Source: Tunicatimonas pelagia
GTDB lineage: Bacteria > Bacteroidota > Bacteroidia > Cytophagales > Cyclobacteriaceae
Direction of reading: 5' to 3'
Assembly: GCF_030506325.1 (NCBI RefSeq)
Contig: NZ_CP120683.1
Span: 3,733,001-3,797,000, forward strand
DNA length: 64,000 nucleotides
Shown here: positions 1 through 64,000 of the stretch, in pieces
Layout: every line of letters starts with the position of its first letter
Position numbering within the stretch: position 1 is the first letter of the stretch
Notes under the pieces: generated by a model
Database searches by the model: none
The model's input: the letters and a program-made list of their open reading frames with translations, nothing else
What the model was told of the DNA's origin: nothing
Position numbers and translations under genes: made by a program

Positions 1-100
1 CAGAGGATATATCGTGAGTGGTGTCATATATGCTGGCCATCTGGGCAGAGCTGATATTAAATACGAATAGTGTAGCTATAAATATAATAAGTGTTTTCAT
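1..100 (-). CDS. Secreted protein, N-terminal fragment (runs off the left edge)
   Basis: An ATG at 98-100 on the minus strand opens a reading frame that stays open to the window edge (33 codons). It begins with a typical signal peptide: lysine at residue 2, a hydrophobic run (LIIFIATLFVF) and a likely cleavage site after SSAQ. The next visible residues are MASIYDTTHDISS. The product is therefore exported to the periplasm or outer membrane. Nothing visible identifies the family. The 246-base gap to the next gene leaves room for its own promoter. Confidence 0.6.
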   Translation of the reverse strand, partial: MKTLIIFIATLFVFNISSAQMASIYDTTHDISS

Positions 101-346
101 CGTAAATAGACTTTTTTATTTCTACTTATTATAACGCTTTGTATATCAAGGTGTTAATACCAACATCTCGGTAAAACCGAATGCGGGAACCCGACGGCAG
201 TAATGTGGAAAATACGTAATCACTTTAGTGATACTAAGTATTGTGGCTCCAGATATTATCACGTTGAGTGACTACTAACATTCAAACAAAGCCGAATAGT
301 TTGACCTACTGACCATAACATCTAAAATGAAATGTTGCAACACTGC

Positions 347-994
347 CTAAATCAGCTTCTTTTCGTATGCTAAGCGGATCATCTCGGCGGTGTTAGCCAC
401 CTCGAGCTTTTTCATAATGCGGGAGCGATGCGTTTCAATAGTGCGAACGCTTACGTAAAGTTGGTCGGCAATCTCTTTGGTAATTTTACCCTCAGCTACT
501 AAGCGAACAATCTGAATTTCGCGTTCGCTTAGCAAGGTTTCGGGCTTTGTTTCTCCCGATAGGTTGGCTACAATTAAATCAGAAATCTTATTTTTGAAGT
601 ACTTTTTACCTTCGTATACTTCCTGAATTGCGGTTGTAAGTTCAGTTTCATCAGTGTCTTTTAATAGGTAGCCGTCGGCTCCCTGCTTTAAGCTACGCAA
701 AACGTACTGAACGTCTTCGTGCATAGTCAGCATAATGCACTTCACCCGCGGAAATCGGTTCTTAATTACGGGCAGCAAGTCAATCCCCGAGGTCAGATCA
801 CCCGACTGTTGAGGCATAGAGATATCTAGTAATACAATATCCGTAGGCTGAGAAGCCAGCACCGTTAGCAGTACCGATCCATGCGATGCTTCGCCAACAA
901 TGCGGATAAACCCTGAAGCCTCCAGCATAGCCCGTAAGCCATTACGAAATAACTGATGATCATCAGCCAACACAATATTGATTTTTTCTTTCAT
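347..994 (-). CDS. LuxR/NarL-family response regulator
   Basis: This is a cytoplasmic DNA-binding response regulator. Residues 5-125 form a receiver domain with the acidic pair D11-D12, a phospho-acceptor D57 in LLDISMP, and the conserved lysine in GYLLKD near residue 112. Residues 152-215 form a LuxR-type helix-turn-helix (LLSEREIQIVRLVAEGK, then IADQLYVSVRTIETHRSRI). The 215-residue length is normal for the family. Its start overlaps the stop of the upstream histidine kinase by 4 bases (991-994), so the two are almost certainly cotranscribed and translationally coupled as a cognate pair. The target genes are not evident from the sequence. Confidence 0.93.
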   Translation of the reverse strand: MKEKINIVLADDHQLFRNGLRAMLEASGFIRIVGEASHGSVLLTVLASQPTDIVLLDISMPQQSGDLTSGIDLLPVIKNRFPRVKCIMLTMHEDVQYVLRSLKQGADGYLLKDTDETELTTAIQEVYEGKKYFKNKISDLIVANLSGETKPETLLSEREIQIVRLVAEGKITKEIADQLYVSVRTIETHRSRIMKKLEVANTAEMIRLAYEKKLI

Positions 995-2541
995 GTTATC
1001 GGAATTTCTACCTCAATAACTGCCCCGTTATCGTTGAACATTTCTACTGTGCCATCTAAAATACGTACTCTCTCCCGTATATTTCTAAGTCCCTTTCCTA
1101 CTCCTTCACCCGACTTGGTGACATCAATTCCTTGGCCATTGTCTTTGTAAAAAAGTACCACCTGATTATCGAATTCGGTTAGGGACATAACTACTTCTGT
1201 GGCTTGAGCGTGTTTCAGGGTATTGTTAATCGCCTCTTGAGCAATTCGGTACAGTGCAATGCCGCCTTCTTTACTAATGCGAGACTGGGGAAGCAGATCG
1301 TTGGCATAATGAATACTAATTGATGAGTTTTTCTCTATTTCCCGAACAAGCTGTTGGAGAGCTGCACCGGGGCCAAAATCGCGAAGTACGGCGGGCATGA
1401 GATTGCTAGAGATTCGTCGTATCTCAGTAATAACTTCATCGAGCAGCTTGGCAACTTCTTGCTTAACAGGTTTGGATAATTCTGTAGTGGATATTTTCAG
1501 TTTTGCCGTAGTAAGTAGTGGTCCCACTCCGTCGTGAATGTCTCGGGCAAACCGTTCTCGTTCGGTTTCTTGGGCACTTATCAGTACCTTTTTCGTCTCT
1601 CGCTCTAACTGCTCCTTTTGGGCATTTAGCTGTACCAACTGTTCGCGCATAGTGAGCAAAGAGTTACCCAGTCTATCTTGATCACTCAGCGGACAATAAT
1701 CTACCGAGAAGTTGCCTTGACCAATATTTTGAGCAAACTGTATCGTATGATTTAATCTTCGGATAAACTCGTTTAAAGATTCTGAAATGCTATTAATTTC
1801 TTGAATTTGAGAGCCTTTAATTGGTTTCTCAGGCAGTTTTCCCTGCACTAAGCTATTAATATTTTTCTTGATGGAAAGAATAGGGCGCGACAGTACTTTA
1901 GCTAACCAAGTTGAGATAAACCACGATAGTAATAGCAGACTTAATGACAGTACGATGAACCGGTTGCGTAGGGAGGTGATGGGTTGCATTGCCTCGGCTA
2001 TATCAATCTCGGTGAGAAGAACAATAGCGTTTTCGGTATTTTGAATTTTTTGGTAGGCTCCAATAATCGGATTGCCTCGGTAGTCAACGTAGGTGTCTAC
2101 ACCCCTTTGACCCGCTAACGCCCGCTGAAATCCCTGGGTATCCACATTGATACTTTCCGGAAGCGAGTCCGGAAAAAAACGGGAGACGGTTAGCATTTGC
2201 CCCTGAGGGTTGACTAAGTATGACTCGCCAGTGGCTCCCATGCCAGTTCGCTCGGTTACAATCGCTTCTAAGCCAGGCCGAAGTGCGCTAAGATTTTCCG
2301 TAGAAGGTGGTAAATCGGTTAGGTACTGCTCTACCAGCCGTTTTTTAAGGATATTAATAGATAGAAGTTGGTTCTGCGTTCTTTCTAATACTGCGTTTCT
2401 AAGCTGGGTGTAAAAACCTATTGAAACAGCTCCCACAAAAAATACGGTCAGGCTAAAGAGCGCTAGCGCAAGCCAGCGCTCCAGCTTTAATTGGTAAACT
2501 TTCACGTACCCAGAACGGTTGATTGGAACAAATATAGCCAA
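991..2541 (-). CDS. Membrane sensor histidine kinase (HisKA_3 type)
   Basis: A sensor kinase of 516 residues that should phosphorylate the LuxR-type regulator encoded just downstream. It has an N-terminal transmembrane helix (about 24-50), an extracytoplasmic sensor region of about 140 residues resembling a Cache fold (SYLVNPQGQMLTVSRF), a second helix (about 192-215) and a HAMP-like linker. A coiled-coil stretch leads to the HisKA_3 phospho-acceptor block ETERERFARDIHDGVG (His near 336). A HATPase_c domain follows, with QEAINNTLKHA (N box) and DNGQGID plus GKGLRNIRERV (G boxes). The ligand is unknown. Confidence 0.93.
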   Translation of the reverse strand: MAIFVPINRSGYVKVYQLKLERWLALALFSLTVFFVGAVSIGFYTQLRNAVLERTQNQLLSINILKKRLVEQYLTDLPPSTENLSALRPGLEAIVTERTGMGATGESYLVNPQGQMLTVSRFFPDSLPESINVDTQGFQRALAGQRGVDTYVDYRGNPIIGAYQKIQNTENAIVLLTEIDIAEAMQPITSLRNRFIVLSLSLLLLSWFISTWLAKVLSRPILSIKKNINSLVQGKLPEKPIKGSQIQEINSISESLNEFIRRLNHTIQFAQNIGQGNFSVDYCPLSDQDRLGNSLLTMREQLVQLNAQKEQLERETKKVLISAQETERERFARDIHDGVGPLLTTAKLKISTTELSKPVKQEVAKLLDEVITEIRRISSNLMPAVLRDFGPGAALQQLVREIEKNSSISIHYANDLLPQSRISKEGGIALYRIAQEAINNTLKHAQATEVVMSLTEFDNQVVLFYKDNGQGIDVTKSGEGVGKGLRNIRERVRILDGTVEMFNDNGAVIEVEIPIT

Positions 2542-2575
2542 TCAATTGAGTGGCTTCTGGCTAATCTAGCTGTTT

Positions 2576-3049
2576 TCAGTCGGCTGAAGCCGCTTCTACT
2601 TCCCAAGTATGATCGGAAAGTAGGGTTACTTTGGCTACGTAAGCTTCGTACGGATGGCTCTTTCCCCACTCCTGGGGCGAAACCAGTGATAGCACATCTG
2701 TGCCACTCTTCTTTTGGTACAGAAAATAAGTATGGGCAATAATTGGCTCAAAGTTCATTTCAGCCTCGTAAATTCGCTCCGAAATATCTACTCGTTCTTT
2801 AATAGCTTGCGCCTGCCGGGCTAGCGTTTGGGCTTGCTCGTAAAGTTGTTGCATCTGCTTGTCAGTTTGCTGGCGCATAGCAGATACTGCCCTTCCTTTA
2901 ATCTTTCCTTGGTCTTCTGGCTTTATTACCGCTCCACCCACTGTATGCGGAAAAGCAATTAACCCTGGCTGATCGGTGGTTTTTTCTCGCTCTTTATCTA
3001 GATCAATCCGATCGATATCTATTTTTTGCTTTTGCGTATCTTGACTCAT
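2576..3049 (-). CDS. DUF2452 family protein
   Basis: A 157-residue soluble protein with no signal peptide. The N-terminal third is charged and contains LIAFPHTVGGAVIKPEDQGK. The middle is a predicted helix rich in Q, A and K (MRQQTDKQMQQLYEQAQTL). The C-terminal part contains HTYFLYQK and LSLVSPQEWG. This organisation matches the DUF2452 family found in Bacteroidota, whose function is not known. It lies 34 bases upstream of the sensor kinase on the same strand and could be transcribed with it, but no functional link follows from that. Confidence 0.8.
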   Translation of the reverse strand: MSQDTQKQKIDIDRIDLDKEREKTTDQPGLIAFPHTVGGAVIKPEDQGKIKGRAVSAMRQQTDKQMQQLYEQAQTLARQAQAIKERVDISERIYEAEMNFEPIIAHTYFLYQKKSGTDVLSLVSPQEWGKSHPYEAYVAKVTLLSDHTWEVEAASAD

Positions 3050-3085
3050 TATTATAAACTTATTAGATAGACAGTCTGGGCTTCA

Positions 3086-3250
3086 CTACTTTAAGGTATC
3101 TGAAGAAGGAGCAATACGTTCTTTTAGGTTGGGTTTAGAACCAGGAAATGTGGTTCTTCGGGCAATATCGAAGCTAAAGTATAGCATAATTAGAAGAAAC
3201 AAAGCAGCAACCAACAGAAAAACCTTCTTTTGCAGTGTCATGTGACGCAT
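3086..3250 (-). CDS. Small single-pass membrane protein
   Basis: A short protein of 54 residues: a basic N-terminus (MRHMTLQKK), one hydrophobic helix (VFLLVAALFLLIMLYFSFDIA), then a polar tail ending in APSSDTLK. I start it at 3250 because AAAAGG lies six bases upstream. The longer frame starting at 3322 would add 24 residues encoded by low-complexity intergenic DNA and is unlikely. It sits 36 bases upstream of the DUF2452 gene. The family is not recognised; a membrane-anchored small protein is all that can be said. Confidence 0.55.
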   Translation of the reverse strand: MRHMTLQKKVFLLVAALFLLIMLYFSFDIARRTTFPGSKPNLKERIAPSSDTLK

Positions 3251-3261
3251 AACCAACCTTT

Positions 3262-3352
3262 TAATGACTAATGAGGGATGATTAATGACAAATGGCTGTA
3301 GTTTACCAACATCAACTATCATTCATCATCAATCATTATTCATTCGTCTTAA
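3262..3352. repeat. Low-complexity paired repeat (ATGATTAATGA / TCATTCATCAATCAT words)
   Basis: The plus strand carries the words AATGACTAATGA and GATGATTAATGA at 3272-3300. After about 20 bases come their complements in ATTCATCATCAATCATT and ATTCATTCGTC at 3321-3350. The two halves can fold into a long imperfect hairpin. A second locus with the same arrangement lies at 53922-54053. It occupies the divergent gap between the small membrane protein and the polymerase IV gene. Confidence 0.5.
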
Positions 3353-3395
3353 TCATCACCTTTAACCAAAAATGTGTAAAATAGTTCTTTAGCCA

Positions 3396-4475
3396 ATGCC
3401 CTCGTTACCCATTCGTAAAATTATCCATATCGATATGGATGCTTTTTTTGCTTCGGTAGAGCAGCGGGATAATCCGGCCTACCGGGGTAAGCCTATTGCC
3501 GTAGGCGGTAGCAGTTACCGGGGAGTGGTAGCCGCAGCTAGTTACGAAGCCCGGGTTTTTGGAGTGCGCTCGGCCATGTCTTCGGTACAGGCCGCTCGTC
3601 GGTGTCCTGAACTGATTTTCGTAAAATCACGATTTGATGAATACCGCAAGGTTTCTCAGCAGATTCGCGAGATATTTTTTCAGTATACCGATTTGGTAGA
3701 ACCCCTTTCGCTGGATGAGGCCTACCTGGATGTAACCGAGAATAAGAAAGACCTAAAATCAGCCATCCGAGTGGCTCAATTAATTAAAGCCCAGATTCTA
3801 ACCGAAACTCAACTAACTGCCTCAGCGGGAGTATCGTACAATAAATTTCTGGCTAAAATTGCTTCCGATTATGATAAACCCAACGGCTTAAAGGTTATTC
3901 TACCCCAGGAGGCTCTCGCTTTTCTGGAAACCTTACCCATTGAGAAATTTCACGGTATTGGTCGGGTAACTGCTCAGAAAATGCACGCCTTGCAAATCAC
4001 CACCGGAAAAGATTTGAAAAAACGCTCTTTGTCCGAGCTGGTTCGCTACTTCGGTAAGGCCGGGCGGCACTACTATCAAATTGTGCGCGGGGAAGATCAT
4101 CGGGAGGTAAAGCCCCACCGCATCCGTAAATCAGTAGGAATAGAAACTACCTTTTCTCGCGATATTAGCGATCAGGCGACACTCTTACAAGAACTAGCAG
4201 TTTTATCAACTTCGCTAGAGGAGCGGGTGCGGCGTAACCAAGCCCGAGGGCGTACCATCACCCTAAAAGTAAAGTTTACCGATTTTCAGGTAATTACCCG
4301 CAGCTACACGGCTTCTCAATTACTAGCTACCTCAGCCGACTGGTATCCATTAGCCACTCGCTTACTAGACGATAGCGAAGTCAACCAACGGGCGGTACAG
4401 CTGCTCGGGTTAAGCCTTTCTAATTTGATAGCCCACTCTAGTAATCAGCTTCATTTTGACTTTTTCCTAGATTGA
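3396..4475 (+). CDS. dinB: DNA polymerase IV (Y-family translesion polymerase)
   Basis: An error-prone Y-family polymerase that extends primers past damaged template bases. The 359-residue length is normal. The first catalytic aspartate lies in IIHIDMDAFFASVEQRD at the N-terminus, and the second acidic pair in SLDEAYLDVTENK near residues 105-113. The steric-gate region is AFFASVEQ. The thumb helix-hairpin-helix GIGRVTAQKMHAL follows near 188, and the little-finger domain starts around 240 (KSVGIETTF). It is monocistronic; no LexA-type box was recognised upstream. The C-terminus ends in HFDFFLD, which could be a beta-clamp-binding peptide, as in other DinB proteins (inference). Confidence 0.95.
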   Translation: MPSLPIRKIIHIDMDAFFASVEQRDNPAYRGKPIAVGGSSYRGVVAAASYEARVFGVRSAMSSVQAARRCPELIFVKSRFDEYRKVSQQIREIFFQYTDLVEPLSLDEAYLDVTENKKDLKSAIRVAQLIKAQILTETQLTASAGVSYNKFLAKIASDYDKPNGLKVILPQEALAFLETLPIEKFHGIGRVTAQKMHALQITTGKDLKKRSLSELVRYFGKAGRHYYQIVRGEDHREVKPHRIRKSVGIETTFSRDISDQATLLQELAVLSTSLEERVRRNQARGRTITLKVKFTDFQVITRSYTASQLLATSADWYPLATRLLDDSEVNQRAVQLLGLSLSNLIAHSSNQLHFDFFLD

Positions 4476-4725
4476 TTTAGCAATACATACCACAATGTCG
4501 CTTCATTTATTACGCTGGCATATTAGATTTGTACTATTTAATTAGAGCTTTATTAAGGAATAGTTACATAAAATTTCTGTCAAATTGCCAGAATAGCCAG
4601 AATAACCCGATTTTTGCTTACATTCTATCCACTTTCCTATCCTTCTACCTTCTTACAAATACCATATTTCGCTCTGGCAACCCAGGGCTTAATTTTTGTA
4701 TTATAGTAACAAAAGAATTTCCATG

Positions 4726-4747
4726 ATCTACTCTTTGAATAGTAGAT
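4726..4747 (+). promoter_or_regulatory. 7-bp inverted repeat upstream of the PKD protein gene
   Basis: ATCTACT, then an 8-base spacer (CTTTGAAT), then AGTAGAT: a perfect 7-bp inverted repeat ending 22 bases before the start codon at 4770. It could be a regulator-binding site or a small leader hairpin. No promoter consensus could be fixed with confidence. Confidence 0.3.
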
Positions 4748-4769
4748 AGTAACAGGAAATACAGTTTTT

Positions 4770-7700
4770 ATGATTAAGAAGCTCTACATAGTATATATAT
4801 CCACTAGCATTTTTTTCGCCATACTTATGGTAAGTCAGCAAGGGTGGGCGCAATGCGCTACGTATTCCAATCCGGGAAACAACGTAGAAAGCCCGCCCCG
4901 TTTATGTGCTCCTCATAATTTTGAGTGGCGGGTATGGTATACGGTACTGGGAAGTCCTACTACAGTAGAATTAGTGTATGATTGGGGAGATGGTTCACCT
5001 CTTGTTACTGTTCCGGCTGTAGATGTTGGTAGCGGGCGGTACGAAGCAGTACAGACTCATCTTTATCCTGAAGGGGGGATAGAGTGTAATTATGAGCCTT
5101 CAGTTCATATTCAAATCGATGGCTCATTATGCACCAACTCAACACAAAGCCAAAGTGTTACCGTGTGGGATACAGACGAAGATAATGGGGGAATTCCTCG
5201 TATTGACCCTGTTTTATATCGAGTATGTGTAGGTGAGACAGCAATAGTGCAATTTGATGATAATAGTATCTGGAACTGTGTTCCTAACTCAGGTGAAAAT
5301 GATCGGGTGAACAATGCAGTACGCTGGGTACAGTGGATTTACGGTACGGGTAACCCCGCTAGTCGTATTCCTAACGCACAGGTAGACGGTGTAATACGCA
5401 CGTACGACTTTGCGGGTAATGTAGAAGTCTTACCCGGACCTATTGAAACATCTACTTCTCAGAGTGATCCAATTACTGTTTTCGGAAGTGCTGTTGGCGA
5501 TCAGTTTGAAGTGACTCTACGCAACTGGAATGTTTGTAATCCTTACGATGCTGATACGACTGATGGTGACTATCTGAACCCAACATTGGGTGATTTAATA
5601 AATGGCGATAGTGCCTTTATTGAGACTCAAGCTCAGATAGTTGTAGTAGAAAAGTCAAATCCTGACTTCAACACAAGATTGTCTAATAATTCAGGGCCAA
5701 TACAAACCGAATTTTGTGCAGGAGACACCGTTTATTTCCAAGATTTGACTCCGGCTATCACCGATGCTGATTTTAGCTACCTGTGGGAATACTACGATGA
5801 TGCTACCGGAACTTCACTACTTAGAACATCAACCAATCGTAATTCCAGACAAGTTTTTAACAACCCTGGCGATAAATTAATCCGATTAACCGTAACCGAT
5901 AATAATTCGGTAGGTAATTGCGGAGGTAGCTTTGAGAAGGTTATCACTGTTGTAGAAACCGCCAACGCGGCTATCGCCGTGTCTGATCTTAACGGTGCCC
6001 CGCTTCCTCCACTCTGCTACGATCCGGTATCTCCGGTGGCTGTAGATGTTAAATTTAAGGATATTTCAACCAACTTTGATCCGGCTACTTCGGAGTGGAC
6101 GTGGAATTTCTTTGACGAAACCGGAGTCGTAGCTCAAACTACAAATGGTGATACAGCTCCTGATAGCTTGGAAGTTTCTATCACTAATCCGGGTACCTAC
6201 ATGGCTGAATTGATCGCTTCGGCTACTGGGGTAGATTGTGAAACCCGCGATACCGCTTATGTCCACATCTACGCTCCACCTACGGCTAATTTTACGTTTA
6301 CCGCCGGTTGTCAGTCCGATAGCGTGCTATTAGAAAGCACCGCTACCCTTCCTACCGTAGTTAATGGTGACGAAATTGATTTGTACGAGTGGGATTTGGA
6401 CGACGATGGTACGTTTGAAACCAGCGGCGAAGGGCCGTTTAAGCATTTATTCCCAGTGGCGGGCACTTATCAGGTTCACCACCGGGTAACTACCCGAGAG
6501 GGATTGTGCTCCGATGTAGTTACGTTGCCTATCACTGTGAATCCATCGCCTTACGCTTCTTTCACCCCCAGCGTTACCGAAGGCTGTGGGCCACTGACGG
6601 TTGCTTTCGCAGTAGATACATTGCTAGTCAACCAGCCAGGCGGGGTAGATGATTATAGGTGGTATATCAAGGATATTACTTCGCCACCCTTTGCGGAGAC
6701 AGTCACTTCGCTCCCCCTAGCTGATACTACCGAGCTACTTTTTGAGAATACCTTGACTAGCTTTGCTAACCAGCAGTATGAAGTATGGTTGGAAGTAGAT
6801 GCAACCAATGGCTGCGATGCGGTAAGTCAGCGAGATACCATTACCGTATTTGCTAGCCCACCTTCCGAATACATTATTACTAATGCTTCGGGCGTTAGCA
6901 CGAACTGTTCGCCGCATACCTTCGAGTTTGAGGTAACTGCGGCTACCCAATCATTAGGAGCTGATAATTATGTATGGACAGTTTTGAATGAATCTGACTC
7001 ATCAGTACTGGATACTTATACAATTCCGGCTGCGACTGCCCAATTCAGCTACACCATTACAAACGATGCTACTACAATCAAGCAGTACCGAGTACGCTTG
7101 CAGCCTACGTCGGCTACCAAGTGCTTTGCGCCTTACGAAGAACTGGTTCAGGTGTTTCCCGCCCCCTCTTCTGCTTTTGATACTACGTTTGTAGAGGCCG
7201 ATTGCGACGTTGTTACCTACGAGCTAGACGCCCAGCAAAAAGGACTGTTCTACCAGTGGACGGTTAGTCCGCCCCCACTCAAAAACCCCAGTTATACCGC
7301 TGACCGATTACTGGTTACTTTTGAGAAGAAGAATTTGAGCTACCCGGTCAATATTACCCTGAAAACCATCAACGGCGGAAATGGCTGCGAGAGTGATACT
7401 ACTGAAGCAATTATTAATATTGACCCTCGGGAAGATATTAATGCTTCATTTACGGTAGATCCAACTTTGCTGGAGATTCCGAATACTACGGTTTCTATCA
7501 CCAATACCACCAATCCCGGTAGTTGGGCATATGCGTGGGATTTTGGCGACAGCACTGTTTCTAATGAAGCTAACCCCGGAACGCATACCTACACCGCTCC
7601 CGGTGAGTATATGATTAAGCTGAGAGCCACTGGTCAATACTGCTTTGAAGAAGATTCGGCCCTGGTGATTGTCAACCAAACATTACCTCGAGTAGATTTT

Positions 7701-8990
7701 AGTTATACCACTATCGAAGGTTGTCTTCCGCTGGAAGTTACGTTTACCAACACTACCATGTACGCCGATAGCAGTACGATCCTCTGGGATTTTGGCGATG
7801 GTACTATTTCTACCGAATGGAATCCGGTTCATACGTACGAGCTATCGGGCGTCTACGCAATTTCCCTGCAAGCTAGTAATGAGCTGGGAGTAGTAGTTCG
7901 GGAAGAAAAAACAATCATCGTTGACCTATCGCAAGGACCAAAGGCTGATTTCAGGCCTCGTTTAGCTCAACGCTACATTCGTAATGAAGATATTTTCTTT
8001 ACCAACCTAAGTCAGCGATCCGATACTTACTTCTGGGATTTTGGCGACGGAACTACTTCTACGCTAGAAGAGCCTACTCACCAGTACGCCGATACCGGAC
8101 GGTACGACATTACCCTGATTGCCCAGAATGCTTTAGGCTGTGTGGATACATTGGTGAAGGAAATTATTATTGAGCCACTAGTGCCCGAAGTAGATTTCTC
8201 TTACGAACCACCCAAAGGTTGCCGACCGCTTACGGTACAGTTCCGTAATCTGAGTCGCTACGCCGAAGCCGATAGTTACCGATGGAGCTTTGGAGAGGGA
8301 GAAGGCCGCTCTACCGAAGCCAATCCGGTGTACACCTACTACGAACCTGGCTTCTACACCGTTACCCTGGAGGCCAGCAACAGTGCCGGTGTTACGGTGG
8401 TGGAGAGAAAGGAATTTAGCGTAGAAGTTTACGAAACTCCCCGGGCGTTCTTTAATCTGCGCCCCGACAAAGCTTTCTTAGGTGAACCGATCTATTTCAT
8501 TAATCTAAGCCTGGGAGCTGAGAATTATTACTGGGACTTCGGCGATGGGGTTACCTCTACCGAGACTAATCCGAATCATACCTACGAAACAACCGGTAGT
8601 TATGACATCACATTGGTTGCTGAGTCTAACCAGGGCTGCTTGGATACCATAGTAGTAGAATCAGCGGTGCTGATTGAAGAGGGTGGTACTGTGCAGGTGC
8701 CCAATGCGTTTACTCCCAGCCCCTTTGGTCCGAGCAACTCCGAAGTGGTAGGTCCTAATGGGCAGAATGATATTTTTCTCCCGGTATTTGAGGGAGTAAC
8801 GGAGTTTCATATGATGATTTATAATCGTTGGGGAGAATTGATGTTTGAGAGCTTTGACAAAACGCAGGGCTGGAATGGCTACTACAAGGGGAGGTTGTGT
8901 CCGAAAGATGCCTACGTCTACAAGGTAAAACTTAAGTTTAGTGATGGTGGCACACGAACGGTAGTAGGTGATGTAACACTACTTAGATAA
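4770..8990 (+). CDS. Large secreted PKD-repeat protein with T9SS type B C-terminal domain
   Basis: A 1406-residue cell-surface or secreted protein. Residues 1-28 are a signal peptide ending in GWAQ. The body is a chain of Ig-like/PKD domains. The last five show the clear PKD signature (such as WDFGDGTTSTLEEPTHQY with xxYDITLIA), and earlier ones are more divergent (YDWGDGSP, YEWDLDDDGTFETSG). The last 90 or so residues (VPNAFTPSPFG..., GQNDIFLP, IYNRWGELMF, WNGYYKG, DAYVYKVKLKFSDG) match the gliding-motility-associated type B C-terminal domain that directs export by T9SS. The next gene is a PorP/SprF protein, the usual partner that retains such proteins at the outer membrane. Its likely role is adhesion or motility; the ligand is unknown. 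Confidence 0.93.
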   Translation: MIKKLYIVYISTSIFFAILMVSQQGWAQCATYSNPGNNVESPPRLCAPHNFEWRVWYTVLGSPTTVELVYDWGDGSPLVTVPAVDVGSGRYEAVQTHLYPEGGIECNYEPSVHIQIDGSLCTNSTQSQSVTVWDTDEDNGGIPRIDPVLYRVCVGETAIVQFDDNSIWNCVPNSGENDRVNNAVRWVQWIYGTGNPASRIPNAQVDGVIRTYDFAGNVEVLPGPIETSTSQSDPITVFGSAVGDQFEVTLRNWNVCNPYDADTTDGDYLNPTLGDLINGDSAFIETQAQIVVVEKSNPDFNTRLSNNSGPIQTEFCAGDTVYFQDLTPAITDADFSYLWEYYDDATGTSLLRTSTNRNSRQVFNNPGDKLIRLTVTDNNSVGNCGGSFEKVITVVETANAAIAVSDLNGAPLPPLCYDPVSPVAVDVKFKDISTNFDPATSEWTWNFFDETGVVAQTTNGDTAPDSLEVSITNPGTYMAELIASATGVDCETRDTAYVHIYAPPTANFTFTAGCQSDSVLLESTATLPTVVNGDEIDLYEWDLDDDGTFETSGEGPFKHLFPVAGTYQVHHRVTTREGLCSDVVTLPITVNPSPYASFTPSVTEGCGPLTVAFAVDTLLVNQPGGVDDYRWYIKDITSPPFAETVTSLPLADTTELLFENTLTSFANQQYEVWLEVDATNGCDAVSQRDTITVFASPPSEYIITNASGVSTNCSPHTFEFEVTAATQSLGADNYVWTVLNESDSSVLDTYTIPAATAQFSYTITNDATTIKQYRVRLQPTSATKCFAPYEELVQVFPAPSSAFDTTFVEADCDVVTYELDAQQKGLFYQWTVSPPPLKNPSYTADRLLVTFEKKNLSYPVNITLKTINGGNGCESDTTEAIINIDPREDINASFTVDPTLLEIPNTTVSITNTTNPGSWAYAWDFGDSTVSNEANPGTHTYTAPGEYMIKLRATGQYCFEEDSALVIVNQTLPRVDFSYTTIEGCLPLEVTFTNTTMYADSSTILWDFGDGTISTEWNPVHTYELSGVYAISLQASNELGVVVREEKTIIVDLSQGPKADFRPRLAQRYIRNEDIFFTNLSQRSDTYFWDFGDGTTSTLEEPTHQYADTGRYDITLIAQNALGCVDTLVKEIIIEPLVPEVDFSYEPPKGCRPLTVQFRNLSRYAEADSYRWSFGEGEGRSTEANPVYTYYEPGFYTVTLEASNSAGVTVVERKEFSVEVYETPRAFFNLRPDKAFLGEPIYFINLSLGAENYYWDFGDGVTSTETNPNHTYETTGSYDITLVAESNQGCLDTIVVESAVLIEEGGTVQVPNAFTPSPFGPSNSEVVGPNGQNDIFLPVFEGVTEFHMMIYNRWGELMFESFDKTQGWNGYYKGRLCPKDAYVYKVKLKFSDGGTRTVVGDVTLLR

Positions 8991-9003
8991 GATGGTGGTG
9001 GGT

Positions 9004-10059
9004 ATGAATAAGAAAGTTATGTTGAGATTTTTTACGTTTTTGCTATTACTGATACTAAGTTTGGGAGAACTACGGGCGCAAGACCCTCAGTTTACCCAAT
9101 ACTACTCGGCTCCTATTTACCTGAATCCGGCATTTACCGGAGCTACCCGTCAGCATCGGGCGGCCATTAACTATCGTAATCACTGGTCGAGCTTACCTAG
9201 AGCTTTTGTGACCTACGCATTTTCTTACGATTACAACATTAAAGATTCACCCAGCAGTGTTGGATTGATTGCAGTAAATGATCGGGCCGGAACGGCTAGC
9301 TTGCAGTCGACCAGCATTGGAGCAACGTATTCCTACCGCATTCCAATTACGAATGGCTTACAGGCCGTGCCCTCGTTGCAGGTTGGTTACACTATGCAGA
9401 GCTTAGATTATTCTAAGCTGGTTTTTGCTGACCAATTACAGTTTGGTAATCCTAACGCTCCCAGCACCGATCCGGCTTTGCGAAACCTGGAAAATGTCAA
9501 TCACTTCGATTTCGCTACGGGAGTGCTGGTTTACAACAAGCGATTCTGGGGTGGAGTTGCAGTTCATCATCTCAACCGGCCTAACCAGTCTGTGTTAGAA
9601 GAGGAAAGTATGCTACCCATGCGGTTTTCCGTTCACGCTGGTTACAAAATTCCGATTGATCTGGGGCCGTTTCGTAACCGTATGGCTTCCAGTATTAACC
9701 CTTCGTTTCAGTACCGTCAGCAAGGAAGGTTTAATCAGCTAGACGTGGGGTTGAGTTATTTCTACCGGATGCTTATGCTGGGCGTTTGGTACCGAGGCTT
9801 ACCTATTCAGCAGGATATGCCTCGAACCATTAATCACGATGCATTAGCGGTGGCTTTCGGGGTATCTATCAATGGTTTTTCGTTTGGGTACAGCTACGAT
9901 CTTACAGTTTCTAAGCTGGGTCCGGCTTCTTCAGGTGGCTCTCACGAAATATCGTTGGCTCTTCAGTTTTCAACCAAGGCCAAGCCCGGTAAAGTAAGCC
10001 GAAAGGTAAAACAAAACCCTTGTCCGGCCTTTATGCCCAATTATTTATGGAAGCCCTAG
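9004..10059 (+). CDS. PorP/SprF family T9SS-associated outer-membrane protein
   Basis: An outer-membrane protein of the PorP/SprF family, about 351 residues. It has a signal peptide (MNKKVMLRFFTFLLLLILSLGELRAQ), then the family hallmark DPQFTQYYSAPIYLNPAFTG and RNHWSSLP, followed by alternating beta-strand sequence to the end. I prefer the ATG at 9004 because the peptide then starts with the usual lysines; an ATG at 8992 in the same frame would add MVVG. It follows the large PKD protein by only 1-13 bases, so the two form an operon. This arrangement is the classic pairing of a type B T9SS substrate with its surface-anchoring partner. Confidence 0.92.
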   Translation: MNKKVMLRFFTFLLLLILSLGELRAQDPQFTQYYSAPIYLNPAFTGATRQHRAAINYRNHWSSLPRAFVTYAFSYDYNIKDSPSSVGLIAVNDRAGTASLQSTSIGATYSYRIPITNGLQAVPSLQVGYTMQSLDYSKLVFADQLQFGNPNAPSTDPALRNLENVNHFDFATGVLVYNKRFWGGVAVHHLNRPNQSVLEEESMLPMRFSVHAGYKIPIDLGPFRNRMASSINPSFQYRQQGRFNQLDVGLSYFYRMLMLGVWYRGLPIQQDMPRTINHDALAVAFGVSINGFSFGYSYDLTVSKLGPASSGGSHEISLALQFSTKAKPGKVSRKVKQNPCPAFMPNYLWKP

Positions 10060-11132
10060 AACATAATTCCAAAGCTAAAGGCGTTCAGTTCTGGCCCCTT
10101 GCCTTCTACGAAAAGTTCGTTCAGGTCGTAATTTGCGTAAAAGTCAAAGCTACGAAACCCTAGCTGGAACCGTACTCCGTAACGCCAGTTGTTTACGAAG
10201 TAGTTAACCCGGTTCTTTACCCGCTCCCGATCATTGTCTTCTACGAACACGTTTTTATGGCGACTGCCAATTCGGTATCCGGCATAACCACCCATACCGA
10301 TCCGAAAACCAGAATCTTCATCACGATCTAACGGGAACCAACCATCTCGCCTCGCTCGACCAAATTGAAACATGGGTACAAACTGGGCATTCAGGTAGGG
10401 TACGACGAACTTACTCTTGCGAGGGTCAACAACATCAAGGTCTTCAACAAAATCTACTCCATCGTCAGTCTTAATCATGCGAGTGCGGTCGTTTTGGAAC
10501 TTAAAGTTGTACCAGTTTACGTTACCGCCCCACTCCAAATACAGTGGCCCGGCCAGATGCGTGGTGTTGGTAATCCCTAGCGCAATGTTCCAAGCAACCA
10601 GTGGCTTTACCGCGTATAGTTCATCCGTATCGTCAGGGAAATTTCCGTTATTCAAATAATTGTTCAGACCAAAATCGAACATCATAGTAGTAGAAGTACC
10701 GGAGCGACGTCTACGAGAGCGGTCAGAAGAAGAATTACTATTCGAGTTGGAAGAAGAAGTCATTGCATCGCTAGACGACGACCGACCTATCCGCCTCATT
10801 CTGTCCTCGAGCCGTTCTAATTTTTCTTCTAATGATAAGCTTCGTTCATCTTCTTCAAAGTCATACTTCTCTCCGGTTTGGTCTTGTATCTCAATATAAA
10901 CTTTTCCGTCTGATGCCGTATCTTCCGTATGCTCTAAGTCACGCAGTATAGCGTTCATATCGAACTGCTGAAGTAGTTCAACTTCATTACCACCTTCGGA
11001 GATAATCATCACCTCTTCCCCGCTGCCTAAGCGAATGATAATAGTGTCTTGAGCAGTAGGATTGGCCAAAAGAATGGTGGTTCCTAGGGCATAGCTGGTT
11101 AGGGTCAGCAAAATGCTGAATATCGCTTTCAT
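10056..11132 (-). CDS. Predicted outer-membrane beta-barrel protein of an ECF sigma operon
   Basis: A 358-residue exported protein. It has a signal peptide (MKAIFSILLTLTSYALGTTILLA), an acidic periplasmic segment (30-105) with a short coiled coil (LSLEEKLERLEDRMRRIG), and a Ser/Asn/Arg low-complexity linker (about 115-145). A C-terminal barrel-like domain follows, with repeated aromatic beta strands (FDFGLNNYL, LYLEWGGNVNWYNF, RYGVRFQLGFRSFDFYANYDL) and ends in FSFGIMF, a plausible barrel signal with a terminal Phe. It is the last gene of the sigma/anti-sigma operon and is probably controlled by it. Its stop codon interlocks with that of the convergent PorP/SprF gene in the tetramer CTAG (10056-10059). 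The family name is not known to me. Confidence 0.7.
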   Translation of the reverse strand: MKAIFSILLTLTSYALGTTILLANPTAQDTIIIRLGSGEEVMIISEGGNEVELLQQFDMNAILRDLEHTEDTASDGKVYIEIQDQTGEKYDFEEDERSLSLEEKLERLEDRMRRIGRSSSSDAMTSSSNSNSNSSSDRSRRRRSGTSTTMMFDFGLNNYLNNGNFPDDTDELYAVKPLVAWNIALGITNTTHLAGPLYLEWGGNVNWYNFKFQNDRTRMIKTDDGVDFVEDLDVVDPRKSKFVVPYLNAQFVPMFQFGRARRDGWFPLDRDEDSGFRIGMGGYAGYRIGSRHKNVFVEDNDRERVKNRVNYFVNNWRYGVRFQLGFRSFDFYANYDLNELFVEGKGPELNAFSFGIMF

Positions 11133-11173
11133 AAGAATTAAAGTTTAAGTTGGTTAATGAATACTGGCTTCGG

Positions 11174-11878
11174 CTACTCACCAGCCATTGGTTCTCGTTT
11201 GTTGGTAAAGGCTTTGGAAATAATCTCAGATTTAGCCGAGCGTAGCTCCGAAAAGCCTACTCCGCCATATTTTATATCAGCTAAAAAAGCAATAGCTTTT
11301 CTAAGTGGTTTCTTAGGTTCTTCTTCTACACTTTCATCGGCCTTGCCTGATTTGTAAATAATAGTTACGGCTGTTTTCGCTCGAGCCGAAGCGTCAGCAA
11401 TCAGATCAGTCTCGGGTAATTGGTTTACCGTATACTGAGGTTCCTGGGGAGAAGTAGTTTTAACCTTGTCTATACTCGCTAGTCGCTGAACTATTTCTGC
11501 TGTACTTTCTTCGGGGTCTGTTTTTTGAGTAATTACGGTAGTCGCTAATCGTGTTTCAGCTACCGGGGTAGGTTCAATTACTTTTGGTAAATTTTTGGGC
11601 AACGGTTTGGGCATCTTAGCCGTAACTGTCTCCAGTGTTTCTGAGCCTACTTTAGGCAGTTCTATCGCGACAGTATCATTCGTAGTGGTAGGCTGCTGAG
11701 TAAATACAAAGGTCACTCCGGCTAACAGTAAAAAAACTACTGATGCCGCCATCCACCACCAAGCCCCTTTCTTCTTTTTCTGCACTTGGGTTCGCTCGAG
11801 CTTTTCCCAAACTCCCGGTGGTGGGGCTACCGGATGCTGGGACAGCTTTTCTTTAAATAATTTTTCTATATCGTTCAT
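11174..11878 (-). CDS. Probable anti-sigma factor (single-pass membrane protein)
   Basis: A 234-residue protein. The cytoplasmic N-terminus (MNDIEKLFKEKLSQHPVAPP, then VWEKLE) has the P-x-x-VW-x-x-L-E pattern seen in anti-sigma proteins of Bacteroidota. One transmembrane helix follows at about 40-62 (WWWMAASVVFLLLAGVTFVF), and then a Thr/Pro/Glu-rich periplasmic tail. No zinc-binding HxxxCxxC motif is visible, so it is not a ZAS-type anti-sigma. It starts 2 bases after the stop of the ECF sigma factor gene, consistent with a coupled sigma/anti-sigma pair. The assignment rests mainly on context and topology. Confidence 0.62.
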   Translation of the reverse strand: MNDIEKLFKEKLSQHPVAPPPGVWEKLERTQVQKKKKGAWWWMAASVVFLLLAGVTFVFTQQPTTTNDTVAIELPKVGSETLETVTAKMPKPLPKNLPKVIEPTPVAETRLATTVITQKTDPEESTAEIVQRLASIDKVKTTSPQEPQYTVNQLPETDLIADASARAKTAVTIIYKSGKADESVEEEPKKPLRKAIAFLADIKYGGVGFSELRSAKSEIISKAFTNKREPMAGE

Positions 11879-11880
11879 AA

Positions 11881-12447
11881 TTATCCGATTTGATCTTGAT
11901 AAGACGGGTCAATGCGATCAAGCATTTGCCGTAGTAACTGCTTGGCCCGGCTTAGTTGCGACTTAGAAGTGCCCTCGCTGATGTTTAGTTTTTCGGCAAT
12001 TTCGGCGTGAGTGTAGCCTTCAATAGCGTAAAGGTTAAAAACGGTGCGGTAGCCTACGGGCAACTGCTGCACCAAACTTAGCAATTCTTCTGCCTCCAGG
12101 TGGTCGTACGTAGTGGCTGCCGTATCCTTCGCCTCTTCAATATCTACTTCTACCGACATATTTTTGTGCTTGCGTAAGTACATAAGCGCTTCGTTCACCA
12201 CAATGCGGCGCACCCAGCCTTCAAAACTACCTTGCCCAGTATACTGCCGAATGTTGTCAAACACTTTCATAAAACTTTTGAGCAAAACATCCTGAGCACT
12301 ATCGTAATCTTTCACGTAGCGCAAGCTTACCGAAAACATAACGGGCGAAAATCGCTCGTACACCGCTTTCTGCGAACGGTTATCGTTCTTACGTAATCCG
12401 TCAACGAGTGTGTCCAAGGTTCGGCTTTGGTAGATGTTTAATCCCAT
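11881..12447 (-). CDS. ECF-type RNA polymerase sigma factor
   Basis: A 188-residue sigma-70 family factor of the extracytoplasmic-function group. Region 2 is at about 20-90 (RFSPVMFSVSLRYVKDYDSAQDVLLKSF, then FEGWVRRIVVNEALMYLRK). Region 4 is at about 125-175 (LVQQLPVGYRTVFNLYAIEGYTHAEIAEKL, then GTSKSQLSRAKQLLRQML). It directs RNA polymerase to promoters probably including its own operon. Next on the strand are a membrane protein that looks like its anti-sigma factor and an outer-membrane protein, suggesting that an envelope signal releases the sigma factor. Confidence 0.92.
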   Translation of the reverse strand: MGLNIYQSRTLDTLVDGLRKNDNRSQKAVYERFSPVMFSVSLRYVKDYDSAQDVLLKSFMKVFDNIRQYTGQGSFEGWVRRIVVNEALMYLRKHKNMSVEVDIEEAKDTAATTYDHLEAEELLSLVQQLPVGYRTVFNLYAIEGYTHAEIAEKLNISEGTSKSQLSRAKQLLRQMLDRIDPSYQDQIG

Positions 12448-12633
12448 AAGTAATCGGGCATTTCACCGGTAAGATGCAGCAAGTTGAAAGTTGGTTGCGT
12501 AGCAATTTACATTTTTTCGCATCTGTAGTTAAATTAGCAGTTCTGAGTCTACCCACTTTGTCAAGACAACTCCAAACTCAGAACTCAAAACCCGTTAACA
12601 CTCTAACCCTTCGTACTATAACACCTAAGAAAT

Positions 12634-13659
12634 ATGATTGATCTACGCAGCGATACCGTAACCCGCCCAACTCCGGCTATGCTGGAAGTCATGATGCAGG
12701 CCGAAGTAGGCGACGATGTTTTTGGGGAAGACCCCACGGTGCAGAGGTTAGAAAAGAAGACCGCCCGTATTTTTGGCATGGAAGCAGGCTTGTTTTGCCC
12801 CTCGGGTACCATGACCAACCAGATTGCAATTCGGGTGCAGACTCAACCCCAGCAGGAAGTAATCTGCGACCGTAACGCCCACGTTTATCTGTACGAAGGC
12901 GGTGGTCTTGCCTACAACTCTATGGTATCGGTACGGCTGTTATCAGGTGAGCGAGGTATCCTTAGTGCTGAAATGGTTGAAGCTAATATTAACCCAGACG
13001 ATATTCACTTTCCACCTACCAGTTTGGTTGCACTGGAAAATACGATGAACAAGGGGGGGGGAGCTTGTTACCCTCTAAATCAAATTGAATTGATTGCGAA
13101 CGTTTGCCAGAAGCACTCGCTGGCTCTGCACCTGGATGGGGCGCGGGTGTTTAATGCGTTGGTGGCTACCGGTGATAATCCGGCCGAATACGGTAAGCAC
13201 TTTACTTCTATTTCAGTTTGCCTATCTAAAGGATTGGGTGCTCCGGTGGGGTCAGTGTTGGTTGGTAGCCGGGAGCTGATTAAGCAAGCCCGGCGGGTTC
13301 GAAAAGTATTGGGTGGGGGAATGCGACAAGCGGGTTACTTAGCGGCAGCGGGCATCTACGCCCTAGACCATCATATAGGGCGGTTGGCAGAAGATCATCG
13401 GCGAGCAAAACTATTGGCTGAAGCCTTGCAAGCGCATAGTTACGTAGATTCGGTGCTTCCGGTAGAGACCAACATCGTGATTGCTACTTTACGAGATGTT
13501 GACCCTGCACAGTTTCTCGCTCAGTTAGAAGCGCAGGGAGTCCGGGCGGTTCCGTTTGGAAAGAAGGATGTTCGCTTTGTTACGCATCTGGATTTTTCGG
13601 ATGAGCAACTGGGCGCAGTAGCTGACGTACTAAAAAAAGTAAACCGACAATCCGCATAG
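12634..13659 (+). CDS. Low-specificity L-threonine aldolase (PLP-dependent)
   Basis: A PLP-dependent aldolase that splits threonine or allo-threonine into glycine and acetaldehyde. The 341-residue length matches the family. The N-terminus [17 protein letters not shown] is the family signature, followed by [11 protein letters not shown]. The cofactor region shows [11 protein letters not shown] (Asp binding the pyridine nitrogen), and the Schiff-base lysine lies in [12 protein letters not shown] near residue 199. The neighbours are unrelated, so it is probably transcribed alone. A 9-bp inverted repeat (GTTCTGAGT/ACTCAGAAC, 12540-12584) lies in the divergent promoter region shared with the sigma factor gene. 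Confidence 0.93.
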
Positions 13660-13904
13660 CCAACTGCCGGTCTGGTACAGGTTCTCCGGCAGAAAGTATT
13701 TTCTGCCAAAAGAACACTTACACGATCTTATTGTATTGACTCTGGTTTGCCAAAAATGGTTGTAAACGACTTACCATTTTTTAAAAGTAGCAGAATACGG
13801 AGATTCATACTTCGAGAAAGTGATGAATCAGCTACTCGATCACGAGTAGCTAGAATACAAATCGCGAGTTAGAAGGTGGATTTGACATTAACTAAACCTA
13901 CACC

Positions 13905-14432
13905 ATGAAATCGATTGCCGTTATTTACTGCTGTCTCTTACTAATAAGTTGTACCAATCAATCAGAGACCAGCCTGACTAAAACAATTTTGCTGGAAGAA
14001 GTTAAAAACAATCATACCACTGCTGACTGGTACGTACCTCTGCGTACGGCGGTTACTGGACTGACTGCGGAGCAAGCCGACTGGAAAGATAGTGTTGGTA
14101 CGCACTCCATTCGGGAATTGCTCTCACACGTGCTTTTTTGGAATGAGAAGATACTAAGGGCTTATCGGGGCGAGCCTGCCCTGAGCTTTAACGGTGACAA
14201 TGAATCTACCTTTACTAAGCTAGATAATGTGGACTGGAAAGAAGCGATAAATAGACTAGATAGCGTTCAAATACAGTGGGAACAAGCAGTGGCGCAGGCT
14301 ACGGAGCAGCAATTAAAAGACGGAGGCTCCGAGATTGCCAGTATGCTCTCGCACATGGCCTACCATACCGGCCAAATTGTATACATCAGAAAGAGGAATG
14401 GTTGGTGGAAGTCGGCTCAGGGAGTAGAATGA
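13905..14432 (+). CDS. DinB-fold (DfsB-like four-helix) lipoprotein
   Basis: A 175-residue protein with a lipoprotein signal (LLLISC, Cys at 16), followed by a DinB-like four-helix bundle. Visible family features are DWYVPLRTAVTGLTAEQADW, a metal-type histidine in IRELLSHVLFWNEKILRAY, and a C-terminal MLSHMAYHTGQIVYIRKRNGWW; these three histidine regions form the metal site in DinB/YfiT proteins. The reaction is unknown; some relatives are thiol-dependent S-transferases. Being anchored in the envelope as a lipoprotein is unusual for this normally cytoplasmic fold. It has no clear operon partner. Confidence 0.8.
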   Translation: MKSIAVIYCCLLLISCTNQSETSLTKTILLEEVKNNHTTADWYVPLRTAVTGLTAEQADWKDSVGTHSIRELLSHVLFWNEKILRAYRGEPALSFNGDNESTFTKLDNVDWKEAINRLDSVQIQWEQAVAQATEQQLKDGGSEIASMLSHMAYHTGQIVYIRKRNGWWKSAQGVE

Positions 14433-14466
14433 TTTTGAGCAACTGTGATGTTCCATCCATTTTAGT

Positions 14467-15375
14467 TTATTTCATCCCTCGCACCTTCATATCTAATATA
14501 TACAAGGATTTCATGGCGGTGATGAAAAGTTTTTTACGGTCTTTCCCGCCGAAGCAAACATTGGCCGTCCAACCTTCGGGCACCGGAATCTGCTCAATCT
14601 GCTCACCCTGAGGATTGAATACGGTCACGCCTTCTTTTCCGGTTAAGTAAAGGTTTCCCCGCTCATCCAGCGTCATTCCATCCGATCCCATTTCCACAAA
14701 TAGCTGGCGATTGCCAATGTTGCCGTCAGCTTTAATCTGGTAGCGGTAGGTTTTGCTATCATTAATATCCGCTACGTACAGTAGATTACCATCAGCCGTA
14801 CCTACAATTCCGTTGGGACGCACTAAGTCAGTAGCCGCAACCGTCAGTTCCGACTGATTGGGTGGTAAGTAGTACACGTTTTCTTGCTCAATTTCTTTTT
14901 CATTCCGCTCCCAGTAATCTCGCTTGTAGAAGGGATCGGTAAAGTAAATTCCTCCGTTGGGGTGCGCCCATACATCGTTGGGTCCGTTGAGTTTCTTACC
15001 TCGGTAGTTATCAACCAGTATGGTTACTTCCTTATTTTCATCTATTCGCCACAGTTCATTCTGTTCATCGGCACAAGCCAATAGGCGGCCTTCTGGGTCA
15101 AAGTACAGGCCATTGGCCCGTCCGGCACCCTTCATAAATACGGAAAGCGTGCCATCCGTAGACCACTTCATAATCTGATCGTTGGGCTGATCGGTGAAGT
15201 ATACGTTTCCCTGCTGGTCGGCAGTGGGACCTTCGGTAAATGTAAACTTGGAAGATACTTGCTGCAACGTAGCACCGTCAGCGATTAATTCGCTTATCGG
15301 CTTTGGGTTAGATTGGGTAAAAGACTTATAAAAAATCAGAAAAGTAAAAGAGGCAAGTAGCAGCAGGCTTCGCAC
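14467..15375 (-). CDS. Secreted SMP-30/gluconolactonase-like beta-propeller protein
   Basis: A 302-residue exported protein: signal peptide (MRSLLLLASFTFLIFYKSFTQS), then a six-bladed propeller of the SMP-30/gluconolactonase/LRE family. Family landmarks are FTEGPTADQQGNVYFTD (metal-binding Glu), NGPNDVWAHPNGGIYFTDPFY, RPNGIVGTADGNLLYVAD and DGMTLDERGNLYLTG (the usual Asp and Asn ligands), ending with VCFGGKDRKKLFITA. It probably hydrolyses a sugar lactone or a related ester in the periplasm; the substrate is not predictable. It is convergent with the DinB-fold lipoprotein gene. Confidence 0.88.
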   Translation of the reverse strand: MRSLLLLASFTFLIFYKSFTQSNPKPISELIADGATLQQVSSKFTFTEGPTADQQGNVYFTDQPNDQIMKWSTDGTLSVFMKGAGRANGLYFDPEGRLLACADEQNELWRIDENKEVTILVDNYRGKKLNGPNDVWAHPNGGIYFTDPFYKRDYWERNEKEIEQENVYYLPPNQSELTVAATDLVRPNGIVGTADGNLLYVADINDSKTYRYQIKADGNIGNRQLFVEMGSDGMTLDERGNLYLTGKEGVTVFNPQGEQIEQIPVPEGWTANVCFGGKDRKKLFITAMKSLYILDMKVRGMK

Positions 15376-15602
15376 AGTGAAATGGTTTTTGGTAGTAGTG
15401 CGATAAATATAAGGTAAGTTAATTACAATTTCTTACCTAGCCTCCGACTGATCTTGACTGATAGATTAGTAACCCCACCGTTCGTCGAGGGAAAGTGGCG
15501 ATAGGTCTAATAATTTCATTACCCAAAACATTTGAACTTGGTAGACTATTGTAATTATAATCGTTTAAGAAAAGTAAGGTAATAGTTAAACATAAACCAA
15601 AA

Positions 15603-17933
15603 ATGTCTTTATATAAATATTTTTTAATCTTTAGTTTATTAGGTCTACTAGTTACGCAAGCCCAAGCGCAACATCAGATCAGTGGTAGCATTGTTGATGG
15701 TGAATCGGGAGAACCAGTCTCATTTGCCAATGTTGCCCTGTACCCGGAAGACGAAGAAAGCGTACTGCAAGGAGCAATCTCCAATGTGAAGGGTAAGTTT
15801 TTTCTACAGAATGTTCCTGCCGGAAAGTACAATCTGGAGATAAAGTTTGTTGGGTACCAAGCTTATGAAATATCGGGACTAGAGGCTACTCAGCCCATAG
15901 AATTGGGTACTATTGAGATGAGCCGATCAGTACAAGAATTAGACGAAGTAGTGGTGAAAGGCAAAGCAGTTTCCAAACCAGTAGAAACTACGCTAGAGGG
16001 AATGGTAGTACGACCGGAGCAAAATCTGTCTAACTTGGGTGGAAGTGCCTTGGACGTTTTACGGAATACTCCCTCAATTATTGTGGGGCAAGACGGGGGA
16101 ATAACCATTCGGGGTAGTAACTCACCTAATATTTTAATCAATGGGCGCAACTCCGCAATCGCTAGCGATTTAGCGCAACTGCCCGCCAGTGCCATCAAGA
16201 ACATCAATATTATTACCAACCCCAATGCCAAGTACGATGCCGAAGGTACCGGTGGGGTTATCAACATTCAGTTGAAAAAAGGCAGCCAACCGGGTACGCA
16301 CGGTAAAATGGAGCTTACCCTGGGCAACCGTTACCGGGTGAATGCTTCGGCCCGCATTAATCGGCAGGGGGAAAAGACCAACGCTTTTGGCGGTTATAAT
16401 TATCGCCGTTCGCCCGGTATTGCCCGTAGTTCAGTCATCCGCGAAACCTTCGGCAACGATCCCCAAACGCTGCGTCAGGAGCGGGACATCGATCGTTTTG
16501 AAGAGAGTCATACCATCAACTATGGCCTCGATTACTACTTCCCAAACAGTACGCTTAGTTACGAAGGAGTGCTAGAGATAGAAGGCGAAAACGATAGCGA
16601 GGTAACTACCAGCCGCCTGACCAATGCCCGGGGCGAACAATTACTGTACAATGTGCGAGATAATACGGAAACCGGGGAGGATTTTGCCATAGACAACGCC
16701 TTAACCTACCAACGACAGTACCAGCGCAAAGGGCAAGACTTAAGAATATCTGTCAGTCACTCCTACCGCAACGGTTACGAAACCCAGGATGCGACTACTA
16801 CTTCCCTAGATGACTCGGAGATACTACCTAGCCGACAGCGGGCAACTGACGATGGTCGTAGCCACGTTTCGGTCGGACAGTTAGACTACACTCGTCCGTT
16901 TGATAACAACAATAAGTTGGAAGTCGGGGCCAAAACCATTTTGCGTTCGTCTGATTCGGACTTTATCTTTGAGAACGTAGACCCGGCTACTGAAGAGTGG
17001 GTGAATGATTTGGAGGTGAGCAACCGCTTTTTGTACGGCGAACAAGTGTACGCTGCCTACGGAATCTACGGTCAAACGTTAGGCAACTGGGAGCTGTCCG
17101 CCGGAAGTCGCCTGGAATATACCCGTATTGATACCGAGTTGGAAACCACCGGAGAGGAAAACGATCAACGGTACTTAGATATTTTTCCCAGTGCTAAGGC
17201 ACTGTACAAGCTGAACGATCAGCATACCTTCAAGTTTACCTACAGCCGCCGTATTGACCGGCCCAGCTCTTGGCGTCTCAACCCATTCCCCGATATTGCC
17301 GATACGTTGAACGTTCGCTTGGGTAACCCAGCTCTGCAGCCGGAGTATATTCAGTCGCTGGAACTGGGGCATAAGATGACTTTACCTAGAACCGATTTAA
17401 CTTCTAACCTATTTTACCGTCGTACCAACGGCTTGGTAGATTGGCTGGTCAACGTAGACGAAAATGGAGTATCCACCCGCCGACCAGAGAACCTAGCTAG
17501 TGGCACAGTCTACGGACTGGAACTTATTACCACCAGTCAGATTAACGATTGGTGGGACATCAACGGAAGCATATCTTTCTTTCGCGCTCTCATCGACGGA
17601 ACCAATCTGGATAGTGATTTTACCAACGATGCCTTTGCCTGGAATGCTAAGTTTACCAGTAGTTTTGCGCTTCCGGCTGACATCAACATGCAACTGGTTG
17701 GTAACTACGAAGCTCCCGAAGCCGAAGCCCAAGGCTTTGATGATGCCCGCTACTATGCCGACCTGAGTTTTCAGCGAAAATTCAACGATAAAAGCCAGGT
17801 GAGTCTGAGCATCCGCGATATTTTCAATACGTATCAATTTGGCAGCGAAGCTTTAACCGACGAGTTTCGCCAATACTTCGTCTACAAGCGTGACTCTCGC
17901 CAAGTGTACGTTACCTACAGCTATACATTCTAA
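15603..17933 (+). CDS. TonB-dependent-receptor-like outer-membrane protein (OMP_b-brl_3 type)
   Basis: A 776-residue outer-membrane protein. It has a signal peptide (ending QAQAQ), then a carboxypeptidase-regulatory-like domain at about 25-100 (ISGSIVDGESGEPVSFANVALYP, FVGYQAYEISG). A plug domain follows at about 130-225 (LDVLRNTPSIIVGQDGGITIRG, IKNINIITNPNAKYDAEGTGGVINI), and a C-terminal barrel ending in YVTYSYTF with a terminal Phe. The plug wording (NPNAKYDAEG) is typical of the OMP_b-brl_3 branch rather than SusC. No SusD gene is adjacent. The ligand is unknown; peptide or metal-complex uptake is possible. Confidence 0.9.
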   Translation: MSLYKYFLIFSLLGLLVTQAQAQHQISGSIVDGESGEPVSFANVALYPEDEESVLQGAISNVKGKFFLQNVPAGKYNLEIKFVGYQAYEISGLEATQPIELGTIEMSRSVQELDEVVVKGKAVSKPVETTLEGMVVRPEQNLSNLGGSALDVLRNTPSIIVGQDGGITIRGSNSPNILINGRNSAIASDLAQLPASAIKNINIITNPNAKYDAEGTGGVINIQLKKGSQPGTHGKMELTLGNRYRVNASARINRQGEKTNAFGGYNYRRSPGIARSSVIRETFGNDPQTLRQERDIDRFEESHTINYGLDYYFPNSTLSYEGVLEIEGENDSEVTTSRLTNARGEQLLYNVRDNTETGEDFAIDNALTYQRQYQRKGQDLRISVSHSYRNGYETQDATTTSLDDSEILPSRQRATDDGRSHVSVGQLDYTRPFDNNNKLEVGAKTILRSSDSDFIFENVDPATEEWVNDLEVSNRFLYGEQVYAAYGIYGQTLGNWELSAGSRLEYTRIDTELETTGEENDQRYLDIFPSAKALYKLNDQHTFKFTYSRRIDRPSSWRLNPFPDIADTLNVRLGNPALQPEYIQSLELGHKMTLPRTDLTSNLFYRRTNGLVDWLVNVDENGVSTRRPENLASGTVYGLELITTSQINDWWDINGSISFFRALIDGTNLDSDFTNDAFAWNAKFTSSFALPADINMQLVGNYEAPEAEAQGFDDARYYADLSFQRKFNDKSQVSLSIRDIFNTYQFGSEALTDEFRQYFVYKRDSRQVYVTYSYTF

Positions 17934-18151
17934 CAGTTGAATTGGATAGCAATCAACCCAAGCGACTGTGTTGAACCTGACAGTCCTGCCACCGATTTTA
18001 GGAGTTTGTCTTGTTCATCACTGATTATCAAACCCGACTTAGTATATTGCCGGAAAATGTAGGTTTTAGGAATTTATAACTGCCGGAGTTCTTGTCATAA
18101 TTAGAACATTAAGTACCAATCCCTAGAGCCCGATACCAATTTTCAGATACT

Positions 18152-20608
18152 ATGCACAACTTGACCAAATTACTAGCGGGGATGCTGTTAGCTTTGACCC
18201 TCATTTATTCCCCCGACCTTCAGGCTCAGCGCAAAAAGAAGAAGAAAAATCAGGAAGAGGAAACTTCCAAAAAATCTAAAGATTCCCCTATCAAGCCGTA
18301 TTCCGAAATAATTACGGATGAAGCGGAAACCGACACCGGATTGTTTTCAGTACATAAGGTAGAAGGAAAATACTATTTCGAGCTAGCTGATTCGCTACTA
18401 GACCAAGAAATGCTGGTTGTCAGTCGGATTTCCGGACACGTGAAAGGATTGAACTTTGGTGGAGCCGGAATGAAGAGCCGTCCGCAGCAGGTGCTTCGCT
18501 GGCAAAAGATGGACGATAAAATCTTGCTTCGATCAGTTTCCTACAATAGTGTAGCCAGCTTTGAAGACCCCATCTACCAGTCGGTTCGCAATAACAACTT
18601 TGAGCCAGTCATCATGGCATTTGATATTAAGGCTTATAATGATGATACTACGGCTTACGTAATTGATGTTAATTCTCTATTTACGAAAGATATTGCTATG
18701 ATTGGCGCACTGACTGATCAGCAGCGGGAAGACTTTGAGATTAAAGGGCTAGATCAGGAACGTAGTTTGATTACTTCAGCCCGGAGTTTCCCTCAGAATG
18801 TAGAAATACGGCACGTACTTACCTACAACGGTAACAAACTACCCGCCAACATTCTAACCAATACCCTCTCGGTAGAAATGAACCAGTCGTTTGTCTTGCT
18901 TCCGGCTGACCCGATGGAACCTCGGCTGTACGATGGTCGGGTCGGGTATTTTTCAATTCAGCAAACCAACTACAGCTTGGACGAACAACGGGCTGCTCAG
19001 CGACGCTACATTACCCGCTGGCGGTTAGAACCCAACGATACGGCTGCTTTTCGCCGGGGCGAATTGGTAGAACCGATTAAACCCATTGTTTACTACATAG
19101 ACCCGGCTACCCCGCGTAAGTGGCGGGATTATCTTAAGCAGGGCATTGAAGACTGGCAGCCCGCTTTTGAAGCGGCCGGATTTAAGAATGCCATTATCGC
19201 CAAAGAACCACCCACCCCCGAGGAAGATCCCGAATGGAGTCCCGAAGATGTTCGTTACTCGGTGATCCGCTATATCACTACCGATATTCAGAATGCCCAG
19301 GGACCACACGTACACGACCCTCGCACCGGGGAGATTCTGGAGAGCGATATACTCTGGTACCACAATATTATGAGGCTGCTACGCAACTGGTATCTGGTAC
19401 AAACGGCTGCTATTAATCCCGAAGCTCGCAGGGTGAAATTTAAAGATGAGGTAATGGGCGAGCTTATTCGCTTCGTAGCAGCGCATGAAGTGGGGCATAC
19501 GTTAGGGCTTCCCCACAATATGGGTTCCAGCGTGGCGTATCCGGTAGATTCTTTACGTTCTCCTACCTTCACTAAAAAAATGGGAACAGCTCCCTCTATT
19601 ATGGATTATGCCCGCTTCAACTACATTGCCCAACCCGGAGATGGCGACGTGGGGCTAAACCCTCAGGTGGGCCCTTACGATCTCTGGTCAATTAAGTACG
19701 GTTACACACCTCTGCTAGATGCTGATTCGCCCGAAGAAGAACATAAAATCTTAAATGAATGGATTAAAGAACGGGCTGATGATCCAATTTATCGCTATGG
19801 ACCGCAGCGTTACAACCCTGATGATCCCACTTCTCAGACAGAAGATTTGGGCGATGATGCCGTAAAGGCTAGCGAGTACGGGATTGCCAATCTCAAGCGG
19901 ATTCTACCGAAAATTTTGGAATGGTCTAACCAAGAAGGAGAAGATTACGATCAGTTGGAGGAACTCTATGGCCAAGTACTGGCTCAGCTCGGCCGTTATA
20001 TGCGCCACGTAGGAACCAACGTAGGAGGAGTATATGAATACCGGAAAACCTACGATGAGGAGGGCACGGTATTCAGTCCGGTTGAGAGAGAGAAGCAAGC
20101 GGCCGCAGTAGCATTTCTAAATGAACAACTTTTCCAAACGCCGAGTTGGCTGATTAACCCAGAAATTACCCAGCAGTTTGAGGGAGTTGGTACCTTAGAG
20201 CGACTTCGCTCTTTTCAGGTAAGCACGCTCAACCGACTGTTTGAGGCAGATCGCCTCAACCGGTTGATTGAAACACAAGCAACTTCCCCGCAGGAAACCT
20301 ACACGGTACTCGATTTATTTGAAGATACCCGCGAAGGCATCTGGGCGGAACTTGCTACCGGCGAAGCGATTGACCCTTACCGTCGTAATTTACAGCGAGC
20401 ATATCTGGATAAGATGAAGCAGCTTATGAAATTAAAAGATCAGCAGTACGACCAGACTGACATTAAAGCCGTGACCCGGGCTACGCTGAACAATCTGCAA
20501 CAAAGTGTGCGGCCGGGGCTAAGCAGACAACGTGATAATTTATCGCGTTATCATCTACAGGATGTGCAACAGCGGATTGAGCAAATTCTGAATCCTGAGA
20601 ATTCATAG
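18152..20608 (+). CDS. Secreted zinc metalloprotease (DUF5117/DUF4953 type)
   Basis: An 818-residue exported metalloprotease. A signal peptide (to DLQAQ) is followed by a lysine-rich patch (RKKKKKNQEEE). Residues about 45-400 match the DUF5118/DUF5117 arrangement of Bacteroidota (DTGLFSVHKVEGKYYFELADSLL, MLVVSRISGH). The metzincin site HEVGHTLGLPHN lies near residue 445 and gives the three zinc-binding histidines and catalytic Glu. The downstream sequence MDYARFNYIAQPGDG supplies a Met-turn-like segment. It acts in the periplasm or at the cell surface; substrates are not known. It is separated from its neighbours by more than 180 bases on each side. Confidence 0.92.
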   Translation: MHNLTKLLAGMLLALTLIYSPDLQAQRKKKKKNQEEETSKKSKDSPIKPYSEIITDEAETDTGLFSVHKVEGKYYFELADSLLDQEMLVVSRISGHVKGLNFGGAGMKSRPQQVLRWQKMDDKILLRSVSYNSVASFEDPIYQSVRNNNFEPVIMAFDIKAYNDDTTAYVIDVNSLFTKDIAMIGALTDQQREDFEIKGLDQERSLITSARSFPQNVEIRHVLTYNGNKLPANILTNTLSVEMNQSFVLLPADPMEPRLYDGRVGYFSIQQTNYSLDEQRAAQRRYITRWRLEPNDTAAFRRGELVEPIKPIVYYIDPATPRKWRDYLKQGIEDWQPAFEAAGFKNAIIAKEPPTPEEDPEWSPEDVRYSVIRYITTDIQNAQGPHVHDPRTGEILESDILWYHNIMRLLRNWYLVQTAAINPEARRVKFKDEVMGELIRFVAAHEVGHTLGLPHNMGSSVAYPVDSLRSPTFTKKMGTAPSIMDYARFNYIAQPGDGDVGLNPQVGPYDLWSIKYGYTPLLDADSPEEEHKILNEWIKERADDPIYRYGPQRYNPDDPTSQTEDLGDDAVKASEYGIANLKRILPKILEWSNQEGEDYDQLEELYGQVLAQLGRYMRHVGTNVGGVYEYRKTYDEEGTVFSPVEREKQAAAVAFLNEQLFQTPSWLINPEITQQFEGVGTLERLRSFQVSTLNRLFEADRLNRLIETQATSPQETYTVLDLFEDTREGIWAELATGEAIDPYRRNLQRAYLDKMKQLMKLKDQQYDQTDIKAVTRATLNNLQQSVRPGLSRQRDNLSRYHLQDVQQRIEQILNPENS

Positions 20609-20790
20609 TCGGAAGTTTGACGAATAACGACTAATCAATGATGATTAATAAATAATTCTCAAGCCTTGCAATCTTCTAACCTCTAACCTAATCACAGATG
20701 GCTGTGGATAATGGACTGTCGACTGTGGACTAAAAACAACAATCAGCAACCAACCAATAATCTTCCTTTCCACTAACTCAAATACTCGCA

Positions 20791-21591
20791 TTGATTCGTA
20801 TTCTTAGCTTGGATGTGGTGCTGGGTGCTTGCGTATCAGCCTGGTTTATTGCTCAACTGTGTGGGGTAGAAGTTAGACTAGTTACTATTGTAGCATTGGG
20901 TATGGCCGTTTGGCTAATTTATACCGCCGATCATCTTTGGGATGCGTATCGGCTCCAGCATCCGGCGCATACGGTTCGGCACGGCTTTCACCAGCGTTAT
21001 TTTCGGAGCTTGATCGTAACTTGGTTGATTGTGGCTAGCTTGGGGATAGTTCTGCTTTTTCGTATTCCACCTTCTGTTTTTCGGGGTGGACTGCTGTTAT
21101 CAGCTGGGGTAATTGGTTATTTTGTCATCAACCAGCTCTTCAACCTCAGTCGAACGGTGCCTAAGGAATTATTAGCTGCTTTACTTTACACTCTGGGCAT
21201 TTTTCTTCCGGTAATTGTCCAGGCCGACGGAATGAATTTAGTGGGCTACCTACTTTTCGGGCAATTCTTTCTGTTAGCACTAGCTAATCTCACCCTTATC
21301 TCCTGGTACGAACTAGAAAGCGACCAGCTTGATGGAGCCTCTTCGCTAGCTACCCAATACGGTACAGCCAGTGTCCAGCTCATCTCCCGAGCTTGTATTT
21401 TCCTCTCGGTAGCTCTGGCGGTTTGGGCAATGTTTAGTATCTCTTTCGCAGGTTATTTAGTTTTATTAGTGATGAGCGTTGTTTTGGGTAGTATCTGGGT
21501 ATTTCCGGTTTGGTACGCAAAAAATGAGCGTTACCGCTGGGTAGCCGACGGTATTTTTCTTCTTCCTGCCTTTTACCCACTTGTGGTATGA
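20791..21591 (+). CDS. UbiA-like polytopic membrane protein
   Basis: A 266-residue integral membrane protein with about seven to eight helices, starting at a TTG codon (no in-frame ATG precedes it). It resembles the UbiA prenyltransferase fold. The cytoplasmic loop after helix 2 has YTADHLWDAYRLQHP, where the first Asp-rich motif would sit. A second loop has SWYELESDQLDGASSLATQYG, similar to the second Asp motif region. Both motifs are weaker than in true UbiA or MenA, so the prenyl-transfer activity is uncertain. Its stop overlaps the start of a methyltransferase gene (ATGA, 21588-21591), which hints at a lipid or quinone-like pathway. Confidence 0.65.
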   Translation: MIRILSLDVVLGACVSAWFIAQLCGVEVRLVTIVALGMAVWLIYTADHLWDAYRLQHPAHTVRHGFHQRYFRSLIVTWLIVASLGIVLLFRIPPSVFRGGLLLSAGVIGYFVINQLFNLSRTVPKELLAALLYTLGIFLPVIVQADGMNLVGYLLFGQFFLLALANLTLISWYELESDQLDGASSLATQYGTASVQLISRACIFLSVALAVWAMFSISFAGYLVLLVMSVVLGSIWVFPVWYAKNERYRWVADGIFLLPAFYPLVV

Positions 21592-22259
21592 GCCAGGATT
21601 TTTCTTTTGATCGTATTGCTCCGGCGTATGATACATTAAGCTATCTGGCTTTTGGTAGAAGCCTTCAGCGGGCGCAGCAATATTTTCTTAATATGATTCC
21701 CTCTCAGGCAAAAGTACTAATCGTTGGTGGTGGCAGCGGCAATATTTTGATTGATCTACTGAAAAACGCTTCCCCCGGGCACATCACTTACGTAGAGGCT
21801 TCAGCCACAATGATACGCCAAACCGAAAAAAGAATAGCTGATTATTGTCAGAGCAACCCTGAATGTGCAGTTCCAACTATTACGTTCATCCGAGGTACGG
21901 AACGTGACATTGAATCAACAGAAAAGTATCAGGTAGTGATTACTAATTTTGTGCTGGATATGTATTCGGGTTCATCGTTGGATGAAGTGATGGCGCGCAT
22001 TGACAACGTACTCTCGGCAGATGCTATCTGGATTTTCACCGATTTTCGCTACAGTTCGCATCCACTAAAAAGGCTGTGGCAAAAACCACTCGCCCTACTC
22101 ATGTACATTTTCTTTCGCTTCACCGCTAATATCAATATACAATCGTTACCGAACTACGATACTTATTTTCGGAAACTAGCTTGGAAAGCGAAACAACAGC
22201 GAAGCTTTTTCGGGGATTTTATCAGTAGTAAGGTTTACGTTCGGGCTAAGTCAGTGTGA
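21588..22259 (+). CDS. Class I SAM-dependent methyltransferase
   Basis: A 223-residue cytoplasmic methyltransferase. Motif I is VLIVGGGSGNILIDLLK near residues 44-60, followed by an acidic motif-II residue in ITYVEASATMIRQTEKR and a motif-IV-like region YQVVITNFVLDMYSG. The N-terminus FDRIAPAYDTLSYLAFG resembles UbiE/COQ5-type and ubiquinone/menaquinone methyltransferases, but the signature is not strong enough to name the acceptor. It overlaps the UbiA-like gene by four bases, so the two are translationally coupled and probably work on one small hydrophobic substrate. Its last 25 bases overlap the convergent phosphatase gene. Confidence 0.8.
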   Translation: MSQDFSFDRIAPAYDTLSYLAFGRSLQRAQQYFLNMIPSQAKVLIVGGGSGNILIDLLKNASPGHITYVEASATMIRQTEKRIADYCQSNPECAVPTITFIRGTERDIESTEKYQVVITNFVLDMYSGSSLDEVMARIDNVLSADAIWIFTDFRYSSHPLKRLWQKPLALLMYIFFRFTANINIQSLPNYDTYFRKLAWKAKQQRSFFGDFISSKVYVRAKSV

Positions 22260-22723
22260 TTCTTCTTTAGATAATCAATAAAATTCTGACAAGACCGCAG
22301 TAATATTTGATAAACCTCTTCAAATCCATCGGCTTCGCTCCAGTAGGGGTCAGGCACATTTTTCGCACCAGCTTTATCGTCAAAATCCCGCATCAAGAAG
22401 ATAGTATCATCAGATGCTTGGCTGGGCAGTAAACGTTTGATATTGCTGAGGTTGCTCTGATCCATCGCCATGATGTAGTTGAACTTATGGAAGTCATGCG
22501 TAGTAAACTGCCGACCTTGATGATCTAAATTCAGATGGTATTTTTGGACAACATCCATTGTGCGGGAATCCGGAGGTTCACCAATATGGTAGTCAGAAGT
22601 TCCGGCCGAATCAGAGTCAATCAATCCGGCTAGTCCATTTTTCTCAACTAAACTGTTAAAAACTGCCTCGGCCATTGGCGAGCGACAGATATTTCCCAGA
22701 CAGACAAACAGCACACGAATCAT
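22235..22723 (-). CDS. Low-molecular-weight protein-tyrosine phosphatase
   Basis: A 162-residue enzyme that dephosphorylates phosphotyrosine proteins. The P-loop VCLGNICRSPMAEAVF (C-x5-R-S) sits at the very N-terminus, and the general acid lies in DPYWSEADGFEEVY (Asp-Pro-Tyr) near residue 122. I start at the ATG at 22721-22723 (MIRVLFVCLGN), because the family always begins this way. An upstream extension to 22825 would add 34 residues from very AT-rich DNA and is not credible. It overlaps the convergent methyltransferase gene by 25 bases. Confidence 0.93.
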   Translation of the reverse strand: MIRVLFVCLGNICRSPMAEAVFNSLVEKNGLAGLIDSDSAGTSDYHIGEPPDSRTMDVVQKYHLNLDHQGRQFTTHDFHKFNYIMAMDQSNLSNIKRLLPSQASDDTIFLMRDFDDKAGAKNVPDPYWSEADGFEEVYQILLRSCQNFIDYLKKNHTDLART

Positions 22724-22800
22724 AATAATGGAGTAGTTGAAAAAATTATTAAATAAATTTTTGCGAAAAAATAGGTCAAAAATGGCAGTAAAAGCACTTT

Positions 22801-22825
22801 TTGAAAAAAAATAATTTTTTTTCAA
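22801..22825. repeat. Perfect A/T inverted repeat
   Basis: Two 11-base arms (TTGAAAAAAAA and TTTTTTTTCAA) are separated by TAA. It sits about 80 bases upstream of the phosphatase start, in its promoter region. It could act as a minus-strand or plus-strand slippery or terminator-like structure, or as a binding site. Confidence 0.45.
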
Positions 22826-22908
22826 TACAGGGGGTTACCTTTTCCCGCTTCGGAGTATATATAGGTACATAACACAAATTGTTTATTCATACACCTGTTT
22901 TAGCCAAG

Positions 22909-22944
22909 AAAACCTTCTTCATTTAAGAAGGTTTTTCTTTTTTC
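22909..22944 (+). terminator. Orphan intrinsic terminator
   Basis: The stem AAAACCTTCTT / AAGAAGGTTTT (11 bp, perfect) has a five-base loop and is followed by TTTTTCTTTTTT. This is a textbook rho-independent terminator on the plus strand. The nearest plus-strand gene ends 650 bases upstream, beyond an opposing gene, so a short transcript starting near 22830-22870 is a reasonable guess. Confidence 0.6.
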
Positions 22945-23281
22945 TGTCATCTATCTGCAATACTCAAACAAACCCTTCCAATAGCTCAACTATTGGTTCT
23001 CAACAATCACTACCCGAAAGTCTTCTTTTCTAACGACCAGCACAAAATCAATAATCAACTGTCCGATCCTGACTCCGGGCTTAGCATATGCTGCTCAGCA
23101 AAGTCAGAAAGCCAGGGATACCTGCTCCGGCGATGTTGATGACACACACCCGCTGAGAAATACCTGTTTTAATACGGTAGACTAGAAAACTTTCTTTTGA
23201 CAGATAGAGCAGACTATTGACATCTTACCCAATTAAAACGATCATTGTGTGTTGCTTTTCCATGATTAGACATACGAAGTT

Positions 23282-24298
23282 TTGGCAGAAAAAATACTTT
23301 TTTTCTTCGGTGCTTTAGGTGTTTTTAATGCATTGTTATTGGCTATCTATCTACTTATAGTTAAGCCAAACCGCCGCTTAGATGACTATTTTCTTGGGAT
23401 ATTACTCTTTTATCTGGTAATACGAGTAGGTGTATCTTGCTTTCATTTTTTTGGACAGGCACCCCATGAGCTTATCAAGCTAGGGCTTATGGCTAACTTG
23501 TTTATAGGGCCGGTAGTGTTATTACTGATGAGGGCTTTGATTAATCCAGACAAGGTAATAATCAATCGTAGTTTGTGGCAGTTTGGTTTATTGTCTTTCG
23601 GCTTGGTCTTATCTTGGGTTTTGTTTGACCTTCCCACTTGGAACTGGAAAATTAGGTACATCATCCACTTTGTATTGACAGTTTATCTGATACAGGTGGC
23701 GTTTATCTGGAGAAGAGAGTTTGGGTATTTCTTTTCATCAAAGGGGCTCACTTTCAATGTGAGAAAAGCCATCATTATCTATTTAGCGATTGTGCTGATA
23801 TGTTTCGGGTTCGCAGTGTCATTATTCTCCAGCTACATTGTGGGACCGTTGAGCTTCTCTATCATATTTTATCTGGCAATGGGCTATCTTTTATCGAACA
23901 GCCCGAAAGAATTAGACACCCCGAAAAAGAAGAGGTATTTCTCCCGTAAGCAGGTTGCCCCGCAGGAGTTTAATGACATAAACCAAAAGCTGACTCAGCT
24001 AATGGAAATCGATAATATATATCGAGACCCCGATTTAAAGCTTGAGGCACTCGCTACCCAGCTTGCTATCAGTAGACATTTATTGTCCAAAATATTAAAC
24101 GATAACCTCGATGTGAATTTTCATCAATACATTAACAACTACCGGATACGCGAAGCCTGCCGAATATTGAGGGAAAATAAGCACTACAGTATAGAGGCTA
24201 TCGCTTATGAGGTGGGGTTTCACAGTCGTTCTTCTTTCTTTACTGCCTTCAAGAAGCTGAAGGGGACGACACCTTCAAAGTATAGGCAAGAGGGTTAG
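23282..24298 (+). CDS. AraC-family regulator with multi-pass membrane N-terminus
   Basis: A 338-residue membrane-bound transcription factor. Residues 1-215 hold about seven hydrophobic helices (from ILFFFGALGVFNALLLAIYLLIV to LSFSIIFYLAMGYLL). After a linker, residues 240-337 form two AraC helix-turn-helix motifs (LEALATQLAISRHLLSKILN and IEAIAYEVGFHSRSSFFTAFKKLKGTTPSKYR). This design is common in Bacteroidota and suggests signal sensing in the membrane. The start is a TTG at 23282; the nearby ATG at 23262 is in another frame. The cupin protein gene downstream (24557) is a possible target, but a large hairpin lies between. Confidence 0.88.
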   Translation: MAEKILFFFGALGVFNALLLAIYLLIVKPNRRLDDYFLGILLFYLVIRVGVSCFHFFGQAPHELIKLGLMANLFIGPVVLLLMRALINPDKVIINRSLWQFGLLSFGLVLSWVLFDLPTWNWKIRYIIHFVLTVYLIQVAFIWRREFGYFFSSKGLTFNVRKAIIIYLAIVLICFGFAVSLFSSYIVGPLSFSIIFYLAMGYLLSNSPKELDTPKKKRYFSRKQVAPQEFNDINQKLTQLMEIDNIYRDPDLKLEALATQLAISRHLLSKILNDNLDVNFHQYINNYRIREACRILRENKHYSIEAIAYEVGFHSRSSFFTAFKKLKGTTPSKYRQEG

Positions 24299-24317
24299 TG
24301 CTCTGTCAAGCCTAACA

Positions 24318-24440
24318 CTTCGGGTAATCTCATGCAATTTTTGACCCAGATCTTTGTTACAAAAAACTCTCGTAGCTACGGCTATGATCATTTTTTGTGT
24401 CGCGATCTGAGCCAAAAATTGTGGTGGCCTGAACCCGAAT
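24318..24440. repeat. Large imperfect inverted repeat (MITE-like hairpin)
   Basis: The outer arms are TTCGGGT (24319-24325) and ACCCGAA (24432-24438). The middle arms are CAATTTTTGACCCAGATC (24335-24352) and GATCTGAGCCAAAAATTG (24404-24421), 16 of 18 pairing. The inner arms are ACAAAAAA (24359-24366) and TTTTTTGT (24391-24398). The whole 120-base block folds into one long hairpin. There is no T-run after it on either strand, so it does not look like a simple terminator; a non-autonomous repeat element is more likely. Confidence 0.55.
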
Positions 24441-24556
24441 TTTAAACATTAACGGAGCATTAGTCCGTATTTATCATTTCGTACTCCCAACTTATCAATA
24501 CAGACTGTTTTGGTAGGGTAAAAGGGCATCTTTACGCAAAAGAAAATAAAGTAAAG

Positions 24557-25321
24557 ATGAAAAAAGCACTGGCTCTTTGGGCATTATGCCTTTCTATTGC
24601 TAACCATACTTTGGCTCAGCTAGAGTCACCGGAAGAGCGATCAATTTATAAAATTCCTACCAAACTACTGGCTGGAGAAGGTTTGAAGGCGACTAAGCCA
24701 GCGGATTCAAGCCGAGTTGCTCACCAGAAGCGAGTTTACGATGGAAAAGATATAGCTATTTATATGGTAGCCATCGGCACAGGAATCACCAACGAGTTTG
24801 AGAGCTTCCCGATGGAAGAATTTATCTTTTGGATGAACGGAAAAGCCGTTGTGGAACCCGCAAATGAAGCTTCTTTCGAAGTTCACTCAGGGGACTTTTT
24901 TGTGCAAGCTAAAGGGTTTCGGGGAAAATGGAATTTTGTTGATAATGGAGGCTTACACCTGGAGTTGGCACTAATTGCCAAGAATAGGCCCGACTCTACC
25001 GTTAAATCGCCTATTAGTAAAGCATTGGTTATTGATCGGGACATCCTCTCCGGAGTTTTCCGGCCAACAAATGGCACTATTTACCAGGGAGCGGAACTCA
25101 CTGTAAATGTGCTCACTGAGCTTGAGCAATTTGAAAAAGTATCCCAAGAGCGTATGATACACGTACTAAGTGGGGTACTAACTGTAACCACCGAAGATCG
25201 GTCTGAATATGAGTTTTTTCCAGGCGACTTTTTCATCGTTTCTGAAAATATTGAAGGCTCTTGGGGCTCTAGTAGTTTGCAAGACCTTCGTGTACTGGAA
25301 GTTTACAAGACTAAGAATTGA
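24557..25321 (+). CDS. Secreted two-domain cupin protein
   Basis: A 254-residue exported protein with a signal peptide ending HTLAQ and two cupin-like domains (about 65-150 and 165-250). Each domain contains a PG- or SGDFF-type turn (FEVHSGDFFVQAKGFRGKWNF and YEFFPGDFFIVSENIEGSWG), which resembles the Cupin_3 (EutQ-like) consensus. The two domains look like a duplication of one unit. Metal-binding histidines are sparse (only MIHVLSG in the second domain), so enzymatic activity is doubtful and a binding role is possible. It lies 258 bases after the AraC-type regulator on the same strand. Confidence 0.7.
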   Translation: MKKALALWALCLSIANHTLAQLESPEERSIYKIPTKLLAGEGLKATKPADSSRVAHQKRVYDGKDIAIYMVAIGTGITNEFESFPMEEFIFWMNGKAVVEPANEASFEVHSGDFFVQAKGFRGKWNFVDNGGLHLELALIAKNRPDSTVKSPISKALVIDRDILSGVFRPTNGTIYQGAELTVNVLTELEQFEKVSQERMIHVLSGVLTVTTEDRSEYEFFPGDFFIVSENIEGSWGSSSLQDLRVLEVYKTKN

Positions 25322-25373
25322 TAGTAGTAAAGAATTCCTGATTGCCCAATTAGCTCTTATTTGCTCCTATTAT

Positions 25374-26345
25374 TCATTTCTTAAGTCGAGGTATAATATG
25401 ATTCTCAATAAGTTCAATCCGGTCTTTGGCTCTGGGCTTAAAGCAAGAAGTAATGGCGACTACTATGCCTCTTTCTGAATCTACGTAAATCATGTTGCCC
25501 CCATCACCTATGGCGGCAAAGCAATTCGTACCGATAATCCACCATAAATAGCCATAAGATAATTCTCCCCATTGGCTATGGACTTTAGTGCTCTCATTCA
25601 CCCATCTTGAAGATATTGTTTGCGGATTACCCCATTTGCCACGGTTTAAGTACAGCCGGCCTACTTTGGCTATATCTCTCGTCGTCAAAGTCAACCCCCA
25701 ACCTGATGTGTTTGTGCCAGTGGGATCGACTACCCAACCATTCATATATTTATTCTTCAAGAAAGCAAAATGCTCCTCCTTACCCTGTATCCTAAAGCTT
25801 TTGGGAGCCTGTATATGCAGAGGTTTGAAAAGGTGTTCGTTGGCAAACTCTAGAAGAGATTTTCCGGTGGCTTCTTTAAGAATCCCAGATAAAACTTGCA
25901 GGCCAACCGTGGTATATTTGAAATCTTCACTTAATGATTTACCTCCCAATAAATCCAGGGTGGCCTTTGTCCAATCTTCGCTCGAGTACACCTTGGTATA
26001 CGGTTCATACTTGAACTTGAAAGGAGCGGTCATGGTTAGTAAGTGCTCAATCGTCACTTTCTGAATTGTCTTTTCTCTTTTTTTGACCTCGTACCCAGGA
26101 AAGAAATCTAATACCTTTTGCCCTACATCCTGAATTAATCCTTGGTCTATGGCAATTCCCACCAAGACCGATACGATACTTTTGGTGACCGATGCTACAT
26201 GAATCGTATCAGTTTGATTGTACCCATGAAAGTGATGCTCATATGTTGTTTCCCTACTGTCTTGAATGACAATTCCTGCGATGTTATCATAATCGCTTTG
26301 TATCAGTTCAACTAATTCATTGGGTAGCGTCTTAATCATCTCCAC
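25374..26345 (-). CDS. Serine hydrolase of the class C beta-lactamase family
   Basis: A 323-residue protein of the beta-lactamase/esterase (Beta-lactamase, PF00144) family. The SxxK active site is in HVASVTKSIVSVLVGIA near residues 52-56. The next motif is TTVGLQVLSGIL, where the usual Tyr-x-Asn appears as Tyr-Thr-Thr (KYTTVG). GDGGNMIYVD near residue 290 takes the place of the HxG/KTG-like third motif. No signal peptide is visible, so it may be cytoplasmic. Relatives include esterases and D-aminopeptidases; true beta-lactam hydrolysis is unlikely. It has the same orientation as the S41 peptidase gene 32 bases upstream, so they may be cotranscribed. Confidence 0.85.
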   Translation of the reverse strand: MEMIKTLPNELVELIQSDYDNIAGIVIQDSRETTYEHHFHGYNQTDTIHVASVTKSIVSVLVGIAIDQGLIQDVGQKVLDFFPGYEVKKREKTIQKVTIEHLLTMTAPFKFKYEPYTKVYSSEDWTKATLDLLGGKSLSEDFKYTTVGLQVLSGILKEATGKSLLEFANEHLFKPLHIQAPKSFRIQGKEEHFAFLKNKYMNGWVVDPTGTNTSGWGLTLTTRDIAKVGRLYLNRGKWGNPQTISSRWVNESTKVHSQWGELSYGYLWWIIGTNCFAAIGDGGNMIYVDSERGIVVAITSCFKPRAKDRIELIENHIIPRLKK

Positions 26346-26377
26346 TATCGAGTGTTTTAGATGTTAATTCTGCTTTC

Positions 26378-27382
26378 TTATTGCAACTCTAAAATAGCCC
26401 GCTCCAATACTTCATCGGTCGTCAAATCATCCCAGTCAAAAAGAGCGGGTACATCGGGTGGGACACCGTTTTCAAATTCGGGGTTCAAATTCAAATCAAG
26501 GGCCTGGGTAATAGAGAAGCGATAGGTCCAACCGTTGGGTAATTGACCACCATTGGGTAATCCTAGTCCGCCACCAGTAGTGTCGCCCACCAATATAACG
26601 TTGGACAGTGCCTTGGTAGCTAGTGAAGTAAATGAACCGGCACTGTACGTGGCTCGGTCTACCAGAACTGCTACTTTTTTTGCATAACGAATGCCGTCGT
26701 AAGGTTTTACGCGAGCCGCTTCGGGTTCGGAAAAATCATCTCGGCCAGGACCGTTTTTGATACGAGAATAATATACAATCGTTTCTTCTTCTACCAGTCG
26801 CTCTAAAAGATTAAATATATCGGTGACACTTCCACCTCCATTCTCTCTCAAATCCAAAATCAACCCTTTAGTATCGGCATAACGTTCCAAGATAAAATCT
26901 AGGTTATCATTATCCACCGTTCCCGCAAAGGCAGGAAGCCGAACGTATCCGATTGCTTCATTATTTAAGAAATCATGAATAAAAGGACCGGAGACGTAGA
27001 AATCTTGCCCGATGTAATGATCAACCACAATTCGTTCGTCAAAATTATCTTGCCCTAGATAGCGTGTACCAAACCGGGAGATATTAAAGGGAGACACCAA
27101 TCCGGTGTGGTCGTCGCGTAATTCAGCAAGCATGTCCCCCAGTACACTGAACAAGCTATCCTCCGACATGCCCTCAGAGATCTTGGCCGAATATTCTTTC
27201 CGAACGGCATCCCAATCAATATCTTTCAGCGCAAAGTAGGCGTATTTTTCTTTGCATTCCGTCCAAAGGTAATCGAAGTTTTCCATTGGACTGGTACTGG
27301 CTACGTCATCTTCAAAAAACGCCTCTTCACAAGCGGTGAAAACCAGCATTACTGGGACAAAGAATAAGATTATATTTTTCAT
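26378..27382 (-). CDS. S41-family peptidase lipoprotein
   Basis: A tail-specific-protease-type serine peptidase anchored as a lipoprotein. I start at the ATG at 27380-27382, which gives MKNIILFFVPVMLVFTAC with a lipobox Cys at 18; an upstream start would add 11 residues overlapping the preceding gene. The peptidase core is at about 150-320: GYVRLPAFAG, KGLILDLRENGGGSV, VAVLVDRATYSAGSFTSLA (nucleophile Ser in TYSAGS), and GDTTGGGLGLPNGGQLPNGW. No PDZ domain is evident in the 334 residues. It lies immediately downstream of an outer-membrane-like protein gene, with which it forms an operon. Confidence 0.9.
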   Translation of the reverse strand: MKNIILFFVPVMLVFTACEEAFFEDDVASTSPMENFDYLWTECKEKYAYFALKDIDWDAVRKEYSAKISEGMSEDSLFSVLGDMLAELRDDHTGLVSPFNISRFGTRYLGQDNFDERIVVDHYIGQDFYVSGPFIHDFLNNEAIGYVRLPAFAGTVDNDNLDFILERYADTKGLILDLRENGGGSVTDIFNLLERLVEEETIVYYSRIKNGPGRDDFSEPEAARVKPYDGIRYAKKVAVLVDRATYSAGSFTSLATKALSNVILVGDTTGGGLGLPNGGQLPNGWTYRFSITQALDLNLNPEFENGVPPDVPALFDWDDLTTDEVLERAILELQ

Positions 27383-27383
27383 T

Positions 27384-28259
27384 TTACTGGTTATTAGTGT
27401 TGAACAAAAGAGCAAATTTCAAGGTATGATTAGCCATTTCAAACCGATCTAAGTCACCACCGGTATGGTAGGTATCCCAGATATACGAAATTTGAAGAGC
27501 GTTTTTATTGCGTAGATAGCGAGTGTAATCCAGCCCAGTACTTGCCCGAAAACCCGAGACATTCAATTCATAATTTTCAAAAGTATTAGGTTCATTTACT
27601 TCGGTACCTTGCCCGGGATAATAAATATACCCATTCCGGTAAGCGGCATTAATGATTCCCGTATTTACCCGAAGTGATAGATTTTGTCGCCTTGCATTTT
27701 TCGCTGATCCGCTCATTTCCTTGGTTAGTTTGAAAGAAAAGAACAGTGTAGGAAATGCCTCTAAACCCAAGGCATTATTTCCCAGCTTGGGATTAGCTCT
27801 AAGGTTGCCAGTAGTATTAAACATCCCCCCTACTTTAGTGGTGAAGTTACTATTACTCCAAGCACCTACTTGGTATAATTGGGAATAAAAAAGCTCGAAC
27901 CGATTGAAATTACTGCTCGTCGCGTTTTCATTAAAGTCGGTCTTAGGATTACCGAAGCTGTAGGTCAATGCTGCTTCGGATTCTCGGTAGCGATCGGCTT
28001 TTAGCCACGATGCCCCTACGTAGGTAGTCCAACCCTCATAGAATAAAGGCGAAGTGGCAAAATCCCTAAATTTTATCCGGTTGGTACCAACATTGACCCC
28101 AATGTACGCGGGCCGTAGTTTGCGGCGTTCCTTCTTAGATAAACCGGACCTTTCACTTGGTCTGCCGGGTACGGTGGTTTGCGCGCTACTAGTAAGCACC
28201 CATCCTCCGCTTAATACCAGCACCAACAAAAGGTGCCGAATCGTTTTTACGTAATACAT
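27384..28259 (-). CDS. Predicted exported outer-membrane protein, family unknown
   Basis: A 291-residue exported protein: signal peptide (HLLLVLVLSGGWVLTSSAQ), a basic segment (GLSKKERRKLRPAYIGVN), then alternating strands with aromatic residues (FATSPLFYEGWTTYVGASWL, LSLRVNTGIINAAYRNGYIYYPGQG, ALQISYIWDTYHTGG) through to a C-terminal LKFALLFNTNNQ. The pattern suggests a small beta barrel or beta-sandwich protein at the outer membrane. The gene ends one base before the chosen start of the S41 peptidase lipoprotein, so both are probably made together. No named family is recognised. Confidence 0.6.
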   Translation of the reverse strand: MYYVKTIRHLLLVLVLSGGWVLTSSAQTTVPGRPSERSGLSKKERRKLRPAYIGVNVGTNRIKFRDFATSPLFYEGWTTYVGASWLKADRYRESEAALTYSFGNPKTDFNENATSSNFNRFELFYSQLYQVGAWSNSNFTTKVGGMFNTTGNLRANPKLGNNALGLEAFPTLFFSFKLTKEMSGSAKNARRQNLSLRVNTGIINAAYRNGYIYYPGQGTEVNEPNTFENYELNVSGFRASTGLDYTRYLRNKNALQISYIWDTYHTGGDLDRFEMANHTLKFALLFNTNNQ

Positions 28260-28390
28260 GAATATAATTAGTTAATTGATGAATGAATCAACCAAGAAAA
28301 TCCCAATGAAAGAGCAGGACTAATCAAGGCATTATCCCCCATAGGTGGCTCCGTATTGATTATATTGGTTGTTATAGTTAAGAGATTATG

Positions 28391-28966
28391 CTACTCTTTC
28401 GGTGGCTCAATATTCGCAACAAATGTACTCTGAGTAACCCTCAAGGTATCGGGGTGCTCGAGGTTACCGATAGGAAACAGTTTTTCTCCTACTGCTAAAG
28501 TTATTTGTAAGTGACCTTCTAGTTGTTGTGCTACCGGATCGTAGCGAGTGATGACAAGTTCATTAGGTGCTTCATCTTCCAAAATTTCATAAAATACTAC
28601 TAAGGTTTCACCCCCATACGCTAAGGCTGAGCCGAAAGACGTATCTAACTTACAGTCGTTATCATTATCACTACTAATGTCAACACCTCTTCTTCGCAGC
28701 GTATATCGCCCTTCTTTAGCCGGAATATTTCCTATGAAAAATGATACTCCTTTTGTAAGGTCTGTACTGAGGTTGCTCAAAGATAGTGTGAGGTTGGTGG
28801 GGTTACACCTCCAACTACCAGCTAGTGCCGTAAATTCTGAAGACTTATTGTTAAGTACAAGCGTGGCTTTGCCAAACTCCGGGGTTGATGCCGACGGTTC
28901 TTCGTCGTCTTTACAGGCCAGCAAGCCTGCTACCAGCATAATCATTAAAATTGTGTTCTTCTTCAT
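28391..28966 (-). CDS. Lipoprotein of unknown function
   Basis: A lipoprotein of 191 residues, starting at the ATG at 28964-28966 (MKKNTILMIMLVAGLLACKDDEEPS, lipobox LLAC). A longer frame to 29071 has a poor N-terminus and is not preferred. After an acidic linker comes a beta-rich domain: FGKATLVLNNKSSEFTALAG, LTKGVSFFIGNIPAKEGRYTLR, LVVFYEILEDEAPNELVITRYD, VAQQLEGHLQITL. It resembles the many small immunoglobulin-like lipoproteins of Bacteroidota (DUF6252 and similar), but I cannot assign one with confidence. It stands alone between gaps of about 130 and 65 bases. Confidence 0.65.
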   Translation of the reverse strand: MKKNTILMIMLVAGLLACKDDEEPSASTPEFGKATLVLNNKSSEFTALAGSWRCNPTNLTLSLSNLSTDLTKGVSFFIGNIPAKEGRYTLRRRGVDISSDNDNDCKLDTSFGSALAYGGETLVVFYEILEDEAPNELVITRYDPVAQQLEGHLQITLAVGEKLFPIGNLEHPDTLRVTQSTFVANIEPPKE

Positions 28967-29136
28967 TATCATATTCGTAAAATTAAAGAGACTAAAAATC
29001 TTTGGTCTTGAAAACCTCGGGCACCTGGCTATGAACAGGTAGGAGCCCACAGTAGTAATTATTTTTTTCATACTCTTTTTGGCAAATACGCTTAATTTCT
29101 AGGGAGAAAGGTTTAAAGGAATAAATGGCGACTAGG

Positions 29137-30720
29137 CTATTGTTTTAGAAAACGAATACGAACTATTTCGCCGAGATGCCGGGATGAACGTAGTGCTAAC
29201 AAGTAACTACCCGTGGCAAGCTGAGCTACCGACACTCCGTCAACCGCCACCGGGCCTTTAGCCACGACGCGACCTAGTACATCTACAATAGAGTAGGTGC
29301 CCTCGTTAAAACGATCAGTGCCCCGCCAGTATAGTACATCTTTAGTCGGATTAGGGTACACTACCACCGTGGTTTGAGTTACTTCTGAGGGGACATCAGT
29401 AATCAGTTTCTGTTTCAGCGTTACTAGAGCCGAAGTATCACTACTGTAGACTTCGTTATTCGTGTTCAGTGCATCCACCCGAAGCTTTCCTCGGAGTGGA
29501 GATACAGTCGATAGGCTGGTAAACTGATAGTTTTCTTTACTTCCGGTAGCTTGGCCTAGCAATATCCACTCTTCGCTATTTACAGGTTGAAAGTAGATAG
29601 CTACCGAATTTTCTTGATTTTCTATCGCCCATGACACGCTACTGACCGACGAAACAGTATCAATATTAGTAATCTGGATAACCTTAGCTGGAGGGCGACC
29701 TCGCCGTTGCTGAAAAAGCCACTCAATAAAAATGGGGTCTTTTATGACAACATCACAAACGCGGTGACATTCTACTCCTGAGCAAGGTAGTGTTTCTGAT
29801 GTGTACTCCGTATAAAGATGAGTGCTATTTAGAATATTGTTATCAAGGTGAGGCTGAGCATTTACAACAAAGGGTAAGTCATCTTTTTCTAGTACAGTTA
29901 CGATAGCTCGAGTATTTGTACTCGATCTGGGATCAATCTCACTAGCGTGCTGAAATGCCCAAACCGAAATTTCTGATAGGACATCTCTTGCCTCTTTCAC
30001 TGAGGGGTTTCCCTCCTCCCCACTAAACCAAAATCCGCTCATGGGCGCAATAGCTGCGACGGGTATCTTCGAAACTACCGGAAACGCCCAAGCCCCAAAC
30101 CCGCCTACCGAGTGACCCAGTACGTATATCCGATCAGGGTCTACCGTGCCTTCGTCAATCAACGTTTGAATAATGGCATCCAAGGCAGTATTAATATCTT
30201 CCTCACCCCACGAAAGGTCAAGAGATAATTGCGGAGCCAGCACGTAGGGCGCATACTTGTCTTGTACGTCAGGGGTAATCCACCCTTTGATCACCTCTCG
30301 GCGAGTAAGATGGCTACCCGGCCCGGCAAGATCTATCATCTCGCCGGTTCCGTGTAGCCCTACAATAAGCGGATAACCATTCTTAGGTTTTGGGGCGGTA
30401 GAGGTAAACGTATAGTAGGGTAGTTCAAAACCGTTGTCTAGCTCCAATTGCTTTCGGTCAAACTGATTGATAATTTCTTCATCCGTCTGGCACCAGCCTT
30501 GATCAAAAGCAGTAATGATAAAAGTGGTTATAAATAAGAATTTAGTAATGATGTGTTCAAAAGAACATTGCCTTAGCGTAGTGCTGCTGTACTTATCTTC
30601 AGGTATTGGCTGACTCATTTTTTCGCGAAGCTTCTCAAACAGCACTTCCTCTTCCAGCTTTTGGTAGCCTAAATAAGAAATCCGTTGTTCTAAATTATAG
30701 GTCAGGTTTTTTGTTTTCAT
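29137..30720 (-). CDS. T9SS-sorted alpha/beta hydrolase (prolyl-oligopeptidase/esterase-like)
   Basis: A 527-residue hydrolase exported by T9SS. Residues about 95-350 form an alpha/beta hydrolase: GYPLIVGLHGTGE (oxyanion region), DPDRIYVLGHSVGGFGAW (nucleophile Ser in GHSVGG near 203), with an Asp and a His further on. A fibronectin-like spacer follows. The last 80 residues are a type A sorting domain (VVVYPNPTKDVLYWRG, YSIVDVLGRVVAKG, LATGSYLLALRS). Oddly, the hydrophobic export signal (KFLFITTFIITAFDQGWCQ) lies at residues 60-78, behind about 58 charged residues, and no ATG stands just before it. The true start may be a non-ATG codon, or the N-terminus may be fused. Confidence 0.8.
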   Translation of the reverse strand: MKTKNLTYNLEQRISYLGYQKLEEEVLFEKLREKMSQPIPEDKYSSTTLRQCSFEHIITKFLFITTFIITAFDQGWCQTDEEIINQFDRKQLELDNGFELPYYTFTSTAPKPKNGYPLIVGLHGTGEMIDLAGPGSHLTRREVIKGWITPDVQDKYAPYVLAPQLSLDLSWGEEDINTALDAIIQTLIDEGTVDPDRIYVLGHSVGGFGAWAFPVVSKIPVAAIAPMSGFWFSGEEGNPSVKEARDVLSEISVWAFQHASEIDPRSSTNTRAIVTVLEKDDLPFVVNAQPHLDNNILNSTHLYTEYTSETLPCSGVECHRVCDVVIKDPIFIEWLFQQRRGRPPAKVIQITNIDTVSSVSSVSWAIENQENSVAIYFQPVNSEEWILLGQATGSKENYQFTSLSTVSPLRGKLRVDALNTNNEVYSSDTSALVTLKQKLITDVPSEVTQTTVVVYPNPTKDVLYWRGTDRFNEGTYSIVDVLGRVVAKGPVAVDGVSVAQLATGSYLLALRSSRHLGEIVRIRFLKQ

Positions 30721-30866
30721 AGCGATTTAGACATCTTCTGTAGGTCTATCGAATTGCTTAGGTAAGTGAACAAAAGAAATCAGGTACACAGCCTGAACTC
30801 AAAGTTACCGCCTAGCCTTAGAAAGCCTTTGTCAAAAAATCAAGATTTTGAAATTGATCCGAACGG

Positions 30867-31781
30867 CTAGTTTTGGTAATGCGAAGGTGGATTTCCGTAA
30901 ATTTTCTTAAAGAGTTTACTAAATACTGATATATCGTTAAATCCCAGTAAATCTGCTACTTCTCCGATAGAATCTCCCTTCTGCTGAAGATATTCTTTGG
31001 CCTTTGCTACTTTAATCCGATTAATGTATTGATGAGGAGTTTGGCCGTAGACATTCTTGAAAGAATCGTATAGGTGGAATTTGGAAAGAGAAGACACTCT
31101 CGATAGCTCGTTTAGGGAAATAGGGTTATTAATGTTGTCATGGATATATTCGTAAGCTACCAGTAGTCTTTTAAAAGTCTCTAGTTGCGTTGATGGTTTC
31201 TTCGCTTGAACGCGCGCAGCAAGAGTGTATCCGTGATGCTGATCCTGATAAATAGACCCCAGTACAGTCATAGTAAGCTCCTCCGGATGGGTCAGGTGAA
31301 ACATCGGCTTGCCACTGAGCTGGTGAATGCGCTGTAGGAGCTGACCTGATTTGTAGTGAGCCGCCCCCAACGGTTCTTCTAAAAAGAATGAATCTGCGCC
31401 TGCTTGACCAAACGGATTATCTAACTGCTGCGTCGGTGAAGCTGACTTAAAATAACTAAACTGCTCTCTAAGTACTCCGCAAATAACAATGCAGAGAGCA
31501 TCAACGGGTTTCAATTTTGGGTTGATGTACTCCCAGCCCAGGCTAGGGTTAGTTACCACAAATTTGTCCCCGTTGATTCTTATCCGCTTATCTTTCCACT
31601 GCAACTCTCCCGCTCCGTTCTTGAAGTAAATGATCGTAAGATTATTATTCTCAAAAGCATAGTGAGACAAAGGGGCATCAAGGCGCATCAAGTAATTTTG
31701 CTCCTTGTCAAACTGATAAGGAGCTCTAGATACGCGCTTAGAGAAATGATCATAGAAAACATTGGTGTAATCGGTAATCAT
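30867..31781 (-). CDS. AraC-family transcriptional regulator
   Basis: A soluble one-component regulator of about 304 residues from the ATG at 31779-31781 (MITDYTNVFYDHF). A TTG at 31847 in the same frame would add 22 residues. The N-terminal half is cupin-like (LTIIYFKNGAGELQWKDKRIRI, DKFVVTNPSLGWEYIN), the usual ligand-binding part. The C-terminal 100 residues carry the two helix-turn-helix motifs (ISLNELSRVSSLSKFHLYDSFKNVYGQTPHQYINRIK and IGEVADLLGFNDISVFSKLFKKIYGNPPSHYQN). It follows a 72-residue protein gene on the same strand. The inducer is unknown. Confidence 0.9.
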   Translation of the reverse strand: MITDYTNVFYDHFSKRVSRAPYQFDKEQNYLMRLDAPLSHYAFENNNLTIIYFKNGAGELQWKDKRIRINGDKFVVTNPSLGWEYINPKLKPVDALCIVICGVLREQFSYFKSASPTQQLDNPFGQAGADSFFLEEPLGAAHYKSGQLLQRIHQLSGKPMFHLTHPEELTMTVLGSIYQDQHHGYTLAARVQAKKPSTQLETFKRLLVAYEYIHDNINNPISLNELSRVSSLSKFHLYDSFKNVYGQTPHQYINRIKVAKAKEYLQQKGDSIGEVADLLGFNDISVFSKLFKKIYGNPPSHYQN

Positions 31782-31847
31782 GGGAGGTGTGTAAACTACT
31801 CGTGGAAATAATAAGGTTGGTTGTTGTATTAGAATGTAGCAAAGCAA

Positions 31848-32066
31848 TTACAGCTCTTCGCAGACATATCCTTGAGTCTGTAGTGCTGATGAAATAATTT
31901 CTGGCTCGGGTTCTTCAGCCTCTACCCGAAGGATATGATCACAGTCCTCCAAGTCAAAATTCCAACGGTCTTTCCGGTCAACCAGTGCGTTGAGTAGTGG
32001 GCGTAGATACTTCACTTCTTGTTGGCAATTCACCGATGTTTTAAATACTAATACAGTTTTTGTCAT
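31848..32066 (-). CDS. Small ferredoxin-fold-like protein
   Basis: A 72-residue protein. MTKTVLVFKTSVNCQQEVKY is followed by LRPLLNAL, WNFDLEDCDHILRVEA and ISSALQTQGYVCEEL. The beta-alpha-beta-beta-alpha-beta order resembles HMA-like (ferredoxin-like) domains, but the metal-binding CxxC is absent: a single Cys stands at position 14, with others at 41 and 69. Proteins of this kind are common in Bacteroidota without a known role. It lies directly upstream of the AraC-type regulator and is probably cotranscribed with it. Confidence 0.68.
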   Translation of the reverse strand: MTKTVLVFKTSVNCQQEVKYLRPLLNALVDRKDRWNFDLEDCDHILRVEAEEPEPEIISSALQTQGYVCEEL

Positions 32067-32217
32067 GGTAGTACTTCAATTTAGGTAAGGTTGTTATTTG
32101 TGGCTCCAAAATTTTTCATTCACTACTATGACAATGCTCAAGGCATCTACACGTATACGTACTTAGAAAAATTTGAAAAATCGTTCTACTATTTCCCTAG
32201 ACACCACCATTGTCGGT

Positions 32218-32802
32218 TTAGTTTAAACGCTCCCCCAACAAAGACACTTTTTTTAGCCATTTATTACGGAAGGCCAGGCTTGAACGCTTGATGGGGGCGA
32301 TGTACGTCACCTTTACTGGGTTGATTCCGCAAAACTGTAATGTTCCCTTCTTGAACTGATTAATCGTCGGGCTTTTCATAAATAAGTAGTCGTACCATCG
32401 GGGTGTATCAGCCGTTACAATTATTCTAGAGGTTTTCCCTTTCAGTAATTTATTGGGAAACGCTTTGCCCTCCACTGGTTGAAAGGTGATTCCGGGAAGA
32501 AAAGTCCGGTCAATGAAGCCTTTCATCAAGGCCGGGTAACCGTACCACCACATCGGAAATACCCAAACAATATGATCTGCTTTTTTGATTTTATCTATCG
32601 CATCTAAAAGGTCTGGCTCCAATTCAGTTTTTTGCCGATAACCGAACGATAGATTAGGATTGAACTTTAGGTCAGAAATGTTTAACTGCCAAATGGTTGA
32701 ACTCGTTTTTTGAGCACCATCTGTGTACGCTTGTGCCAAAGCCCAATTAAAACTTTGCTTATCCGGATGTCCGTTTACTACTAATACTTGTTTCTGTTTC
32801 AT
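32218..32802 (-). CDS. NAD(P)H-dependent FMN oxidoreductase (Flavodoxin_2 / KefF-like)
   Basis: A 194-residue flavodoxin-fold quinone or nitro reductase. The N-terminal FMN phosphate loop is VLVVNGHPDKQSFNWALAQAY. The central motif HIVWVFPMWWYGYPALMKGFIDRTFLPG is the hallmark of the Flavodoxin_2 (DT-diaphorase/KefF/MdaB) family. SRIIVTADTPRWYDYLFMKSP matches the next conserved block. It lies 56 bases downstream of a Crp-type regulator gene on the same strand, so that regulator may control it. The physiological electron acceptor is unknown. Confidence 0.9.
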   Translation of the reverse strand: MKQKQVLVVNGHPDKQSFNWALAQAYTDGAQKTSSTIWQLNISDLKFNPNLSFGYRQKTELEPDLLDAIDKIKKADHIVWVFPMWWYGYPALMKGFIDRTFLPGITFQPVEGKAFPNKLLKGKTSRIIVTADTPRWYDYLFMKSPTINQFKKGTLQFCGINPVKVTYIAPIKRSSLAFRNKWLKKVSLLGERLN

Positions 32803-32858
32803 TATTCCTTTTTTTGATAAAGGAAGTATGAGCCGTAATGAATTGAAAGGACATTTGT

Positions 32859-33461
32859 CTAATTCAACATCGATCTTCTGATCCTACTAAGGTGTCTTTG
32901 GCTGATGCCCAAATAAGAAGCAAGATAATTCAGCGGTATGTCGTGTAAGTAGTTGGGTCGGTTCTTAAGAAGATCTTCGTACCGTTTCTCGGCAGATTCT
33001 TGTTGCAAAAGGAATATTCTCTTTTCCATTTTTATGTACTCCTGCTCAGCCAAATGCTTAAATAGCCGTAGCCAGTTGGCACTTGATTTTTCCAGTGCTA
33101 CAATCTTTTCTTTAGGTACAGAAATCATCCCTGTATCCGTTATGGCCTGGATGTTTTCTTGGGTAGGAGTCTGCGCGATGAAAGAAGAATAAGCGGTTAG
33201 AAAAGAGTTTTGAAAGGTAAAACAATAGGTTACCTCCTTACCGTCAGAGGAGTAATAGAACGATCGTAGTACACCCGAAACGATGAATACAATTTCTTTA
33301 CATACTCGCCCCTCTTTTATAAAATGCTCATCTTTACTAAGGCTTTTGTTAGTAGCAACCTTTAGGAAAGACTCAATTTCCTCATCAGTAAGAATACCAA
33401 ATGACTTTAAGTAGTTTACTATCGGTGTTCGATTCATTTCTTTGTTATGCTGATGATGCAT
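32859..33461 (-). CDS. Crp/Fnr-family transcriptional regulator
   Basis: A 200-residue regulator with a cyclic-nucleotide-binding-type beta barrel (about 25-120: EDEHFIKEGRVCKEIVFIVSGVLRSFYYSSDGKEVTYCFTF). A C-terminal winged helix has a recognition helix in PLNYLASYLGISQRHLSRIRRSM. The phosphate-binding cassette of true cAMP-dependent Crp is not conserved, and there is no N-terminal Fnr cysteine set. This is typical of the many short Crp-like regulators of Bacteroidota whose ligand is unknown. I keep the first ATG at 33461, which has GGAAAAG in front of it; a second ATG at 33437 is possible. Confidence 0.88.
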   Translation of the reverse strand: MHHQHNKEMNRTPIVNYLKSFGILTDEEIESFLKVATNKSLSKDEHFIKEGRVCKEIVFIVSGVLRSFYYSSDGKEVTYCFTFQNSFLTAYSSFIAQTPTQENIQAITDTGMISVPKEKIVALEKSSANWLRLFKHLAEQEYIKMEKRIFLLQQESAEKRYEDLLKNRPNYLHDIPLNYLASYLGISQRHLSRIRRSMLN

Positions 33462-33617
33462 TTTTTGACTTTTCCATCTCTTGAAAGGTTAGTGAAGAGT
33501 TTAAAAATGGACTTTTTGACAAATGGATATCTCGCCAGATAGTTATTTTACGCGTTGATTACAAAACGGATATATTCAGAGCACCGACTGTAACCTGAGA
33601 TGGGACACACTCTTCAC

Positions 33618-33650
33618 AAAAAAAGCCAACCCGAAGCGGATTGGCCTTTT
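33618..33650 (-). terminator. Intrinsic terminator of the acyl-CoA dehydrogenase gene
   Basis: Read on the minus strand, GCCAATCCG-CTT-CGGGTTGGC (one G-T pair) is followed by TTTTTTT. It lies 20 bases after the dehydrogenase stop codon. On the plus strand the run CCTTTTCTTTC makes it weakly bidirectional, but no plus-strand gene leads into it. Confidence 0.8.
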
Positions 33651-33669
33651 CTTTCATTTACCCTAAAAT

Positions 33670-35466
33670 CTAAAAAGCATACTCGTTTTTCTCAATAAGA
33701 TGATCGGCAATTTCGCGACGTAGATCCTTCACATTGAACAGATCCATTTTGGTAAACCGCTTCAAGCCCATGAGCATCACTTTTTGCTCGTCACCTTTGG
33801 CAAAGGAGATGATCGCTTCTTTTCCACTGGTATTGATCTTCTCTACTGCTTCGTACAAGTACAGCTTCGCCATATTGATTTGCTGGCGAGCTGCTTCTTC
33901 CCCCCAAATACCAATTAGTTTCTCGGCACGAAGAATGGTGGACTCTGCTGCGTAGATTTCAATCATCATATCAGCAATGCTCATTAGTATTTCTTGCTCA
34001 TGGTCGAGCTTCATACCGAAATCCTGGGCAGCTTTTCCAGCAACCATCAACACTGATTTCTTCAAATTCTTTAATAGTTCTTTTTCCTTAGCAAAAGGAC
34101 CATCAAAGCTCTTCGTACCAAAATCAGGTACTGAGGTCAGTTCTTTAGCGACTGCCATTGCGGGACCCATTAAATTCAATTCGCCTTTCATTGCTCGCTT
34201 AATAGTCATACCCACTAAAAGCATACGATTGATCTCGTTAGTACCTTCGTAGATACGGGAAATTCGGGCATCACGGTAGGCACGTTCCATTGGGGCATCG
34301 GCTGAGAAGCCCATTCCACCGTACACCTGTACTCCTTCGTCTACACAGTAATCTAGCACTTCCGAGCCGTGAACTTTCATAATCGCACACTCAATGGCAA
34401 ATTGCTCAACGCCTTTGAGTTTGGCTTCATTTTCCGGCATTCCGTCAGCAATCAGCGACTCTATCCGCTCATCAATATTCTGACCGGCTCGGTAGCAAGC
34501 GGCTTCGGTGGCGAAAGTCTTAGTAGCCATATTGGCAATTTTAGCCTTAATTGCTCCAAAGTTAGAGATGGATTGGCCAAACTGCTTACGTTCGTTGGAG
34601 TAGCGAATAGAATCGCTTATAACTTGCTTACAGCCACCAATAACTCCGGCACCGAGTTTAATCCGACCAATGTTCAGGATGTTCACGGCAATCTTAAAAC
34701 CATTACCTCGCTCCGACAGCATATTTTCTACCGGAACCTCAGTATCGTTGAAGAAAACCTGACGGGTTGATGAACCTTTGATACCCAGTTTCTTCTCCTC
34801 TTCGTTCATCGTAATTCCGTTGAATGACTTTTCTACGATGAAAGCCGTTAAGTTTTTATCGTCTTCGATGCGGGCAAAAACGATGAATAAATCAGCAAAC
34901 CCCGCGTTAGAGATCCACATTTTTTGTCCGGTGATTTTGTAGTGCGAACCATCTTCGGAAAGTACCGCTTTGGTTTTTCCCGAGTTAGCATCTGAACCAG
35001 CATCAGGTTCTGTCAAGCAATAGCAAGCTTTCCACTCGCCAGAAGCGAGTAGAGGCAAGTATTTTTCTTTCTGGTTTTCATTACCGTAGTACAAAATAGG
35101 TAATGTGCCGATTCCGGTATGCGCTCCGTAAGCAGTAGAGAATGAACCCGCCGAGCCGATCACATCGGCAATTAGCATAGAAGTGTTAAAGTCCATGCCC
35201 AACCCTCCGTATTGTTCAGGAATGGCAACTCCCAGTAGCCCTAGTTCTCCGGCTTTATCTAGCAACGAAGGCATAAAGCCCTCTTCCATGCTATCCATTC
35301 GCTCTACGTTGGGCGAGATTTCTTTTTCAATAAAATCCTGCGTGGCCTCCGCCATCATTCGTTGCTCTTCGCTGAATTCTTCAGGAATAAAAATGTCTTG
35401 GGCTTCGGTCTCTTTTACCAGAAACTCGCCACCGTTAATTGCCTGTTTTTGCTCTAGGGTTTCCAT
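33670..35466 (-). CDS. Acyl-CoA dehydrogenase family protein
   Basis: A 598-residue FAD enzyme that introduces the alpha-beta double bond in acyl-CoA for fatty acid breakdown. The N-terminal helical domain contains EYGGLGMDFNTSMLIADVIG. The middle beta domain contains CYCLTEPDAGSDA and KMWISNAGFADLFIVFARI (the two classic signatures). The FAD-binding helices contain RKQFGQSISNFGAIKAKIANM and QVYGGMGFSADAPMERAYRDARISRIYEGTNEINRMLL. The catalytic Glu would be in YEGTNE. The extra C-terminal domain of about 170 residues is normal for the long form found in Bacteroidota. A perfect 28-base palindrome lies about 95 bases upstream of its start. Confidence 0.95.
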   Translation of the reverse strand: METLEQKQAINGGEFLVKETEAQDIFIPEEFSEEQRMMAEATQDFIEKEISPNVERMDSMEEGFMPSLLDKAGELGLLGVAIPEQYGGLGMDFNTSMLIADVIGSAGSFSTAYGAHTGIGTLPILYYGNENQKEKYLPLLASGEWKACYCLTEPDAGSDANSGKTKAVLSEDGSHYKITGQKMWISNAGFADLFIVFARIEDDKNLTAFIVEKSFNGITMNEEEKKLGIKGSSTRQVFFNDTEVPVENMLSERGNGFKIAVNILNIGRIKLGAGVIGGCKQVISDSIRYSNERKQFGQSISNFGAIKAKIANMATKTFATEAACYRAGQNIDERIESLIADGMPENEAKLKGVEQFAIECAIMKVHGSEVLDYCVDEGVQVYGGMGFSADAPMERAYRDARISRIYEGTNEINRMLLVGMTIKRAMKGELNLMGPAMAVAKELTSVPDFGTKSFDGPFAKEKELLKNLKKSVLMVAGKAAQDFGMKLDHEQEILMSIADMMIEIYAAESTILRAEKLIGIWGEEAARQQINMAKLYLYEAVEKINTSGKEAIISFAKGDEQKVMLMGLKRFTKMDLFNVKDLRREIADHLIEKNEYAF

Positions 35467-35836
35467 GTTCGATTATTGTTTTTGGCCTGAATGACACGAT
35501 TGAACCGAGCACTTAATAAAAAGTACTCGGTATGCATAACAAATATACGGATATTCCACAAAAAAGGTATGCATGCATACCTTTTTTTCATAATTTTTTT
35601 TAGCGCAAACCTTACCTCTTGATTTTCTCACCCAGGTCAATCGGCCTCAGACTGACTCAAGACAGGTTATTTGCAAACTTTCACCTATTCCATTTGGGTG
35701 TGTTTCGGTAGGATAATTTTATGTGCTGATAATTAGAAGTTCTTAAGTTAAGACTGCTGAGCCTGTATTTTTAATCAAAATAGGTTACCTAAAGGCCGAT
35801 AACTATACTAATGTATACCATTCAACCTTTCGTACC
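35467..35836. other. Divergent intergenic region
   Basis: A 370-base gap between the acyl-CoA dehydrogenase gene (minus) and the giant membrane protein gene (plus). It holds a perfect palindrome at 35560-35587, a related half-site GGTATGCAT at 35529-35537, and otherwise AT-rich sequence with no supported coding frame. Promoters for both genes should be here. Confidence 0.5.
35560..35587. promoter_or_regulatory. Perfect 28-base palindrome, probable operator
   Basis: The core is GGTATGCATGCATACC, flanked by six A on the left and six T on the right, with no loop. A second partial copy (GGTATGCAT) lies 37 bases closer to the dehydrogenase gene. A loopless palindrome of this kind fits a dimeric repressor site (for instance TetR type, common for fatty-acid genes) better than a terminator, which would need a loop. 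Confidence 0.5.
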
Positions 35837-38800
35837 ATGAAACTACGTCGCTCGGTATCTCGCCGTACCTACATCATCAGTGTAACCATGTTTGTATTGG
35901 TTGCCATGTTTGGGTACTATTTTCTGGCATTCCTACCCAAAAAAGAAAATCAGCTAATTGCTCAGCGAGTGAGGGCACTAGATCGGGTTGGGCAGAATTT
36001 TCAGGAGAAATTTAACGTCTATCGTAAAAATGTACTTCAGAATATTGAGGATAAAGATTTTGCGGTACTAGATCAGGCTCTGCGACAAGCTGACTATTTG
36101 GAAAAGCAGCAGTTGAGCGGTGATTCCTCTTTATTGGAAGGGATAGCGGAACGTCTCAAGACTGCTAGAGATACTATACAAGCTGCCAAAAAACGTCTTT
36201 GGGAAAAATACTCGCTAAGTGCAACCAATCAGCAAATCAGCCTTATTGAAGAGTTTGATGGAATAAGCCAGCTTATTCGGTTTGAAAACACGTTTGCTAC
36301 GCTCTTTTCCACTTTCTTTGCGCCAATTCGGCTTCAGGATAGCTTCGATGGCTACATTATTTATCAGGATTCTTCGCTGGTGTACCAAGATTTACCGGGC
36401 GAAATTCTACGAGTTCCGGCTCAACTATACACCGAACTAAGCCAAGACTCTCCCGAAGGCAGGTTTGTGAGGCATAATCTGGAATCTCGGAAACCTGAGC
36501 ACTACGAAACCCCACGGGTATACGAAGCGGGTACAAATGTACAACTGGCGTCGGTAGATTATCGGCTATTCTGTACCGATTTCACCACTAACGATAAGCG
36601 AAGCACCACCCGCTGGACTATCTATGGGCTGGTGACCAAAGATGCATTTGATGCTGAAAAGAAGCGAATTCCGTTTTTAAGCCTGATTCTGCTTTCGCTG
36701 GGTTTGTTACTGTTGTTGTTTTCTATGCCCCTAATGAAGCTGTTCTTTATGAGTTCTATCGAGCGGCTACATCGTCAGGATGCCTTACTCACTCCACCAA
36801 CTTTCATTGTTTGTTCGGCTATTTGCTTACTGATTATGTTGACTGTGAGCAAATTTTATCTGAGTGATATCCCGAGAATAGATACTTGTCTGAAAAAACT
36901 AGCCAACGAGATTAGTTACAATTTTCAAGAAGAAGTGCAAAGTATTTATCAATTAGCTCAGAAGATGCCAACCGATGCTTCCCTTCTAGCTTCTAACAAA
37001 TCAATCAGTATTCCCAATGCCGTAGCGAATAACATAACCGATGTTCCTGACTTTAGCCCGTATCCTTTTTTTCGTTCGGTGTACTGGCTCAATAGAGAGG
37101 GAAAGCAGAAGTTTGAGTACTCTATGCTGGATAGTGAAGATCGGGATTATGCTGAAAACAAAGTGCCCAATTTTGCCAACCGCTCTTACTTCCGGGTGAT
37201 GCAACAGGGCGAAGGCTATTCACTGATAGATAAAGACACACTCGCTTATTTACAATCGATTATGTCTTGGACGACCGGGGAACCTGTCAGCGTATTCTCC
37301 GTGGCTTTATCCCCCGATAACACAGTCGCACCGCGCGGAAGTAAGAACTCATCAGTACTGGCTATTTCTACCGTTCTTCAATCTGTAACCGATCCGGTAC
37401 TTCCGCCGGGTTATAGTTTCCATATTATGGATGAAAATGGATTGGTGCTTTACCACACCGATCGGCAAAAAAACCTTCAAGAAAATTTCCTGGAAGAAAT
37501 TGCCGATAAGCAACCACTTATGGCAGCAATGGTGAGTCGCTCAACAACTACGGCGGATATTTCTTATTATAACCGAAACTATCGGGCCCGCTTACAACCG
37601 TTGCCGGGCACTCCCTGGTGCTTGGTTACTACCTACGACACTCAGTATCTGGAAAGTCCCTATCAGTTTATACTTACTTTTTGCACACTAGGGATTATTC
37701 TGATCTCCCTGGTTTCAGCCTTGCAGTTTATTTCAATTTCCCTTTTGTACCATCGTACTTCCAAACTTAAACGGACATCCGTAGCTTTTAAATGGCTTTG
37801 GCCCTATCGGGATACGTTAGCTATTACCAACCGGGACACTGAACCCAAGAAACCTCGCACCGTTCGGTACGGAATAATATTCACACTGAATCTGGTATAC
37901 AGTCTGTTACTGATTTTTTACAATCAATCAGCAGATATTTCGCTGCCAGCCACCATAGCCAGTTTTCTGATAGCCATTGTGCTTTCGTATACTGCTACTT
38001 TTGCTTTATTACAAGAACATCGTGACCGTCGGTACAAAATGGTGCTGGTTGGTTCGGTCTTGCTTTCGCTTCTGGTGCTGCTAGTGAGTATTATACTGAC
38101 AATGGGTGAAAAGTTCGTCGAGTGGCTGCACTTACTCGTGTGGATAGGAGTAGTTGGTTTAGTGCTAGGTTACGTGAGCTGGAAGGCTCTCCAGTCTTCG
38201 GATGGCGAAAATGACGTTGAGGAAAATCAGTGGATTAGAACGGTTTTGCAAGTCGGAGTGGTTATGCTCGGATTGCTACTTTTGGGTGGGTTGGTTGAAA
38301 TCAGCCGAAACATGCATATCCTTCAACAGGGTTTTGTTTGGGCAATACTTTATTTGCTAGCTTTAATGGCGTTTATCGTCGGAAGCACCCGAATTAAGAC
38401 TCAGAAGAAGGTCTCAAGACAAGAGCAACCCTCAGCCCAGGTGAGTGGGTTTACTTTTTCAGTGAACCAGTTATTTGGCGGAAAAACCAAACAGATTGCC
38501 TCAAATGTGCTTTCCCAGCACGGCTACTGCCTGATGGTTTTTTCTTATTTGGTATTGAGTAGTATTTTATCAGTCTGGTTTCTGTTCAGCAAAACCTACG
38601 ATTATGAGAAGCGCATTTGGAGTAAGTATAGTCTGTACCAGATCAATCAAGAATTGGATAAGCGAGAAAGCCGATTGAGTGCATTATACCAGCGTAATGA
38701 TTCAGCTTATTACAAAGTGAATGAGAAGTACGGTCGGTATCAGAGAGCGAAAGACCAAGCACTTTATTATCAAGCACTAAATACCAATAGCCAGCATCAA

Positions 38801-40375
38801 GCTGAACGTTCGGCACTGTTACCAGAAATCAATTTTGATAACATCATCTACCAACTTCGTCCGGCAGTTACCGCACTGTCAGGTCTTACCAATGGTTTTG
38901 TAGGGCAGGGCGGAGACGATTGGGAAAGTCAGTCTTTTCCAGGACAGGTTGTGGTTACTTTTCCGGATAACCGATATTTTGATGAAGCCGGACAGCTTAC
39001 GTTAGCTACTAGTCCGTCGGTATTTCTCAATGTGTCTTGGGCTAATCTCAAAATGCGCTATTTGATATTACTAGCAGTGTTGGTTTTGTTGTTGCTGGCT
39101 ATTTACTACCTACTCAAGTTCAGTATTTTTCGGCTATTTGGAGTGGAAGCCTTTCATTTTCAGAAGGTCATTCAGGTAGATGATCAGTTGATGATTGAGG
39201 AGCGGGAAAATCCAAAGTTGAGTAGATCAATACAATCCCCTCACAAGTTTATCATTTCTATGCCTTTTGCCGGAACGAGAGAACTATACGAAAAACCTGG
39301 GATTAAGCATAAGCAGAGTTACGACGAAAAATTTGATTTTTCTCAAGTGCTAGAGAATATCGTATTTCCTCTGAAGAAGGAAAAGATTCTGCGATTGAAA
39401 GACAAAAATGTGATGCTAGAGCACTTTAGCTACGGTATTGAAGACCTGAAGACGAACGAGCATCGGTTGTTTCTACTAGAAAATCTCTTGGCTAATGGCA
39501 ACCGAGTAACCATTATTTCCAAGCTCGCCCCAATGCAGCTTACCGCTAAGTTTGAGGGGGTTATTGAGAACGCGGCTGATTCTAAGGAAGTAGGGAGTTT
39601 AGAAACCCGCGTCTCGCGCTGGAAAGATATTTTGTCCAGCTTTGTGAAACTATACTACTCGGAGTTGGTGTGCAGCCGAAACCGCCGTCGGTTGGGAGCG
39701 GAGGCCACGGTAGAAGAATTGATCTATCATGAGATGAGTGTCAACAAGCCCTATTTCAGGCGAATGGATGGCACGCTGGTAAGCAAATGGTACGAAGATG
39801 ATAAGCAGAATAAAACGGACGAACAAAGGCCGGGTAAAAAAATAGAGCTTAGCCCGCTGGTAAAGCAGCATATAGCCCAACATGGCGACAACGAAGATGC
39901 CAAAGAAGAAATCTTGCTAAAAATTCAGAGTATGGCGCAGCCGTTCTACTTTTCGCTATGGAGTACTTGCTCTAAGGAAGAAAAATATGTGCTCTACGAT
40001 CTGGCTGACGATGGGTTTGTGAATACTAAAGACAAGTCAGTGATGCTGGCACTGATGGAGAAGGGGTTGATTTTTTACGATGAGTCGTTTCACATTATGA
40101 ACGAGAGCTTCCGCAACTTCATTCTTTCCAATATAAAGCCTGCTGAAGCCTTGGAAATGGAGCAGACTGCTCGGAAGAATGGGCGCTGGAGCGTGTACAG
40201 TACTGTTATCTTACTCCTGATTATCAGCCTGATTTTCTTCGTAGTATTTGCTCACGAGAGCATTGTGAATCAGTTTGTTGCCCTACTGGCTGGCGTAACC
40301 GCGGCTGTGCCCTATTTACTTCGTCTGGTAGGGCTCATCGGTCTTTCTGGCGGGAATCGTGAAAGTGCCGCTTGA
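35837..40375 (+). CDS. Giant multi-pass membrane protein: Cache-like sensor plus degenerate P-loop-NTPase-like domain
   Basis: A 1512-residue membrane protein. I count about 13 helices: one at 12-34, two at about 280-345, a cluster of about eight between 610 and 890, one near 1073-1098, and two at the C-terminus. Extracytoplasmic loops lie at about 35-278, 345-610 and 905-1070. The second has Cache-like wording (FRSVYWLNREGKQKFEYS, ANRSYFRVMQQGEGYSL). The cytoplasmic part (1100-1460) has FIISMPFAGTREL where a P-loop would be, but no GK[ST]. A Walker-B-like VMLEHFSYGIED (about 1190), RVTIISKLAP, and a winged-helix-like LWSTCSKEEKYVLYDLADDGFVN (about 1375) follow. It looks like a one-protein transducer. 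No output enzyme is visible and the function is unknown. Confidence 0.7.
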   Translation: MKLRRSVSRRTYIISVTMFVLVAMFGYYFLAFLPKKENQLIAQRVRALDRVGQNFQEKFNVYRKNVLQNIEDKDFAVLDQALRQADYLEKQQLSGDSSLLEGIAERLKTARDTIQAAKKRLWEKYSLSATNQQISLIEEFDGISQLIRFENTFATLFSTFFAPIRLQDSFDGYIIYQDSSLVYQDLPGEILRVPAQLYTELSQDSPEGRFVRHNLESRKPEHYETPRVYEAGTNVQLASVDYRLFCTDFTTNDKRSTTRWTIYGLVTKDAFDAEKKRIPFLSLILLSLGLLLLLFSMPLMKLFFMSSIERLHRQDALLTPPTFIVCSAICLLIMLTVSKFYLSDIPRIDTCLKKLANEISYNFQEEVQSIYQLAQKMPTDASLLASNKSISIPNAVANNITDVPDFSPYPFFRSVYWLNREGKQKFEYSMLDSEDRDYAENKVPNFANRSYFRVMQQGEGYSLIDKDTLAYLQSIMSWTTGEPVSVFSVALSPDNTVAPRGSKNSSVLAISTVLQSVTDPVLPPGYSFHIMDENGLVLYHTDRQKNLQENFLEEIADKQPLMAAMVSRSTTTADISYYNRNYRARLQPLPGTPWCLVTTYDTQYLESPYQFILTFCTLGIILISLVSALQFISISLLYHRTSKLKRTSVAFKWLWPYRDTLAITNRDTEPKKPRTVRYGIIFTLNLVYSLLLIFYNQSADISLPATIASFLIAIVLSYTATFALLQEHRDRRYKMVLVGSVLLSLLVLLVSIILTMGEKFVEWLHLLVWIGVVGLVLGYVSWKALQSSDGENDVEENQWIRTVLQVGVVMLGLLLLGGLVEISRNMHILQQGFVWAILYLLALMAFIVGSTRIKTQKKVSRQEQPSAQVSGFTFSVNQLFGGKTKQIASNVLSQHGYCLMVFSYLVLSSILSVWFLFSKTYDYEKRIWSKYSLYQINQELDKRESRLSALYQRNDSAYYKVNEKYGRYQRAKDQALYYQALNTNSQHQAERSALLPEINFDNIIYQLRPAVTALSGLTNGFVGQGGDDWESQSFPGQVVVTFPDNRYFDEAGQLTLATSPSVFLNVSWANLKMRYLILLAVLVLLLLAIYYLLKFSIFRLFGVEAFHFQKVIQVDDQLMIEERENPKLSRSIQSPHKFIISMPFAGTRELYEKPGIKHKQSYDEKFDFSQVLENIVFPLKKEKILRLKDKNVMLEHFSYGIEDLKTNEHRLFLLENLLANGNRVTIISKLAPMQLTAKFEGVIENAADSKEVGSLETRVSRWKDILSSFVKLYYSELVCSRNRRRLGAEATVEELIYHEMSVNKPYFRRMDGTLVSKWYEDDKQNKTDEQRPGKKIELSPLVKQHIAQHGDNEDAKEEILLKIQSMAQPFYFSLWSTCSKEEKYVLYDLADDGFVNTKDKSVMLALMEKGLIFYDESFHIMNESFRNFILSNIKPAEALEMEQTARKNGRWSVYSTVILLLIISLIFFVVFAHESIVNQFVALLAGVTAAVPYLLRLVGLIGLSGGNRESAA

Positions 40376-40954
40376 TATAAATGATAGTTGTAATGATATT
40401 GTATCTTAAAATTCCTCTCCCCAAATGAGTGAATCGGACTGCCGACGCAGTGAATTCCAGGATCTATTGCATGAGATACCGGAATTCGCAGAGCCTTATC
40501 CGGCAAGAGTATTTAGTTTTCGTCTTTGAGCTATTTGACCATTTCATGTAGTAGTTACTTTCTTGGTTCGGGTGGACTTATTATTCAATGACGACACGGT
40601 ATTTTTAGAAAAACCGGTGCGTCTGCTTGGAAATTCAGTGGGGTGTGCGCTGGATATGTGCGAGAAAGCTTTGAATTTCCTTGAATTTTTTGGCGGTAGC
40701 CGCGCTGTTCGTTTTTGTTTCAAGACGGGGTCTCCTAGACAAAAATGAACAAGCAAACATGCACACTTTTAGCATCATGAATCTTTCATGAAAAAGTCCT
40801 GATTAATCAAGTCTCTACATTGTTTGGTTTAGAAAGAATGTTTTACATCTGAAACCATTGTTCGCATCAATAATCATCAATTATACCTCACCCGCTACCC
40901 ATTTCATCGAAACCTTTTTATATTCGTCTCGTTGAACTTGAAAAATCAAACATT
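40376..40954. other. 579-base gap containing short G+C-rich blocks
   Basis: No supported gene. Two overlapping frames of 60-70 codons on opposite strands (40544-40756) lack any family features. Two G+C-rich dyads stand out from the AT-rich background: CTGCCGACGCAG at 40439-40450 and GGCGGTAGCCGCGC at 40692-40705. The second is almost identical, in inverse orientation, to a block at 51934-51947. Confidence 0.45.
40692..40705 (+). repeat. 14-base G+C-rich dyad block, copy 1
   Basis: GGCGGTAGCCGCGC lies in AT-rich flanks. Without it the flanks read GAATTTTTT then TGTTCGTTTTTG. The inverse of the block at 51934-51947 is GGCGGCAGCCGCGC (13 of 14 identical), and the identity runs on through CTGT for three further bases. 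The centre GCGG-TAG-CCGC is a dyad. Confidence 0.5.
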
Positions 40955-41152
40955 ATGGAAACACCTACGCCCACCACTCAGGATTTAGAAAAAGAAACGG
41001 TTCGCCGTGCGATCGCCGCTCTTGAAGCCCAATTGACCGGAGATATGTTTAAGGATATGGACATCCGCGACAAAATTCATAACCTGAAAATGAAGCTCAC
41101 CGGCACCAAGCCGATGGACTCGCAGATTGACTGCGTAGGCTGCGGAAGCTAA
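40955..41152 (+). CDS. Small Cys-tailed protein of unknown function
   Basis: A 65-residue soluble protein. A charged helix (LEKETVRRAIAALEAQL) is followed by DMFKDMDIRDKIHNLKMKL and a C-terminal tail with two cysteines (DCVGCGS). The helical part could dimerise, and the C-x-x-C tail could bind a metal or act as a redox pair. An intrinsic terminator follows 15 bases after the stop, so it is an independent short transcript. The start is supported by TATG spacing from the AT-rich promoter region and by the good codon use. No named family is recognised. Confidence 0.72.
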   Translation: METPTPTTQDLEKETVRRAIAALEAQLTGDMFKDMDIRDKIHNLKMKLTGTKPMDSQIDCVGCGS

Positions 41153-41166
41153 TTTACCCACTCAGC

Positions 41167-41196
41167 AAAGCCGGACTCATTCCGGCTTTTGTTTTT
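41167..41196 (+). terminator. Intrinsic terminator after the 65-residue protein gene
   Basis: AAAGCCGGA-CTCA-TTCCGGCTTTT followed by GTTTTT: a 9-bp stem with a 4-base loop and a T-rich tail, 15 bases after the stop codon at 41152. It also insulates the restriction-modification cassette that follows. Confidence 0.85.
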
Positions 41197-41336
41197 GCTA
41201 AACTTATATATCCCACATTTGGTATTATCCTGTTACTAAGAATGCTACACTCTTGCTGTATCATCTGGTCGGGATAGTCATGACTTGCTCAAAGCCAAGC
41301 TAAAAATTCCTCCTATACTGATTGTATTTAGAAATA

Positions 41337-41357
41337 TTTTGACGTTTTTTGTCAAAA
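41337..41357 (+). promoter_or_regulatory. Inverted-repeat operator of the restriction-modification cassette
   Basis: TTTTGAC, seven bases, then GTCAAAA: a perfect 7-bp inverted repeat ending 13 bases before the start codon of the controller-protein gene. Controller proteins of type II systems bind such paired sites to activate and then repress their own operon. No other candidate operator is visible in the 175 bases between the upstream terminator and the gene. Confidence 0.65.
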
Positions 41358-41370
41358 CTATTATTGTCTT

Positions 41371-41676
41371 ATGATGTCGTTTGGAGAAATAATTAGACGG
41401 GCAAGAGAAGAGAAAAAAATCATCTTGCGTAAAGTAGCTGCCGAATTAGATATAGATCAAGCAATAATTAGCAAATTTGAAAGAGGTGAACGCAAACCTA
41501 CAAAAGAACAAGTATTAAAATTCGCTTCATTCTACGATTTGAATGAAAATGAACTTGTTATAGCTTGGTTAAGCGATAAAGTGGTTTATGACTTAGCAGA
41601 AGAAGATTATGCTCAAGAAGCATTAAAAGCTGCTGAAGAAAAAATCCAATATATAAAGTCAAAGAAGAATGAATAA
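41371..41676 (+). CDS. XRE-family regulator, probable restriction-modification controller protein
   Basis: A 101-residue Cro/CI-type DNA-binding protein. The helix-turn-helix is at residues 6-62 (FGEIIRRAREEKKIILRKVAAELDIDQAIISKFERGERKP). A helical C-terminal tail follows (EDYAQEALKAAEEKIQYIKS), which is longer than in classical 80-residue C proteins. It is the first gene of the cassette and overlaps the methyltransferase gene by eight bases (ATGAATAA), so translation is coupled. The perfect inverted repeat just upstream is its likely binding site. It should time expression so that host DNA is methylated before the nuclease accumulates (established for C-protein systems; inferred here). Confidence 0.85.
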   Translation: MMSFGEIIRRAREEKKIILRKVAAELDIDQAIISKFERGERKPTKEQVLKFASFYDLNENELVIAWLSDKVVYDLAEEDYAQEALKAAEEKIQYIKSKKNE

Positions 41677-42649
41677 AAGAATGAAAATAATAGACCTCTT
41701 TGCTGGTATTGGAGGAATAAGATTAGGTTTTGAAAAAATTGGGGTTGATTGTGTTTTCTCTTCAGAATGGGATAAGCATGCTCAAGATATGTATGAAGCC
41801 AACTTCGGTGAAAGACCTTTCGGAGACATTAATAGAATTGCACCTAAAAATATACCTGATCATGACTTCCTTTTAGCAGGGTTTCCATGTCAACCGTTTA
41901 GTATTGCAGGCAAACAATTAGGTTTTGCAGATACCAGAGGAACCCTATTTTTTAACATTGAAAAAATACTTGAAGAAAAAAGACCATATGGTTTCCTGTT
42001 AGAGAATGTGAGCAGACTTAAAACACATGATAAAGGTCGAACACTTCAGGTGATTCTTCAAAAACTAAAAAACCTTGGATACTCAATACATTATGAAGTG
42101 TTAAACTCTCTTGATTATGGAATTCCTCAGTTAAGAAAAAGAATTTACATCGTTGGATTCAAAGACAATATTCATTTCAATTTCCCGAAACCAGATGGCA
42201 TAAAAATTACTTTGAAGGATATTTTAGAACCTAACGATAGTGTTCCTGAAAGCTATTTTGTAAGTGAACAGATACGAGAGAAACGCCTTGTAAGAGTAAA
42301 ACCGAATGCGCCCTACCCATCAATATGGCACGAAAATATAGGCGGAAATATTTCTGCCCTACCTCACTCTTGTGCTTTAAGAGCTGGAGGAAGCTATAAT
42401 TATTTACTTGTAAATGGAGAAAGAAGGTTAACAGGGAGAGAAATGCTTCGTCTACAAGGTTTCCCTGATGATTTTATAATTAACGTGGCTTATACACAAA
42501 TCCGAAAAATTGCTGGAAACAGCGTTACGGTAAAAGTAATTGAAATGATTGCAGAACAAATAAAGAAAGCAATGGAAGATCGAAAACCTCGACAAACTTA
42601 CAAACAACTTCAATTAGAAGCCTTTTCAAATGGAACTTACGCAGGCTAA
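41669..42649 (+). CDS. Type II DNA (cytosine-5) methyltransferase
   Basis: A 326-residue m5C methyltransferase that protects host DNA from the paired nuclease. Visible motifs: I (IDLFAGIGGIRLGFEKIG, residues 8-25), IV with the catalytic Cys (GFPCQPFSIAGKQ, C74), VI (FLLENVSRL), VIII (QLRKRIYIVGF), a target-recognition region at about 185-270, and IX-X (LTGREMLRLQGFPDDF, then IRKIAGNSVTVKVIEMIAEQI). The ATG at 41669 is used here; a second at 41681 (MKIIDLFAG) is equally plausible. Its 3' end overlaps the endonuclease gene by 20 bases. Codon use is strongly AT-biased compared with the neighbouring chromosome, indicating recent transfer. Confidence 0.95.
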   Translation: MNKRMKIIDLFAGIGGIRLGFEKIGVDCVFSSEWDKHAQDMYEANFGERPFGDINRIAPKNIPDHDFLLAGFPCQPFSIAGKQLGFADTRGTLFFNIEKILEEKRPYGFLLENVSRLKTHDKGRTLQVILQKLKNLGYSIHYEVLNSLDYGIPQLRKRIYIVGFKDNIHFNFPKPDGIKITLKDILEPNDSVPESYFVSEQIREKRLVRVKPNAPYPSIWHENIGGNISALPHSCALRAGGSYNYLLVNGERRLTGREMLRLQGFPDDFIINVAYTQIRKIAGNSVTVKVIEMIAEQIKKAMEDRKPRQTYKQLQLEAFSNGTYAG

Positions 42650-43688
42650 AATTGCGCTTGACAATATAATCAGAAAAGCGAGGGTTCATCTTTATAAACC
42701 TATTCAAATTGCAGAAATTCTTTACAGAGATCGAGTAAATAAGGATATTGATTTATCTGATTTAGAAACATACAGAACAAAATCTAAAAAATGGCGAGAT
42801 GTAATTTGCATTCCATTTTTAGGTCGGACTAGTACTTCTTCTGCCAGATACCAAGGTGATATTTTTAATAAAAGTGCAGTTCCACCCGAGGCTATTACTG
42901 TACTTGGTGTTGAAAACAGGGCTAAAAATGGTATAGTAGAGGCATACGTTTATGACCGCTTCAAACAAAGATATGGTCAGATGTCAACTGCATTAAATTA
43001 TTCAAGAGAAGCAAATAAAGAATCATTTGACTTAGAAGAGTTCATAGAATTATTTTGGAATGAACCTGGTCTAAGAAGAAGCCTAGATAAAATTTATGAA
43101 ATAGTTGTTTATTCTTTGTTTAGCGTAATTGTAGAAGAACTTGATGTTCAAATTGAAGTAAGCTTAAATCTAGAGAAAATAGAGGTTCTTAAGGAATTTG
43201 AAACATTTGCAGAAAAAGTAATTTGCATCAATTCAGAAAAAACAAGTTTTAAATCTCCTGCTAACATAAATCGTGTAGGTGTAACGAATGCAGCAGACAG
43301 AGGATTAGATATGTGGGCAAACTTTGGGCCTGCTATTCAGATAAAGCATTTATCCTTAAATGAACAACTTGCGGGAGACATAGTAGCAACTGTTACATCA
43401 GATAGAATAGTTATCGTTTGTAAAGACTCTGAAGAATCTGTTGTCAAATCACTTTTGAATCAACTCGGATGGAAATCCCGAATTCAAAGTATAATAACAG
43501 AAAGTGAACTTATCGAGTGGTATGAAAAAGCACTAAGAGGCTCTTTTTCAGACGGAATTGGAGATAAGCTTCTAAGATCAATTAGTGATGAAATTGTTTT
43601 AGAATTCCCTTCCGCTGATAATTCTGAGTTCATGGATTTTTATAAAGGGAGAGGTTACCACGAACTTTCTGATAGTTTATGGAAATAG
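42630..43688 (+). CDS. HaeII-family type II restriction endonuclease
   Basis: A 352-residue endonuclease. The N-terminal block KARVHLYKPIQIAEILYRDR, the length, and the position behind an m5C methyltransferase fit the HaeII family (RE_HaeII). If so, the target would be RGCGCY; this is an inference from family membership. A possible catalytic region is DRGLDMWANFGPAIQIKHLSL, where D...(Q)IK resembles the PD-(D/E)xK pattern. It starts inside the methyltransferase gene (20-base overlap), so the two are translationally coupled. The region is AT-rich like the other two cassette genes. The gene appears intact, so the system is probably active. Confidence 0.85.
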   Translation: MELTQAKIALDNIIRKARVHLYKPIQIAEILYRDRVNKDIDLSDLETYRTKSKKWRDVICIPFLGRTSTSSARYQGDIFNKSAVPPEAITVLGVENRAKNGIVEAYVYDRFKQRYGQMSTALNYSREANKESFDLEEFIELFWNEPGLRRSLDKIYEIVVYSLFSVIVEELDVQIEVSLNLEKIEVLKEFETFAEKVICINSEKTSFKSPANINRVGVTNAADRGLDMWANFGPAIQIKHLSLNEQLAGDIVATVTSDRIVIVCKDSEESVVKSLLNQLGWKSRIQSIITESELIEWYEKALRGSFSDGIGDKLLRSISDEIVLEFPSADNSEFMDFYKGRGYHELSDSLWK

Positions 43689-43787
43689 CTTACCACACAG
43701 CCGTACACTTTACCAAGTCGTTCAAGGCAACCATACAAACCAAAAATCCTACGTTTCTTAGCCGATATATTTCATACCCAGGAACCA

Positions 43788-45281
43788 TTAAAGTGTAGTC
43801 CGTTCTCTGAAATCCTCCGCCTCTTGGAAGATATGTTCTTTGCGTTTATGATTCATTTTGTCTAGGGTGGCAATCATCATAGACATGCGCTGGTTTTCGG
43901 CAAATACGTTGCGGTGGCGGTCAATAAAGCTCCAGTAGAGTCCGTCTACTGTATCGGCCCACTCCTTACTCTTTCGGTAGTCGCTCATTTTGCTGATGTA
44001 GTTCGATCCACCAATGTAGGGCTTAGTAGCAAACGTGCCGCCGTCGGCAAATTGGCTCATGCCGTACACATTGGGTTCCATCACCCAGTCCGATGAATCA
44101 ACGAACATCTCCATAAACCACTTGTACACTTCATCGGGATGTACTTCGGTAAGCAGCATAATATTGCCCAGCACCATCAGCCGTTCAATGTGGTGGGTGT
44201 AGCCATGTTCTGCCACTCGCTTGATGCTGTCGTCTAGCGGTGGAATTCCGGTGGTGCCATCGTACCAGCAGTCTTTTAGCTTGCGCTGATTGTCAAAGAA
44301 ATTACCGCGTAAATTGTGGGTGTGGTACATACCGCGCATAAACTCCCGCCAACCAACAATCTGCCGAACAAAGCCTTCTACACTTGGGTAGTGAACATCG
44401 TGTTGCTCGGCGTACTCTAAAGCCGAATCAATCACTTCTTTGGCTGTAATCAGTCCCAGATTAATGTAGGGCGAAAGCACGGAGTGAAACAGAAAATTTC
44501 GTTCCGAATCAATAGCATCTTCGTAGGGGCCAAAGTCAGCAAAACGGTTTTCCATAAAGTCTCTCAGTCGATAAAGTGCCTGACGGCGGGTCGTTGCCAG
44601 CCAGAAGTTTTGGGAATCACCCGGGTGGTCGGGAAAGAGTTTGTCAACCAGTTTGGCTACATCTTGCGTATGTTCAGTCCACTCACTTTCGGGCTGGGTT
44701 GGGATGGCGATATCTTTAGGTAATTTCTTGCGATTTTCTTCGTCAAACGACCATTTTCCGTGCAGTGGCTCATTTTGTTCATTCACCAGCAAGTTATACT
44801 TCTTCCGCTGCCCGGTGTAGAAATACTGCATAAACGGTCGCTTGGAGTTATCCAGGTACTTCTGGAAGTCATCGACTGTACTGTAAAATCCGGGAGAATC
44901 TACGATCGTTAGTTGCAGACCTTGCTTCTCACAAAAACCTTCTATTCGCTGGGCAAAGAAATTATCTTCAATGGTAAACATCACGATTTCTTCAATCCGG
45001 GCGTAATTACTCAGCGTTTTCTTGAGTTTGTCTTCGTAAGTAAGTGACTGATTTTCCTCGGAAAGTTTCCAGTAGTTGGTGGGGTATTTTTCTTGTAGAG
45101 AATCGTGGTAAGAACGCATTGCCGACAGAAAGAGCATCAGCTTATGTTTGTGGTATTTGAAATGCGTACACAGTCCGGTATCTTCCGCCATAAAAAATAG
45201 GGTATGCTTATCGGGCTTTAATGCTTCTAAGTTCGGAAACAAGCAATTACCCAGAATAACGGCAAGTCGGTGGTAGGCCAT
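43788..45281 (-). CDS. Cryptochrome/photolyase-family protein lacking the Fe-S cysteines
   Basis: A 497-residue protein of the deoxyribodipyrimidine-photolyase-related family (PF04244, the FeS-BCP/PhrB branch), which uses FAD and light to repair (6-4) photoproducts or to signal. Family blocks are RLAVILGNCLFPN, ETHFKYH-like CTHFKYHKHKLMLFLSAMR, LGLITAKEVI, VEGFVRQIVGWREFMRG, GYTHHIERLMVLGNIMLL and MSQFADGGTFATKPYIGGSNYISKMSDY. In PhrB the next residues carry a C-x-x-C and a further Cys that bind a 4Fe-4S cluster. Here the text is YRKSKEWADTVDGLYW, with none of them and a shorter loop. The protein has only four cysteines in all, three of them in the first 120 residues. Cluster loss is therefore likely. 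Confidence 0.85.
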   Translation of the reverse strand: MAYHRLAVILGNCLFPNLEALKPDKHTLFFMAEDTGLCTHFKYHKHKLMLFLSAMRSYHDSLQEKYPTNYWKLSEENQSLTYEDKLKKTLSNYARIEEIVMFTIEDNFFAQRIEGFCEKQGLQLTIVDSPGFYSTVDDFQKYLDNSKRPFMQYFYTGQRKKYNLLVNEQNEPLHGKWSFDEENRKKLPKDIAIPTQPESEWTEHTQDVAKLVDKLFPDHPGDSQNFWLATTRRQALYRLRDFMENRFADFGPYEDAIDSERNFLFHSVLSPYINLGLITAKEVIDSALEYAEQHDVHYPSVEGFVRQIVGWREFMRGMYHTHNLRGNFFDNQRKLKDCWYDGTTGIPPLDDSIKRVAEHGYTHHIERLMVLGNIMLLTEVHPDEVYKWFMEMFVDSSDWVMEPNVYGMSQFADGGTFATKPYIGGSNYISKMSDYRKSKEWADTVDGLYWSFIDRHRNVFAENQRMSMMIATLDKMNHKRKEHIFQEAEDFRERTTL

Positions 45282-45302
45282 AAGAGAGTGTTAATGTGTT
45301 AT

Positions 45303-45377
45303 GGTGTTAGAGTACTTGATATATAATGTGATTTTTTCATAAATGTTGAAAACTATAACGCTACGCACTCTAACACC
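45303..45377. repeat. 11-bp inverted repeat in a divergent promoter region
   Basis: GGTGTTAGAGT (45303-45313) and ACTCTAACACC (45367-45377) are perfect complements 53 bases apart, between the photolyase-family gene (minus) and the Dps-like gene (plus). Similar wording (TTAACACTCTAAC, ATAACACC) recurs at 12596-12626, so this may belong to a low-complexity intergenic family rather than be an operator. Confidence 0.35.
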
Positions 45378-45473
45378 TTCAGAAAACCCGGTTTTGACCA
45401 AACAATTTAAGATGAGGTGGGTTATAATTATGATAATAATTTTAATTTTTTGAACTAAAATCAGTAAATTTTT

Positions 45474-46031
45474 ATGAATAAGTTGAGAGATCAGAAAGAG
45501 TACGAAGGAAACCCAGTTGGATTGGATAAAGAAGTTGCATTGGAGATGGCCGAGCATCTGGATCGCCATTTAGCTTCTATGATTACCTTGTATCATCAGT
45601 ATCATAAGCACCACTGGATGGTGGAAGGGCCGCAGTTCCGTGATTTGCATTTGTTCTTTGAAGAGAATTACGATGAGCTACACGAAGGATACGATGCGGT
45701 GGCCGAGCGTTTAACAGTAATGGGCGTAGCCCCTACTTGCCACCCAGCTAATATTGCGGAATTGTCGTATGTAAGTCACGAAGAAGAAGGAGTATTTCGT
45801 ATTCGCGAGAGCTTGGAGCACGATATGGAAGCGGAAAAGACCATTGCTATTGAGTTACGCTCTTCCATCAAAAAGGCATTTGAGCTAGGTGACTATGCCT
45901 CCAAAAATCTATTAGAAGCCCAATTGTTTAAGGCAGAAGATCGAGCGCACCATTTGGAGCATTTTTTGGGAGAAGACTCATTAGCTGTAGGGTATTTGCA
46001 CAGCGAAGAGGAAGCAGAGCCTGCTGAATAA
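45474..46031 (+). CDS. Dps-family ferritin-like DNA-protection protein
   Basis: A 185-residue four-helix protein of the Dps family, which binds and oxidises iron and shields DNA under stress. The ferroxidase signature is clear: HKHHWMVEGPQFRDLHLFFEENYDELHEGYDAVAERLTVMG, supplying the His, Asp and Glu ligands shared between subunits. The N-terminal tail (LRDQKEYEGNPVGLDKE) is short and the C-terminal tail acidic, so DNA binding is uncertain. It is monocistronic with a strong terminator behind it. It diverges from the photolyase-family gene; both could serve protection against light and oxidative damage (inference). Confidence 0.9.
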   Translation: MNKLRDQKEYEGNPVGLDKEVALEMAEHLDRHLASMITLYHQYHKHHWMVEGPQFRDLHLFFEENYDELHEGYDAVAERLTVMGVAPTCHPANIAELSYVSHEEEGVFRIRESLEHDMEAEKTIAIELRSSIKKAFELGDYASKNLLEAQLFKAEDRAHHLEHFLGEDSLAVGYLHSEEEAEPAE

Positions 46032-46551
46032 GCTATCCGAGTTCTCTATAAGATGTGAACGCCAAAGTTATTCAATAACTCTGGCGTTTTTTTATTCTCA
46101 TTCGTATAGCCGGTCAACCTTTTGATACTTAGTCTATATCAGTAATCATAAGCCACCCTGCATCTAAGCAATATCAATAAAATTTTTTGGTATTAATTAT
46201 AATCGCATTATTTGTTATGTAAATTTTGATTATCAATACAATAATCAATGCTTACAACACAAAAATTAGTATAATATTTTATTAAATAGTTTTAGTAAAA
46301 CCCTTAATATATAGGTAAAAAAGCTCTTATATCACTTTCATAATGACATTTTGGAATTATGTATGAGTAAAATATACAATTGTTTTACTGTTTTGTAGCT
46401 GAGTTATAATAGATAATTTTTTCAAAAAAAGTTTATAATAACTCATATATTAACATATATTTTTTATCATATTTGTAAATATGCATAGTGGGATACACCA
46501 ACTGCAACCCAATTGAGATAACCTATTTTTAATTTTTCAAATCTTAATCCC
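46032..46551. other. 520-base AT-rich gap
   Basis: After the terminator of the Dps-like gene (46058-46094) come about 450 bases of very AT-rich DNA with no coding frame, no tRNA-like structure and no obvious repeat. It presumably contains the promoter of the lipoprotein gene at 46552. Its base composition differs sharply from the chromosomal genes on both sides. Confidence 0.5.
46058..46094 (+). terminator. Intrinsic terminator of the Dps-like gene
   Basis: AACGCCAAAGTTATT pairs with AATAACTCTGGCGTT (one internal mismatch) around a single-base loop, followed by a run of seven T. It lies 27 bases after the stop codon at 46031. Confidence 0.85.
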
Positions 46552-47436
46552 ATGAAAACGAAACTATTTTATTCATCACTCCTAATCATTGCTCTTATTG
46601 TATCTTTAGTATCCTGTCAGGAGGAGGAAGTAAGTACAACAGATCAGGATACTGATGCCCAACCTGTACAGGAGGCGCATGAGGTAGCTTTAGCTTTAGT
46701 CGAGTTAGGCGATGCGCCAGCTACTGATGAGGGCGCGAAAGCCTATCAAGAAGGTTTTGACAACCTAAATTTTGAAGAGCTAAACGCTTTCTATAAAGTG
46801 CTTTATGAAAGGTCACTAGCTGGTGCTCTAGCTGAAAATGACCTTTCTGAACAAGCAACTATTGAAAGGTGGTACACTCGGCGTTTGGAAGAGAATCAGC
46901 AGGCTATGGATCTGTTCGAGTTGTCGGCTAACCACCTTAATGAAAAGCAGTGGGATGATTTAATTAGCAAGCAGAAAAAAGATGCGACTAATGGAAAGAA
47001 TGCCACTATTGACGCTCCTGATGATTGTCCTTTTGTTAGGTTTGACTTAAACGCGCGATCTACCAATCGTAGTGGCACTTTTTTTATTCGTTCTACTAAT
47101 AATATGTTTGTCCAGAACGATCGGCCAGCGCCAGGAGAGGAACCTGATTGTGACTGCCAGATAGCTTTCCCCACTGTTGATCGTAATTATCAGTTTGTTC
47201 ATGGAACTAGTAACCGTATGAAAAATTTACTTGATCGGACTGATTTTCGAGGTTTTGGTGGCAGTGTACTCCGGCGTATAGTTCCTAGCGGTCCTAGTAG
47301 GGGTACCTATATACTAATTGGCGCAGGCCGAGCTGGTCTTGGAATCGCGCTTGGCAATGATCAAACTGGTGCCAACTATACAAGCTGCCAACAAGTTGCT
47401 GACGACCTCGTCTTAAGTCGACTCCGTAGCCAATAA
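46552..47436 (+). CDS. Lipoprotein of unknown function
   Basis: A 294-residue lipoprotein. The signal is LLIIALIVSLVSC with the lipobox Cys at 22, followed by an acidic linker (QEEEVSTTDQDTD). A helical region (about 40-145: VALALVELGDAPATDEGAKAYQ, LNAFYKVLYERSLAGALAEND) precedes a more beta-rich C-terminal domain with cysteines in DDCPFVRF, EPDCDCQIAF and YTSCQQVADD. These could form disulfides. No known family is recognised. It is flanked on both sides by AT-rich or mobile DNA (the IS3 element starts about 110 bases downstream), so it may be accessory. Confidence 0.65.
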   Translation: MKTKLFYSSLLIIALIVSLVSCQEEEVSTTDQDTDAQPVQEAHEVALALVELGDAPATDEGAKAYQEGFDNLNFEELNAFYKVLYERSLAGALAENDLSEQATIERWYTRRLEENQQAMDLFELSANHLNEKQWDDLISKQKKDATNGKNATIDAPDDCPFVRFDLNARSTNRSGTFFIRSTNNMFVQNDRPAPGEEPDCDCQIAFPTVDRNYQFVHGTSNRMKNLLDRTDFRGFGGSVLRRIVPSGPSRGTYILIGAGRAGLGIALGNDQTGANYTSCQQVADDLVLSRLRSQ

Positions 47437-47492
47437 TTAATAGACTAATTCAAGCCCAAAGTTGCAGTCTATCCTACTCGTGAAATAAAATT

Positions 47493-47533
47493 GCAGAAGG
47501 CTTGGCGAGTTTCGTCAAGCTTTCTGCGTTTTC
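47493..47533 (+). terminator. Intrinsic terminator after the lipoprotein gene
   Basis: GCAGAAGGCTTGGCGA-GTT-TCGTCAAGCTTTCTGC forms a 16-bp stem with two G-T pairs, followed by GTTTTC. It stands 57 bases after the stop codon and just outside the left end of the IS3 element. Confidence 0.65.
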
Positions 47534-47609
47534 ATTACCGTACACTTTCTGTACTTGCTACCTTTGAGTGGACAGTAAGTTAAGCCTTATAATCCTTAAC
47601 TTAGCTAAC

Positions 47610-47897
47610 ATGAAACAAGAAAAAAGACACTTCGACCGAGCCTTCAAAGTGATGGCGGTTGAACTCTGCTTATTAGGAAAACCAACTAACCAGGTAGCAG
47701 AAGAATTAGACATCCGGGCCGATTTATTGAGCCGATGGAAGCGGGAATACAAACAGAAGAGAGAAGGGAGCTTCTCGGGGTATGGCAAGCCCTCTTTGAC
47801 CCCAGAACAGGCAGAGGTGGCTAAGTTGAAAAAGCAGTTACGAGAAGTAGAAATAGAACGTGACATCCTAAAAAAGGCGGCCGCCGTGGCACGGTAA
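47610..47897 (+). CDS. IS3-family transposase subunit A (OrfA)
   Basis: The DNA-binding subunit of an IS3-type transposase, about 95 residues from the ATG at 47610 (MKQEKRHFDRAFKVMAVELC). It has the helix-turn-helix (NQVAEELDIRADLLSRWKREY) and the leucine-zipper-like helix (LTPEQAEVAKLKKQLREVEIERDILKKA) that dimerises. A GTG upstream at 47568 would start inside the terminal repeat and is rejected. After ILKKA the frame runs into the first G+C-rich block and stops at AVAR. Without that block and the next, it would read AVSIFSKSDNRYSGS-stop, the usual OrfA ending. The tail is therefore altered. Confidence 0.85.
   Translation: MKQEKRHFDRAFKVMAVELCLLGKPTNQVAEELDIRADLLSRWKREYKQKREGSFSGYGKPSLTPEQAEVAKLKKQLREVEIERDILKKAAAVAR
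47880..47893 (+). repeat. G+C-rich micro-insertion 1 in the transposase
   Basis: GCCGCCGTGGCACG, 14 bases, placed between AAAAAGGCG and GTAAGCATC. It creates the perfect palindrome GGCGGCCGCC at its left border. Its sequence CCGTGGCACGG pairs with CCGCGCCACGG of block 2. Confidence 0.6.
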
Positions 47898-47916
47898 GCA
47901 TCTTTTCCAAGAGCGA

Positions 47917-47930
47917 CCGCGCCACGGAGG
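47917..47930 (+). repeat. G+C-rich micro-insertion 2 in the transposase
   Basis: CCGCGCCACGGAGG, 14 bases, between GAGCGA and CAACAG. Its inverse complement (CCTCCGTGGCGCGG) matches block 1 extended by one base on its right (CCGCCGTGGCACGG) at 12 of 14 positions. Confidence 0.6.
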
Positions 47931-47976
47931 CAACAGATATTCCGGTTCATAAAAGATCATCAAGGTATGTTTAGTG

Positions 47977-47990
47977 CGCCCGGCGCCCGG
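47977..47990 (+). repeat. G+C-rich micro-insertion 3 in the transposase
   Basis: CGCCCGGCGCCCGG, 14 bases, all G or C, between TTTAGTG and TTGCTAGG. It sits at the same point where about 55 codons of a typical OrfB are missing. Confidence 0.6.
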
Positions 47991-48050
47991 TTGCTAGGCT
48001 TATGAAGGCTGCTAATATCAGAAGTATCGTTCACAAGAGATTTAGATCGG

Positions 48051-48063
48051 TCCGCCGAAGCGG
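48051..48063 (+). repeat. G+C-rich micro-insertion 4 in the transposase
   Basis: TCCGCCGAAGCGG, 13 bases, containing the hairpin CCGC-CGAA-GCGG. The block is bordered by GGTC on both sides, so a 4-base duplication is possible. Confidence 0.55.
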
Positions 48064-48122
48064 TCAGAACTACCGATTCTAACCACAGTTATCCGGTAGC
48101 CAAGAACCTGCTAGACAGAAAT

Positions 48123-48137
48123 CGGCCGCCGACGCGG
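48123..48137 (+). repeat. G+C-rich micro-insertion 5 in the transposase
   Basis: CGGCCGCCGACGCGG, 15 bases, in frame, between AGAAAT and TTTAGC. It contains CCGC-CGAC-GCGG. The stretch GCCGACGCGG occurs inverted in block 8. Confidence 0.6.
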
Positions 48138-48254
48138 TTTAGCCCTGGCGATATAGCAAGGGCATGGGTGTCCGATCTGACGTACATCAAAACTACCCAG
48201 GGGTGGCTATATCTAACAATTATCGTGGATTTAGCCGACCGCAAGGTGATAGGC

Positions 48255-48268
48255 GGCCGCCGCGCGGA
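48255..48268 (+). repeat. G+C-rich micro-insertion 6 in the transposase
   Basis: GGCCGCCGCGCGGA, 14 bases, between GTGATAGGC and TGGTCG. It forms GGCGGCCGCC with its left border, the same palindrome as block 1, and contains CCGC-CGC-GCGG. Confidence 0.6.
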
Positions 48269-48446
48269 TGGTCGTTGAGTGAAACGATGAAAACGACTGA
48301 TACAGTGACCCCCGCCTGGAAAATGGCTGTAAAGAATAGACCGATCACGGCTGACCTGCTCTTCCATTCGGATCAGGGAGTACAATATGCCTGTCACGAG
48401 TTTAGAAATCTGCTTAAAACTCATCCCTTGGTTACACAAAGTATGA

Positions 48447-48461
48447 CGGGGCCGCCCGGCG
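48447..48461 (+). repeat. G+C-rich micro-insertion 7 in the transposase
   Basis: CGGGGCCGCCCGGCG, 15 bases, all G or C, in frame, inside the serine codon of the expected QSMSRKGN. It contains CCGCC-C-GGCGG when the next base is included. Confidence 0.6.
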
Positions 48462-48505
48462 GTCGGAAGGGCAACTGCTGGGACAACGCCGTAGCGGAAA
48501 GTTTC

Positions 48506-48519
48506 CGCGCCGCGTCGGC
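48506..48519 (+). repeat. G+C-rich micro-insertion 8 in the transposase
   Basis: CGCGCCGCGTCGGC, 14 bases, between GAAAGTTTC and TTCAAAACC, splitting the expected AESFFKTLK. The part CCGCGTCGGC is the inverse complement of part of block 5. Confidence 0.6.
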
Positions 48520-48738
48520 TTCAAAACCCTTAAAACTGAACTGATATACGTTGCTGAACCTACCAGTATAACGGAGACGAAAATTGGTGTGTTTGAATTT
48601 ATCGAGATTTGGTACAATCGGAAGCGGATGCACGCTTCGCTAGGGTACTTAACCCCGGTAGAATACGAAGCCAAACTCAATCAGAATCATTACCAGAACG
48701 CGGCTTAACTTTTTGTCCACTTTTCTATTGCAAGTTCA

Positions 48739-49049
48739 AAGTGTTTTGTTATCATACCTTTACGATAGATGCGTATCATTGCGATGTTGTTAGTTGGTGG
48801 TAAGAGACTTACTTATAACTAGCGGTACGCATCTTATCCTAATTCTTAGGAGAAAAGTTTAGATCACTTCATTTTGTAAAAAATTGGAGATGAACCAAGT
48901 AATAAGGAATAGGGGGGTAGTTTGCCCATAGCTCTATAAAGGCAGCCACCGCATATGCTGACCGACCAAGTTGCTATTTTTCAAACTAAATACTTGTATC
49001 ATGCTCGAAAGTAGCTTTATTACCGTATGAGTTTAGCTGTTTGTAACAT
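48739..49049. other. 311-base gap after the IS3 element
   Basis: No gene is supported. A 9-bp inverted repeat AGATGCGTA (48767-48775) / TACGCATCT (48826-48834) lies near the element. The rest is AT-rich and presumably includes the promoter of the RimK cassette starting at 49050. Confidence 0.45.
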
Positions 49050-49487
49050 ATGACTACCGTTGGGAGAAAAGATAAGATAGATTTGCCTGAGCTAGGTTTT
49101 TTTGACATTGATGCCAAAGTAGATACTGGAGCTTACGGTTGTGCGCTGCACTGCCATCATGTAGAAATTATTGAGCAGGGTGGACAATCAGTTTTGTCAT
49201 TCAAAGTACTTGATCCTTCACACCCTGAGTATGATGATAAGCCACTGTTGGTAAGGAATTTTAGTGATAAAGTAGTGAAAAGCTCCACTGGACAAGCCGA
49301 ACACCGTTATGCGATTACGACCGAGGTAGTTATTTTTGATACAAAAAGAACAGTAGAGTTTTCACTTACCGATCGGCAGGAAATGAAGTATCCAGTACTG
49401 CTTGGCAGGAAGTTCTTAGCCAAGCATTTTTTAGTTGACGTTCGCAAAGTAAATTTATCGTATAAACTTAAAACCAGCAACCTATGA
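49050..49487 (+). CDS. Retropepsin-like ATP-dependent zinc protease family protein (RimB-like)
   Basis: A 145-residue protein of the family annotated as putative ATP-dependent zinc protease (PF05618), which structurally resembles retropepsins. The active-site-like motif is [20 protein letters not shown] near residue 25, and the C-terminal hydrophobic-glycine motif is [18 protein letters not shown]. It is the first gene of a three-gene cassette and overlaps rimK by four bases (ATGA). In other bacteria such proteins regulate RimK-type glutamate ligases by cleaving or by altering their activity (established for RimB in Pseudomonas). That role is inferred here from the gene order. Confidence 0.88.
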
Positions 49488-50392
49488 ACATTGCAGTACT
49501 ATCCCGCAACTCTAAACTCTACTCAACCAAACGATTGGTAGAAGCCATCCAGCAACGAGGGCATGAAGCCCAAGTAATAGACCACATGAAATGCGATATT
49601 ATTATGGACGATACTGGGCCCTCTATTTTTTACGAAGGTAAAGTTCTGGATAATATTAATGCAATAATTCCCCGCATTGGTGCATCAGTAACTTTTTACG
49701 GTACGGCTGTAGTTCGGCAATTTGAAATGATGAAAGTATTCAGTGCAGTAGATTCTTTGGCAATTACTCGTTCTCGAGATAAACTTCGAGGCTTACAAAT
49801 CCTCTCGCGGTCAGGAGTGGGTATTCCCAAAACTGCTTTTACTAACTATAGCAAAGGAGAAAATAAGGTGTTGCGGCATATTGGGCAAGCTCCGGTGGTT
49901 ATCAAACTTTTGGAAGGCACACAGGGCTTGGGAGTAGTACTAGCCGAAACCGATAAAGCAGCTAAATCGGTAGTGGAAGCTTTTGAGAGCCTTAATACTC
50001 GAGTCATTCTACAAGAGTTTATTGAAGAAGCCGGAGGGGCTGACGTTCGGGCTTTCATTGTGAATGGGAAGGTGGTAGGAGCGATGAAACGCCAGGGGAA
50101 AGAAGGAGAGTTTCGCTCAAACCTTCATCGGGGCGGTCAGGCTAGCATAATTAAATTGAGTAAGGTCGAGCGGGAGACCGCCTTGAAAGCGGCTAAATGT
50201 ATGGGCCTAGCCATTGCCGGAGTAGACATGCTGCAATCCAAACGCGGGCCTATGGTGTTGGAAGTAAACTCATCGCCCGGACTGGAAGGTATCGAGAATG
50301 CCACTGGAGTAGACGTAGCCGGAAAGATTATCGAGTACATTGAGCAATCGACCTCCAAAAAGAGATTGCCGAAAGATAGGGTGAAAGCCTAA
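49484..50392 (+). CDS. rimK: RimK-family alpha-L-glutamate ligase
   Basis: A 302-residue ATP-grasp ligase that adds glutamate residues to the C-terminus of ribosomal protein S6 or to a similar acceptor. Typical blocks: [84 protein letters not shown] (ATP-binding loop), [21 protein letters not shown], and the metal-binding [29 protein letters not shown]. It overlaps the upstream protease-like gene by four bases and is followed after 13 bases by an aspartoacylase-like gene. S6 as target is inferred from family knowledge. Confidence 0.93.
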
Positions 50393-50405
50393 CTTATCTA
50401 CTAGT

Positions 50406-51368
50406 ATGATCTTCAACGGTGTAGACATTCCCCGTGGCGAAACTCGTAAAGTGGAAGTAAATATCTCTCGGCTTCCGTCTCGTTCTCCCATTGATATCTA
50501 TATAACCATTGCTCGGGCGAAGGAAACTGGGCCAGTATTACTGCTAATGGGTGGATTACACGGCGATGAAATCAATGGAGTTGAGATTGTCCGACGGATC
50601 GTTGAACAGGATTTGCACCAACCCACTCGAGGAACCGTCATCTGTATTCCGATTATTAATATCTATGGTTTTATCAACTTTTCCCGCTATGTACCGGATG
50701 GTAAGGATGTAAACCGTTCGTTTCCAGGGAACAAAAACGGCTCGCTGGCCTCAAGAGTGGCGTATTATCTGACAAAAGATATTATTCCCAAGATTGATGT
50801 AGGGATAGACTTCCATACGGGTGGGGCTGATCGTAGTAACTTTCCGCAAATTCGCTGTATGATGAACGATGCGCAGAACCAAGGACTAGCTCAAGCCTTC
50901 AGTGCGCCTTTTACACTGTATTCCAAGTATCGGCCCAAATCCTTACGACAAACTGCAGCTCGCCAAGGCAAAAGGATTCTAGTTTATGAAGGAGGGGAGT
51001 CGTCCCGATTTGATGAATTTGCGATTCAGCAAGGAATTGACGGCACCATCCGACTGATGAGATACTTAGGAATCACTAATGCCGAAGCCCCGGAGCCGAC
51101 ATATACTAATCGCCTAGTCAACCGCTCTTCCTGGGTGCGGGCACGAACATCAGGCATATTTCAATGCGCGGTGACTAACGGGGCTGCAGTGAACAAGAAT
51201 CAACTCATAGGCTACATGACTGATCCTTTCGGGGATTTTAAGCAACCCATCAAGTCACCCGCCACTGGTTATATCATCGGCTTAAACAATAATCCTATTC
51301 TTCACCAAGGAGATGCTATTGCTCATATAGGGGTTGTTGGTGTTCCGTTAGCAAATGGACAGAAATAG
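50406..51368 (+). CDS. Succinylglutamate desuccinylase/aspartoacylase family protein
   Basis: A 320-residue zinc hydrolase of the AstE/AspA family (M14-like). Zinc-binding residues appear in LLLMGGLHGDEINGVEIVRR (His and Glu) and in DVGIDFHTGGADRSNFPQIR (second His); VYEGGESSRFDEFAI supplies the catalytic Glu region. Members near RimK are common, and an acyl-amino-acid or glutamyl-amide substrate is possible but not shown. It closes the rimK operon. The last 30 bases of the gene are duplicated 99 bases downstream (51434-51469), a sign of rearrangement at its 3' end. Confidence 0.88.
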   Translation: MIFNGVDIPRGETRKVEVNISRLPSRSPIDIYITIARAKETGPVLLLMGGLHGDEINGVEIVRRIVEQDLHQPTRGTVICIPIINIYGFINFSRYVPDGKDVNRSFPGNKNGSLASRVAYYLTKDIIPKIDVGIDFHTGGADRSNFPQIRCMMNDAQNQGLAQAFSAPFTLYSKYRPKSLRQTAARQGKRILVYEGGESSRFDEFAIQQGIDGTIRLMRYLGITNAEAPEPTYTNRLVNRSSWVRARTSGIFQCAVTNGAAVNKNQLIGYMTDPFGDFKQPIKSPATGYIIGLNNNPILHQGDAIAHIGVVGVPLANGQK

Positions 51369-51370
51369 GC
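51335..51370 (+). repeat. Direct repeat at the end of the aspartoacylase-like gene, copy 1
   Basis: A 36-base stretch covering the last codons and stop. Copy 2 is at 51434-51469; 33 of 36 bases agree. Key shared text is GGTGTTCCG and TAGCAAATGGACAGAAAT. The 99-base period contains no gene. The arrangement looks like a tandem duplication or like attachment-site halves. Confidence 0.7.
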
Positions 51371-51433
51371 CATTGCAACAAGCTTCCATTGGCAAGGCAA
51401 ACGGTAATCAATTCGTTGCACCGATAGGTTTTA

Positions 51434-51469
51434 TGTAGGTGTTCCGGTAGCAAATGGACAGAAATGGGC
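51434..51469 (+). repeat. Direct repeat at the end of the aspartoacylase-like gene, copy 2
   Basis: The downstream copy, with three substitutions relative to copy 1. If it were joined to the gene it would encode GVPVANGQKWALRI instead of GVPLANGQK, so one of the two may be the older gene end. Confidence 0.7.
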
Positions 51470-51502
51470 GCTAAGGATTTGACACCTCTTTTCTACCCGG
51501 TA

Positions 51503-51532
51503 AGTGGACACCCGGGCATAGCCAGCAATCAT
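51503..51532 (-). pseudogene. 5' fragment of a serine recombinase
   Basis: An ATG at 51530-51532 (minus strand) opens MIAGYARVST, which is exactly the beginning of resolvase/invertase-type serine recombinases, including the catalytic Ser. After ten codons the sequence loses all similarity (YRVEKRCQILSAHF). It is most likely a truncated remnant left by a mobile element. A chance match of nine family-conserved residues cannot be wholly excluded. Confidence 0.4.
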
Positions 51533-51933
51533 AATACAGTTCCATAAAAGAGTATTGGGTATCTGTACACAAACGGGTGAAATTCTTGGTAGCACGTATT
51601 TCAATGAAGAGCACTCTAGACCTTTATAGGGTTCGTTGACATAAAGGGACGGAATTCTCAATAGGATTTTCAAGTTTCCTGTCACTTTGAGATGTTTATC
51701 CTAGAACCTTAGAGGCACAATAGGTAAGCTATTTTTGGGCTTCCCGATAATACAATAGCGGGGCTACCCTAGCAATAATTGCCCCTCAGAGTTTGATAAT
51801 TGACACTTAAGTTAATCGTATTTTTCTTAGAATTGGCTTTGTTCAGAGAGAAAAGGTTTGTATCACTGGGTCGCATGGCATAAAAGGACGAATTTTACGG
51901 CAGGAACTACTGCTGTCAGGTTCTTATTTTACA

Positions 51934-51947
51934 GCGCGGCTGCCGCC
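51934..51947 (-). repeat. 14-base G+C-rich dyad block, copy 2
   Basis: GCGCGGCTGCCGCC on the plus strand; the inverse GGCGGCAGCCGCGC matches the block at 40692-40705 at 13 of 14 positions, with CTGT adjoining in both. It interrupts AT-rich text (TATTTTACA then TTTTTGTCG). The length equals that of the blocks inside the IS3 transposase. Confidence 0.5.
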
Positions 51948-52182
51948 TTTTTGTCGCTATAAGCAAACTAGGCCTATTAGAAACTTAATCTTAATAAGAT
52001 TATATTTAGCCTGTGACTGAACTGACGCGTGATATGACGTTAGATTTTAGCTACTCAACTCGATAAGAATAGCTATGCCACTTTGATCTACCGTAAATTT
52101 CTTCAATTTCACAGAAATATCGGTCTATCTAAGTTGCTGTAAGTCAAGTAAGTAACCTATTCCTACCGTAAAAAACGCCCTT

Positions 52183-52716
52183 TTATGCTGAGGTACCCAA
52201 CTCTAACAACCCCTCCGGTAAATCTACGTGAACCGTTTGCTCTTTTTTATCTACCCGAGGCACTAGTTGGTCATTAATCGGGATGAGTACTTCTTTACCT
52301 TGGTAGATAAGCGCAATCAAATCTTGGCTACCGCCAGTGTACACATCTTTTACCACTCCTAGTTCACCTTGCTGCTGATCGATTACATTAAAACCAACAA
52401 TTTCGTGGAAGTAATATTTTCCTTCTTCTAGCTCAGGGAGGGAGGTTAAGGGAAGGTAAAGACTGGCTTTGACTAATTCCTGGGCTTGTTCAATAGTATC
52501 CACATCGTCAAACTTCACCAAGGCTCGGCTGGCTTTGACATCAATGGTATCCACAAAAAAAGGAATCAGTGCTTCCGACTTAGATAAGTCCACAAACACT
52601 GATTCCAAATTCTGATAATCGGAAGGGTTGTCTACGTCTAAAACAACGCTGACCTCTCCCTGTAACCCGTGCGTTTTGCTGATGTATCCTAGCTGATAGC
52701 AATCATCAATCCGCAT
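52183..52716 (-). CDS. rimM: Ribosome maturation factor RimM
   Basis: A 177-residue protein that binds ribosomal protein S19 and helps mature the head of the 30S subunit. The N-terminal domain shows YQLGYISKTHGLQGEVSV, then LESVFVDL and ALVKFDDVDTIEQAQEL. The C-terminal PRC-barrel domain shows YYFHEIVGFNVIDQ, LGVVKDVYTGGSQDLIAL and EVLIPINDQLVPRVDKKEQTVHVDLPEGLLEL. It lies six bases after the rpsP gene, the usual rpsP-rimM operon. The length is typical. Confidence 0.95.
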   Translation of the reverse strand: MRIDDCYQLGYISKTHGLQGEVSVVLDVDNPSDYQNLESVFVDLSKSEALIPFFVDTIDVKASRALVKFDDVDTIEQAQELVKASLYLPLTSLPELEEGKYYFHEIVGFNVIDQQQGELGVVKDVYTGGSQDLIALIYQGKEVLIPINDQLVPRVDKKEQTVHVDLPEGLLELGTSA

Positions 52717-52722
52717 GGCTGC

Positions 52723-53784
52723 TTACTTTTCTTTATCGTCACTCTCCGCTGCTGCTTCGGCTTTAGGCTCATTTTCGGTCTCCTCCGCGCTAGCCTGTTC
52801 GGCTGGTACAGAGGCTTCATCCGTTTTAGCGTCCTCCGAAACAGTAGTTTCTTCAGTAGCTGTTTCAGCCGTAGCTTCTTCACTAGCTGCTGCTTGGGTA
52901 GCTGCCTCCGATGCCGCCACTACTTCTTCGGGAGTAGCGGTAGCTTCTTCTTTTGGAGCTTCTTCCTCTTTGGCTTCTGTCTCGGGAATGGCTGCTTCAG
53001 CCGTAGGTTCTTCGGTCGGTGCTTCCTCAGTAGAAGGTTCTTCCGCAGGAACTTCAGCGTTAGGCGTTTCTTCGGCTACCACTGCTGGTTCTGGGGCTGC
53101 TTCCTTTGCATTAGTTTCATCTGTCGGAGCCGATTCTTCAGTAGCTGTTGCCTCCTCAGTTTTAGCTTCTTCAGTTGTAGGTGCTTCCTCCGCCGGTGCT
53201 TCAGCCACTTGTTCCTCAGTAGGTGCTTCCGCTGCCTCAGCGGTTGCTTCTGGCTCTTCGGTAGTAGTTTCAGCTTCGACTTCCGTGTTCGCCTCAGCTT
53301 CCGTTGCTTCCAGCTCAGCTACTGCGGCGGCATTCGCTTCGTCTAGCTCTTTCTGGCGAGCTTCCTTCACTTCCCGCTCCCGCTTCAATCGCTCGGCACG
53401 TTCTTGCTCTTTCTTCTGAGCTAATGAATCTTTTTTGCCTTCAATTTTGGCATCTTTCGATTCTTTCCATTCGTTAAAGCGTTTATCCGCTTCTTCCTGG
53501 GTAATCGCTCCTTTATTCACACCAATTTGTAAGTGCTTACGAAGCATAATTCCTCGGTACGATAATACAGCGCGCACCGTATCGGTCGGTTGCGCTCCTT
53601 TCATTACCCAATCAAGCGCCTTATCATCGTTTAAAACGATAGCGGCGGGGTTGACATTAGGATTGTAGGTTCCTAACTTTTCAATGAAACGACCATCTCG
53701 TGGTGCTCTGGCATCGGCTACGACCACGTCGTACATTGCCAGCTTTTTGCGTCCTCGACGCGTTAATCTGATTTTTACTGCCAT
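52723..53784 (-). CDS. rpsP: 30S ribosomal protein S16 with a very long Ala/Glu-rich C-terminal extension
   Basis: Residues 1-85 are an ordinary S16 ([42 protein letters not shown] and [21 protein letters not shown]). Residues 85-145 form a charged helix ([18 protein letters not shown]-like). The remaining 200 or so residues consist almost only of Ala, Glu, Thr, Pro, Val and Ser. S16 is about 80-90 residues in most bacteria and about 150-190 in many Bacteroidota, so 353 is extreme. The tail is low-complexity, highly acidic and probably disordered, exposed on the ribosome surface. There is no stop or frameshift at the domain boundary, so it appears to be genuinely translated. rimM follows directly. 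Confidence 0.93.
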
Positions 53785-53921
53785 AGTTTTGTTTTGTTAA
53801 ACATGCAATGGATCACGTCCATCTTTCGTAAAAAGACTGCAAAGATACTGTTTTTCGGGTAAATCGCATCTCTGAATCCAACTTTTAACTATATTTTATA
53901 GCGCAACCGTTCCCAAGGAAG

Positions 53922-54053
53922 AATGATTAATGACGAATGACTGATGATTAATAATTGATTGATGTGGTGTAACTTCACTTACCTTTCTCCTATCATCGTA
54001 AATTATTCATTCATCACTACTCATCAATCATCATTCATCATAATCAAGCATTT
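53922..54053. repeat. Low-complexity paired repeat, second locus
   Basis: GAATGATTAATGACGAATGACTG and GATGATTAATAATTGATTG (53921-53964) are followed by ATTATTCATTCATCACTACTCATCAATCATCATTCATC (54002-54040), largely complementary. It has the same layout as 3262-3352. It fills the divergent gap between rpsP and the TRAP binding protein gene. Confidence 0.5.
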
Positions 54054-54070
54054 TCTACTAAATTACCAGC

Positions 54071-55198
54071 ATGAATACGACCAACCGAAGAAATTTCCTG
54101 TTGAAAGGCGGGGCGGCTATTGCCGGAAATAGCCTGATGGCTGCTTGCACTTCTGGTGCTTCATCTGAGAAAATCCAAACTCCCTACATTAATTTCAACG
54201 ATACTTTCCGATGGAAAATGGTAACTACCTGGCCTCCCAACTTTCCAATTTTAGGTGAGGGTTGTAATCGGTTTGCCCAATGGGTAAACGAGATGTCGGG
54301 AGGACGAATGGAAATTACGGTATACGGCGGAGGCGAATTAGTGCCTGCCCTGGAGGTTTTCGATGCGGTGAGTAGCGGAGCCGTAGAAGTTGGGCACGGA
54401 GCCGGATACTACTGGGCAGGTAAGTTGCCCGCTGCCCAATTTTTCGCTACGGTTCCCTTTGGCATGAACGCCCAGCAGATGAATGCGTGGTTCATTGGTG
54501 GAAATGGTACGGCATTGTGGCAGGAGACCTACCGCGATTTTAATATCATTCCGTACCCCGGAGGCAATACCGGAATGCAAATGGGCGGATGGTTTAACGA
54601 GGAAATAAATAGTATTGAAGATATTCAGGGGCTGAAGATGCGGATTCCAGGCATTGGTGGTAAAGTATTTAATCGAGCTGGAGGTACATCAGTGCTGGTG
54701 GCTGGCGGGGAAATTTATACCAACCTGGAGCGGGGCGTGATTGATGCTACCGAATGGATTGGCCCGTACCATGACTATCAAATGGGGTTTCATCAGGTAG
54801 CTAAGTACTACTACTATCCCGGGTGGCACGAACCCGGTACGGCGCTGGAGCTATCCGTTAATCGAGAAAAATACGAAGCACTACCTACCGACCTACAATC
54901 AATAATTAAAGTAGCTGCTGAGCGGTTAAACCACTGGTCGTTATGCCAATCGGAAGCGATGAATAGCCAATACGCTGTAAAGATGGCAGAGGAAGAAGAA
55001 GTGCAGTTTCGTCGCTTTCCGGATGATGTGTTGAATACCTTCCGGAAATACGGTGAGGAAGTAGTAGCCGATGTGATTCAGCAAGATCCAATAGCCAAGC
55101 GCGCTTACGAATCATATGCGGCATTTCAGCAACAGATGAATCGGTATACTCCCTACAATGAACAGCTTTATCATACCAACTATGGTCTGTTGGCCTAA
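54071..55198 (+). CDS. Orphan TRAP-transporter substrate-binding protein (DctP family)
   Basis: A 375-residue exported binding protein. It has a twin-arginine-like start (NRRNFLLKGGAAIAGNSLMAAC) that also fits a lipobox, so it may be a Tat-exported lipoprotein. The DctP fold follows: WKMVTTWPPNFPILGEGCNRFAQWVNEMSGGRMEITVYGGGELVPALEVFDAVSSGAVEVGHGAGYYW, then LKMRIPGIGGKVFNRAGGTSVLVAGGEIYTNLERGVIDATEWIGPYHD. This subgroup binds small organic acids. No dctQ or dctM permease gene is adjacent, so the membrane partner must be elsewhere or the protein has another role. Its stop overlaps the convergent gene by four bases. Confidence 0.9.
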   Translation: MNTTNRRNFLLKGGAAIAGNSLMAACTSGASSEKIQTPYINFNDTFRWKMVTTWPPNFPILGEGCNRFAQWVNEMSGGRMEITVYGGGELVPALEVFDAVSSGAVEVGHGAGYYWAGKLPAAQFFATVPFGMNAQQMNAWFIGGNGTALWQETYRDFNIIPYPGGNTGMQMGGWFNEEINSIEDIQGLKMRIPGIGGKVFNRAGGTSVLVAGGEIYTNLERGVIDATEWIGPYHDYQMGFHQVAKYYYYPGWHEPGTALELSVNREKYEALPTDLQSIIKVAAERLNHWSLCQSEAMNSQYAVKMAEEEEVQFRRFPDDVLNTFRKYGEEVVADVIQQDPIAKRAYESYAAFQQQMNRYTPYNEQLYHTNYGLLA

Positions 55199-55665
55199 AC
55201 GTGATCTAGCACCCAGTGACCTATATCAGAAATGCCTAGTCCGGCGATAAAAATAGCAATGCTGTACTGGTGCTGATCCACCCACGGCCAGATGTTCCAC
55301 TGGGCATCGGCAAAATTGTGAGCCAAGTATTGTAACATCAGCGCGATGCCAAGCAGATACAACACTCGGGTTATTGTGCCAAAAACAGGAGTATGACTAA
55401 TTCCCCGGTGTCGGAATAGCATAGCGTAGGGATACCACAGAAATATCCAGATATAACCAATGCCCAGCGACCAGCGAAGTAGCGTAGTTTCCGAAACGGT
55501 GCGCTGCTTCATATCCAGATCGGGACTAATGAAAATACCGCAGAAGCAGCCTACTCCCGCCAGCGAAGTGGTGAACATATCGTGATGGCTAAGTTCCCAG
55601 GCAATCCAGGTTACTACGGGTACGAGTACCAGTGTTCCAACGTTATGTGTCCTTCCGGCGGCCAT
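55195..55665 (-). CDS. DUF2227-type metal-dependent hydrolase-like membrane protein
   Basis: A 156-residue membrane protein with about four helices. It carries the histidine/aspartate pattern of the DUF2227/YdjM-like family: GRTHNVGTLVLVPVV, FISPDLDMKQR, LFRHRGISHTPVFGTITR and ISDIGHWVLDHV. These His and Asp residues probably bind a metal on the cytoplasmic side. The family is annotated as putative metal-binding; its reaction is unknown. It is convergent with the DctP gene (four-base overlap). Confidence 0.85.
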   Translation of the reverse strand: MAAGRTHNVGTLVLVPVVTWIAWELSHHDMFTTSLAGVGCFCGIFISPDLDMKQRTVSETTLLRWSLGIGYIWIFLWYPYAMLFRHRGISHTPVFGTITRVLYLLGIALMLQYLAHNFADAQWNIWPWVDQHQYSIAIFIAGLGISDIGHWVLDHV

Positions 55666-55845
55666 TTATTTTAAAAGCTGTAGCCCTACAACGCTACCAA
55701 GAGCAAAATGATTGTATTACTTCCTTTATTACAAAATCAATTCCGGTGCCAGATTCTAAAAAAACGGCTGTTAGGTACTATTAAGAAGGTTAATCCAAAA
55801 AAAATAGCACCGTTCTGGTAATACGAGCAAGCAAAGTGAAAACAA

Positions 55846-57207
55846 CTATGTTTCTGACATGTCTGCGGTGGCTATCTTTTCACGAACTGCTTCGTTCAAA
55901 GCCTGTTTTGGTGAGTTAAGTATCAGTTCACGAATACGCCGATCTAAGTTTTGCCGATCTAAAGTACTTTTTACGTGCCTATCCATATGGTCAATCAGCT
56001 CCGATAAGGCTACCGAAAATAGCGACTGATGCCGATTTGATGAATCGCTGTGTACCATAATCTCCAACCATTCTATCAGTTTGTAAATCACTACCGTGTC
56101 TTGCGCGGTATAGTTTTTAATGGCTGTCCAGCACCAGGTGAATAAATCTTCAAAAAGAATGGGTTGGCCAATCCATCGCAATTGCTCTTTTTTATTGGTG
56201 ACCACCGGAACCCGATGAGTTTCCATCTGGCGAACAAACAGGCTGGTAAGACGATTGATGGCTTCTACGGCAGTGCCCGGATCATTAATTCCCGGACTCA
56301 TTGCTTTTAACGCTATTTCGGTTAATTGCTTAAACCCGAATGCGTAGTTCTGCGAAATAATTTCTTCGGTTTTAAATATAAAAGCGTGGAGGAGCTTTTG
56401 TTTCTCATCATCAGTTAGTTTCCTATTCACTCGAAAAAATGCTTTATTCTGGTGGACATACACCCCCCAAGGAACTGACATCCAAACGATAATATCCATT
56501 TTCTCGCAGATTTCCAGCAGTGTACTACGATCCATGTTGTGCAAATAACCCGAAACCGAGCTATCCACTGGAATCCACGGTTGGGCACTCGGGATTTTAT
56601 CCCGCTCTATCATTTTAGTGTGCTTTAGGTAATGGTTCAGTGAGGCCAGCGTATCCTTATAGAGATTACGGACAATATTGCCCGCCTGAATGTGCTGAGA
56701 GATAGAGTGTACAAAAGCAACGAACATTGCCAGACTAACTAAGCTAAATAGAATGGTAAGTAGAATAGATAAATGGGGAACCTGAAATGTGTATAAGCTA
56801 GACTGAATACTGGATAACACAAAGATAGTATACAAAATTGTGCCCAAGTAGGTACCCATTACTACCTGATGAAATCGGCGACTGATGAGACCAGGAAGTA
56901 CCCGGGGTGAATAGTTAGCAGCCGCCTGGTTGAGCACAATCATCACCATACTGAAGCTGAATACCATCAAAGAGAGCATTCCGCCTACGATAGAACCTAA
57001 CAATGTTCGGGCACTATCGGGGTGAATAAGATTATCTACTGCCAGTTTGTAGCTTATAAGACGCTCTGGCGATGATTCATCCAGGTACAGGGTGACGAAC
57101 GACAGCAATAAAAAACCACCAGCCAGTAAAGAGGGAATGAAAGCAATACTAGAAAGCACATCGAGTGACCGTGTTTTTAACCAGCGATGCAAAGAGCGAA
57201 AAACCAT
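55846..57207 (-). CDS. DUF2254 family membrane protein
   Basis: A 453-residue membrane protein. There are four predicted helices in the N-terminal 160 residues: SSIAFIPSLLAGGFLLLSFVTLYL, LLGSIVGGMLSLMVFSFSMVMIVL, VVMGTYLGTILYTIFVLSSIQ and LSILLTILFSLVSLAMFVAFVHSI. A soluble C-terminal region follows with HIQAGNIVRNLYKDTLASL, GYLHNMDRSTLLEICEKMDIIVWMSV and DPGTAVEAINRLT. This organisation matches DUF2254, whose function is unknown. The signature ANYSPRVLPGLISRRFHQVVMGTYLGT is typical of the family. It stands alone. Confidence 0.87.
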   Translation of the reverse strand: MVFRSLHRWLKTRSLDVLSSIAFIPSLLAGGFLLLSFVTLYLDESSPERLISYKLAVDNLIHPDSARTLLGSIVGGMLSLMVFSFSMVMIVLNQAAANYSPRVLPGLISRRFHQVVMGTYLGTILYTIFVLSSIQSSLYTFQVPHLSILLTILFSLVSLAMFVAFVHSISQHIQAGNIVRNLYKDTLASLNHYLKHTKMIERDKIPSAQPWIPVDSSVSGYLHNMDRSTLLEICEKMDIIVWMSVPWGVYVHQNKAFFRVNRKLTDDEKQKLLHAFIFKTEEIISQNYAFGFKQLTEIALKAMSPGINDPGTAVEAINRLTSLFVRQMETHRVPVVTNKKEQLRWIGQPILFEDLFTWCWTAIKNYTAQDTVVIYKLIEWLEIMVHSDSSNRHQSLFSVALSELIDHMDRHVKSTLDRQNLDRRIRELILNSPKQALNEAVREKIATADMSET

Positions 57208-57288
57208 AGACAGTTGTTCAGATACACCTTTCTAACTGTTGGATCGCTTAGCTGTTTGATCGGTACTTAGAGCTGGGTTCTCCTCAAG

Positions 57289-58086
57289 TTAAAACATAAG
57301 AAAGTAGTGCTGTCGGGTAGCCAGAGGACGAAAGAAGACTAGGCCAGCGTCGAATAAATCTACCGACAGCGTTACTTGCGGATGTTGTATAATCGCCTTC
57401 CAGGCTTTTCGCATTCCAAATGACCAATGAATATCATCAAAAATTAGAATGCTTTGCTCATGGGTTTTTGCCAGCAACTGCGAAAAATAGTTCAGCGTAG
57501 GCTCAAAACGATGGTTAGCATCTATGTAGGCCAAATCTACCTGAGGAATTTCTTGTAGCAGTTGAGGCAGGGTATGGTCAATATTGCCTTCTCGTAGTTC
57601 AATGTTTGGGCGTTGTACATTTAGAAAAGCTTGCTGGGCAATGGTAGCAACATCGTGGCAACCTTCTAGTGTGTAAACGGCGCAGTCGTCGCCGGCCAAC
57701 GATAAATATAAGGTAGTAACTCCCAGTGAGGTGCCCAGCTCTACAATATACCGGGGCTGCTGAAATTGAGTAAGGTGGTAGAGGAAGCGGCCAAACCGAG
57801 GCTTGCTCAAAGAGTGACGGGCAATCCTTTTTACTGAAATGTCGCTCGACCGATCTACCTGGGAAGCTGCCCCCATTGAGTGAAACGTTACGTTTTCTTG
57901 GGATGCCAGTAAGCTACGTCGGTACTGTTCAATTGCCTCAAAAGCTGAATGGGTGCTACGGTTGCGAATAACATCCTGATAAAACTGATAAATGAATGGG
58001 GCATGCAGAGCGTGCTGGTTGACTGCGTGAAGCCAGTATTGCCAGTAGCCTATAGCTAGCGAGCGCTTTTGCCAGAGCGAAAGCAT
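57289..58086 (-). CDS. Class I SAM-dependent methyltransferase (O-methyltransferase type)
   Basis: A 265-residue protein. Motif I is IVELGTSLGVTTLYLSLAG near residue 112, the acidic motif-II region is YTLEGCHDVATIAQQAFL, and IDHTLPQLLQEIPQVDLAYIDANHRFEPTLNYF is typical of catechol-type or caffeoyl-CoA-type O-methyltransferases, with Asp residues for a metal. ILIFDDIHWSFGMRKAWKAI completes the pattern. The acceptor is unknown. A helical N-terminal region precedes the domain. It lies 9 bases downstream of apaG, so the two are cotranscribed. Confidence 0.85.
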   Translation of the reverse strand: MLSLWQKRSLAIGYWQYWLHAVNQHALHAPFIYQFYQDVIRNRSTHSAFEAIEQYRRSLLASQENVTFHSMGAASQVDRSSDISVKRIARHSLSKPRFGRFLYHLTQFQQPRYIVELGTSLGVTTLYLSLAGDDCAVYTLEGCHDVATIAQQAFLNVQRPNIELREGNIDHTLPQLLQEIPQVDLAYIDANHRFEPTLNYFSQLLAKTHEQSILIFDDIHWSFGMRKAWKAIIQHPQVTLSVDLFDAGLVFFRPLATRQHYFLMF

Positions 58087-58095
58087 GAAAAAAAT

Positions 58096-58482
58096 TTAAT
58101 TGACCCGGTACGGGGCGATTAGGGTGAATTCAGGAATCACAGCTCGAAATTGCTTTCCGTCGGTAATTCGCTCCATAAGAAAAGTACCCTTCATTTTGCC
58201 AATTCCCGATTTAAGATTGCAGCCCGATACGTACTGATGCTGTTGCTGAGGCTCTAAAGTGGGCTGCTTGCCAATTACCCCTTCGCCCTCTACATCTCGC
58301 TGAGGGTATCCGGCATCAATTACTTCCCAGTGGCGACGTAATAACTTTACAGTGAAATTACTGTTATTCTCAATAGCAACTTGGTAAGTAAACACATAGT
58401 GGCTTTGGCTGGGATCAGAATATTCTGGTTGATATTCTGTCTCAACAGTGACCCTTACGCCTTCTGTGATTTCTGTTACCAT
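58096..58482 (-). CDS. apaG: ApaG family protein
   Basis: A 128-residue protein with the fibronectin-type ApaG fold: GVRVTVETEYQPEYSDPSQSHYVFTYQVAIENNSNFTVKLLRRHWEVIDAGYPQRDVEGEGVIGKQPTLEPQQQHQYVSGC. The signature IENNS, LLRRHW and GEGVIGKQP is unmistakable for the family. ApaG is linked to cobalt and magnesium efflux phenotypes in enterobacteria, but its reaction is unknown. It is divergent from ung, which begins 60 bases away, and is followed at 9 bases by the methyltransferase gene. Confidence 0.93.
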   Translation of the reverse strand: MVTEITEGVRVTVETEYQPEYSDPSQSHYVFTYQVAIENNSNFTVKLLRRHWEVIDAGYPQRDVEGEGVIGKQPTLEPQQQHQYVSGCNLKSGIGKMKGTFLMERITDGKQFRAVIPEFTLIAPYRVN

Positions 58483-58542
58483 AGTTATTTTTATTTACGC
58501 GGAAAGTTAACGATAAGTTTAGAATAAACTACACAAATCACT

Positions 58543-59205
58543 ATGGATGTACGCATTGCTCCTTCCTGGAAGGAAAAGCTAACCGACGAATTTAATAAAC
58601 CGTATTTTGAAGCACTGGCTGAGTTTCTTCGTTCCGAATATAAAAATCAGGTGGTGTACCCTCCGGGGAAGGAAATTTTCCGGGCCTTTGATCTTACTCC
58701 CTTCAACCAGGTGAAAGTAGTCATTTTAGGGCAAGACCCCTACCACGGCCCTAAGCAGGCTAACGGACTAGCGTTCTCGGTGCGGGACGGCATTACGAAA
58801 CCACCCTCGCTCATAAATATTTTCAAGGAAATCAAAAATGAATACGATACACCTATTCCGGATAGTGGAAATCTGGAACGTTGGGCGCAGCAGGGAGTTT
58901 TACTAATTAACTCTACCCTTACGGTGCGGGCGCGGCAGGCTGGTTCTCACCAAAAGAAAGGCTGGGAAGAGTTTACCGATGCGGTGATTCAGAAGGTTTC
59001 AGATGAGCGGGAAAATATTGTCTTTCTGCTGTGGGGAGCGTACGCTCAAAAAAAGGGAGCCATTATTGACGAAAGCAAACACCACGTACTGAAGTCGGCC
59101 CACCCATCGCCCTTCGCTGCCGACCGAGGCTTCTTCGGCAACGAACACTTCAAGAAAGCCAATGAATACCTGAAGCAACAGGGCAAAGAAGAGATTGAGT
59201 GGTGA
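58543..59205 (+). CDS. ung: Uracil-DNA glycosylase
   Basis: A 220-residue family-1 enzyme that removes uracil from DNA to start base-excision repair. The catalytic motif VVILGQDPYHGPKQANGLAFSV has the Asp at residue 65. Other signatures are PPSLINIFKEI, GVLLINSTLTVRA, and HHVLKSAHPSPFAADRGFFG with the catalytic His. Length and order are typical. It stands alone on the plus strand, with the convergent lepB gene 75 bases downstream and an imperfect hairpin between. Confidence 0.96.
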   Translation: MDVRIAPSWKEKLTDEFNKPYFEALAEFLRSEYKNQVVYPPGKEIFRAFDLTPFNQVKVVILGQDPYHGPKQANGLAFSVRDGITKPPSLINIFKEIKNEYDTPIPDSGNLERWAQQGVLLINSTLTVRARQAGSHQKKGWEEFTDAVIQKVSDERENIVFLLWGAYAQKKGAIIDESKHHVLKSAHPSPFAADRGFFGNEHFKKANEYLKQQGKEEIEW

Positions 59206-59213
59206 AACTAGGT

Positions 59214-59278
59214 GTTGGGTTTTAGGATTTGGGGATTAGAAAAGACCTAATCCCTAAAATCTAACCCCCAATACCCAA
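59214..59278. terminator. Bidirectional hairpin between ung and lepB
   Basis: GGGATTAG (59232-59239) and CTAATCCC (59247-59254) form a perfect 8-bp stem with a 7-base loop. The flanks continue to pair imperfectly (TTGGGTTTTAGGATTT with AAAATCTAACCCCCAATACCCAA). It lies between the two convergent stop codons, so a shared terminator is likely, although no long T-run follows. Confidence 0.45.
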
Positions 59279-59280
59279 AA

Positions 59281-60396
59281 TCATTCAATCAAATTAAGCA
59301 AACGGCTCCAGCGAATTTTGCTAAAGAAGCTCTCGTTGGGATCGATAGATAGCCAGATGAAGAAGGCTTTGCCCACAATATGATCGGCGGGTACAAAGCC
59401 CCAGAAGCGAGAATCTAGGGAGTTATGGCGGTTATCCCCCATCATAAAGTAGTAGTTCTGCTTAAACGTATAGGTCTCCACTGCCTCTCCGTCAATGTAC
59501 AGTTTTCCGTCCCGCTTCTCTACTTCGTCGTGTCCTTCGTAGTACTTAATGATGTACTCGTACTTGGTGATATTTTCATTGGTTAGCTCAATCTGCTGCC
59601 CTTCGGAGGGTACTTCCAAGGGGCCGAAAAAGTTTTCGTTCCAGAGGAAAACGCTGGGGTCAGGAAATATCTGAGGGTTTACTTGGTTTTCGGGCACATA
59701 CGTAGGACTTACTGATTTTACGAAGGGTAGTTTCTCAAACTCCTGAGCTACCTCAGGGGTAATGTGAACGTAGTAACCATCCGAAGCACGATCAAATTCT
59801 GATATTTTATATCGATCAAAAATCCGATCATTGATAGTTTCATCCGTTTTGATGTTGTAATAATACTGTACGCCAGGAGGGTCGGGCAAAATATCGTTAT
59901 TTATGTACACCTGCCGATCTTTTATTTCAATCACATCGCCCGGAACGGCCACGCAACGTTTAATGTAGTTAGTTTTCAAATCAGTAGGGTACTGATGCTC
60001 GGTGGGGTAATTAAATACCACTACATCGCCTCGTTTTACGTGGGAAAAACCCGGCAAGCGGTACTGGGGTAGCTGAATCCAATCAACGTACGAAGGAATA
60101 TCCGTGCCCCAAATTTTTTGATGCGTCAAAGGCATTTGCAGCGGAGTTTTCGGAGTGCGGGCTCCGTAGTGCATCTTGCTCACAAACAGAAAATCACCCA
60201 CTAGCAACGAGTTCTCCATTGAGGGAGTAGGAATAGTGAAAGCCTCCAGGAATAGCCATCGAATAAAAGTAGCGGCGATTACCGCAAACACAATCGCATC
60301 AACCCATTCGCGGGTTTTAGACTTAGGAGCTTTCGGGGAAGTACGGGTATCGGAAGTCTGATCTTCTGCTTTCTTCTTCTTAAGAAATGTTGCCAT
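59281..60396 (-). CDS. lepB: Signal peptidase I
   Basis: A 371-residue membrane protease that removes signal peptides in the periplasm. One membrane helix is at about 32-52 (WVDAIVFAVIAATFIRWLFL). The nucleophile Ser 59 is in TIPTPSMENSLLVGDFLFVSK and the general-base Lys 146 in TNYIKRCVAVPGDVIEIK. The downstream box is MMGDNRHNSLDSRFWGFVP. The middle region (about 165-300) is an insertion common in Bacteroidota. A basic tail at the N-terminus (MATFLKKKKA) stays in the cytoplasm. It lies downstream of dapB with a 134-base gap and is probably separately expressed. Confidence 0.95.
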   Translation of the reverse strand: MATFLKKKKAEDQTSDTRTSPKAPKSKTREWVDAIVFAVIAATFIRWLFLEAFTIPTPSMENSLLVGDFLFVSKMHYGARTPKTPLQMPLTHQKIWGTDIPSYVDWIQLPQYRLPGFSHVKRGDVVVFNYPTEHQYPTDLKTNYIKRCVAVPGDVIEIKDRQVYINNDILPDPPGVQYYYNIKTDETINDRIFDRYKISEFDRASDGYYVHITPEVAQEFEKLPFVKSVSPTYVPENQVNPQIFPDPSVFLWNENFFGPLEVPSEGQQIELTNENITKYEYIIKYYEGHDEVEKRDGKLYIDGEAVETYTFKQNYYFMMGDNRHNSLDSRFWGFVPADHIVGKAFFIWLSIDPNESFFSKIRWSRLLNLIE

Positions 60397-60530
60397 ACGT
60401 GCTTATTTCAAATATCGTTACCTGCTATGAGAGCATATTTGAATCTTATATTTTTACTTATAAAAACAAAATTCAAACATGCTGTTAACAGCAATCTTGC
60501 GAAAATAGTGTGCCTCAAAGGAAATACCTA

Positions 60531-61256
60531 TCATTTTAGAAAATCGTTCATGGTGAGCACTCCGCTTTTCTGCTGCTGCACAATCCATTCGGCCACCACT
60601 ACGGCTCCCAGGGCAAAGCCTTTCCGGCTATGGGCAGTATGCTTTATCTCAATGGTATCTTCTGCTGATTGATAGCGAACTAGGTGGGTGCCCGGTACAT
60701 CTGGTTCACGTTTAGCCTGAATGGGCAGTTGAGCTGCTGACCTATCCTGTTCTGTCTCTTGCAGCACCCAGTTGGTAAGCGGTAGGTGTTCCAGCATTCC
60801 TTCGGCAATGGTAATGGCCGTGCCACTGGGAGCATCTAGCTTTTCCGTATGATGCGTTTCTTCTACGCTGGCCTGGTACTGCGGGTAATCCCCGATAAGC
60901 TTCGCTAACTGAGCGTTCAGTCGGAAAAATAAGTTGACTCCGATGCTGAAATTAGACGCGTAGAAAAAGGTGCCACCCTGTTCGCGGCAGAAAGTTTCTA
61001 TTTCCTCCCGATGTGCTAACCAACCGGTAGTTCCTGATACAATCGGAATACCTCTTCTCAAACAGTGGCGAATGTTAGCAACCGCTGCATCGGGTTGGCT
61101 AAACTCAATAGCTACATCTACTGAATCACCGTTAAGTGTTTCCCAAACGTCAGCATTATCCTGATCGATGCGGGCTACCATGGAGTGGTTGCGCTGCAAC
61201 GCAATTTGCTCAATGGTTTTACCCATCTTTCCGTAGCCGATCAGTAAAATACGCAT
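60531..61256 (-). CDS. dapB: 4-hydroxy-tetrahydrodipicolinate reductase
   Basis: A 241-residue NAD(P)H-dependent enzyme of the lysine/diaminopimelate pathway. It has the Rossmann motif MRILLIGYGKMGKTIEQIAL, SGTTGW, the catalytic region NFSIGVNLFF, and the signature EETHHTEKLDAPSGTAITIAEG with the catalytic His and Lys. GTHLVRYQSAEDTIEIKHTAHSR is the second conserved block. The length is close to the short form seen in Bacteroidota. The start lies four bases after the stop of the DUF5683 gene, so it belongs to the parA-parB-DUF5683-dapB operon. Confidence 0.95.
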   Translation of the reverse strand: MRILLIGYGKMGKTIEQIALQRNHSMVARIDQDNADVWETLNGDSVDVAIEFSQPDAAVANIRHCLRRGIPIVSGTTGWLAHREEIETFCREQGGTFFYASNFSIGVNLFFRLNAQLAKLIGDYPQYQASVEETHHTEKLDAPSGTAITIAEGMLEHLPLTNWVLQETEQDRSAAQLPIQAKREPDVPGTHLVRYQSAEDTIEIKHTAHSRKGFALGAVVVAEWIVQQQKSGVLTMNDFLK

Positions 61257-61260
61257 GTTC

Positions 61261-61947
61261 TTAATATAAACTTATAGTAAAAGAAAGTCCGCAAGCTGGC
61301 ACTGTGGGGGTTAGATGATCGTGGTACGCTAGGGCCGATCCGGCCATTGGCTTCAAATCCATGCTTAGGTCCGGGTTAACGTCAAACTCAATGAGATGAG
61401 CATCCGCAATAGCATCCATTATATTGAGCCCGTACAGTACGGCAGTTAGAATCACCATGAACTCCCGCTCTCTCCCAAAATTATCTATAGCACTTTGAAA
61501 GTCATCGTTATTGGCATAGCGACTGCGCGGGAAAACTGAGAATGGATTCTCTCCTCCATTATTAACCGTATTTCTTGCCCTCAAAAACAACTGATACTGA
61601 TCATTGCGTAGAATAATGAAGTACCCCATCGTAATAAAACCGCCGTAGATGATTGGGATTTTCCAAGGTTTTCCGTTGTAGGCTTGCCCTAAACCGGGTA
61701 GTACGGCTGAGTACAGTGCCGCCCGACGGGGTGAGTGCTGATCGGCTATGGTTTCAATAACGATGGTGTCAGGAGCTGCAGTACCGGGTTTGTTTACTCC
61801 CACCGCTCCCCGTTGAAGCTGAAGGGTATCCTCTACTACCGTGACCGTATCGGGCGAACTTTCTTCTTTCTCCTCCTGGGCGAACGCTACCGAAATGCTC
61901 AGCAGAGTCATAATAAGCAGAATGAGTCCCACTAAGGCGTACTTCAT
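61261..61947 (-). CDS. DUF5683 domain membrane protein
   Basis: A 228-residue protein. A signal peptide or first helix (YALVGLILLIMTLLSISVAFAQ) is followed by a linker, then the conserved region SPRRAALYSAVLPGLGQAYNGKPWKIPIIYGGFITMGYFIILRNDQYQLFLRAR, characteristic of DUF5683. A second conserved block is AIDNFGREREFMVILTAVLYGLNIMDAIADAHLIEFDV. The function is unknown. It always seems to sit next to parB and dapB in Bacteroidota (family knowledge), and here overlaps parB by four bases (ATGA), suggesting translational coupling. Confidence 0.88.
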   Translation of the reverse strand: MKYALVGLILLIMTLLSISVAFAQEEKEESSPDTVTVVEDTLQLQRGAVGVNKPGTAAPDTIVIETIADQHSPRRAALYSAVLPGLGQAYNGKPWKIPIIYGGFITMGYFIILRNDQYQLFLRARNTVNNGGENPFSVFPRSRYANNDDFQSAIDNFGREREFMVILTAVLYGLNIMDAIADAHLIEFDVNPDLSMDLKPMAGSALAYHDHLTPTVPACGLSFTISLY

Positions 61948-62855
61948 GTTTGCAGCAGGTCAAGAATACGGTTCAGATCTTCGGTAGATAGGTACGGTAT
62001 TTTAATCTCACCTTTCTCCTTTCCCGTAGTTTTGATATGCACCCGGGTGCCAAAGTGGGAAGAAAGCTGATTCTGTACCGCTTGTAATTCGGAAGACATT
62101 CCGGCGGAAGTAGCCGTAGGTTTTGGCTTTTTGGGAGCAGCTAGTTCCCGCACCAATGCTTCTACCTGCCGCACCGATAAATCTTCCTGCACAATTTGGT
62201 GGAATAGATGCAGTTGTTGTTCAATGGTATCAACATTAATCAGAGCTCGGGCGTGACCCATAGTTAGCCGGGCATCGCGCAAAGCGGCCTGAATATCGGG
62301 CGGGAGCTTCAGCAGGCGTAAATAATTATTAACCGTAGAGCGGTTCTTACCCACTCGGTCACCTAGTTGCTCCTGCCGCAGGTCACATTCTGAGATCAGC
62401 CGTTGGTAACTCAGGGCTATTTCAATGGCATTGAGGTTTTCCCGCTGGATATTCTCAATCAGAGCCATTTCCAGCATCTGCTGGTCGTTAGCCTTGCGAA
62501 CGTAGGCCGGAATGAGGGTTAGACCGGCCAGCTTAGACGCCTGTACCCGTCGCTCTCCTGAAATAATCTGGTAGCGGTCAGTACCAATAAGGCGTACCGT
62601 AATGGGCTGAATAATGCCCTGCATCATAATAGAGTCAGCTAACTCTTGCAGTGCTTCTTTATCAAAATGAGTACGGGGCTGGAACGGGTTTACTTCTATA
62701 CTGTCCAGCGGTATTTCGTTGATTGAGCTAAATTCCCGAGTGGGATTATCCCGCACTTGAGGTTCTTGGGAGGAATCTTCCAGCAGTGCTCCTAAGCCGC
62801 GCCCTAAAGCATTCTTACGGCGGGTGGGTCTTCCTGATGTTTTATTGATACTCAT
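61944..62855 (-). CDS. parB: Chromosome-partitioning protein ParB
   Basis: A CTPase and DNA-binding protein that loads at parS sites and helps separate the replicated origin region. I start at the ATG at 62853-62855 (MSINKTSGRPTRRKNALGRGLGALLED), because the signature RKNALGRGLGALL normally lies near the N-terminus; an earlier ATG would add 13 residues. It shows IEVNPFQPRTHFDKEALQELADSI, ISGERRVQASKLAG (CTP-binding GERR), ENIQRENLNAIEIALSYQRLI and the helix-turn-helix LGDRVGKNRSTVNNYLRLLKLP. The C-terminal dimerisation region follows. No parS-like TGTTNCACGTGAAACA was found in the window. Confidence 0.94.
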   Translation of the reverse strand: MSINKTSGRPTRRKNALGRGLGALLEDSSQEPQVRDNPTREFSSINEIPLDSIEVNPFQPRTHFDKEALQELADSIMMQGIIQPITVRLIGTDRYQIISGERRVQASKLAGLTLIPAYVRKANDQQMLEMALIENIQRENLNAIEIALSYQRLISECDLRQEQLGDRVGKNRSTVNNYLRLLKLPPDIQAALRDARLTMGHARALINVDTIEQQLHLFHQIVQEDLSVRQVEALVRELAAPKKPKPTATSAGMSSELQAVQNQLSSHFGTRVHIKTTGKEKGEIKIPYLSTEDLNRILDLLQT

Positions 62856-62909
62856 TTGGGCGTTCAATTTTATTGTTATGCCGATAGATAACAATGCGTA
62901 TTTTACCTA

Positions 62910-63686
62910 TCAACGCGCAAGTTGGCGATTTCTTTCCAATAATTCTTTGGCTAGGTTCAGATAACTAATGGCGCCCTTGCTATCGGCATCGTGAATAATA
63001 GCCGGCAGCCCGAAACTAGGTGATTCGCTCAATTTGATGTTGCGGGGAATGAGCGTACTAAATACCATTTGCTGGAAATGAGCATTTACTTCTTCTACCA
63101 CCTGATTAGATAAACGTAGCCGTGAATCATACATTGTTAGCAGTATGCCTTCAATTTCTAATCCAGTATTTAAGCGCGACTGAATAATTTGGATGGTATT
63201 CAGCAATTTGCCTAAACCCTCTAGCGCGTAGTACTCACATTGCACCGGAATAATTACTGAGTTGGCAGCGGTTAGGGCATTAATGGTAATCAGGCCCAAC
63301 GAAGGCGAGCAATCTAGAATCACGAATTCATAATCATCCTGCACCGGAACCAAAGCTTTACGCATTTTCTTTTCCCGGTTTTCCAGGCTTACCATTTCCA
63401 CCTCAGCTCCTACTAGGTCTATGTGAGAAGGTAATAGGTACAGATATTCCAGTTCGGTAGGAACAATGGCCGAGCGAATATCAGCTTCATCCACCATACA
63501 CTCGTAAATGCTGTCTTCTACTTCTTTAGGGTTAAACCCCAACCCGGAAGTAGAGTTGGCCTGCGGATCAGCATCTACCACCAACGTTTTGTGCTCCAGT
63601 GCGGCTAAGCTAGCGGCCAGATTAATAGCACTGGTTGTTTTTCCTACTCCTCCTTTTTGATTGGCGATGGCAATAATCTTACCCAT
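62910..63686 (-). CDS. parA: Chromosome-partitioning ATPase ParA (Soj)
   Basis: A 258-residue deviant-Walker-A ATPase that moves the ParB-bound origin region. Motifs: [28 protein letters not shown] (Walker A with signature Lys at 11 and 16), [34 protein letters not shown] (Walker B), and [22 protein letters not shown]. It has no N-terminal DNA-binding helix-turn-helix, so it is the short chromosomal (Soj) type. parB follows 54 bases downstream. The ATG stands at 63684-63686. Confidence 0.96.
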
Positions 63687-63916
63687 GCGTTAAGCGTTAA
63701 TAGTTCAGGCCGTGTGGATACTATATTCGATGAAAAATTGTAAATTCGCACAATTGCTCAGTAAGAAACCCTAAACTCTCCTGGAGGGTTCTACGGTCAG
63801 AATAGCACTGCACAAATATAAAAAGTTTAAGCGCACATTTACATCACTGCCCGCCAAGCGGGTAAAAAAAATCTAACCTGCTGAAAATTAGAATAAACCT
63901 ACAGTAGTTAGCGTCC

Positions 63917-64000
63917 ATGCACATTCTTAAAGTAGATGAGAAGTATTCGGAGAGCGAGTTTTATGAGTTTCCTGCCCGCTTATATCAAAATGACGATCAT
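63917..64000 (+). CDS. N-terminal fragment of a putative GNAT-like protein (runs off the right edge)
   Basis: The ATG at 63917 opens a frame of 28 codons to the window end: MHILKVDEKYSESEFYEF, then PARLYQNDDH. The wording FP-A-R-L-Y-x-N-D resembles the first strand region of N-acetyltransferase-like proteins of Bacteroidota (typically FP..LY..D..W..PL). This is a tentative match from 28 residues. It is divergent from parA with about 230 bases between them, where no other gene is seen. Confidence 0.45.
   Translation, partial: MHILKVDEKYSESEFYEFPARLYQNDDH

Follow-up and report, generated by a model that had tools for sequence, protein, structure and literature searches.

The window, by which we mean the whole stretch of 64,000 nucleotides that was analysed, covers positions 3733001-3797000 of contig 1 in a genome of 7.29 Mb that is 99.9% complete (G000). 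In the sample used for comparison each species is represented by one genome; G001-G003 belong to the same genus as G000, and the other G numbers stand for genomes related to it at the level of family, order or class. A copy of an IS3-type element lies on the forward strand, at approximately 47560..48740, and consists of orfA, the slip site A6G (47870-47876) and orfB, which runs to a TAA near 48708. The join of orfA and orfB at A6G and the domains HTH_Tnp_1, HTH_21 and rve place the host gene in the IS3 family, with most of the HTH_21 stretch missing from the window orfB. Its segments align piecewise with orfA and orfB of L007, another copy in G000, in whose two frames Pfam finds HTH_Tnp_1, HTH_21 and rve. 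When the window IS was aligned using MAFFT with four copies (L031 from G001, L029 and L030 from G040, and L007), the element proved to be broken up by inserts, with about 190 bases deleted as well. A search of the window with Rfam returned 0 families.

The preliminary description had counted eight G+C-rich blocks between 47880 and 48519, and all eight were found, with a G+C content of 75-100%. Set against the four aligned copies, seven of them (1, 2 and 4-8) are clean insertions of 14-16 bases each, and at seven of the eight no target bases are lost. Block 1 (47881..47894, register ambiguous within 47878-47894) is a 14-base variant of the family we named F1 and reads CCGTGCCACGGCGG on the minus strand; the remaining blocks are given on the plus strand. 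Block 2, at 47917..47930, is an F1 sequence of 14 bases, CCGCGCCACGGAGG, at a site where L007 has a variant. Block 4 (48047..48062) is the 16-base sequence TCGGTCCGCCGAAGCG, of family F5, inserted directly 5' of GT, and block 5 (48123..48137) is the 15-base CGGCCGCCGACGCGG, which L031 carries identically at the same site. Block 6, GCGGCCGCCGCGCG, is a 14-base member of family F2 at 48253..48266; block 7, CGGGGCCGCCCGGCG, has 15 bases at 48447..48461, where L032/L020 of G001 show a different insert of 14 bases; and block 8, CCGCGCCGCGTCGG, is an F1 sequence of 14 bases at 48505..48518, identical in L032. In its catalytic region L031 has one more insert, of 14 bases, that is peculiar to it. Block 3, GCGCCCGGCGCCCGG (47976..47990), sits on the deletion, which relative to L031 removes about 65 orfB residues around the HTH_21 part, and is without a clean empty site; this deletion could be the product of recombination between two micro-elements.

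Some details of the earlier account had to be corrected in the light of the alignment, which otherwise bears out its main point. The lengths first given were 14, 14, 14, 13, 15, 14, 15 and 14; block 4 has 16 bases instead of 13 and block 3 has 15 at the deletion, and the other figures stand. Removal of the blocks was said to restore one frame with every DDE-domain motif intact, and for the catalytic motifs this is so; however, the orfB of the window is not whole because block 3 sits on the deletion. The first 270 bases of orfA and the last 190 of orfB are free of blocks in the four-copy alignment, as described. Whether other copies lack the blocks, a question that had been raised, has a mixed answer: blocks 1, 4, 6, 7 and 8 lie opposite gaps in all four aligned copies and blocks 2 and 5 in three, the fourth being filled, and block 8 is filled in the further copy L032. 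Finally, the blocks had been described as not being copies of one sequence; they are copies of several families that recur elsewhere.

Family F1 was searched as CCGCGCCRCGKNGG allowing at most one mismatch, and gave 48, 23, 34 and 33 matches in G000-G003, where a control with the pattern reversed gave 11, 8, 7 and 3 (138 vs 29 over the four genomes of the genus). Some of the one-mismatch matches fall inside long ordinary ORFs and look like chance. Most of the other 55 genomes are near their controls, with an excess in G005 (40 vs 26), G010 (12 vs 4), G030 (13 vs 4) and G053 (162 vs 81), and no excess in the G+C-rich G048 (223 vs 228). Exact matches to F2, GCGGCNGCCGCGC, numbered 11, 2, 5 and 11 in G000-G003 (two of the 11 in G000 being one place read on both strands), a total of 29 vs 0 in the control; a further copy in the window, outside long ORFs, is GGCGGCAGCCGCGC on the minus strand at 51934..51947. 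Beyond the genus F2 is scattered and the control also finds matches, in G053 (8 vs 5) and in G048, where the count is not clearly above it (24 vs 16). F5, the 16-base family CGGTCCGCCGNNGCGG, is found in other genera too: exact copies number 1, 2, 1 and 2 in G000-G003, and 1 in G005, 5 in G010, 9 in G030, 9 in G031, 20 in G033, 1 in G046, 1 in G051 and 61 in G053, with control matches of 0 everywhere except 1 in G000 and 1 in G053. The 61 copies in G053, which belongs to another family of bacteria, were seen against that 1 control match, and their contexts were read at four loci. When 149 genomes were drawn from the class, F5 was matched 4 times, in 3 of them (1 in G000, 2 in G066 and 1 in G147), against 5 matches of the control, so that F5 is a feature of some genera and not of the class.

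Recurrence of this kind bears on the suspicion, listed in the preliminary description, that the blocks are an artefact of assembly or sequencing. Hairpins rich in G+C are difficult to sequence, which speaks for it. However, the same elements recur in independent, separately assembled genomes, G003 included, and blocks 5 and 8 are found identical at the same sites in G001; this contradicts the artefact, which we consider hardly credible.

To what extent the inserts are of a defined size could be read from an all-against-all gap comparison. It took in roughly 0.9 Mb from G000 and roughly 0.38 Mb from G003 together with pieces of G001 and G002, and gaps of at least 5 bases with clean flanks were collected (90 events, including double counts from both strands and from overlapping loci). 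Gap lengths peak at 14-15, with 21 events at 14, 20 of which have a G+C content of at least 70%, and 14 events at 15, of which 9 do; there were two at 16 and none at 17-22, and eight events of 12 bases are one site in overlapping loci. The dispersed repeat R1, which lies at 40605..40811 on the plus strand of the window and has copies in G001-G003, contains a 14-base insert of F2 type near 40693 and, downstream of it, an insert of GGGGTCTCC type recognised by eye. At the first R1 site, TTTTTG^GTTCG, 26 matches were read in G000-G003: 15 are empty, five carry 14 additional bases, one 15, one 24 and two 28, and the remaining two are one base shorter and, in an unrelated way, two bases longer. The families that occupy this site are unlike, being of F2 type in several copies and of F1 type in L253, and inserts of 28 and 30 bases are read as compound, one element being nested in another. 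Other R1 sites show, by eye, more hairpins of 14-15 bases. The hairpin motif at the core of R1, TTTTTGGTTCGTTTTTGTNTCAAGAC..., is widespread in Bacteroidota (loci L261-L380); among the matches listed, 120 loci provided 126 sites, of which 122 are empty, 3 have one extra base and one has a 15-base insert, the latter in the record of G003 itself. Elsewhere in the window, at about 40995-41010, the 15-base AACGGTTCGCCGTGC is present in G000 and missing from G003; it appears to lie in the reading frame of an ORF and may be able to fold into a hairpin.

Error-prone repair was another option put forward at the outset; each block would then be filler, a short piece of DNA taken over from another place as a break was repaired. 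The blocks are short, G+C-rich and varied, and one of them does sit on a deletion, all of which would suit such an origin. Repair filler would nevertheless leave unexplained the recurring families with fixed ends, in which identical 13-16-mers keep their ends from one unrelated site to the next, and it fits poorly with the preservation of target bases outside block 3 and with lengths limited to 14-16. We regard this explanation as improbable.

Many of the elements consist, by eye, of a hairpin of 11-12 bases followed by a tail of 3-4 bases. In a set of 33 inserts the mean longest stem was 3.94 as opposed to 3.36 after shuffling, and the summed stems were matched in none of 500 joint shuffles, a modest effect in a set that was compiled by hand from interrelated inserts with the register chosen by hand; no single insert reached p 0.05 in this test. 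A preference for the neighbouring base is apparent. All 20 exact F1 copies of G000 are followed by C, so that F1 adjoins a G on the other strand, and in 34 of 49 distinct contexts the GCGG of F5 is followed by T, F5 lying directly 5' of GT in two ABC-transporter ATPases and in several IS cases. Target-site repeats of up to 4 bases were seen by eye and are ambiguous.

The exact F1 copies of G000 lie for the most part outside long ORFs, 13 of the 20 having no overlying ORF of 100 aa. Four are in transposase genes (two in the window IS, one in L007 and one in L166, which has pieces of HTH_29 and DDE_3), and three are near the ends of ORFs: at codon 3 of 335 in L160, at codon 9 of 139 in L161, and in L174 at codon 1 of 204 and codon 94 of 102. 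Over 120,598 aligned coding columns of G000 and G003, the sole gap of 14-16 bases is one 15-mer with 60% G+C, and 9,241 aligned non-coding columns contain three G+C-rich, hairpin-like inserts of 14-15 bases, one of them in R1. The elements are rare inside ordinary genes. Islands of G+C in the non-coding DNA of three stretches of G000 numbered 28, 12 and 4 vs 13-18, 8-12 and 2-6 in simulated sequence; the whole window has 49, below the 60-78 of simulated sequence, and a plain island scan would miss the blocks.

The condition of the host gene could be taken to mean that it is still in use. Over the 318 codons between the blocks that were compared with L031 the sole stop is the natural terminator, and the dN/dS of orfA is 0.054, the synonymous sites of orfB being saturated. 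A working transposase would require that the blocks be removed as micro-introns or skipped by translational bypass, in the manner of the byp elements of mitochondria. However, the nonsense fraction is 0.0465, and up to about 63 neutral substitutions are compatible with zero stops at the 5% level, such that the host gene need only be recently dead; a recent arrival of the inserts accounts for the clean segments as well. Since aligned coding DNA is without such inserts, apart from the 15-mer mentioned above, and part of orfB is lost anyway, we discarded micro-introns and bypass as the main explanation, and the location of most exact F1 copies outside long ORFs adds to our view that they are very unlikely.

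Other transposase genes have collected similar inserts. L212 of G003, which represents another kind of IS3-type gene (HTH_Tnp_1, HTH_21 and rve_3), has five inserts of 15, 14, 14, 14 and 14 bases that are missing from its sister copy L402, also of G003 and 78.5% identical; they include F2, and one of the five, TCATTCCATGACGG, is only half G+C. L212 and L402 have an F5 in common. In G003 a Y1_Tnp gene is in two pieces with an F2 between them. In G033 three F5 are found at each of two places where the frames match rve_3 and, just under the cut-off, HTH_Tnp_1, and the frame at another F5 matches rve just under the cut-off. G040, a member of another family, has a 28-mer with 14 occurrences (loci L381-L394) vs 0 in the control; 13 of the 14 are directly 5' of the A6G slip site in IS3-type genes of several kinds, and in the frame of orfA the 28-mer includes a stop codon. 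In L034 and L035 of the same genome, orfB is uninterrupted over the aligned part.

This concentration invites the idea that the host silences transposases by aiming hairpin inserts at their genes. Most of the copies identified within genes are in transposases, eight of them in 1.19 kb of the window IS as against three in the aligned non-coding columns, a contrast to be used as a guide, as aligned spacer may be constrained, and the position of the G040 28-mer before the slip site points the same way. On the other hand, a bias towards transposases is expected from dispensability alone, R1 and DNA without long ORFs hold many copies, and two ABC-transporter ATPases of G033 carry an element each. 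There, in open frames of 308 and 313 aa (L395 1456-2382 and L407 1441-2382), 15 bases of F5 are read in frame as the five residues R-S-A-x-A, the two inserts differing in the NN loop (GG vs TT). Two other ATPase paralogues of G033 have the flanking codons adjacent, so that two of four are filled, and among 22 loci the position was readable in 12, with 2 filled and 10 without insert; alignments with PDB entries begin past the insert or place its residues loosely, and the question was settled by the paralogue comparison. Silencing is also at odds with the IS of G040 that carries the 28-mer: it made seven copies that do not differ over about 1,320 bases, the insert included, and a second insert of about 29 bases is seen by eye in the catalytic region. 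IS copies with inserts can therefore still multiply, probably with help in trans. As for the silencing option of the preliminary description, transposases are the main hosts seen within genes, but the elements are intergenic too, and we give it a small chance.

The elements occupy precise filled and empty sites, recur across contexts and species, nest in one another, keep to 14-16 bases and have a G as neighbour. The same short sequences stand at clean insertion sites in G000 and its relatives, and for this reason they look like very small mobile DNA, among the smallest known. Judging from these comparisons, we think it probable that the blocks are mobile elements of very small size, dispersed and falling into families of 14-16 bases, many with a hairpin and a tail, and that a dead IS3-type gene has collected eight of them. 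Of the options first listed, it is micro-transposition that agrees with identical 13-16-mers at precise filled and empty sites, in unrelated contexts and in separately assembled genomes. As sites common to related copies are partly inherited, the events are fewer than the copies. We would picture an enzyme acting in trans that makes new copies from a short hairpin, either by nicking and joining it or by copying it, with insertion next to a G; dispensable DNA would have received such copies again and again, and the host gene may already have been dispensable or dying when most of the inserts arrived. That a new mobilisation machinery, present in several genera of the order, copies hairpins of 14-16 bases beside G, often GT, is a proposal that we make tentatively and to which we give somewhat less than even chances.

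Certain known elements resemble those described here. The SDR of Nostoc punctiforme and its relatives, described by Elhai et al. in 2008, are said to be cyanobacterial and of 21-27 nt, and reportedly comprise hairpin families of unlike sequence that are found in repeats and minitransposons, are nested and were judged to be mobile. Like them, the present elements are very short and dispersed, fall into families of unlike sequence, lie inside other repeats, show filled and empty sites and have nested copies, and many of them can be read as hairpins; unlike the reported 21-27 nt, they have 14-16, and they are mostly G+C-rich, found in an order of Bacteroidota, beside G and in many cases in transposase genes. 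The cyanobacterial SDR thus appear to be the nearest known things, with the present elements shorter and in another phylum, and the earlier statement that no known class fits seems too strong, considering so close an analogue. In the parts of the sources available, the SDR of Nostoc punctiforme are cited or mentioned in passing (PMC3116915, PMC2884548), and among the papers listed in the literature search none was seen to name mobile hairpins of 14-16 bases in Bacteroidota.

Regarding palindromic repeats, we considered the REP elements, which are tied to Y1 RAYTs. Y1_Tnp (PF01797) had 0 matches in G000 and 5, 5 and 7 in G001-G003; a RAYT/Y1 transposase was accordingly rejected as the required mobiliser in G000, where PF01797 has no match. 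According to the portion available of one source, REP elements have 20-40 bp (PMC3733652). Our elements resemble REP and REPIN in being short palindromes, mostly outside genes, with a hairpin and flanking bases, and differ from them in their 14-16 bases and in the absence of a Y1_Tnp match from G000; the tags GTAG or CGTC of REP and REPIN are contained in some F1 copies and not in the F2 and F5 patterns. MITE have tens to hundreds of bp, a size below which inserts of 14-16 bases fall. The G+C clusters and byp elements of yeast mitochondria are also short G+C-rich hairpins within genes and spacers; they are, however, organellar and longer, and bypass is not favoured here. The palindromic elements of Rickettsia, of about 100-150 bp and tolerated in frame in proteins, recall the in-frame palindromic inserts of the G033 ATPases and are roughly tenfold longer.

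If these elements are mobile, hairpins of 14-16 bases would push down the size limit for mobile DNA, and the phenomenon would reach from cyanobacteria to Bacteroidota. Should the proposed shared machinery exist, no smaller mobile DNA would be known, and the elements would be a major cause of transposases being inactivated. The clean inserts in transposases, in R1 and in two ABC ATPases amount to many natural pairs of filled and empty sites, which open the choice of target, the control of length and the copying itself to direct study. For the bacteria that carry them, the elements would be a source of protein insertions of five residues and possibly a brake on insertion sequences.
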